32,801 nt of DNA from Candidatus Brocadia sp. (lineage in GTDB: Bacteria; Planctomycetota; Brocadiia; Brocadiales; Brocadiaceae), in the NCBI GenBank assembly GCA_011525665.1, contig WYAU01000042.1:1-32801 (forward strand), given 5' to 3'. This document shows, piece by piece, positions 1 through 32,801 of this stretch (positions are counted from its first letter, which is position 1; each line of letters begins with the position of its first letter). The notes below the pieces were generated by a model. That model was given only the letters and a program-made list of their open reading frames with translations. It searched no databases and had not been told where the DNA came from. The translations under genes were made by a program, and so were the position numbers.

Positions 1-121
1 AAAACGATCAGGATATTCAATGTTGATGCATAAAAGCAGAAAAATCAGTCTTGGATACCAAACTCATTATGTATTTTGAAACCTTTTGATATCACAAATT
101 ACCCTCTGTGAGAAATGCGGG

Positions 122-376
122 CTAACCCTCTGTTTCTACAGAGTGGAGCATCCAGGTTAAGGTATCAGTATTATAAGAAATGTCGAAGAGGTGAGCGCCG
201 TCCGCAACGCTGAAATGGTGTATGCCGGCCTTTCCTACCCGTTCTGTCCAGATATAGGTGACCTCTTTGACATCGTATTTCCGCCCGCTCCACACAAACC
301 AGACGGGTTTGAGTTTCTTTTTATTGTCGCCAAAAATGGCGCCTACCTTGATGGGTTCGTTAATCTCTGTAATCAT
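122..376 (-). CDS. Small DUF6504-like protein, second gene of the lexA operon
   Basis: An 84-aa protein whose ATG overlaps the lexA stop codon by four bases (ATGA), so it is probably translationally coupled to LexA and under the same operator. The pattern FVWSGRKYDVKEV near residues 27-39, a following conserved W, and a C-terminal hydrophobic/aromatic stretch (Y-N-T-D-T-L-T-W-M-L) resemble the small DUF6504 family, which I recall being found near Y-family polymerase and SOS genes. No catalytic motif, signal peptide or membrane segment is visible. The operon position suggests a DNA-damage role, but the function is unknown. The family assignment is from memory of the motif and is moderate only; the gene itself is well supported by coupling and frame. 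Confidence 0.72.
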   Translation of the reverse strand: MITEINEPIKVGAIFGDNKKKLKPVWFVWSGRKYDVKEVTYIWTERVGKAGIHHFSVADGAHLFDISYNTDTLTWMLHSVETEG

Positions 377-993
377 AATTGCCTTATTACCGCAGCAACT
401 TTACCAATGATGGATACATCAGCCTGCCCCTCTGTAATGATAATCGGTTGCATCGTCGGGTGTTCGGGTCTCAGTTGTATCGTATCGCCATTTTTATAAA
501 ATCGCTTTACCGTAGCCTCATTATTGACAATGGCCACCACGATCTCTCCGTTATTGGCCACGGGTTGTGGTTTTATGAGGACGAGGTCTCCATCCTGAAT
601 ATGGGCGTCAATCATACTGTCCCCCACAACCCGTAAAAAAAAGATATTGCTGCTGCGGCACAGGGTTTTATCCACGGCAAGGTATCCTTCGATATCTTCT
701 ATGGCTGGATGAGGCACCCCGGCCCGAACCCTTCCCACAATTGGCACAGACCTTATTCCTGAGACTTGTGTAGTTGCTCCATCAACAATCTCAATAGCCC
801 GCGGGCGGTGAAATTGTCTCCTGATGTATCCCTTACGTTCCAGTATATCGAAGTATTTTTTTACTATACTGGTACTGGAAAGCCCCAGCCCATCCATACT
901 CTCCCGTACCGTAGGTGGATATCCCCTTTCCTGAAGATATTTTTCCAGGAAGGACAAAAAATCTGCCTGTTTTTTGGTTAGTGGAGCATTCAT
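373..993 (-). CDS. lexA: LexA repressor (SOS regulator, self-cleaving)
   Basis: A 206-aa transcriptional repressor of DNA-damage genes. Residues 1-68 form the winged-helix DNA-binding domain (helix-turn-helix around residues 27-47). Residues 82-206 form the S24-type autoprotease domain, with the Ala91-Gly92 cleavage bond in VRAGVPHPA, catalytic Ser126 in VGDSM and Lys163 in TVKRF. All residues needed for RecA-stimulated self-cleavage are present and the length is typical. It is the first gene of a two-gene operon with a small DUF6504-like protein. Its consensus promoter at 1028-1056 abuts a GAAC-N4-GTTC operator at 1008-1027, so negative autoregulation is strongly indicated. No uncertainty about family. 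Confidence 0.97.
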   Translation of the reverse strand: MNAPLTKKQADFLSFLEKYLQERGYPPTVRESMDGLGLSSTSIVKKYFDILERKGYIRRQFHRPRAIEIVDGATTQVSGIRSVPIVGRVRAGVPHPAIEDIEGYLAVDKTLCRSSNIFFLRVVGDSMIDAHIQDGDLVLIKPQPVANNGEIVVAIVNNEATVKRFYKNGDTIQLRPEHPTMQPIIITEGQADVSIIGKVAAVIRQL

Positions 994-1007
994 GGATTAA
1001 GATTTGT

Positions 1008-1027
1008 GGGTGAACAAGTGTTCACCC
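1008..1027 (-). promoter_or_regulatory. LexA operator (SOS box) of lexA
   Basis: Perfect inverted repeat with 9-base arms (GGGTGAACA and TGTTCACCC) around a 2-base spacer. The core TGAACAAGTGTTCA matches the GAAC-N4-GTTC form of LexA box known from Gram-positive bacteria rather than the CTG-N10-CAG form of Enterobacteria. It begins directly at the edge of the lexA -10 hexamer and covers the expected transcription start, 14 bases before the lexA ATG. Confidence 0.9.
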
Positions 1028-1056
1028 ATTATATTTTTCTGTCCTTATCCTGTCAA
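1028..1056 (-). promoter_or_regulatory. Consensus sigma70-type promoter of lexA
   Basis: On the minus strand TTGACA (1051-1056) is followed after exactly 17 bases by TATAAT (1028-1033), a full match to the housekeeping consensus. The LexA operator starts on the next base, so bound repressor would block open-complex formation. Confidence 0.9.
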
Positions 1057-1156
1057 GCCTCAAATATGAGTTTTCATCGTAATTTCATTCTTTTCAGGGC
1101 ATCAGAAAATGTATGCAAAAACATACATAATTTTCAGTGAAATGCTATAATTTCAG

Positions 1157-1184
1157 TTGAAATCGTACTGCTTATGTATAATAT
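1157..1184 (+). promoter_or_regulatory. Possible promoter of the small Cys/His-rich gene
   Basis: TTGAAA at 1157-1162 and TAATAT at 1179-1184 are separated by 16 bases and lie about 80 bases before the ATG at 1267. The region is AT-rich with overlapping alternative -10 hexamers (TATAAT at 1177 with a 14-base spacer), so the exact element is uncertain. Confidence 0.4.
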
Positions 1185-1266
1185 TATATACATGAGAAAG
1201 GCTGGCCTTGTCAGGAGTGTTTCTGGCGGCTGGGCTTAAGTTTCCTAATATGAGGAGGAGAAGGAA

Positions 1267-1443
1267 ATGTTGAAGAGGTTTGGTTATAGTCTTTTGGTTG
1301 TTGGGGCATTGGTGGTTGGTGTTGGTGCAGTGAACACAGCTCTTGTTGGCACCGCTATGGCAACGGAAGAGAAGTGTGATAAATGTGGACACACCGCAAA
1401 AGAAGGTAAAGATTGCAAGTGCGAGTGTCATCACAAGCACTAA
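1267..1443 (+). CDS. Small exported Cys/His-rich protein (58 aa), function unknown
   Basis: An ATG at 1267 follows an exceptionally strong ribosome-binding site (GAGGAGGAGAAGG, about 1250-1264). The 58-aa product has a classic Sec signal peptide: MLKR, a Val/Gly/Leu-rich core to about residue 29, then an AMA cleavage signal near residue 32. The predicted mature peptide is only about 26 aa and contains CDKCGH, a pair of Cys in CKCEC and the tail HHKH. Five Cys and four His in so short a chain point to metal or heme-iron binding or redox work in the periplasm or an equivalent compartment, but no family is recognised. It is monocistronic, with a promoter candidate upstream and a strong terminator 50 bases downstream, which supports a real and possibly highly expressed gene. 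Confidence 0.8.
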   Translation: MLKRFGYSLLVVGALVVGVGAVNTALVGTAMATEEKCDKCGHTAKEGKDCKCECHHKH

Positions 1444-1493
1444 TCATGTAAGCCAAGTGTAAAAATTTGGAAAAGTTTAAAAGGTAATAAAAC

Positions 1494-1525
1494 AAAAAAG
1501 GCAACTCGTTTGAGTTGCCTTTTTT
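1494..1525. terminator. Bidirectional intrinsic terminator
   Basis: GGCAACTC (1500-1507), loop GTTT, GAGTTGCC (1512-1519), extended by an A-run on the left and a T-run on the right. It can terminate both the small exported-protein gene from the left and the convergent SBBP gene from the right, whose stop lies about 50 bases away. Confidence 0.92.
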
Positions 1526-1572
1526 GTTTTATCTCTTTTGGAGATTATCCGGGAAATTTGGTTACACAGTAC

Positions 1573-4500
1573 CTATTTCTTTTGCAACAGTATTATGACG
1601 TCTTCCTCATCGCCGTCGCCAAGGGGTACCTCCTTTTCGCCTTTCTTATAGCCTCTCTTCTTTGCACTGATGTTATATGTATCAGCTTTTAAATCTTCGA
1701 ATACAAAGAAGCCCTCCGCATCTGTCACCGTGCCCACTTTCGTCCCTGTCGCTAAACCTTTGGCCTTTATTTTTACATCTTCAAGAGGGACGCCTCCATT
1801 GTCTGCCACATGACCGGATATCTTACTATTTCCGCCCGAAGTGTTTGAAGCAAAAAGGTCCCCGTCAAATTTAGATACAAAGGCATCGTTACCACCGTTA
1901 TAGGAAGTGCCGTTGGTTTTCGGGAAGTTTGATGACTGTGTATAACCGGCCACAGAGATATTTCCTTCTGAATCCATGGCGGTTGAGTAGCAATAATCCT
2001 TACCAAACCCGCCGAGATATGTGGATGAAACCAGTTTCCTCAGGTTGCCTTTCAGCCTTGCCACAAAGACGTCAACATCTCCGTTAGCGGAAGTATCATA
2101 AGCGCGCCTGGTCGTTGGAAAGTCTGACGATAAGGTATAACCGGACAGATATATCTTTTTCCCCGGCCCAATGAGCAGAGAATAACCATAATCATCTGAC
2201 GTTCCCCCCAAATATGTGGAAGCACGAATTCCTGTTAAATCCTTTTTGAAGCTTGTTACAAAGGCATCGATGCCCCCCTTCAAAGACTTCTTATATGCGC
2301 CTCTGGTTGCGGGGAAGTTTTCTGAAGAAGTCGCACCGGACACATAGACATTTCCCCCCTTGTCAATGGCGATATCATAAGCAAATTCAACAAACGACCC
2401 TCCCAGGAATGTGGATGCAAGCAGATTGGTTAAATCCTCGCTGAGCCTTGATACGAAGGCATCACCATATAATGCACCACCGCCTAGGGACTTATCATAG
2501 GCGCCTTTTGTTACGGGGAAGTCTGACGATGCGGTTTGGCCAACTACATAGATAGCACCGTCCGGATCTAAGGCTGTGGAATAGGCAAATTCAATAAAAG
2601 ACCCTCCCAGGAATGTGGATGCAAGCAGGCTGCTTAAATCTCCGCCGAATTTTGACACAAAGACGTCCTGAAGGCCGTTATGAGAAGTGCCATAAGCATT
2701 GCCGGTCGTCGGGAAATCTGATGATGTGGTCATTCCGGTCACGTATATATTTCCATCTGCGTCTATTGCAGCGGGATAGGCATAATCAATACGGGATCCC
2801 CCCAGATACGTAGATGCCAGAAGGTCTGTTAAATCGCCATTGAGTTTTGACACAAAGGCGTCGCCAAGCAACCCTCCGCTCAGTGAAGTATCATAGGCGC
2901 CATCGGTCGTAGGAAAGTCTGACGAGGAAGTCTGGCCGGCTATATATACATTTCCTCCTGAATCCAGGGTTACAGAAAAACCACTTTCAGTACTGGATCC
3001 CCCCAAATAAGAGGATGCAAGCAGGCTGGTCAAATCCTCATCGAGCTTTGATATAAATACATCCTGATCACCATTCAAGGCAACATCATAACTACCTGTG
3101 GTTGTTGGAAAATTTGAAGACGAAGTATTTCCGGTGATATACACATTCCCATCTGGGTCTATGGCCACGGATTGAACAACTTCATCACCAGACCCGCCCA
3201 AAAACGTGGATGCAAGGAGGGGGTCTATGATGAGTTCTTTTGTCCTATCGTAAGCGGCTACTTTGAAACCGTATTCTGATTTTGGATTTCGTCGTGAGCG
3301 CTCAGTCGAACAATTTCGGACTGAGGATTTTGGATTTGAGCGGTCTGACTTCTCGCTTCCGATTACTGACTTCTGGCCGCTAACCCCTGAACTTTGAATA
3401 TCATATTCAACACCCACTTCCACCCTCTTCCCATCAATCTCCTGATAGGCAACGGGTTTTGTAAATTTGACTATCCCAAGCCCTGTTTCTACCTCAAGCT
3501 CTCCATATTCATTTACCAACAACCTCCCTGTCCCCTTTATTAAGGGGGATATGGGGGCAGTTTGCCATACTCCCTCTTCTGAATGGGATTTTGATGCTGT
3601 TTGCCTTCTACCCTTCTCTTTCGACTGAGCGTTCATGACATCGCCTAAGGATGATTTCGCAGTCAATCCTCCCCCTTTATCACCCTCACGGAAGGGGACA
3701 GATGGTTGTCCCGCGCCGGCGAAGGCAGGGGGTGGATTCTCATGGGGTTGTATGCCACTCAGCCTGATCTTTATCTGGTCCGCGTTTGCCCCTGGCTTAA
3801 TACAAAAGATTTTTTCCATATTGTTTCCATACGCCTTTAGCCTGAGATCTATCCCCTTATATACTTCTCCAAGCATTACAAACTCATAGGTCGGTATATT
3901 CGTCTTCCATCCGGACAGGTTGCTGCCTTTGAAATAGTTTACCTTTGTTACCGAGGGTTGTCCGCCCAGTACAGCCTTGACTTGTGCACCAACAAGTTCC
4001 TCTTTAAGGACAACCGACTTAATTTCAGATTGCGGAATGCAGATTTCGGAATGGGGATTTGAATCAACGGAATGTGAAGAAATAACTTTTGATATTGGAT
4101 CACCGCATAAAATCAAGAACAAGTCCAGGAGCTGATATTTCAATTGAACGACGTTACACATTACCGGTGGTTCGTAACCCATTTCCACGACTTCTGATCC
4201 ACGGCCACTGACCCTTGTTTCTTGCCTCTTGTCCATTCCTGGCAGAGAATAGACAATCTCTCCCGCTTTTGTGACAAAGATACTTCCCCCAAAGGTATTG
4301 GCATAAAATGCGACCCTTTCATTCATCTGCCCTTTATTGGCGATAAAAGGTATCCGGAGTTTTCGGGTATTCAGGACAACTTCCTTTTTTGGAGGTTTCG
4401 TTGCACATAATTGGTTTGGACGGAATGATTTTACTGACGGAACCTTTGCTTGGATGTGGGTTTCGGTCCCGTCATTTTTCAACTCATAGATGGACAAACA

Positions 4501-4731
4501 AGTTTGTCGTTCGGCAGACCCTTCGGCAGGCTCAGGGTGCAGCGCCGTGCATGATAAGCATGCCGAACCATCACGGTGAAGCCCGGACCACCCTTTACTA
4601 TGGAAATTATGAAACGTTACATGAGCCGGGCCATCCTGTCCCTCATTTTTCGAAGCCGGAAGGGTTTTGGGGAAAAATACCGGCAGCAGAAAAATTGCCG
4701 GCACGATAAAGACTATGCTCCGCCTTAGCAT
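1573..4731 (-). CDS. Secreted SBBP-repeat beta-propeller protein with C-terminal carboxypeptidase-regulatory-like domain
   Basis: A 1052-aa exported protein. The start at 4731 has a GGAGGG ribosome site and begins a signal peptide (MLRRSIVFIVPAIFLLP). Around residues 125-170 lies the N-terminal domain typical of SBBP proteins (FIANKGQ, then FYANTFGGSIFVTKAGEIVYSLPG split over the domain). From about residue 502 to 950 there are seven repeats of roughly 55-65 residues, each with an LLAST-[FY]-LGGS start, a D-x-x-GN-[VI]-Y core and a SSDFPTT segment, consistent with a seven-bladed propeller. Residues about 968-1048 form an Ig-like carboxypeptidase-regulatory domain (SGHVADNGGVPLEDVKI and TDAEGFFVFEDL). 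Residues about 55-74 and 325-480 look foreign: low-complexity peptide encoded by palindromic repeats inserted in frame. It is probably cell-surface or periplasmic; the ligand is unknown. Confidence 0.9.
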   Translation of the reverse strand: MLRRSIVFIVPAIFLLPVFFPKTLPASKNEGQDGPAHVTFHNFHSKGWSGLHRDGSACLSCTALHPEPAEGSAERQTCLSIYELKNDGTETHIQAKVPSVKSFRPNQLCATKPPKKEVVLNTRKLRIPFIANKGQMNERVAFYANTFGGSIFVTKAGEIVYSLPGMDKRQETRVSGRGSEVVEMGYEPPVMCNVVQLKYQLLDLFLILCGDPISKVISSHSVDSNPHSEICIPQSEIKSVVLKEELVGAQVKAVLGGQPSVTKVNYFKGSNLSGWKTNIPTYEFVMLGEVYKGIDLRLKAYGNNMEKIFCIKPGANADQIKIRLSGIQPHENPPPAFAGAGQPSVPFREGDKGGGLTAKSSLGDVMNAQSKEKGRRQTASKSHSEEGVWQTAPISPLIKGTGRLLVNEYGELEVETGLGIVKFTKPVAYQEIDGKRVEVGVEYDIQSSGVSGQKSVIGSEKSDRSNPKSSVRNCSTERSRRNPKSEYGFKVAAYDRTKELIIDPLLASTFLGGSGDEVVQSVAIDPDGNVYITGNTSSSNFPTTTGSYDVALNGDQDVFISKLDEDLTSLLASSYLGGSSTESGFSVTLDSGGNVYIAGQTSSSDFPTTDGAYDTSLSGGLLGDAFVSKLNGDLTDLLASTYLGGSRIDYAYPAAIDADGNIYVTGMTTSSDFPTTGNAYGTSHNGLQDVFVSKFGGDLSSLLASTFLGGSFIEFAYSTALDPDGAIYVVGQTASSDFPVTKGAYDKSLGGGALYGDAFVSRLSEDLTNLLASTFLGGSFVEFAYDIAIDKGGNVYVSGATSSENFPATRGAYKKSLKGGIDAFVTSFKKDLTGIRASTYLGGTSDDYGYSLLIGPGKKIYLSGYTLSSDFPTTRRAYDTSANGDVDVFVARLKGNLRKLVSSTYLGGFGKDYCYSTAMDSEGNISVAGYTQSSNFPKTNGTSYNGGNDAFVSKFDGDLFASNTSGGNSKISGHVADNGGVPLEDVKIKAKGLATGTKVGTVTDAEGFFVFEDLKADTYNISAKKRGYKKGEKEVPLGDGDEEDVIILLQKK
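3290..3760. repeat. Cluster of dispersed repeats inside the SBBP coding sequence
   Basis: This part of the gene is built from short repeat fragments rather than conserved domain sequence. One is CTCAGTCGAAC (about 3300-3310), also found at 6531-6541. Another is a TCCCCTT-loop-AAGGGGGA hairpin at 3531-3549. A third is a C-rich block near 3668-3740. All are in frame and encode Ser/Pro/Gly/Lys-rich peptide such as ISPLIKGTG. The same C/G-rich hairpin type occurs at 6699, 7297, 13124 and 18294. Confidence 0.6.
4509..4568. repeat. 60-bp element with inverted ends inserted in frame in the SBBP gene
   Basis: GTTCGGCA (4509-4516) and TGCCGAAC (4561-4568) bound exactly 60 bases, which is 20 codons. 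Inside is CTTCGGCAGGCTCAGGG, related to the CTTCGACTTTGCTCAGGAC repeat at 6602-6620. It adds about residues 55-74 of the SBBP protein without a frameshift, just after the signal peptide region where an insertion would be tolerated. Confidence 0.6.
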
Positions 4732-4880
4732 AATTATTACCCTCCATCTGAGAGTTATGGAAAAGAGAAAAAATAGCGATTCGGCATTATTTCCACCCCG
4801 ATTTCCTCAGTTGATACGCTCTCTTTTGAATCTGTCATATGAGCGCATCGGGAGGACGCTTTTACCACGCACCCTCCAAT

Positions 4881-6458
4881 TTAGTGCCTAAAGTGCCGCT
4901 GGCCGGTAAATACCATGGCTATGCCATGTTCGTCAGCCGCAGCAATGGATTCGTCATCCTTATTGGAACCGCCAGGTTGAATAATGGCAATCACGCCAGC
5001 CTTGGCCGCGACATCCACACTGTCTCTGAATGGAAAAAAGGCATCGGAAGCCATCACTGCGCCTTTCGCTCGATCACCTGCTTTCTTTATAGAAATCTCT
5101 GTTGAATCGATGCGACTCATCTGCCCGGCACCAACACCCACCACGGCCTCGTCCCTGGCCAGCACAATACTGTTGGATTTTACATGCTTGCAGACGATAA
5201 AGGCAAACCGTAGATCCGACATCTCTTTTTCGGAGGGCTTTTTCTTTGTAACGACTTTAAGGTTTGCAGGAGTATAGACCGAGAGATCCCTGCCCTGTAA
5301 AAGCATTCCGCCTACCACCCTTTTCATATCATAGGCACAGTGGTCAATCAATTGTGCTGATAATGCACCTGTCCTCAAAAGTCTCAAACTGCTTCCCCAC
5401 TTGCGTGTTGTGGTAAGTATTTCTACCGCTTTTTCTTCAAACTCCGGCGCAATAATCGCCTCCACAAAATGACCCGGCTGCGTAATGGCGTCTGCCGTTG
5501 CCACATCCACGGTCTTATTTAATCCCAGGATACACCCAAATGCAGATATAGGGTCACTGTTGTATGCCTTTTCAAATGCCCCGGCCAGGGTATTTGCTGA
5601 TGCGGCGCCACAGGGATTTGTATGCTTTATCACGATGGCAGATGGCCGTTCAAATTCTTTCACCAATTCAAGGGCGGCATTAAGGTCAATAATGTTGTTA
5701 TATGAAAGTTCCTTCCCGTATATTTGCTGGGCATTGGATACGCAAGGCTCAGTTACGGTCTCTTCCACATAAAATGCAGCCGTTTGGTGCGGATTTTCAC
5801 CGTAGCGCAGGGACTGCCGCTTCACAAAGTCCAGGGAAAGGCCGGTCGGATAGCCCCCTTTCTCCTTGTCCAGGCCATCAAAATAATTGGCAATAATCCT
5901 GTCGTAACGACCCGTTGTCCTGAATGCCTCGATGGCCAGCTCAAAGCGCATCTTCTCGGAAATATCATTGCGGTTGGCCTTAAGCTCCTCAACAATAAAT
6001 CCATAGCGCCTGGGGTTCACAACGACAATTACATGCTTGTAATTCTTTGAAGCAGAGCGGATCATTGAAGGGCCTCCGATATCGATATTTTCGATCGCCT
6101 CTTCCATGCTCACGCCTTTTTTAGAGATCGTCTTTTCAAAGGGATACAGATTAACAACAACCATATCAATGGGTTTAATCCCCAGTTCCTTCATTTGTTT
6201 TTTGTGGGTTTCATTATCCCTCAGGGCCAACAGCCCCCCATGTACCTTGGGATGCAAGGTCTTCACGCGGCCGTCCATAATCTCCGGAAATCCCGTGTGT
6301 TCAGATATTTCAACCACACGGATACCATTCTCTTTTAGTAATTTGGATGTACCGCCTGTAGAAATAATCTCGACCCCTAAATGCTGTAACTCCCTGGCAA
6401 ACTCCACAATCCCGGTCTTATCAGAGACACTGATGAGTGCCCTTTCCAATCTTGCCAT
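4881..6458 (-). CDS. purH: PurH, bifunctional AICAR transformylase / IMP cyclohydrolase
   Basis: A 525-aa enzyme catalysing the last two steps of de novo IMP synthesis: formyl transfer from 10-formyl-tetrahydrofolate to AICAR, then ring closure. The N-terminal MGS-like cyclohydrolase domain (about 1-195) has LISVSDKTG and ISTGGTSK near the start and [11 protein letters not shown] at 126-136. The transformylase domain has [10 protein letters not shown] (218-227) and the KHTNPCGAA motif (278-286) carrying catalytic Lys-His. The length is normal. The ATG at 6458 follows an AAGGAGAGAGAG ribosome site. It appears monocistronic. The nearest good promoter lies about 360 bases upstream, giving an unusually long leader that includes a 44-bp palindrome. 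Confidence 0.97.
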
Positions 6459-6521
6459 CTCTCTCTCCTTGTCATTAAAATTAGACCTTCACCAACTAAA
6501 AATATCCAGTCCCTCTGACTT

Positions 6522-6630
6522 CATCGTGAACTCAGTCGAACGATGCGAGTGGCCAGGAAGGGTGATCGATCTTCTCTCACCCCCACCTAACCTCCCCGTC
6601 CCTTCGACTTTGCTCAGGACAAGCAAGGGG
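6522..6630. repeat. Composite dispersed repeat in the purH leader
   Basis: Contains an inverted pair CATCGT/ACGATG (6522-6545) around CTCAGTCGAAC, a C-rich stretch, and a block CTTCGACTTTGCTCAGGAC bounded by CCC and GGGG (6600-6630). The CTCAGTCGAAC and TTCG-GCTCAGG words recur inside the SBBP gene, so these are copies of dispersed genomic repeats, not gene remnants. Confidence 0.55.
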
Positions 6631-6698
6631 AAGGAACTCTTGGCTTGAAATTCCCTATGTTTAATTAGGCCTTCCGAAACTTTTTATAATAAGATAAA

Positions 6699-6742
6699 AC
6701 CCACCCCTGAATCCCCTCTCGAGAGGGGATTCAGGGGTGGGT
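6699..6742. repeat. 44-bp perfect palindrome
   Basis: Two 22-base arms with no spacer, centred on CTCGAG (6718-6723); the left arm holds ACCCACCCCTGAATCCCC. It is not followed by a T-run on either strand, so it is not a standard terminator. If purH starts at the promoter at 6814-6842, the palindrome lies in the purH mRNA leader. It belongs to the same CCCC-rich family as the element at 7297-7342. Confidence 0.9.
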
Positions 6743-6813
6743 AAGGCAGCTGAAGAAAGTTTGAAATTCCTTGTAAGTATTCAAACAAGGTTTATTCTAT
6801 TAATAACGTGGCG

Positions 6814-6842
6814 ATTTTAGCAGAAGGTAAAAATCAAGTCAA
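6814..6842 (-). promoter_or_regulatory. Probable promoter of purH
   Basis: On the minus strand TTGACT (6837-6842), a 17-base spacer, then TAAAAT (6814-6819). The only minus-strand gene downstream is purH, so the transcript would carry a leader of about 350 bases. Confidence 0.65.
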
Positions 6843-6958
6843 AAGAATAACACTCCTTACGGTTATAGCAAGTGTTTTTTTCATTGACTGTCCTATCCTT
6901 TTTTGTTTGAATCGTCTTTTCATCTTCTCATTTTCAATTTATTAAGCGAGGTGAAATT

Positions 6959-7213
6959 ATGACTATTCATAAATTAAAGGTGTTTTGTACACCGTTTTGT
7001 CCAAAGTGTAATGAACTGTTAATTTATTTAAACAAACAAAATGCAGATTACGTCTCTTTTGATATCGACAAAGATGATAAGGCAAGAAAGGAGGCAATTA
7101 AAATCGCAGGAACTGACGATATTGAATCGCTGGATAAATTGCCCATTGTGGTCGTTGGTGACAAGGTGTTGTACGGTTTTAATAAAAAAGAGATCGATAA
7201 GTATCTCCGCTAA
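6959..7213 (+). CDS. Glutaredoxin-like thiol-disulfide protein
   Basis: An 84-aa single-domain protein with a thioredoxin fold pattern. A beta-strand KLKVFCTPFCPKC carries the redox pair Cys14-Pro-Lys-Cys17 (with an extra Cys10), followed by a helix, the strand ADYVSFDID, and the cis-Pro segment DKLPIVVVGDKVLYG near residues 60-74. The length fits the small glutaredoxin/NrdH group. A GAGGTGA ribosome site lies five bases before the ATG. It likely reduces protein disulfides or moves thiols in the cytoplasm. It is separated from rnfE by a 46-bp perfect palindrome, so cotranscription with the following genes is uncertain. Confidence 0.85.
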   Translation: MTIHKLKVFCTPFCPKCNELLIYLNKQNADYVSFDIDKDDKARKEAIKIAGTDDIESLDKLPIVVVGDKVLYGFNKKEIDKYLR

Positions 7214-7296
7214 ATTTACACTTGACTTTTACTCTCAAAACGTTTAGCCTTTTGAAAATTTTTTCGAGTATAACGTGACGCTGCCGCAACCAAAAG

Positions 7297-7342
7297 CCCC
7301 CCCTGTGTCTCCCCCCTTCGAAGGGGGGAGACACAGGGGGGG
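7297..7342. repeat. 46-bp perfect palindrome upstream of rnfE
   Basis: Two 23-base arms meet at TTCGAA (7317-7322) with no spacer: seven C, TGTGTCT, six C and TTC, then the exact complement. As RNA it would form an extremely stable hairpin between the glutaredoxin-like gene and rnfE. There is no proper U-tract, so it may act as an mRNA end-stabiliser or a mobile palindromic repeat rather than a terminator. Confidence 0.92.
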
Positions 7343-7402
7343 AAAAACTTTCCCAAAAGAAGTGTTTGCAGACAATAATATAAATATAAGTGCAGAATCA
7401 AC

Positions 7403-8038
7403 ATGGCAGAACAAGACAATCTGAAAGAATTTACCAAGGGAATTATTCAATACAATCCCTTGTTTGTGCTGGTATTAGGATTATGTCCCAGCCTTGCAGT
7501 CACAACCTCGGTAAAAAACGGGCTGGCCATGGGTGGTGCAGCCACATTTGTGCTTGTCAGTTCCAATTTTATTATTTCCACCGTGCGGTCATTTATTCCC
7601 CGTGAGATTCGCATTCCCTGCTTTATTGTTGTTATCGCTTCATTTGTAACCATGGTGGAATTGCTCATGAAGGCATATCTGCCGCCTGAATTAAACGCAT
7701 CACTGGGTATATTCATTCCGCTGATTGTGGTTAACTGTATCATCCTGTACCGTGCGGAGTCATTTGCTTACAAAAATAAGCCCTTTGTTTCCATTCTGGA
7801 CGGGGCAGGGGCCGGAGTGGGGTGGATGTTATCGCTCTGTCTCGTTTCTGCCATCCGTGAAGTTCTTGGTGCGGGAACCATCTTCGGGTTAAAAGTGTCT
7901 GGATCGTATCAACCGGCCCCGGTAATGATCATGGCGCCGGGTGCGTTTATTGTGCTGGGGCTCTTACTGGGTTTTTTCAACTGGAGAAAGCTCAGAAAGA
8001 GTGAAAAAACCATGAGGGAATATATGAAACATGATTAA
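7403..8038 (+). CDS. rnfE: RnfE, membrane subunit of an Rnf ferredoxin:NAD oxidoreductase complex
   Basis: A 211-aa integral membrane protein of the RnfA/RnfE/NqrD/NqrE family with about six membrane segments. Conserved Cys28 in LGLCPSLAV and Cys112 in IVVNC match the membrane cysteines that, with those of RnfA, hold an iron-sulfur cluster in the membrane. Also typical are IREVLGAGT (about 153-161) and the C-terminal [15 protein letters not shown]. The Rnf complex couples electron transfer between ferredoxin and NAD to ion transport. The stop overlaps the rnfA start by eight bases. No rnfB, C, D or G is in the window, so the other subunits must lie elsewhere or be absent. Confidence 0.93.
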
Positions 8039-8669
8039 GGAAATTGCCGTAATAATTGTAAGTGTCGTTTTTGTTAACAACTTTGTCCTGGCAAAATTCC
8101 TGGGGCTTTGTCCGTTCCTGGGCGTTTCCCAGAAAACGTCGTCCGCTATGGGCATGGGTGTGGCGGTAACCTTCGTCATGACTCTCTCTTCGGCAATTAC
8201 CTGGATCATATACAATTACGTCTTGCTGCCCGGTGACGCAAATATTATTGCACTGATATTTCCCTCCATACGGGAACTGGGGCTTATCGAGGTATTAAAA
8301 ACGATCAGCTATATCCTCGTTATTGCGACACTGGTACAGTTGGTTGAAATGATGCTCAGGAAGATGGCGCCCGCCCTGTATGAAGGTCTGGGTATTTATC
8401 TTCCGCTGATCACAACCAATTGCGCCGTACTGGGCGTAGCGCTTTTAAACACGACCGATTCTCCAAGACACCTGGGATTTTTACAGGCTACCGTGCAGGG
8501 TTTTGGAGCAGGAATCGGTTTCACCGTTGCCATGCTCCTGATGTCCGGCATCCGGGAGCGTCTGGCCCTGGTCAATATTCCGCAATCCTTACGCGGCATT
8601 CCGATTGCCTTCATCTGTACCGGGCTCATGGCCCTGGCCTTTTTTGGATTTTCAGGGATGGTACCATAA
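8031..8669 (+). CDS. rnfA: RnfA, membrane subunit of an Rnf complex
   Basis: A 212-aa membrane protein homologous to RnfE with the opposite insertion pattern in known complexes. Six hydrophobic segments are visible. Key features are [19 protein letters not shown] with Cys27, and [12 protein letters not shown] with Cys131, the expected iron-sulfur ligands. The glycine-rich [21 protein letters not shown] (split as FGAGIGFT and [11 protein letters not shown]) near 165-185 is typical of the family. It overlaps rnfE and is only three bases from ilvN, so it sits in a tight transcription unit with branched-chain amino acid genes. Confidence 0.94.
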
Positions 8670-8672
8670 GAC

Positions 8673-9152
8673 ATGAGACACGTTATTTCTCTCCTTGTGG
8701 AAAATAAAGTCGGCGTCCTGGCGCGTATTACTGGTTTAATCAGCGGACGGGGATTTAATATTGATAGCCTTGCCGTTGGTGAAACGGAAAATCCCGCCCT
8801 TTCGCGAATGACCATTGTCGTAAGGGGTGACGATGCCATTCTGGAACAGGTCCGGAAACAATTGGGAAAGATTATTGATATAATTAAGGTAGTTGACTTC
8901 ACCGGTGAAGAGTTTGTCGAACGGGGACTGATGCTGCTCAAGGTTAATGTGCCTGCCGGAAAACGCGGAGAAATTATCGAAATCGTAGAGATATTCCGGG
9001 GAAAGATCGTTGACGTCAGCCCGAGAGACCTCATTGTTGAGATATCCGGTATTGAAGACAAGCTGGAAGCAATGGTGGATTTATTAAGACCCTATGGAAT
9101 CAAAGAATTAGTGAGGACAGGCAGCATTGCTATTGGTCGTGGCGTAAAATAA
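8673..9152 (+). CDS. ilvN: Acetolactate synthase small (regulatory) subunit
   Basis: A 159-aa protein with an N-terminal ACT domain ([20 protein letters not shown], then a [13 protein letters not shown] segment) that binds valine, and a C-terminal ALS_ss domain ([22 protein letters not shown] in parts, about 111-133). It activates the large subunit and makes it sensitive to valine feedback in the first step of branched-chain amino acid synthesis. The large subunit (ilvB) is not in the window. It lies three bases after rnfA and 28 bases before ilvC, in the same direction, so it is probably cotranscribed with both. Also called ilvH in some species. Confidence 0.95.
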
Positions 9153-9180
9153 AAATTATGAAAGGGAAAAAGGAAAAGAC

Positions 9181-10182
9181 ATGCTAAAAATGTATTATGA
9201 AAAAGACGCAGATATCACTATTCTGAAAGGGAAAAAGATTGTCGTGATCGGATACGGCAGCCAGGGACATGCGCAGGCACAAAACCTCAGAGAATCGGGC
9301 ATGGACGTGATCGTATCTACACGAACCGGCACTCCGAACTATCAACTGGCGATCAAACATGGATTCAAACCGGTCTCTGTGGATGAGGCGGCACAGCAGG
9401 GAGATTTTATTCAGATCCTTATGCCGGATGAAACGCAGAGAGCAGTTTATGAGGCACACATCAAACCGCATCTGAAAGAAGGAAAAACGCTGTGTTTTTC
9501 CCACGGGTTCAATATCCATTTCGGGCAAATCGTACCACCGAACAATATTGATGTCATTATGGTGGCACCCAAAGGACCCGGCCACCTCGTCCGCAGTGAA
9601 TTTGAAAAGGGCGGCGGTGTGCCCTGTCTTATGGCCATTCATCAGGACTCAACCGGAAAGGCCAGGGAAAAGGCCATGGCCTACGCGCACGGAATAGGCG
9701 GCACACGGGCAGGCGTAATGGAAACCACCTTTGCCGAAGAAACGGAAACAGACCTTTTCGGGGAGCAGGCAGTCCTCTGTGGCGGGGCAGCGGCGCTCGT
9801 CAAGGCAGGATTTGAAACGCTGGTAGAGGCAGGATATCAACCGGAACTCGCCTATTTTGAATGCATGCACGAACTGAAGCTGATTGTGGACCTTTTCTAT
9901 CAGGGCGGTCTTAGTTATATGCGGTATTCGATCAGCAATACAGCCGAATACGGAGACCTGACCCGCGGTCCGCGCATTATTACCGAAGAAACCAGGAAGG
10001 AGATGAAGCGGATATTGTCTGAGATACAGAGCGGCCAGTTTGCCAAAGAGTGGATATTGGAAAATCAGGCCGGGCGACCTGTCTTCAACGCTTTAGAGAA
10101 GAAGGACAGAGGTCACCTGATTGAAAAAGTGGGCAGGGAACTGAGAAAGATGATGAAATGGATTAATGCAAAAGAGGTATAA
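9181..10182 (+). CDS. ilvC: Ketol-acid reductoisomerase, class I
   Basis: A 333-aa enzyme that isomerises and reduces acetolactate to dihydroxyisovalerate (Mg2+ and NADPH). The Rossmann motif [13 protein letters not shown] spans about 24-36; the C-terminal all-helical knotted domain has the metal-binding [14 protein letters not shown] region (about 188-201). The cofactor loop reads STRTGTPN instead of the usual GLR-x-GS-x-S pattern, so the last phosphate-contacting Ser/Thr is Asn; this may alter NADPH versus NADH preference. A GGAAAAG ribosome site precedes the ATG at 9181; a second ATG lies at 9190. It is the last gene of the rnfE-rnfA-ilvN-ilvC run. Confidence 0.97.
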
Positions 10183-10636
10183 AGACGCCTGATCAACAAC
10201 ACGCCTTCACGGTGGGTTACTTATTACTCTCTTTGCTGAATACCATAGCATAGCTCTTGCTTTTCACATCCGCAGAGCAGGTGGTTGAGTCCGGAATGTT
10301 GCCCACGCGTGAACTCCATCACTGTTCTGCTGGCCGGCGGATCTTTCCGGAAACTCATGCCAATAACCAGAAGCCCCTCATCTATCGCAAACTCAGTTTC
10401 GTTGACCCGGCGGGGTGCGTCTGGCCGATCATTGTGACAGGGGACGCCACGGTTTTACGCATGATCAGAGCAGATACCTTCCCAAGAGATAATCGATACA
10501 AAAGGCATGATGGTTTTTTTGGGCAAAGACAATCAAAATTCCGGTCTCTCCACCACTTAGGGAATCGGTTCCAGATACACCCTTTCGTCAATAAAAAAAA
10601 ACTGTGGACCCCCGTGGCCTTTAGGGGGGAGGGTTT
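10183..10636. other. Gene-free stretch between convergent ilvC and nth
   Basis: About 450 bases with no gene I can support. Open frames exist on both strands (for example plus 10257-10640) but have no ribosome site, start inside unrelated sequence and show no recognisable motif. The base composition is richer in G/C than ordinary intergenic DNA here, so a decayed gene is possible. A short ACCCCC/GGGGGG stem near 10608-10630 sits next to the nth stop. No clean terminator is visible. Confidence 0.4.
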
Positions 10637-11278
10637 TTAGATACCTTTGGAGGTTTTATCCGGCGAGTTACAGAGTTTTTCCACTACACATGCATTACAG
10701 AGAGGCTTTCGGGCAATGCAGGTGCGTCGGCCATGGGTACCAAGGACAAGGCATGACCGTGTCCATTTTTCCCTGGGGATGATCTTGCAGAGTTCCTGTT
10801 CGACCTTGTCGGGGTTGTTAGCCCTGGCCAGTTCCAGACGGTGTGAAACGCGAAAGACGTGGGTATCCACAGCCATGGCCTGCTTTCCAAAGACATTGCC
10901 TAAGAGCACGCTGGCCGTTTTCCTGCCCACGCCGGGGAGGGCCACAAGGTCTTCCATGGTATCAGGCACCTTCCCCTCAAATCTTTCGACGAGTTCTTTT
11001 GTGCAGGCAATGATGTTCTTTGCCTTATTTTTATAAAAACCGGTAGAGCGGATTTCCTGCTCAAAGACATCTTGTTTTGCATGGGCATAATCCTGCGCGG
11101 TCTTGTGTTTTTTGAACAGTGTTTCTGTTACCATATTGACCCGTTCGTCGGTACACTGTGCGGCAAGGATGGTAGCAACAAGTAATTCTAAGGGATTTTT
11201 ATAGTTCAGTACAAGCCTTGCATCAGGGTATGCTTTTTCCAGAAGTGAAAATATTTTTTTTGCACGTTCTTCTGACAT
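10637..11278 (-). CDS. nth: Endonuclease III (Nth), base-excision repair glycosylase/AP lyase
   Basis: The product (213 aa from the ATG at 11278) removes oxidised pyrimidines and nicks abasic sites. Residue numbers here count from an in-frame TTG four codons upstream. The helix-hairpin-helix LPGVGRKTASVLLGN holds catalytic Lys124; AVDTHVFRVSHRL holds catalytic Asp142. Four cysteines at 191, 198, 201 and 207 have the C-x6-C-x2-C-x5-C spacing of the [4Fe-4S] cluster. I prefer the ATG because MSEERAKKIFSLLEK aligns with the usual start of the family. No clear ribosome site precedes either start. The gene lies downstream of argS with the attC site between them. Confidence 0.95.
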   Translation of the reverse strand: MSEERAKKIFSLLEKAYPDARLVLNYKNPLELLVATILAAQCTDERVNMVTETLFKKHKTAQDYAHAKQDVFEQEIRSTGFYKNKAKNIIACTKELVERFEGKVPDTMEDLVALPGVGRKTASVLLGNVFGKQAMAVDTHVFRVSHRLELARANNPDKVEQELCKIIPREKWTRSCLVLGTHGRRTCIARKPLCNACVVEKLCNSPDKTSKGI

Positions 11279-11386
11279 TATGTAACTCAAAATTGATAAT
11301 TTTAGAAAATTATGCAGTTACAGGAATATAATCTGTTTTTCTATTTCATTACGAATAAAATCGGGTATCAGGCTCTTTCTTATCAT

Positions 11387-11443
11387 GTCTAACCGGAACT
11401 CAGCGGCGGGCTGTTGCCCGTCCGCTGGAGTGTTTTGTTAGGC
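11387..11443 (-). other. Solitary integron-type attC recombination site
   Basis: A 57-base imperfect palindrome. On the plus strand it starts with GTCTAAC (RYYYAAC) and ends with GTTAGGC (GTTRRRY), the two outer core sites of attC. Inside, AACTCAGCGG-CGGGC pairs with GCCCG-CCGCTGAGT around a TGTT loop. The 3' arm of the plus strand has two unpaired bases, a T (between GCCCG and CCGCTG) and a G (in CTGGAG). These match the extrahelical bases described for attC bottom strands, which makes the minus strand the cassette top strand. Both flanking genes, argS and nth, are on that strand. No integrase gene or second attC is present in the window. Confidence 0.75.
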
Positions 11444-11463
11444 GGTCTGTCGTTTTCGCTAAA

Positions 11464-11514
11464 TCAAGTAAAGACCGCAAGCTTTTTTTGGTTTTTCTGA
11501 AGAATGAAAGGCAT
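11464..11514 (-). other. Tiny open frame with ribosome site next to attC
   Basis: An ATG at 11514 preceded by AAGGAGAG at a good distance opens a 16-codon frame (MPFILQKNQKKLAVFT) ending 20 bases before the attC site in the same orientation, as a cassette gene would. It is too short to judge by composition and matches no family I know. It could be a leader peptide, the truncated remnant of a cassette gene, or chance. Confidence 0.25.
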
Positions 11515-11623
11515 GGAATCTCTCCTTGTTGACAGATAATAGGTATTTTAGCAAATTCTTGTGTCATAATTTATGCTAATTTTGAACTACAATCAATCCA
11601 AAAAGGACAGATTCGATATGTAT

Positions 11624-13366
11624 TTACATCCGTTCTGGTGCTTGCATCCCAAGAACATAAAGACCGTTCTTTACAACCTGACGGGTGGCATCCACCAGTA
11701 ATATTCTCGCCTTTTCCAGTTCTTCATCACCTGAAAGGACACGGTGAATATTATAAAACCTGTTCAGGTGGCCGCAAACATCAATGAGGTAATTACAGAT
11801 CAAAGAGGGTTCGTAAAACTCGGCCGCCTTCAGAATAACAGAGGGAAATTGCCCTAAATTTTTGATCAGGATTATGGCCTCGTCTTCTTTCAATAATTCA
11901 AAACGTATGTCTGCTGTCACAGGCCTCCCGTATTTCCTCAGGATACTGCAAAGGCGGGCATGGGTATACTGGATATAAGGACCCGTTTCACCCTCAAAAT
12001 TCAGCACCTCATCCCAATCAAAGATCACGTCTTTATTTCGCTTGGTGCATAGATCTGCGAAGATGACTGCCCCAATACCTACGTCCCTTGCCACGGACTC
12101 TTTGTTTTCTAACGAAGGATTCTTTTCCTCTATAATCTTTCTGATACGCTCAACAGCCCCGGTTAACAGGTCTTCCAGAAGAACAACTTTCCCCCTGCGT
12201 GTGGACATCTTGCCGTCTTTAAATTTCATGAGACCGAAATCCACATGCACGCAACGGTTCGCCCACTCGTATCCCATCAACTCTAAAACCTTGAAAAGCT
12301 GTTGAAAATGCAGCTTTTGTTCAGAACCGACCACATAAATCATCCTGTCAAAGTTATACGTATTCTTCCTGTATTCTGCGGCCGCAATATCACGGGTGGC
12401 GTAGAGTGTGGTATCGTCTTTTTTCCGCAAAAGACACGGGGGCATGTTGTGAGGTTCCAGATCGACAATCAATGCCTGTTCGCTCACCCTGGCGAGTCCC
12501 TTTTCTTTAATCCTCGTTATGGTATCTTCAACCATGGTGTTGTAAAAACTCTCACCGATGAAGGCATCGAAGTGTATCCCAAGCAGATCATAGATCTTCT
12601 GAAATTCTTTTAAACTGATGTCCTTGAAGTGTTGCCAGAGTTCTTTTGCTTCAGAATCGCCTGACTCAAGCTTCTTGAACCACGCCCTTGCTTCATCTTC
12701 CAGGCCAGGATTTTTTTCTGCCTCCTGGTGAAATTTTACGTAAAGGTTATTCAGGTCGGTGACCGTGTAAGACGTATGGGCATTTTCATTTCCCCACTTT
12801 TTATAGGCAACGATCAACTGGCCAAATTGCGTACCCCAGTCTCCAAGGTGATTGATCCCAACGCAGGTATATCCGAGGGCTTTATAGATATGGCGAATTG
12901 CGTTCCCGATCAGTGCAGACCGGAGGTGGTGAACGGCAAGGTGTTTTGCAATGTTTGGAGAAGAGAAGTCGATAACGACCGTCTTTCCCTTGCCAATGTT
13001 CTTATTACCATACTCATCGTGTTCTTCATAGATTGTTTTTAATGCTATTTCTGACAATGTTGCTTTGTCCACGGAGAAGTTTACATAAGGGCCAACGGCT
13101 TTTACCTCCGTAATTTCCCTTAGTCCCCTTTTTAAAAAAGGGGATTCAGGAGTATTTTCATTAATAAATGTCTGAAGTGTCCGGGATAGTTCCGTAGCAA
13201 TGATATTTGGGGCTTTTTTCAGGGTTTTTGAGAGGATGTAGCAGGGGAAGGCATAGTCACCCATTTTGAAGTCGGGTGGTATTTCAATGAGTCTTTCGAT
13301 TTCCTCTCCCGGAAGGTGTGTTTTCTCTTTTAATAAAGATACGATATTCTGTATAAAATAATCCAT
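11624..13366 (-). CDS. argS: Arginyl-tRNA synthetase
   Basis: A class I synthetase of 580 aa that charges tRNA-Arg. The start is taken at the ATG at 13366 (MDYFIQNIVSLL); an upstream in-frame TTG at 13405 lies inside a hairpin repeat and is unlikely. The N-terminal additional domain covers about 1-110. The HIGH-type motif in SSPNIAKHLAVHHLRS (136-151) reads A-V-H-H where most family members have H-V-G-H. The KMSKS-type motif is present as DGKMSTRRG near 385-393. The C-terminal DALR anticodon-binding domain runs to the end (GMQAPERM). Residues about 71-88 (NTPESPFLKRGLREITE) are an in-frame extra segment encoded by a palindromic repeat. Confidence 0.95.
   Translation of the reverse strand: MDYFIQNIVSLLKEKTHLPGEEIERLIEIPPDFKMGDYAFPCYILSKTLKKAPNIIATELSRTLQTFINENTPESPFLKRGLREITEVKAVGPYVNFSVDKATLSEIALKTIYEEHDEYGNKNIGKGKTVVIDFSSPNIAKHLAVHHLRSALIGNAIRHIYKALGYTCVGINHLGDWGTQFGQLIVAYKKWGNENAHTSYTVTDLNNLYVKFHQEAEKNPGLEDEARAWFKKLESGDSEAKELWQHFKDISLKEFQKIYDLLGIHFDAFIGESFYNTMVEDTITRIKEKGLARVSEQALIVDLEPHNMPPCLLRKKDDTTLYATRDIAAAEYRKNTYNFDRMIYVVGSEQKLHFQQLFKVLELMGYEWANRCVHVDFGLMKFKDGKMSTRRGKVVLLEDLLTGAVERIRKIIEEKNPSLENKESVARDVGIGAVIFADLCTKRNKDVIFDWDEVLNFEGETGPYIQYTHARLCSILRKYGRPVTADIRFELLKEDEAIILIKNLGQFPSVILKAAEFYEPSLICNYLIDVCGHLNRFYNIHRVLSGDEELEKARILLVDATRQVVKNGLYVLGMQAPERM
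13124..13144. repeat. Palindromic repeat inside argS
   Basis: TCCCCTTTTT and AAAAAGGGGA around one central A, followed by TTCAGGAG, the same CCCC-hairpin plus TCAGG arrangement as the palindrome at 6699-6742. It encodes the PESPFLKRGL segment of ArgRS at the edge of the N-terminal domain and keeps the frame. Confidence 0.7.
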
Positions 13367-13392
13367 AATGTTAAGAATTTCAAATCTGCGGC

Positions 13393-13421
13393 TGTAGAGC
13401 GACAAGACTCGTCGCTCTACA
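13393..13421. repeat. Hairpin repeat, copy 1
   Basis: TGTAGAGCGAC, loop AAGACTC, GTCGCTCTACA: an 11-bp perfect stem just upstream of argS. It shares its TGTAGAG ends and its 3' flank (GAAAGTCATCGAAGG against GAAAAGTCGCCGAAGG) with the hairpin at 13471-13500. Confidence 0.75.
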
Positions 13422-13470
13422 TGAAGAAAGTCATCGAAGGACCAATTAAATATTAAAAAATTTCAATCTT

Positions 13471-13500
13471 TGTAGAGGCAATTCATGAATTGCCTCTACA
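13471..13500. repeat. Hairpin repeat, copy 2 (30-bp perfect palindrome)
   Basis: TGTAGAGGCAATTCA and its exact complement with no spacer, between trpS and argS. Same TGTAGAG ends as copy 1 about 80 bases away. There is no T-run, so a mobile or regulatory palindrome is more likely than a terminator. Confidence 0.85.
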
Positions 13501-13529
13501 TACCAATGAAAAGTCGCCGAAGGCCTAAT

Positions 13530-14507
13530 TCACATCAGCCCCATCTTTTTTTTCACTTCCGCCATGGTGTTTTCTGCCATATCCTTGCATTTCCTGGCGC
13601 CGGTACGCAGCAGTTCCAAGAGATAAGCCGGGTCATGGATCAATTGTTCATACCTCAGACGAATGGGAGTTAAAGCCTCACTGATATTATCAGAGAGGAT
13701 CTTTTTGCATTCGATACAACCGATCTCTGCCGAGCGGCATACCACATTGATACGGTCAATCTGGTCTTTTCGGGAGAAATGCTTATGCAAGGTGAAGAGA
13801 TTGCAGATGTCAGGGTTGCCGGGATCAGTGCGTCTCTTTCTGTTCTCATCGGTTACAGCTGTGGAGAGTTTCTTCCAGATTGATTCAGGAGTTTCCACCA
13901 GCGAAATATAATTTCCCAGACTCTTGCTCATCTTGGTTTTGCCGTCGAGTCCCATGATCCGTGGTGCCTCTGAGAGGATTTCATTCGGTTCCGGGAATGT
14001 TTCTCCGTATCGCATATTAAACTTCCGGGCGATCTCCCTGGCCAGTTCGATGTGCTGCACCTGATCCTCACCGACCGGTACGACCTCACCTTTGTAGAGC
14101 AAAATGTCCGCTGCCTGCAAAACAGGATACGTAAATAATCCCGCATTGATATTTTCCCTGTGCTGCTTTGACTTGTCTTTAAATTGGGTCATTCGTTCCA
14201 GATGTCCCATGGGAGTGACCGTATTGAGTATCCAGGCGAGTTCCGTATGTTCGGGTACAGAGGACTGGACAAAGATAATGCATCGTTCCGGATCAAGGCC
14301 TGCGGCAATATTGACAGCAGCCGCGTTGAGGATGCGCCTTTGCATTTCTTTCGGATCGTATTCAATGGTTATTGCATGATAATCGACGATGCAAAAGATA
14401 CAGTCGTACTGATCAATCATCCGCACCCAGTTCCTGATTGCCCCCAGGTAGTTGCCGATATGGACATCCCCGCTGGGTTGAATTCCGCTAAATAACCGCT
14501 TTTTCAT
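13530..14507 (-). CDS. trpS: Tryptophanyl-tRNA synthetase
   Basis: A 325-aa class I synthetase that charges tRNA-Trp. SGIQPSGDVHIGNYLGA places the HIGH-type motif HIGN at residues 16-19. KTKMSKSLGN gives an intact KMSKS at 192-196. VGEDQVQHIELAREIA (about 145-160) is the typical dimer/substrate region. The length is normal for the bacterial enzyme and the start ATG agrees with the family. It lies between the DapL-like gene (122-base gap) and argS (about 160-base gap containing two hairpin repeats), all on the minus strand. No T-box or leader peptide was found upstream. Confidence 0.97.
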   Translation of the reverse strand: MKKRLFSGIQPSGDVHIGNYLGAIRNWVRMIDQYDCIFCIVDYHAITIEYDPKEMQRRILNAAAVNIAAGLDPERCIIFVQSSVPEHTELAWILNTVTPMGHLERMTQFKDKSKQHRENINAGLFTYPVLQAADILLYKGEVVPVGEDQVQHIELAREIARKFNMRYGETFPEPNEILSEAPRIMGLDGKTKMSKSLGNYISLVETPESIWKKLSTAVTDENRKRRTDPGNPDICNLFTLHKHFSRKDQIDRINVVCRSAEIGCIECKKILSDNISEALTPIRLRYEQLIHDPAYLLELLRTGARKCKDMAENTMAEVKKKMGLM

Positions 14508-14629
14508 GAAGTCTTACCGAAAATTCCTCAGTAATTTTATCAACGATATAATTTGAGAAGCAGATCAAGCAAAGAGCCGTTCAAACCGTACAAGCCGCTT
14601 AAACCGTTTTTTATTTATCCGTGCTTTGC

Positions 14630-15817
14630 TTACAGAACCTTTGGCAATATCTTTTTGATCCGCCTTGCTGCTTCCCTTGTATTTTTCACACTGGGTACCA
14701 GGGCAAATCGTACGTAACCCTCACCGGGATTTGCCCCCGTTTCTGTCTTATCGCTAATCCATGCCCCGGGAGTCGTTACAATGGCAATATCAGGCGAAAG
14801 GAGCTTCCTGGCAAAGTCAACAGATGTCATGCCATCAGGTACCTTTTGCCAGAGATAAATTGTGGCCTCGGGGGTACAGTTGGGTAGTTTGATACATCTG
14901 AATGCATCCACCAGCAAATCCCTCTTGATCCGGTATTCGGCCCGCATCTTTTCGACATGGGACTCGTCGCTGAGGGCGGCAATAGCGCCATCCTGGATAA
15001 ATGTAGCCGTACCGGAATCAATATTTGTTTTTACCTTTTTAAATATATCGATAATCCGCTTATCACCTGCTACCCAGCCAACCCGGTAACACGTCATGGC
15101 GCTCCTCTTGGAGAAGGAATTGAAGACAATGACCCCTTCTTTTGTAATCTCCAGGATGCTGTGGGGTGGTTCGTTAAAATAGATCTCACTGTAGGCCTCG
15201 TCTGAGGCTATGATTATGTTGTGTTTGTTGCCAAATTCTACAATTTCTTTTAAATAGGATAAAGGCGCAACGGCTCCTGTGGGACTATTGGGGTAATTGA
15301 TCCACATGATTTTTGCCTGCCTGCAGATCTCCTCAGGGATTGACTTCAGATCGATCAGAAATTTATTTTCTGCAAGAAGTGGTACATAATAAGGAATCCC
15401 TTCGGCGAATAACGTACCTCGTGTGTAAGGAGGGTACCCGGGGGTTGGGATAATTACATAATCACCTGGATTGACGATTCCTTCCGGGAAATTGAATACC
15501 GCTTCTTTTGAACCGATTGTTGACGAAATCTCCGTGGTCGGTTCCATCTGTACGCCAAACCTTTTCTGCATCCACCGGGCAATCGCCTCCCGGAATTCAG
15601 GTGCGCCAATGTAGCTCGGATAACCTGAAGATTTCCTGAGTGTTATTCCCTTTTGTGTTGCCTTGCGGACAATGTCAGGTGTTGGCACCGTAGGGTCGCC
15701 AACGCCAAAATCAATGGGGGTAATCCCCATCGTCTTTAATTTTTCAACTTCTTTGTCTACTTCTGCAAAAGCATATGCGCCAATAGACAGTAGTCTCTTT
15801 GATGCCGTAATCTCCAT
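14630..15817 (-). CDS. Class I/II PLP aminotransferase, DapL-like (LL-diaminopimelate aminotransferase type)
   Basis: A 395-aa fold-type I aminotransferase. The PLP lysine is Lys237 in NSFSKRSAMTCYRVGW, with the phosphate-contacting Arg245 in the same motif. NYPNSPTG (about 174-181) and SDEAYSEIYF (205-214) supply the Asn, Asp and Tyr ligands of the cofactor. The start GVGDPTVPTPDIV and SSGYPSYIGAPEFREAIA resemble LL-diaminopimelate aminotransferases, which make the lysine and peptidoglycan precursor from tetrahydrodipicolinate in one step; related succinyl-DAP or alanine-type activity cannot be excluded. It is the third gene of the aroF operon, 27 bases after the NimA-like gene, so it may be co-controlled by the aroF attenuator. 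Confidence 0.85.
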   Translation of the reverse strand: MEITASKRLLSIGAYAFAEVDKEVEKLKTMGITPIDFGVGDPTVPTPDIVRKATQKGITLRKSSGYPSYIGAPEFREAIARWMQKRFGVQMEPTTEISSTIGSKEAVFNFPEGIVNPGDYVIIPTPGYPPYTRGTLFAEGIPYYVPLLAENKFLIDLKSIPEEICRQAKIMWINYPNSPTGAVAPLSYLKEIVEFGNKHNIIIASDEAYSEIYFNEPPHSILEITKEGVIVFNSFSKRSAMTCYRVGWVAGDKRIIDIFKKVKTNIDSGTATFIQDGAIAALSDESHVEKMRAEYRIKRDLLVDAFRCIKLPNCTPEATIYLWQKVPDGMTSVDFARKLLSPDIAIVTTPGAWISDKTETGANPGEGYVRFALVPSVKNTREAARRIKKILPKVL

Positions 15818-15844
15818 AAAATTATGTCAAATTCCTTTCGTACT

Positions 15845-16345
15845 TTACTTTTTTGACGGGTCTGTAACCGCCGGTTTCACAGGGCTTCTTTTGGCGGTTA
15901 TTTCTTTGATTTCTATCTCAAGCACATTTGTCTTGTTCAGCATCGCATCTGTGAAAGGCACTTTGGGATTCTGAGGTGCATACTTTTCGGCAAGTTTCTG
16001 GAGGGCATAGTTCTTTGTGTTGACTTCAGAAAGTGTTTTTATGATTCCGAACACAATAACAGACCGATAAGCGACAGAAGAGGCGCAGGTAGGCTGCTTT
16101 ACAATTACGTTATTGACTTCTTCCACCTCAAAACATACATACGGATTAACTCTGATATTTTCCAGTTTTCTTCCTTCGTTTGCGCAGTGAAGGAAGATTT
16201 TGGAGGCCTCTTTGTCGTAAGTGAAATTCATGGGTGTGATATAGGGAATACCATGTGCGCATGTTCCCAACCTTCCCACCAGAGACGTTACAAGGATCTC
16301 CTCTATTTCGTTCTTATCCGTTATTGCTTTGTCTTTCCTTCTCAC
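15845..16345 (-). CDS. NimA-like FMN-binding protein of the pyridoxamine 5'-phosphate oxidase fold
   Basis: A 166-aa split-barrel flavoprotein. MRRKDKAITDKNEIEEIL at the start, GRLGTCAHGIPYITPMNF (about 29-46), HCANEGRKLENIRVNPYVCFEVE (53-75, in parts) and the AYRSVIVFGI segment are the signature of the pyridoxamine 5'-phosphate oxidase-like / nitroimidazole-resistance family. The real substrate is unknown; members reduce or bind diverse compounds with FMN. The start is a GTG at 16345, three bases after the aroF stop, so it is translationally close to aroF and belongs to that operon. The C-terminal SPVKPAVTDPSKK tail is a short basic extension. Confidence 0.87.
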   Translation of the reverse strand: MRRKDKAITDKNEIEEILVTSLVGRLGTCAHGIPYITPMNFTYDKEASKIFLHCANEGRKLENIRVNPYVCFEVEEVNNVIVKQPTCASSVAYRSVIVFGIIKTLSEVNTKNYALQKLAEKYAPQNPKVPFTDAMLNKTNVLEIEIKEITAKRSPVKPAVTDPSKK

Positions 16346-16348
16346 TGT

Positions 16349-17365
16349 TTATACTTTTCTTCCAACCGCTTCCGCTACGGGTTTTAATTCTTCCATGAGT
16401 TCTTCAAATGCTTCAAGGGTTATCGTTTGTGGGCCATCCACAAATGACTTTTCTGGTTCCGGATGGGTCTCGATGAGCAAACCGTCTGCGCCCACTGCCA
16501 CGGCGCCCTTGGACATCGGGTTCACAAGGCTCCTTTTCCCTGTTCCATGGCTGGGATCCACAATGATCGGGAGATGTGTCATCTCCCTGAGTTGAGGAAC
16601 AATACTCAGCGACAACGTAAACCGTGTATGGGTTTCAAAGGTCCGAATACCCCTTTCGCACAGAATGACATTGGGATTGTTTTGCGCCAGGATATATTCT
16701 GCGGCCAGGAGAAATTCGTCAATTGTGGCGGACATCCCGCGTTTTAAAATCACGGGTTTGCCCGCTTCACCCACGGCGCGCAGGAGTAAAAAATTCTGCA
16801 TGTTGCGTGTTCCAACCTGCAATATATCAGAATATTTGCTCACTAATTTTACGTGTTCCGGTGTAAGTACCTCGGTTACGATGGGCAGACCCGACGCCTC
16901 GCGGGCATGCGCCAGATGGACGAGACCTTCTTCCATAAGTCCCTGGAATGTATAGGGGTTGCTTCTGGGTTTGAATGCGCCCCCCCGCAATGCCGTTGCA
17001 CCGGCGTCTCTGACCCTTTTGGCGATTTCAATTATCTGCTCTTTGCTTTCAATAGCGCATGGTCCTGCAATAACGGCGATTTCTTCAGCGCCGATTTTTT
17101 TACCATTCTTCAGATGAATGATTGTTCTAAAGTCCTTTCCTTCCTTGCTGGCCAGTTTATATGGCGCAAGAATCGGAACGGATTTCTCCACGCCTGGCAT
17201 CACATCCCAGAAATCCGCAGGTAGTACCCGTTCATCCCCAATAACGGCAATTACATTCCGGTTCGTTCCCTGCAATACAACCCCTTTTAAGCCGGCCTTT
17301 TCTATATTTTCAAGGACGTGATCTATATCCTTTTTTGTTGACTCGGCCTTCATTACAATAATCAT
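16349..17365 (-). CDS. aroF: 3-deoxy-7-phosphoheptulonate (DAHP) synthase, type I-beta with N-terminal regulatory domain
   Basis: A 338-aa enzyme joining phosphoenolpyruvate and erythrose 4-phosphate, the entry step of aromatic amino acid synthesis. Residues 1 to about 70 form the ferredoxin-like regulatory domain found in the Thermotoga-type enzyme, where it mediates feedback by Tyr or Phe. The barrel has AGPCAIES, GGAFKPRSNPYTFQG, GTRNMQN, LKRGM, CERGIRTFET and PIIVDPSHGTGKR, the complete set of substrate and metal motifs. A GGTGGGGGTG ribosome site precedes the ATG. The gene follows a leader with an aromatic-rich peptide and an intrinsic terminator, so expression is probably attenuated by aromatic amino acid supply in addition to enzyme feedback. 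Confidence 0.96.
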   Translation of the reverse strand: MIIVMKAESTKKDIDHVLENIEKAGLKGVVLQGTNRNVIAVIGDERVLPADFWDVMPGVEKSVPILAPYKLASKEGKDFRTIIHLKNGKKIGAEEIAVIAGPCAIESKEQIIEIAKRVRDAGATALRGGAFKPRSNPYTFQGLMEEGLVHLAHAREASGLPIVTEVLTPEHVKLVSKYSDILQVGTRNMQNFLLLRAVGEAGKPVILKRGMSATIDEFLLAAEYILAQNNPNVILCERGIRTFETHTRFTLSLSIVPQLREMTHLPIIVDPSHGTGKRSLVNPMSKGAVAVGADGLLIETHPEPEKSFVDGPQTITLEAFEELMEELKPVAEAVGRKV

Positions 17366-17394
17366 GAGCTACACCCCCACCAAATTTTGTGGAC

Positions 17395-17427
17395 AAAAAA
17401 AAGCCCTAAAACCAACGGTTTTAGGGC
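17395..17427 (-). terminator. Attenuator (leader terminator) of aroF
   Basis: On the minus strand GCCCTAAAACC, loop GTT, GGTTTTAGGGC (17427-17403), then eight T (17402-17395). The perfect 11-bp stem with U-tract lies 29 bases before the aroF ATG, where a terminator would silence the gene unless it is controlled. The plus strand has no T-run here, so it acts on aroF transcription only. Confidence 0.93.
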
Positions 17428-17460
17428 AGTATAGAGAAAGCGTTTGCAATTAATATCGAA

Positions 17461-17471
17461 CCCTAATAACC
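17461..17471 (-). promoter_or_regulatory. Candidate antiterminator strand of the aroF attenuator
   Basis: GGTTATTAGGG, spanning the last Tyr codon and stop codon of the leader peptide, can pair with CCCTAAAACC, the 5' arm of the terminator, with one bulged A (10 pairs). A ribosome resting at the stop codon would mask it and let the terminator form. A ribosome stalled at the upstream Tyr codons would leave it free to form the antiterminator. Confidence 0.75.
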
Positions 17472-17546
17472 CCCTCGTTTATAATAATATTTAAAATAAT
17501 AAAATACCCAATAACAATATTTTAAATTATTCCCGGGGATATTCAT
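17463..17546 (-). CDS. Aromatic-rich leader peptide controlling aroF
   Basis: A 27-codon open frame on the minus strand from ATG (17544-17546) to TAG (17463-17465), with an AGGA ribosome site about nine bases upstream. It starts MNIPGNNLK and continues YCYWVFYYFKYYY, then KRGGY. Eleven of 27 residues are aromatic: Tyr at 10, 12, 16, 17, 20, 21, 22 and 27, Phe at 15 and 18, Trp at 13. It lies between the promoter and the leader terminator of the DAHP synthase gene, the classical place and composition of an attenuation peptide. The Tyr run at 20-22 ends nine bases before the antiterminator strand begins, the distance needed for stalling control. Tyrosine is the likely main signal, with Phe and Trp secondary. 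Confidence 0.88.
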   Translation of the reverse strand: MNIPGNNLKYCYWVFYYFKYYYKRGGY

Positions 17547-17585
17547 AACCGAATCCTATAAACAAAAGGAATTACTATACCCCAA

Positions 17586-17613
17586 ATTTTACATAACACC
17601 GTTTTATTGTCAA
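17586..17613 (-). promoter_or_regulatory. Promoter of the aroF operon
   Basis: On the minus strand TTGACA (17608-17613), 16-base spacer, TAAAAT (17586-17591). Transcription would begin near 17578, about 30 bases before the leader peptide ATG. Confidence 0.8.
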
Positions 17614-17737
17614 GTGTAATTTTTTTAATGCCTTGTCCTTGTAAGTTTTACGTTGAAAATATGAATGCTTTGGTATATTGTTTGATTTGATTCTTTCGTA
17701 CATTGTTTGTGTACATTCAAAAAAGGACTGAGAAAAT

Positions 17738-19960
17738 TTGAAAAAAAGTCTCCCTCTTTTGTGCTTATTGCTGCCCTTCCTTATTTCAATTATCGTTTAT
17801 CTGAATTGCCTGGAGAATTCCTTTGTTTACGACGATGAATCGACGATCATTAACAATTACTTCATACGGTATTGGAGTAATTTCCCAAATCTTTTTACCG
17901 GTAAATACTTTGTCCTTTCGGCAGAACTAACGTATCGCCCGGTAGTAACCCTGTCATATTTTATTGATTATACCTTCTGGCATTTGAATCCATTGGGGTA
18001 TCATCTTACCAATATACTCCTTCACTCCGTTAATAGCGTCCTCTTCTTTGTTTTTGCCTTTCTGATAGTGAAAAAAAGATCAGGCGCCTTGATTGCTGCC
18101 CTCTTTTTTTCATCCTTTCCTGTCTTTTCTGAAGCAGTCAATGCCATTGGTTTTCGGGAAGACCTCATGGCATTTCTGTTTCTGATCCTGGCCTTCATTT
18201 TTTATTTGAAGACAGGTGCTGCTCATTTTCGGGGTAGACACAATGCCTTTTCGTCTGTTTCCAGAGAAACCGATCCAAAAGGTATGTGTGTCACCACCCC
18301 TTTGCCCCCTCCTTGCGAAGGAGGGAAAAGAGGGGAGGTTATAAAATCACAAAAAGTTTCATTTGATGGGGAACAATTACAAAAAACAGGCCAATTAAGA
18401 TATATCCTTTATTATTCCCTGTCACTGATTTCTTATTTTTTGAGTCTTTTTTCCAAAGAAATGGCAATTACTTTTCCTTTCTTGATAGTCTTGTACGACT
18501 TGATTTTTCAAGGCCTTTTAGTAAAAAATGATAATCCTTCTTTCTCTCCCTTTGGGGGAGGGGGAATTGGGCTCTTGAATCTCAAATCAAAATTTCTCCA
18601 GTATTATTTGGGATATTTTTTGATTACTGTTTTATATGTCTTAACCCGTTTTTACTTTCTCCATAATCCCCGGGAATCACATATCCCTTATCCACAGGAT
18701 AGTCTTTTCATCAACTTCCTGACCATGACTCACGTGCTGGCCTCTTATGTAAAACTTCTCTTCCTCCCTTTTAAACTGAATGCCGATTACATCGTCCCTT
18801 TTCCTGTATCGCCTGTAAACATCTCATTTTGGTTGTCTGTCTTGCTTTTTATGGCAATAGGTATATTTACATTCCGGTTACGATCTCACCATAAGCATAT
18901 TTTCTTTTTTATCCTCTGGTTCTTTGCCACACTCATCCCGGTGATGAACATTGTGCCATTGGGGAATATCATGGCGGAACGTTATTTATATATACCGGGT
19001 GCTGGTTTTTGCATGATTGCCGCTCGTTTGCTATCAAAAAGGCAAAATAGATTCAGCGCTGAATCTTTCCATGCTTTTCCCCTTGGGCACAGGAGGGATA
19101 AAGGTGGGGTAAAAAAGAATGCTTTTGCAGGGCGTATTATTGCTTCATATCTGCCGTTATCCGGTTTCTTCATCTTTGTATTATTCTTCATTCTGATGGG
19201 GAATGCCTGCCTGACTTTATGGAGAAACAATGACTGGAAGGATGGCTTACAATTATGGTCAAAGACAATTCTTACCTCACCAAACAGTTTCAGGGCGCAC
19301 ATTAACCTGGGGAATGCTTATGAAAAAGAGGGGCTCAACAACGCGGCCCTGGAAGAATACCAAAAGGCCTTATCCATCGATCCACATGATGCTGATGTCT
19401 ACAATAACCTTGGAGTCTATTATAACACGATGAACATTTTTGATGACGCCATCCGGTACTTCACAAAATGCCTGAGTATAAATCCCCGTCATGCGCGGGC
19501 GTATAATAATCTGGGTGTTGTGTTGACAAGGCAAAGGCGTTTAAGTGATGCGATTCAGGCATTCTGGCAGGCCGTCTCCCTTAATCCGCTGTATCCTGAT
19601 GCCCATAACAACCTGGGTATAGCTTATTATAGAAAAGGGCTGATGGACGATGCCGAACGTGAGTTTAAATTAACCATCAGCATAGAACCTTATCACGCGG
19701 AGGCCCATAACGACCTCGGAATTTTGTACACGGATAAGCATCTGTACGATGACGCCATTTATGAGTTTGAGACAGCTACACAGATAAAACCTGACTATGC
19801 AAATGCCCACATGAACCTGGGTGCGGTTATCCTCAGACACAGGAAGGATAAAGGCAGGGCATTGTTTCACCTGAAAGAGAGCATAAAAATCGACCCATAC
19901 CAGGAACAGGCGGCTGGAATAAAAAAGCTTATACAGCAATTGGAAGAAGCTGCCAGATGA
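17738..19960 (+). CDS. TMTC-like membrane protein: GT-C glycosyltransferase-type N-terminus with C-terminal TPR repeats
   Basis: A 740-aa protein starting at TTG (17738) after an AAGGACTGAG site. A signal-anchor is followed by VYDDESTI (residues 30-37, acidic residues Asp32/Asp33 in the first external loop) and TYRPVVTLSYF (about 65-75), hallmarks of the TMTC/PMT-type lipid-linked sugar transferase fold. Eight to ten hydrophobic segments run to about residue 490. From about 520 to 735 there are six TPR repeats (for example AYNNLGVVLTRQRRLSDAIQ). Bacterial relatives are poorly characterised; protein O-glycosylation is an inference. Three loops, about residues 170-222, 266-285 and 440-465, are Pro/Gly/Lys-rich and encoded by C-rich hairpin repeats inserted in frame. 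Confidence 0.85.
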   Translation: MKKSLPLLCLLLPFLISIIVYLNCLENSFVYDDESTIINNYFIRYWSNFPNLFTGKYFVLSAELTYRPVVTLSYFIDYTFWHLNPLGYHLTNILLHSVNSVLFFVFAFLIVKKRSGALIAALFFSSFPVFSEAVNAIGFREDLMAFLFLILAFIFYLKTGAAHFRGRHNAFSSVSRETDPKGMCVTTPLPPPCEGGKRGEVIKSQKVSFDGEQLQKTGQLRYILYYSLSLISYFLSLFSKEMAITFPFLIVLYDLIFQGLLVKNDNPSFSPFGGGGIGLLNLKSKFLQYYLGYFLITVLYVLTRFYFLHNPRESHIPYPQDSLFINFLTMTHVLASYVKLLFLPFKLNADYIVPFPVSPVNISFWLSVLLFMAIGIFTFRLRSHHKHIFFFILWFFATLIPVMNIVPLGNIMAERYLYIPGAGFCMIAARLLSKRQNRFSAESFHAFPLGHRRDKGGVKKNAFAGRIIASYLPLSGFFIFVLFFILMGNACLTLWRNNDWKDGLQLWSKTILTSPNSFRAHINLGNAYEKEGLNNAALEEYQKALSIDPHDADVYNNLGVYYNTMNIFDDAIRYFTKCLSINPRHARAYNNLGVVLTRQRRLSDAIQAFWQAVSLNPLYPDAHNNLGIAYYRKGLMDDAEREFKLTISIEPYHAEAHNDLGILYTDKHLYDDAIYEFETATQIKPDYANAHMNLGAVILRHRKDKGRALFHLKESIKIDPYQEQAAGIKKLIQQLEEAAR
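18292..18342. repeat. In-frame hairpin repeat in the TMTC-like gene
   Basis: CCCTCCTT, loop GCG, AAGGAGGG at the centre, flanked by ACCCCTTTGC and AAAAGAGGGG. It has the same C-rich build as the intergenic palindrome at 7297-7342 and encodes TPLPPPCEGGKRGE in an expected extramembrane loop. A weaker relative lies at about 18541-18570. Confidence 0.7.
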
Positions 19961-19986
19961 ATTAAAAAAGTTGTAACAGTTCAGTC

Positions 19987-20126
19987 CACCGCAGAGACGC
20001 AAAGGACGCAGGGAAAAAAACTTTAAATGAGAGAAAAAAACACCTGGTAGAAACGCCCACGAGGGAACGCCTGTACATGACTACAATTCAGCAACTACTT
20101 TATAAAAATGTTACCTTTGCGCGGTG
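19987..20126. repeat. Inverted repeat pair downstream of the TMTC-like gene
   Basis: CACCGC plus CGCAAAGG (19987-20005, split by five bases) and their complement CCTTTGCGCGGTG (20114-20126) bracket about 110 bases between two convergent genes. No gene lies between. They look like ends of a decayed dispersed repeat. Confidence 0.35.
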
Positions 20127-20131
20127 AACTA

Positions 20132-21232
20132 TTACTGTTTCGCAAGGCTATTAAGAATATCGATGCCGCGCCTGATGGTCTCTTCTGATGCGGCGTAAGA
20201 GATGCGGAAATGGGTATGGTGTTCGGAGAAGACGCTTCCGGGGATAATGAGGAGGTTCTTTTGAATGGCAGATGCCACAAACTCTTCATCGGCGCCCCAT
20301 GGCACCTGTGGGAAAAGGTAAAAAGCACCGCCGGGTTTTACCACGTGATACCTGTCCTTTAACCCGTCATACATCAAATCCCTTTTCTTTTTATAGGTTG
20401 CGATATATTTACTCATATCTGTGTCTAAGGATTTTGCCACGGCGTACTGAGCCGGAGAAGGCGCACATACGAAAGTGTATTGTTGAAGTTTGATCATCTC
20501 ATTGATGATATTGGCAGGTCCTGCAGCGTAGCCCATCCGCCAGCCTGTCATGGCAAATGATTTGGAAAACCCGTCCAGGATTAACGTCTTTTCATAGTAC
20601 CGGCCGATACTGTCAAACTCCCGATTATAATCATAATCATGATATATTTCATCTGAGATAATGAGGAGGTTGTGCCTTCTTGCCAGATCTGCAATATCCT
20701 TCAGTTCTTGGGTGGTACTCATAACACCTGTCGGGTTTGCAGGGCTGTTGATAACCAGTATCGTTGTTTTTTTGGTAATATGGGGCTGGATGCGCGCAGC
20801 CGTTAGTTTAAAGTCCGGGTAAGTATCAATGAATACAGCTTTGCCGCCGCAGAAATTGGCAAAATGTTTATAGCTCACAAAGGCGGGGTCTGGTATGAGT
20901 ATCTCATCTTCGGGATTGATCAGAACCAGGAAAGCCAGCGTCAATGCCCCGGAAACACCAGAGGTGATTATGATACTTTCGGCATTTACTCCGCGTTCAC
21001 TCTGAAGCCGTTTGAGTAAGTTGTTCCGAAGTTCGGGTATACCTTGTGTGACGGTATATTTATTGGAGCCGTCCTGAATGGCCTTAATAGCCTCGGTTTT
21101 AATCTCCTCTGGAACGTCAAAATCCGGCTGACCTATACTGAGGTTCACCGGATTTTGCATTTTTTGCGCCAGATCAAAGACCTTTCGAATTCCCGAGGAG
21201 TCGATTTTCGACATCCTGTGGGCGATCATCAT
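20132..21232 (-). CDS. Aspartate-type class I aminotransferase
   Basis: A 366-aa PLP enzyme. The cofactor lysine is Lys224 in DGFSKSFAMTGWRMGY. INSPANPTGV (161-170) and ISDEIYHDY (192-200) give the Asn, Asp and Tyr ligands, and NLSIGQPDFDVP near residue 30 is the usual N-terminal signature. It most resembles the aspartate/aromatic aminotransferases of subgroup I-gamma; the exact amino donor cannot be fixed from sequence. Its ATG overlaps the stop of the small basic protein gene (ATGA), so the two are coupled and belong to the SPOR-like, small basic protein, aminotransferase operon. Confidence 0.92.
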   Translation of the reverse strand: MMIAHRMSKIDSSGIRKVFDLAQKMQNPVNLSIGQPDFDVPEEIKTEAIKAIQDGSNKYTVTQGIPELRNNLLKRLQSERGVNAESIIITSGVSGALTLAFLVLINPEDEILIPDPAFVSYKHFANFCGGKAVFIDTYPDFKLTAARIQPHITKKTTILVINSPANPTGVMSTTQELKDIADLARRHNLLIISDEIYHDYDYNREFDSIGRYYEKTLILDGFSKSFAMTGWRMGYAAGPANIINEMIKLQQYTFVCAPSPAQYAVAKSLDTDMSKYIATYKKKRDLMYDGLKDRYHVVKPGGAFYLFPQVPWGADEEFVASAIQKNLLIIPGSVFSEHHTHFRISYAASEETIRRGIDILNSLAKQ

Positions 21233-21489
21233 TTCTTTGCCTTTTCTTTAGCAGCTGGCGCCGCTGCTGATGCCGCCGGGGCAGCTTCCGATTCCGCCTT
21301 AGCAGCCTTTTTCTCTGATTTTGCCTTTCGTTTTACCTTGACAGTTTTTACCTTGGGAATGCCGAAGACAGACATCGTTGGCTCCCATTTTCCCTCTGCC
21401 TTAAGTATTTTGATGCGTTCTGTCCTTGTAAACACATTCCGGGGCCTTACCAATTTACCCTTTGTTTTCAGACTTTTATCGATACTCAT
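21229..21489 (-). CDS. Small basic protein of the planctomycete/verrucomicrobial/chlamydial type
   Basis: An 86-aa strongly basic protein. MSIDKSLKTKGKLVRPRNVF, then TRTERIKILKAEGKW and SVFGIPKVK, match the small basic protein family restricted to the PVC superphylum (I recall it as TIGR04137). The C-terminal third is Lys/Ala/Glu-rich and low in complexity (KKAAKAESEAAPAASAAAP), resembling tails of ribosome- or nucleic acid-binding proteins. The function is not established; association with RNA or ribosomes is a guess from charge. A GAGGAGGAAAA ribosome site precedes the ATG, and translation runs into the aminotransferase gene by a four-base overlap. Confidence 0.9.
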   Translation of the reverse strand: MSIDKSLKTKGKLVRPRNVFTRTERIKILKAEGKWEPTMSVFGIPKVKTVKVKRKAKSEKKAAKAESEAAPAASAAAPAAKEKAKK

Positions 21490-21504
21490 TTTTCCTCCTC
21501 AATT

Positions 21505-22332
21505 TTATCTCATACGTATGGGATAACATCCCTCAAATTGTTTTCTGTTTTCATACTTAAATTCACCAATCGTCTTTTGTGCGCTGATCAAGGCGGGACT
21601 ATCACTTGTTTCAAATTCGCCCACACAAATAAAAATTTCCTTACCGGTATTAACAATAAATGTATCATGGCCTAATGTGTTCTGAATTGTTTTGGCAATC
21701 TCTTTTGCCTTTTCAATATTTTCTTTGGTATTTTTATATGATATTACGCGCAGCGTCCATTTATCCTTGATAACCGGCTTTGGGTGTTCTATTTGTTTTT
21801 CTGATTTTATCGGGGCAATTTTATTTTCGTCCTTCTGGATAACATCCACAGGTTGTGGAGGTCCAAAAGCAGTTTTTTTGGGTTCCTGAGGTTCTATCGT
21901 TTCCAACCATTCTTCCGCCTGACTCATTATACCCTTATTGTATCCCACCTTATGTCCGATAAAAAAGCATGCGATGGATAAAAAAGTTGCCGCTATCGCG
22001 CCAATAATAAGCGTCTCTTGCCGGAGTACTACCTCGTCCCTACGTAACATCCGTTCATGTCTTGATGGAGGAGAAGAAGGAGGAACGGGGGGAGATTCTT
22101 CTGGTTTTTCTTTTAAAATAGCATTTTCTGAACTTGTTTTTTTAATCCATCCCAGGGGGTCTGCCGGGGCTGGTTTGGCAACCTCTTTGTCCTCCGGAAT
22201 GGGAGTTTTGTGTTGAGGACTTATCTCCGGTGCCTCTTTTTGAGATTTGATCCCGTCCTTTTGAGCATCCTGTACCTTCTGTGGTGGTTTGAATATCTCA
22301 AAAAACTCCCTTGAATCATTTCCTTTGGTCAT
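21505..22332 (-). CDS. Single-pass membrane protein with C-terminal SPOR-like domain
   Basis: A 275-aa protein. Residues 1 to about 105 are Pro/Lys/Glu-rich and probably disordered and cytoplasmic. One membrane segment, LIIGAIAATFLSIACFFIGHKVGY, sits near 108-132 (shown here as its ends LIIGAIAATF and FFIGHKVGY). A second charged linker leads to a folded C-terminal domain from about 192, KWTLRVISYKNTKENIEKA to FEGCYPIRMR, with the alternating beta-alpha pattern of SPOR domains, which bind glycan in cell-wall septa. The match to SPOR is by pattern only. It is the first gene of a three-gene operon with a promoter at 22422-22450. GGAGAGGAAAATTT precedes the ATG. Confidence 0.75.
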   Translation of the reverse strand: MTKGNDSREFFEIFKPPQKVQDAQKDGIKSQKEAPEISPQHKTPIPEDKEVAKPAPADPLGWIKKTSSENAILKEKPEESPPVPPSSPPSRHERMLRRDEVVLRQETLIIGAIAATFLSIACFFIGHKVGYNKGIMSQAEEWLETIEPQEPKKTAFGPPQPVDVIQKDENKIAPIKSEKQIEHPKPVIKDKWTLRVISYKNTKENIEKAKEIAKTIQNTLGHDTFIVNTGKEIFICVGEFETSDSPALISAQKTIGEFKYENRKQFEGCYPIRMR

Positions 22333-22421
22333 AAATTTTCCTCTCCATACTTAGGATAATTTATTGAATTCGTAAGAATTTAATATAATGGGAGTTATAC
22401 CACTATCCACATTTTTGTTGA

Positions 22422-22450
22422 ATTTTATAACAGATTTGCGATAAAGTCAA
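22422..22450 (-). promoter_or_regulatory. Promoter of the SPOR-like / small basic protein / aminotransferase operon
   Basis: On the minus strand TTGACT (22445-22450), 17-base spacer, TAAAAT (22422-22427), about 90 bases before the first gene of the operon. Confidence 0.7.
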
Positions 22451-22478
22451 GCGATTTATATCTTTAAAACATAACACG

Positions 22479-22506
22479 TTGACAGCCGTTTAAATTGTGA
22501 TATACT
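22479..22506 (+). promoter_or_regulatory. Promoter of ligA (extended -10)
   Basis: TTGACA (22479-22484), 16-base spacer, TATACT (22501-22506) with TG one base upstream, an extended -10. It lies 80 bases before the ligA ATG and is divergent from the promoter at 22422-22450. Confidence 0.8.
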
Positions 22507-22528
22507 GGGTTTTTTCTGATACTTATAA

Positions 22529-24604
<2,076 letters not shown>

Positions 24605-24774
24605 TAAAAACAGTAGAAACCATGGATTGTACAAATGTAATGAAACACGGGTCGTCCGGTAATAAGCCGTCAGAAATCTGATAAAAACCGACTGCAGGCT
24701 GCTGACATCTGGATACTAACAAAAAAGGTATGATTTTTTTAGAACGTGATTTAAAATTCAAAGGAATAATTCAA

Positions 24775-26136
24775 ATGGAAAAATTGATAAAAGATGCCCT
24801 GAAACCAGCAATAGCCGACTATATTGAAATTAGAGTACAGGAAGGAGTCAGTACAGGCATTACCTATGTAGGGAAGGAACTTGAGAATATTGGTGAAAAT
24901 AATTCGTTCGGTGGATGCGTCAGGGCATTGATAAAAGGCGGGTGGGGATTTGTTGCCTTTAACGACATTGCGCATCTTCCCAGATACGTGGAAATGGCCT
25001 GCGAACAGGCACGGTTTGTTGGCGTTGCGGAAAGTCAGCTTGCGCCAATACCTGTTAGAAATGACCATGTTAAAACAGAGGTGGAAATTGACCCCGCAGA
25101 TATCTCCCTGACGGACAAACAGGCTATGTGTAATAAATACAACAACATAATCCTTTCTTCGAAACAGATACAGACCTCTAATGTGCGTTACGTGGATTCC
25201 CATGGGGCAGTATATTTTGCCAACACCGAAGGGAGCTTTATTGTGCAGGAAACCATTTTTTGCGGGATTTCACTCCTTGCCATGGCAAGGGACGGGATGA
25301 ATGTGCAACAGGCCTATCATTCTGCGGGTGATTTACGGGGTTTCAGCAATGTTCAGGAGATGGAGCACAAATGCGAAGAAGTCACGAAGCGTGCGGTTGA
25401 CCTGCTCTCGGCAAAGCCGGTAACGGGGGGGAAATATACCGTTATTATTGATCCAAAACTTTGCGGGGTCTTTGTCCATGAGGCCTTCGGACATCTCAGC
25501 GAGGCCGATTTTATCTATGAAAATAAAAAACTTCGGGAAATTATGGCGCTTGAAAAACGCTTTGGGATCGATGCCCTTTCCATTGTGGATGATGGCTCAC
25601 TGGTCGGCGAGGCAGGGTACAACAAATACGATAACGAAGGCACCCCCACCCAAAAAACCTATCTCATTAAAGAGGGTATTTTAACAAGCAGACTCCATTC
25701 GAGGGAAACAGCTGCCAAGATGAACGAAAAACCAACAGGTAACGCAAGGGCTATAGGTTATGCCCATGCCCCCATTGTACGCATGACGAATACCTATATG
25801 GAACCCCGTGATTACACCTTTCAGAAAATGCTCTCCGAAGTTGATAACGGCATTTATGCCATTGGCGCCCTGGGCGGACAGACCAACATGGAAATGTTTA
25901 CCTTTAGCGCCGAAGAGGCTTACATGATACGGAACGGGAAGATACAGGAAAAGATACGGGATGTTGTTCTTACGGGAAACGTGTTTGAAACGCTTATGAA
26001 TATTGATGCCATTGGAGACGACCTCAAGATATATGGAGGTTTGGGAGGGTGTGGGAAGGGCGGACAATCACCACTGCGTGTCAGTGACGGCGGCCCGCAC
26101 GTCCGAATAAGAAATGTTGTTATTGGTGGAAGATAA
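24775..26136 (+). CDS. tldD: TldD metalloprotease subunit
   Basis: A 453-aa protein of the TldD/TldE (PmbA) family, which forms a heterodimeric peptidase that trims unfolded or modified peptides. The zinc motif HEAFGH is at 235-240; GGCGKGGQSPLRVSDGGPHVRI near the C-terminus (residues about 422-443) carries the conserved Cys and His. The start is placed at the ATG at 24775, which has an AAGGA site nine bases upstream and aligns with family starts; an upstream in-frame ATG at 24730 would add 15 unlikely residues. Its partner tldE is present at 29540-30853, separated by two pilT-type genes and a broken gene. Confidence 0.95.
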   Translation: MEKLIKDALKPAIADYIEIRVQEGVSTGITYVGKELENIGENNSFGGCVRALIKGGWGFVAFNDIAHLPRYVEMACEQARFVGVAESQLAPIPVRNDHVKTEVEIDPADISLTDKQAMCNKYNNIILSSKQIQTSNVRYVDSHGAVYFANTEGSFIVQETIFCGISLLAMARDGMNVQQAYHSAGDLRGFSNVQEMEHKCEEVTKRAVDLLSAKPVTGGKYTVIIDPKLCGVFVHEAFGHLSEADFIYENKKLREIMALEKRFGIDALSIVDDGSLVGEAGYNKYDNEGTPTQKTYLIKEGILTSRLHSRETAAKMNEKPTGNARAIGYAHAPIVRMTNTYMEPRDYTFQKMLSEVDNGIYAIGALGGQTNMEMFTFSAEEAYMIRNGKIQEKIRDVVLTGNVFETLMNIDAIGDDLKIYGGLGGCGKGGQSPLRVSDGGPHVRIRNVVIGGR

Positions 26137-26209
26137 ATAAAAACTGGCAATGCGGATAATATTGTTCATAGTTGCTTATTTCACCATACCCTCGGAGGAG
26201 GAATAAACC

Positions 26210-26251
26210 ATGACGAGTCTCTGTATCATGCTTGCAGGATGCACATATTAG
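26210..26251 (+). other. 13-codon open frame with a very strong ribosome site
   Basis: CGGAGGAGGAATAAACC directly precedes an ATG opening MTSLCIMLAGCTY and a TAG. GTCTCTGT at 26217-26224, inside this frame, is complementary to ACAGAGAC at 26273-26280, so the mRNA could fold around it upstream of pilT. It may be a leader peptide, a decayed small lipoprotein-like gene (LAGC resembles a lipobox) or chance. Translation is unproven. Confidence 0.3.
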
Positions 26252-26372
26252 CCCTGGTAGTATTCTTTGTCTCACAGAGACAGGAACGTAAAGGAAAAAA
26301 CACCCATTAAAAAACAAGGAACCGGATTATTTGTTCGTTTTCAATGATTTTTTACAAAACAACCATACGTCC

Positions 26373-27422
26373 ATGGAAATTTTAGAACTACTCACATTTG
26401 CTAAAAAAGAGAATGCCTCGGATATCCATATAAGCTCCGGGGAACCACCCATGATTCGTATCCATGGGGACATCAGAAAGATTGACGTTCCAACGCTCAA
26501 CAAAGAAGAAGTCCATAAGATACTCTATGATATTCTCAATGATCAGCAACGGAAAACGTACGAGGAACATCATGAGCTGGATTTTGCCATCGCTTTGGGT
26601 GATGCCGGACGGTTTAGGGTAAATGCATTCCTGCAAAGCAGGGGAGAGTCTGTCGTATTCAGGACGATACCAACGGCCATTCCAACCCTGGAACAACTTA
26701 ATATGCCAAAGATTGTCGGCGAGTTAACAAAAAAAAACAAGGGCCTTATCCTTGTGACGGGTCCTACGGGTTGCGGCAAATCAACTACGCTGGCGGCGAT
26801 GGTTGACCTTATCAACCGTGAAGAAAAATGTCATATCCTTACGATTGAGGATCCCATTGAATTTGTGCATCAGTCTAAAAATAGTCTTATTAATCAAAGG
26901 GAGTTAGGTCCACATACCCACAGCTTTGCTAACGCCCTGCGATCGGCCTTGCGTGAAGATCCTGACGTGATCCTTGTGGGTGAAATGAGAGACCTGGAAA
27001 CCATTTCTCTGGCGCTTACAGCAGCCGAGACGGGTCACCTGGTTTTCGGCACGTTACATACATCCAGCGCACCCAAAACGGTTGATAGGGTAATTGACGT
27101 GTTTCCGCCAGAGCAGCAGGAACAGGTACGCACGATGTTTTCTGAGTCTATTCAGGCCGTACTCACCCAGCAACTCATAAAGCGAAAAGACGGGAAAGGG
27201 CGTGTTGCGGCATTGGAAATTATGATTGGAACACCGGCAGTAAGAAATCTCATCAGGGAAAATAAGATTGCTCAGATCCCGTCATCTTTACAGACGGGGC
27301 GGCAATACGGTATGCAGACCATGGATCAGGCCTTGGTCGAACTCTGCCAGAAAGATTTGGTCACCAGAGAATCAATCGAAAATCTGGTGAGCAGTCCAAG
27401 TGTTTTGAGCGGTGTTAAATAA
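26373..27422 (+). CDS. pilT: PilT-type twitching motility / retraction ATPase
   Basis: A 349-aa hexameric secretion-type ATPase from the ATG at 26373. The N-terminal PAS-like domain (MEILELLTFAKKENASDIHIS onward) is followed by Walker A GPTGCGKS (130-137), an Asp box (TIEDPIEFVHQ), Walker B DVILVGEMRD and a His box TGHLVFGTLHT. The AVRNLIREN motif near 290 is diagnostic of PilT, where it is needed for pilus retraction. A TTG at 26331 with an AAGGA site would add 14 residues and is a possible alternative start. No pilin, PilB or PilC is in the window; a PilU-like paralogue follows. Confidence 0.94.
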   Translation: MEILELLTFAKKENASDIHISSGEPPMIRIHGDIRKIDVPTLNKEEVHKILYDILNDQQRKTYEEHHELDFAIALGDAGRFRVNAFLQSRGESVVFRTIPTAIPTLEQLNMPKIVGELTKKNKGLILVTGPTGCGKSTTLAAMVDLINREEKCHILTIEDPIEFVHQSKNSLINQRELGPHTHSFANALRSALREDPDVILVGEMRDLETISLALTAAETGHLVFGTLHTSSAPKTVDRVIDVFPPEQQEQVRTMFSESIQAVLTQQLIKRKDGKGRVAALEIMIGTPAVRNLIRENKIAQIPSSLQTGRQYGMQTMDQALVELCQKDLVTRESIENLVSSPSVLSGVK

Positions 27423-27447
27423 AGCGTAAGCGGGAAGGAGGTACTCA

Positions 27448-28063
27448 ATGCCGGTAGAAGAGAAGGTTGACAGACTTGAACGGGCACCGGAAGAGTTCGT
27501 TACGAATGTTGATATAGAGTTTAACAAACTTTACGACTCTCAGATGCGTACCGAGTCCGAACTCAGGGAATTTAAGAATGAAATGATCGGTTTTAAAGAA
27601 GAAATGAGGCAGCAGACAAGGGAGATGAACATCAAGTGGGGAGAGATGGCTAGAAAACTGGGGACGATAACAGAAGGCATTGTTGCACCAAGCATACCGA
27701 GGATAATAAGAGAAGGGTTTGATCTTGAGGTAATGGACATGATGGCGAGAAGGAAAAAAACTCACTGATGGCAGAGTAACAGAATACGATGCCGTAGCAG
27801 TGGCAGGAGAATTCGTATTTGTCGATGATACAGAGAGCACGTTAGATAGTGGAGACGTTAAAGATTTTATCAAAGTTATACAGGAGTTCAGGGATTTTTC
27901 CCCTGAATATAAGAGAAAGAAGATCGTAGTCATGATGGCAAGTCTTTTTGCAGATGAAAGTGTGATCTGGTATGCAGAAAAGGCAGGATTTTTCGTACTT
28001 GCAGTGGGCGATAAGTTAATGGAGGTTAAGAACTCAAAAGGGTTTAAGCCAAAAGAGTGGTAA
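27448..28063 (+). pseudogene. Frameshifted coiled-coil / PD-(D/E)XK nuclease-like gene (DUF3782-type)
   Basis: The first frame (27448-27768) starts after a strong GGAAGGAGGT site and encodes MPVEEKVDRLER, a heptad-rich coiled coil (about 20-70), then IVAPSIPRIIREGF. It ends at a TGA just after a run of seven A (27754-27760). With six A the frame continues as LTDGRVTEYDAVAVAGEF into 27800-28063, giving a protein of about 204 aa. That family, as I recall it, has a coiled coil and a nuclease-like core with E-Y-D-A and V-x-x-T-K-S-T. Here the expected Lys is Glu (FVDDTEST), so the active site also looks damaged. A real mutation, a homopolymer sequencing error or slippage at A7 are all possible. 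Confidence 0.7.
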
Positions 28064-28081
28064 AAAGGCAATAGTTTGCCA

Positions 28082-28126
28082 CAGACATTCACGGAATTAT
28101 AGTGATATTCCGTGTCTTTCTGTGTT
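28082..28126. repeat. Imperfect inverted repeat upstream of the pilU-like gene
   Basis: CACAGACATTCACGGAATTA and ATATTCCGTGTCTTTCTGTG form a hairpin with few mismatches around a short AGTG loop. It lies between the broken gene and the pilU-like start and has no T-run. Confidence 0.5.
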
Positions 28127-28150
28127 GAATGGTTCTCCTTGATATCGATT

Positions 28151-29257
28151 ATGGAAATTAAAGATCTCTTACAGGAAATGGTCCGACAGGACGCCTCGGA
28201 TGTTTATATTACCGTTGATCTTCCACCCATATACCGCAGAGAGGGTACTAACTTCCCTTTGGGCACAAAGAAGCTTACCGCAGAAGATACCCGTTTGCTT
28301 GCGGAAAAGTGCATGAATGAGAAACAGAGAAAAGATTTTTATGAAAAGATGGAAATGAACCTCGCCCTGTATTACCCGGAACTGGGCCGTTTCCGTGTAA
28401 ATATCTTCTTCCAGCAAAGGAATATCGGCATTGTTGTCCGGCAAATAAAAATCACTATCAAGACCATCGATGATTTAGCTCTTCCCCAAATTCTTAAAGA
28501 GATAGCGATGACAAAAAGGGGGTTGGTGCTTGTCGTCGGCGCAACGGGTTCCGGGAAATCGACTACCCTGGCGGCAATGATGGATTACCGAAACACCAAT
28601 AACTCAGGGCATATCATTACAGTGGAAGATCCCATTGAGTTTGTGCATCAGCACAAGAAATCCGTTATTACACAAAGGGAGGTCGGTATAGACACTTTGT
28701 CATTTGCTGATGCATTGAAAAACACCTTGCGTCAGGCCCCGGACGTAATTCTCGTCGGTGAGATCCGCGATACGGAAACCATGGAATCAGCCATCACGTT
28801 TGCCGAGACGGGACATCTCTGCCTGGGAACGCTCCACGCCAACAACGCCAATCAGGCAATAGAACGAATCATAAATTTTTTCCCCCCGGAGCGTCACGAA
28901 CAGATTTATTTGCTGCTTTCGCTGAATTTGCGTTCCATCATTTCACAGAGGTTGGTACCGGCGAAGGATGGAAAACGAGTCGCATCCTTTGAAATATTGC
29001 TGGATACACCCAGAGTAAAAGACCTTGTCCTCAGCAAGCAGGTTGAATTATTAAAAGAGACGATGTCGAGAGGGACGCTGGAAGGCATGTTAACCTTTGA
29101 TCAATCGTTGTTCAATCTTTATAAAGAAGGCAAGATCAGTTACGAAAATGCTCTTGCCTATGCCGATAGCGCCAATGATCTGCGTTTGCGTGTCAAGGCA
29201 GAAGGGATCGGCGAAGTGAAAGAAGACAAGGCCGCAAATTTTAAATTAATGCAATGA
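28151..29257 (+). CDS. PilU-like PilT paralogue ATPase
   Basis: A 368-aa PilT-family ATPase from the ATG at 28151 (MEIKDLLQEMVRQDASDVYIT, the usual family start). Walker A is GATGSGKS (130-137), with VEDPIEFVHQ, Walker B DVILVGEIRD and a TGHLCLGTLHANN His box. The C-terminal region lacks the strict AIRNLIRE motif (it has TPRVKDLVLSKQ) and ends with a longer tail, as in PilU, the accessory retraction ATPase. An in-frame GTG at 28112 would add 13 residues. With pilT 700 bases upstream it makes a PilT/PilU pair, consistent with type IV pilus retraction. Confidence 0.9.
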   Translation: MEIKDLLQEMVRQDASDVYITVDLPPIYRREGTNFPLGTKKLTAEDTRLLAEKCMNEKQRKDFYEKMEMNLALYYPELGRFRVNIFFQQRNIGIVVRQIKITIKTIDDLALPQILKEIAMTKRGLVLVVGATGSGKSTTLAAMMDYRNTNNSGHIITVEDPIEFVHQHKKSVITQREVGIDTLSFADALKNTLRQAPDVILVGEIRDTETMESAITFAETGHLCLGTLHANNANQAIERIINFFPPERHEQIYLLLSLNLRSIISQRLVPAKDGKRVASFEILLDTPRVKDLVLSKQVELLKETMSRGTLEGMLTFDQSLFNLYKEGKISYENALAYADSANDLRLRVKAEGIGEVKEDKAANFKLMQ

Positions 29258-29315
29258 ATACGAAACTGCAGCCGGTATGAGATGGCAGCAGTACGTGAAA
29301 CACGAAAAGAGTTAA

Positions 29316-29348
29316 GATGTTTCGGTGTGCCCCACCCACCGAAACATC
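29316..29348. repeat. Hairpin between the pilU-like gene and tldE
   Basis: GATGTTTCGGTG and CACCGAAACATC, a 12-bp perfect stem with a nine-base C-rich loop, about 60 bases after the pilU-like stop. Without a T-run it is a weak terminator candidate; it may stabilise the mRNA end. Confidence 0.6.
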
Positions 29349-29539
29349 AAACGTATCCATACAGGTGACGATTTTTTGGTAAAGTTTATCACCGGTAAGG
29401 TATGATTTGAAATATTACTGAAAGATGTTTGAAAATTCTATGGATATCCGCAGTTAGCCTTTATTATGACTGCTGGTTGCTAACGGTTATTAGCCGTTAA
29501 GTTTTGGTAATTCGTTTTAAACAAACAGAGGTTAATTCG

Positions 29540-30853
29540 ATGAATAAAATTGAAGAAAAAGTATTGGAATTAGCTTTAAAACATACCCCTTCCGCAGAGG
29601 TTCTTTATGACGAAGGCGAGTCACGGTCGGTGAGTTTTGAAAACAATAAGCTAAAATACGTAAATACAAAATCTATCCGTGGAATCGGACTCCGTGTCAT
29701 TAAAGAGGGGAGAATAGGATTCTCCAGTACTACCGATTTCAGGAAACCGGAGAAACTGGTTGCCAATGCCATAGAGAGTGCAAAATTTGGCCAGGCAGCC
29801 GCCTTTGAATTCCCTTCCAAAAATAACTTTCCACAGATTGCAATCTTTGACCAACAGGTCATTGACTATCCTATTCACAGATGTGTAGACATTGGAAAAG
29901 AGGCCATCGGGAAGGCATTATCGATAAATTCCTCCTATGATTGTGGCGTTAGCATTGGAAAAGGACACGGAATGCGAAGGCTTATCAATTCAAAGGGACT
30001 GGATATTTCCCTTGCTTCCACGTCATTCGGCATAGGCATAGAAATATTAGAGGTGAAAGGACAAAGTCTGCTCTGGATTGGAGAGGGGGAAAGTTCAAAA
30101 GGACTCATTACCGACCTCAATAAACATGTTGATAAGGCATTAAGAGGTTTAAAGCTTGCGCAAAAAGAACTGAAACTTAAAACAGGGACGTATGCTGTCG
30201 TGGTTACAGCGAAAGCGATGGGGAACTTGCTTGCAACCTTTGAGACCGGTTGCAACGGAAAACTGGTACAAAAAGGCGCCTCGCCGCTTACCAGCAGATT
30301 GGGTGAAAAAATCCTTGATGAGAGGGTTAGTATTTATGACGATGCTACGATTGATATGGCCGATTCCAGCTATCCGTGGGACGGCGAAGGGATGCCGTCG
30401 CAGCGTACGCCGTTGTTTGAAAAGGGTATTTTAAAAAATTACCTCTTTGACCTGCAAACGGCCGGAATAATGAAAGCGAGGTCCACGGGGAATGGCGGCA
30501 GGAGTTTTTCTTCACAGCCATCACCCGGCAATTCAAATGTTACTGTCGAACCGGGCAACGTGTCATTCGAGGCGATGGTAAAAGACGTCAAATACGGTGT
30601 GCTGGTTGACCAGGTGCTCGGAGGCGGCCAGAGCAATATCCTTGCGGGTGAATTTTCTGTTAATATTGACCTTGGATACCTGATTGAGAACGGAGAAATT
30701 GTAGGCAGGGTAAAAGACTGCATGATGGCGGGAAACGCCTTTGAGGTCTTTAATGACATTGTGGCGATTGGTGATAAGGCTGAATGGCATGGTTCTACAA
30801 AAGTACCGCCTTTTTACTTCAGGGCAATGAATATTGCCGGAAATGCTGACTGA
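29540..30853 (+). CDS. TldE/PmbA, partner of TldD
   Basis: A 437-aa member of the TldD/PmbA family from the ATG at 29540 (MNKIEEKVLELALKHTPSAEV), with an AGAGGTTA site upstream; an earlier in-frame start at 29504 has no support. The N-terminal domain has YVNTKSIRGIGLRVIKEGRIGFSS (split near 40-63) and the C-terminal barrel has YPWDGEGMPSQRT, GNGGRSFSSQPSP and VLGGGQSNILAGEFSVNI. It lacks the HExxxH zinc motif of TldD, as expected for the TldE/PmbA subunit that shapes the active cavity. It lies 3.4 kb from tldD with pilT, a broken gene and a pilU-like gene between. Confidence 0.93.
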   Translation: MNKIEEKVLELALKHTPSAEVLYDEGESRSVSFENNKLKYVNTKSIRGIGLRVIKEGRIGFSSTTDFRKPEKLVANAIESAKFGQAAAFEFPSKNNFPQIAIFDQQVIDYPIHRCVDIGKEAIGKALSINSSYDCGVSIGKGHGMRRLINSKGLDISLASTSFGIGIEILEVKGQSLLWIGEGESSKGLITDLNKHVDKALRGLKLAQKELKLKTGTYAVVVTAKAMGNLLATFETGCNGKLVQKGASPLTSRLGEKILDERVSIYDDATIDMADSSYPWDGEGMPSQRTPLFEKGILKNYLFDLQTAGIMKARSTGNGGRSFSSQPSPGNSNVTVEPGNVSFEAMVKDVKYGVLVDQVLGGGQSNILAGEFSVNIDLGYLIENGEIVGRVKDCMMAGNAFEVFNDIVAIGDKAEWHGSTKVPPFYFRAMNIAGNAD

Positions 30854-30881
30854 TATTGCACAGGCAAATAGCGCGCTCTGC

Positions 30882-31343
30882 TCAGATGTTGGGCAGGTTT
30901 ACGACATGCTTGTCCAAAAGCCTGCCAATTTCCGGGACGGCGATTTCCACGTGTTCCTTGCCTTTGGGTCGTAACTTGTTGTACGCCTTGACGGCGGTCT
31001 TATTGCTGCTCAAACTGGCCCTCCGGTCGGTGATCTGCAACAAACTTTCGGCCACATCACTTGCCCGGGCACTGAGATACTGCTCCAGCGAACCGTTAAA
31101 ACCTTCTTCCTGATAACGATGATAGTAAACCTGAAGCTGCTCGGTGAAGGCATTGAGCAGTGAACCGACCGATTTTTCTATCATGCTCGGCTTCAAGGCC
31201 TTGACCAGCCCATATGCGGTCTTTACCGCCATGCCTGTCAAACCTTTTTTCGATTTTATTTGCTGGTCGATAAGGGTGACGCAGTCGGTAACCACGTGAG
31301 GACGCATGTCAGGATTTTTCGCTAACATTCTTAGGTCTTTCAT
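30882..31343 (-). CDS. Uncharacterised soluble protein, DUF6918-like
   Basis: A 153-aa helical protein starting after an AAGGAG site. NPDMRPHVVTDCVTLIDQQI, KKGLTGMAVKTAYGLVKALKP, the YLSARASDVAESLLQITD segment and a final KEHVEIAVPEIGRLLDKHV follow the layout of a small family I recall as DUF6918, known mainly from Actinobacteria. No catalytic residues, signal or membrane segment are visible. It is convergent with tldE (28 bases apart) and divergent from the prenyltransferase gene, and its coding sequence looks slightly richer in G/C than its neighbours. The function is unknown; the family name is tentative. Confidence 0.78.
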   Translation of the reverse strand: MKDLRMLAKNPDMRPHVVTDCVTLIDQQIKSKKGLTGMAVKTAYGLVKALKPSMIEKSVGSLLNAFTEQLQVYYHRYQEEGFNGSLEQYLSARASDVAESLLQITDRRASLSSNKTAVKAYNKLRPKGKEHVEIAVPEIGRLLDKHVVNLPNI

Positions 31344-31641
31344 GATTTACTCCTTGATGACTTTTTTCTGTTAGTGCCATGATAAAACGACAGAAAATTC
31401 TTCACTGAAATTTTTAAAATCCTATAATAACCAACAAACAAATGCAATCTTTTTTCCCCGCATTCATAAAAAGGTGATATGGCTTATCGGCAAATCTTAT
31501 CGTTCTCTCGTGTATACGTGCCGGTAAAGAAAAACAGGTGAAGGGTAAATTCCCTTGCATACCGTGAAGTTGCCGTTAAAATCGAGGTAATTACAAAATA
31601 TTACCCTGTTTAATAGCACAGAAGAAAGCTACCGGGATTTT

Positions 31642-32544
31642 TTGAAAATACTGACTACCGTGAGAAGAGTATCGAAATATGTTCTCCTGTCCATGAGACC
31701 TGAACAGTGGACAAAAAACCTGTTTGTCTTTACCGCCTTATTATTTTCAAAAAATTTACTTGATCTTTCGAAATGCATTGCAGCCCTTACCGGATTTATA
31801 ATCTTTTGCATAATCACGGGTAGTATATACCTGATTAACGACGTCATTGACCGGGAAAAAGACAAACTGCACCCTGTCAAATCCCAGAGACCTCTTGCCT
31901 CGGGAAAGCTAAAAACAAATACCGCGGTTGTGATAATTTTCTTTATCTGCTGTATCGGACTCTTTCTCGCATTTTACAACGGCCTTTTTTTTGGGATTAT
32001 TATCCTTGCCTATTTTTTACTCAATATAGGATATACCCTCTATTTGAAAAGCATCGTGATTATTGACGTCATTTCTATTGCTGCCGGATTTGTGCTCAGG
32101 GTTTTGGGCGGTGCAGTCATTATCTCTGTGGCCGCATCACAATGGCTGATCCTCTGTACGATCCTCCTGGCGCTGTTTCTCGGTTTTAGCAAGAGGAGGC
32201 ATGAACTCGTCCTTTTGGAAGATAGTGCTTCAAATCATAGAAAGGTGCTTGAACATTACAGCCCTTATTTCCTGGATCAGATGATTGCTGTTGTTACCGC
32301 CTCCACGGTAATTTGCTATGCCTTATATACCATGTCAAAAGATACGGCTGAAAAACTCGGTACGTCAATGCTTATCTACACGATTCCCTTTGTATTATAC
32401 GGTATATTTAGATATCTCTATTTAGTGCATCAAAAAGAAAAAGGGGGTAGTCCCGCGGAGATTATGTTTACCGATAAGCCTCTGATTATCAATGTAAGTC
32501 TATGGATCGTCACATCTGTCGTATTTATCTACATGGCACATTAG
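31642..32544 (+). CDS. UbiA-family prenyltransferase, decaprenyl-phosphate phosphoribosyltransferase-like
   Basis: A 300-aa membrane protein with about eight to nine hydrophobic segments. It begins with a TTG at 31642; the conserved MRPEQWTKNLFVF follows at residue 18. The first Asp-rich motif is NDVIDREKD (66-74), followed by HPVKSQRPLASG (77-88). A second polar loop has GFSKRRHELVLLE near 190. This arrangement resembles the enzyme that transfers phosphoribose to polyprenyl phosphate, making a lipid-linked arabinose or ribose donor; other UbiA activities are possible. The preceding 298 bases are gene-free and AT-rich with a GGTAAT/ATTACC stem near 31590-31609 but no clear promoter. Confidence 0.87.
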   Translation: MKILTTVRRVSKYVLLSMRPEQWTKNLFVFTALLFSKNLLDLSKCIAALTGFIIFCIITGSIYLINDVIDREKDKLHPVKSQRPLASGKLKTNTAVVIIFFICCIGLFLAFYNGLFFGIIILAYFLLNIGYTLYLKSIVIIDVISIAAGFVLRVLGGAVIISVAASQWLILCTILLALFLGFSKRRHELVLLEDSASNHRKVLEHYSPYFLDQMIAVVTASTVICYALYTMSKDTAEKLGTSMLIYTIPFVLYGIFRYLYLVHQKEKGGSPAEIMFTDKPLIINVSLWIVTSVVFIYMAH

Positions 32545-32680
32545 CCTGAAGACGCAAGGTGATTGATCATAGTAAGCAGCAGGCAACTGCTTACTGTCAA
32601 CTGCCTACTTTCCTGCCAGGTACTTATGGATATTTTATGTGCTGTGTCCGGTAATTGAGTAGTTACAATTAAATACCTGA

Positions 32681-32700
32681 ATCTTGCACAAGTGCAAGAT
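32681..32700. promoter_or_regulatory. Operator-like palindrome upstream of the last gene
   Basis: ATCTTGCAC, AA, GTGCAAGAT: perfect 9-base arms with a 2-base spacer. It lies just upstream of the promoter candidate at 32710-32738. The size and symmetry suggest a binding site for a dimeric regulator; the regulator is unknown. Confidence 0.5.
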
Positions 32701-32709
32701 AAAAGATGG

Positions 32710-32738
32710 TGAAACCATAAGGATTACCTCATTATAAT
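32710..32738 (+). promoter_or_regulatory. Possible promoter of the last gene
   Basis: TGAAAC (32710-32715), 17-base spacer, TATAAT (32733-32738), 44 bases before the ATG at 32782. The -10 is perfect and the -35 poor, as often seen in activated promoters. Confidence 0.5.
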
Positions 32739-32781
32739 AGGGTAAATGACATTAACCTAATAATAAGAGGAGGTAACCCAA

Positions 32782-32801
32782 ATGGTTAAAAAGCAAAATA
32801 A
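32782..32801 (+). CDS. Start of a gene cut by the window end
   Basis: ATG at 32782 follows GAGGAGGT at an ideal distance and reads M-V-K-K-Q-N before the window ends. The strong ribosome site, a TATAAT box and an operator-like palindrome support a real gene, but nothing can be said about the product. Confidence 0.55.

Follow-up and report, generated by a model that had tools for sequence, protein, structure and literature searches.

A putative ribosome-mediated attenuator with an aromatic leader peptide upstream of the DAHP synthase gene aroF in Brocadiaceae

The aroF locus and its leader region

The window analyzed here is the whole stretch of 32,801 nucleotides from Candidatus Brocadia sp., a member of the anammox family Brocadiaceae. 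Its minus strand encodes a type I-beta DAHP synthase, aroF, preceded by a short leader region and followed closely by two further genes. The features are listed below in the direction of transcription.

17586 to 17613, minus strand: promoter-like site TTGACA-16-TAAAAT, matching the consensus at 11 of 12 positions
17554 to 17557, minus strand: AGGA, a weak Shine-Dalgarno-like site 7 nt 5' of the leader ATG
17463 to 17546, minus strand: leader peptide ORF of 27 codons, MNIPGNNLKYCYWVFYYFKYYYKRGGY and a stop codon, with its frame kept in relatives
17481 to 17504, minus strand: putative control codons F15-Y16-Y17-F18-K19-Y20-Y21-Y22, with the modelled switch point just 3' of them
17461 to 17471, minus strand: putative antiterminator strand GGTTATTAGGG, overlapping the leader stop codon; consensus in relatives GGTTCTTAGGGTTCGATATTA
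17403 to 17427, minus strand: intrinsic terminator hairpin GCCCTAAAACC-GTT-GGTTTTAGGGC, perfect and 11 bp long, its 5' arm common to the antiterminator
17395 to 17402, minus strand: T8 tract of the terminator, read from the sequence
16349 to 17365, minus strand: aroF, type I-beta DAHP synthase, starting 29 nt 3' of the T tract
15845 to 16345, minus strand: gene of a PPOX-fold protein (PF12900), 3 nt 3' of aroF; NimA-like, far below the NimABCDEF cut-off
14630 to 15817, minus strand: class I/II aminotransferase gene, 27 nt further on; nearest to LL-diaminopimelate aminotransferase models, below their cut-offs

The aroF product scores above the cut-offs of NCBIfam NF006421 and TIGR01361, matches Pfam PF00793, and has full-length PDB matches to the solved relatives 4grs, 1rzm and 3pg9. 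Residues 1-66 form an N-terminal ferredoxin-like regulatory domain (PF18152), a domain which in the DAHP synthase of Thermotoga maritima mediates feedback inhibition by Tyr and Phe. The second PF00793 match of the genome shares only about 28% identity with the aroF product and is probably a KDO8P synthase; aroF is thus the sole close DAHP synthase homologue that the genome yielded.

In every Brocadiaceae locus inspected (L003-L030), aroF is followed by the genes of the PPOX-fold protein and the aminotransferase, and no same-strand terminator-like site was found between aroF and these two genes. The gene order points to a likely operon of the three, and the suggestion in the earlier note that the two downstream genes are co-controlled is supported. 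Behind this cluster lie trpS (13530-14507) and argS (11624-13405), both on the minus strand, with gaps of 122 and 124 nt. A Trp codon is present in the leaders of the window's genus (9 of 22 leaders overall), so that a link to trpS is conceivable. In the other direction, a divergent plus-strand gene (17738-19960) encodes a membrane protein with TPR-like repeats; its start is about 125 nt from the attenuator promoter, and it stays beside aroF in part of the relatives.

The leader ORF of the window contains eight Tyr, two Phe and one Trp codons. The earlier note had placed an attenuator at 17395-17613, composed of promoter, 27-codon Tyr-rich ORF, 11-bp terminator with T8 tract, and 29 nt to aroF; span and parts are right base for base. 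The ribosome site that it included is present as AGGA 7 nt before the ATG, and is only weak; clearer GGAG sites precede the leaders of L026, L028 and L029. Its claim that the sequence at the stop codon pairs with the terminator 5' arm was reproduced by duplex computation: GGTTATTAGGG and CCCTAAAACC of the arm form 10 pairs interrupted by a single bulged A, and a further U-G pair, at -14.0 kcal/mol.

Taken alone, promoter-like and terminator-like matches are near chance frequency in the region (6 against 3.6 expected and 1 against 1.3 expected, respectively). The leader ORF is the single aromatic-dense ORF in the window (10-60 codons, at least 8 aromatic residues in 10 codons), and dinucleotide shuffles of the whole window yield 0.025 ORFs of this class on average. 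The terminator and the leader are supported by their conservation among related sequences.

Conservation of the leader and of its alternative pairings

An aroF match, in some cases merely a distant one, was obtained in 61 of the 62 genomes of the order, and the upstream regions of the relevant genomes were extracted. Among the relatives that bear names are Candidatus Brocadia sp. BIN37 and Candidatus Loosdrechtia aerotolerans, which places the window in the Brocadiaceae. The earlier note had proposed a search for conservation in relatives, and the peptide frame with its aromatic codons proved conserved in 22 aligned Brocadiaceae leaders. These leaders keep a core Tyr-Phe-(Lys/Arg/Ser)-Tyr with synonymous codon changes. 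The first Tyr is found in 22 of 22 leaders (TAT in 6, TAC in 16), as is the Phe; the third position is Lys, Arg or Ser, encoded by AGA, AGG, CGA, AAA, AAG or AGC; and the last Tyr is kept in 21 of 22 (TAT in 12, TAC in 9). In the window, Y17, F18 and Y20 are the control codons that are invariant or nearly so. Diversity within the core of the 22 leaders is 0.19, 0.23 and 0.37 at the first, second and third codon positions. The flanks of the core vary freely, with Tyr replaced by Cys, His or Asp, and nearly all Brocadiaceae leaders have Tyr as their final aromatic codons ahead of the stop.

Across genera, the leaders differ in their start codons and ribosome sites. L026, L028 and L029, from another genus, possess very short leaders, MYFYYNIRCS, MYFKYFSIQIRCS and MYFKYCYYQIRRS, with a good GGAG-like site, and the leader of L027 terminates early. 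An element closely similar to the promoter of the window, TTGACAAT..-TAxAxT, lies 5' of the leader in most relatives. In L018 the sequence TTGACA-17-TACACT is followed after just about 8 nt by the leader ATG, possibly giving a leaderless transcript.

A covariance model of leader and terminator detected one site per genome, directly 5' of aroF, in 29 of the 29 Brocadiaceae in which the 5' end of the gene is present. It also matched G059 (E 2e-5) and G060 (E 0.047), which belong to another family and were absent from model building; one extra match, in G040, was at chance level (E 0.98). No further leader copies before other genes were found above chance with this model in the 61 genomes. Within the order (g20), no aromatic leader was found in f3 and in most f4 genomes.

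In most genomes, the terminator 5' arm CCCUAAAACC can pair with the segment GGUUCUUAGGG that surrounds the leader stop codon, and the register GGUU-x-UUAGGGU:GCCCUAAAACC is the same in most of them. Compared with dinucleotide shuffles, the antiterminator duplex has a mean z of -2.27 over 31 genomes and reaches p<0.05 in 20 of the 31, the sequences being related and hence not independent. Antiterminator cells are paired at 85.8%, falling to at most 61% after sliding; terminator cells are paired at 95% in 29 genomes and at most 71% in the sliding control. Both pairing partners, whose conservation the earlier note had also proposed to examine, are retained in relatives; the lack of conservation that would have spoken against its reading was not seen. 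In several genomes (e.g. L011, L016, L025) the terminator loop takes in the last C of the antiterminator partner CC, and the conservation of this partner is therefore more readily attributed to the antiterminator than to the terminator.

Column-wise covariation in the Brocadiaceae alignment was not above shuffles for either the antiterminator or the terminator, because the pairing columns are nearly invariant, and the covariation argument rests on two distant lineages. In L061, from another family, the pairing is GGCGG..UAGGGU:GCCCUA.CCGCC, and the altered terminator stem and leader read CCCUAUCCGCC and GGCGGUCUUAGGG, respectively. L034, from a third family, has AGGUU.UUAGGGC:GCCCUAAGACUU, with both sides altered again. 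At the sequence level, these are concerted re-pairings in two distant lineages. The leaders of L012 and L023 are broken, by loss of start codon and frame or by an in-frame stop, and their antiterminators are damaged (UAAGGG, UUUAGUG), while the terminators are intact. Leader and antiterminator may thus decay together as parts that belong together, through natural loss or assembly error.

Conservation reaches beyond the antiterminator in the sequence GGGTTCGATATTA (window 17451-17463), which lies at and 3' of the leader stop. In many relatives this sequence can pair with TTAATATATTG 5' of the terminator, and poorly so in the window.

Ribosome position, the proposed switch and its signal

The ribosome front edge was assumed, in line with known ribosome footprints, to lie 13 nt past the first base of the A-site codon, and the unoccupied RNA was folded with each codon in turn in the A site. 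In the five leaders walked in this way, the antiterminator keeps its full strength while the ribosome passes all, or almost all, of the aromatic codons; it begins to weaken on the last of them or just beyond, and has disappeared 1-3 codons later, at Gly codons. The arm-paired probability is 1.0 at the last Tyr codons and at most 0.2 from the first Gly codon on, with the exception of L022, where it is 0.31 at the stop. Over 19 genomes it is 0.996 with the ribosome at Tyr and 0.12 with the ribosome at the stop. The geometry put forward in the earlier note, in which a ribosome stalled on Tyr codons 20-22 leaves the segment free and one at the stop covers it, fits this codon-by-codon model.

In equilibrium folding, 10 of the 19 genomes, that of the window included, favor the complete terminator over the antiterminator even with a stalled ribosome. 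The switch must therefore act kinetically, during transcription, as in other attenuators. When folded with no ribosome, the RNA has its arm paired upstream, yet the terminator forms in most genomes at equilibrium. A conserved 1:2 protector pairing was not found in the 19 genomes folded, and a CCCC/GGGG pairing is possible solely in the window and some members of its genus. The untranslated state is therefore not clearly OFF.

A short ORF rich in codons for the end products of the pathway, supported by frame conservation, is found here together with a terminator before the first structural gene, a conserved and mutually exclusive antiterminator, and ribosome-dependent exposure and covering in the folding model. 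With high confidence, we regard the aroF leader as a predicted classical ribosome-mediated transcription attenuator. RNA polymerase would start at the promoter near 17600, with a ribosome trailing it along the leader of 27 codons. Under a shortage of charged tRNA-Tyr, and probably also of charged tRNA-Phe, the ribosome would halt at aromatic codons 15-22 and leave GGUUAUUAGGG free to pair with the terminator 5' arm as the arm is made; the antiterminator would then preclude the terminator, and aroF and the two genes behind it would be transcribed. With plentiful charged tRNA, the ribosome would reach the stop codon inside GGUUAUUAGGG and cover this segment, so that the terminator would form and transcription would end before aroF. 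The analysis shows the sequence parts of this scheme, their conservation, the mutually exclusive pairings and, in a folding model, the geometry; leader translation, the direction of control, the amino acid(s) sensed and termination in vivo are inferred.

Such an attenuator would place a textbook translation-coupled RNA switch in Planctomycetota. Anammox cells are known for unusual compartments, and a working attenuator implies a sufficiently tight coupling of transcription to translation in these bacteria, which is testable. It would offer a likely point of control over the one close DAHP synthase homologue that was found in this genome, whose product also carries the Tyr/Phe-type feedback domain, and the leader would be a ready reporter of tyrosine starvation.

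The description of the attenuator as tyrosine-type in the earlier note holds in that Tyr dominates, and is too narrow in that Phe is as invariant as Tyr in the core; the leader sequences suggest that charging with Tyr and Phe is probably sensed jointly. A leader that responds to phenylalanine, or to the aromatic amino acids generally, rather than to tyrosine alone is a possible reading, though less likely than not. The invariant Phe, the Phe/Trp-rich leaders of sister families (FWYFYFGSE, FWFGRFYF, GFWGFFYF), and aroR of Corynebacterium glutamicum, which has FYF and answers to Phe only (PMC11802643), argue for this, whereas the Tyr codons outnumber the Phe codons 8 to 2 in the window, lie nearest the switch point, and are the last aromatic ones before the stop in nearly all Brocadiaceae.

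Considerably less probable is an arrest peptide operating the same RNA switch, in which the ribosome is stopped by nascent YYF(K/R)YY inside its exit tunnel, perhaps together with free tyrosine or another small molecule, and not by a lack of charged tRNA. The core is indeed kept as amino acids, including Lys/Arg between Phe and Tyr, beyond what codon counting needs. However, the residues around it vary freely, the short leaders of L026, L028 and L029 have no fixed motif beyond aromatics, and other lineages use FWYFYF, FLYYYPYY or FYYCFYYY, so that composition is kept and not sequence.

A metabolite riboswitch or T-box in place of a translated leader would also fit the position and the terminator/antiterminator layout, but is very improbable, since no Rfam family reaches threshold in the window and conservation from the stop codon to the terminator is poor except for GGGTTCGATATTA. 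Searches of Rfam with the window, and a relaxed search with the leader, gave sub-threshold matches only and no T-box; the covariance models of the Trp, Phe, His, Leu and Thr leader families were not matched. Equally remote is an unrelated small-transcript terminator or fixed brake beside a chance ORF: Tyr and Phe codons arise readily in AT-rich DNA and the promoter and terminator matches are individually unremarkable, but the rarity of such ORFs in shuffles, the conserved frame and codons, and the position of the antiterminator at the stop codon of related leaders argue against it.

Wider distribution and known systems

Aromatic leaders were also found before the DAHP synthase gene outside the order, namely in other orders of planctomycetes, in lineages of deltaproteobacteria, in Poribacteria and in Actinomycetes. 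In other families of the same class, FWYFYFGSE, FFYFYFGSE, FWYFYFTLR and FWFGRFYF leaders are followed by a terminator, and other planctomycetes have GFWGFFYF, GFWGYFYA and LWKFFYFVF leaders; these Phe/Trp/Tyr leaders from other orders of the class and other planctomycetes comprise L145, L146, L149, L144, L153, L157 and L167. A survey of 75 distant DAHP synthase loci from many phyla, requiring at least 4 aromatic residues in 7 codons of a short upstream ORF, detected such an ORF in 29 of the 75 loci compared with 10 of 144 control windows. Some of the 29 are probably chance ORFs, and part of them pair no better than shuffles. Loci with aromatic leaders in other phyla include L069, L072, L076, L078, L093, L094, L125, L107, L114, L117 and L123, several of them followed by a terminator, with MNCNSWQSFSFLYYYPYYHRREGAPGMR, MHTGLYCFYYFYFYPGEGTASGMLSFR, MNGGLFYYCFYYYPLRGAASGTLGY and MQRNFWRFYGYRPDTPVACKALR as examples of leaders.

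Perfect 12-bp antiterminators are present in some distant loci, e.g. L069 and L072. In a simple pairing test on the wider set, L069, L072, L078, L125 and L061 are strong; with the arm as cut, L094, L145, L149, L114 and L123 are weak, and L076, L093, L144 and L146 are no better than shuffles, the arm cut in L076 having missed a GGTATGC that can pair with GCATACC. L099 (Bacillota MES5) has AGGGTGGTACCACG, a T-box-like antiterminator motif, 5' of its DAHP synthase gene, which is another sensor in the same place. On balance, and with reserve, we favor the view that aromatic leader attenuation of type I-beta DAHP synthase genes is widespread and either old or repeatedly invented. On this view it would be ancestral in the anammox class and would extend to other planctomycetes, to deltaproteobacterial lineages, and to Poribacteria and Actinomycetes, the amino acid that is sensed having shifted among Tyr, Phe and Trp.

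The pheL-pheA and trpL-trpE systems of E. coli likewise combine control codons with a mutually exclusive antiterminator and terminator, in front of other genes and with Phe or Trp codons; they have a 1:2 protector pairing, whereas no conserved one was found in the Brocadiaceae leaders. Tyrosine T-boxes of Firmicutes also sense the charging of tRNA-Tyr and end in a choice between terminator and antiterminator, but they bind the uncharged tRNA directly without translation, and no T-box match lies at the Brocadia leader.

Among the closest known systems is the aroR-aroF attenuator of C. glutamicum (Neshat et al. 2014, as described in PMC11802643; PMC4046766), in which an aromatic leader peptide and a ribosome-mediated attenuator also precede a DAHP synthase gene. 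That leader has a Phe-Tyr-Phe core, answers to Phe and not Tyr, and controls one of two DAHP synthases in an actinobacterium; the Brocadia leader, likened to it by description, is Tyr-dominated, belongs to Planctomycetota and precedes the only close DAHP synthase homologue found, of type I-beta. The uORFC-13-1 motif (PMC8632094), also likened by description, consists of a promoter, a short ORF with Phe codon(s) and a terminator before aroF, and was proposed as an attenuator; it was found only in Acholeplasma and environmental sequences, has at least one Phe codon, and its function is proposed. According to a 2010 survey (PMC2965389), leader peptides had been known from Proteobacteria and Actinobacteria only, to which the survey added Firmicutes.

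The earlier note had called such a system not described. For Planctomycetota this stands, as no published leader-peptide attenuator was found there in a literature search that covered subscription papers incompletely; for DAHP synthase genes it does not, leader attenuation being known or proposed in Corynebacterium and Acholeplasma. The mechanism is classical and already known from other bacterial groups, and its predicted occurrence in Planctomycetota appears to be new.
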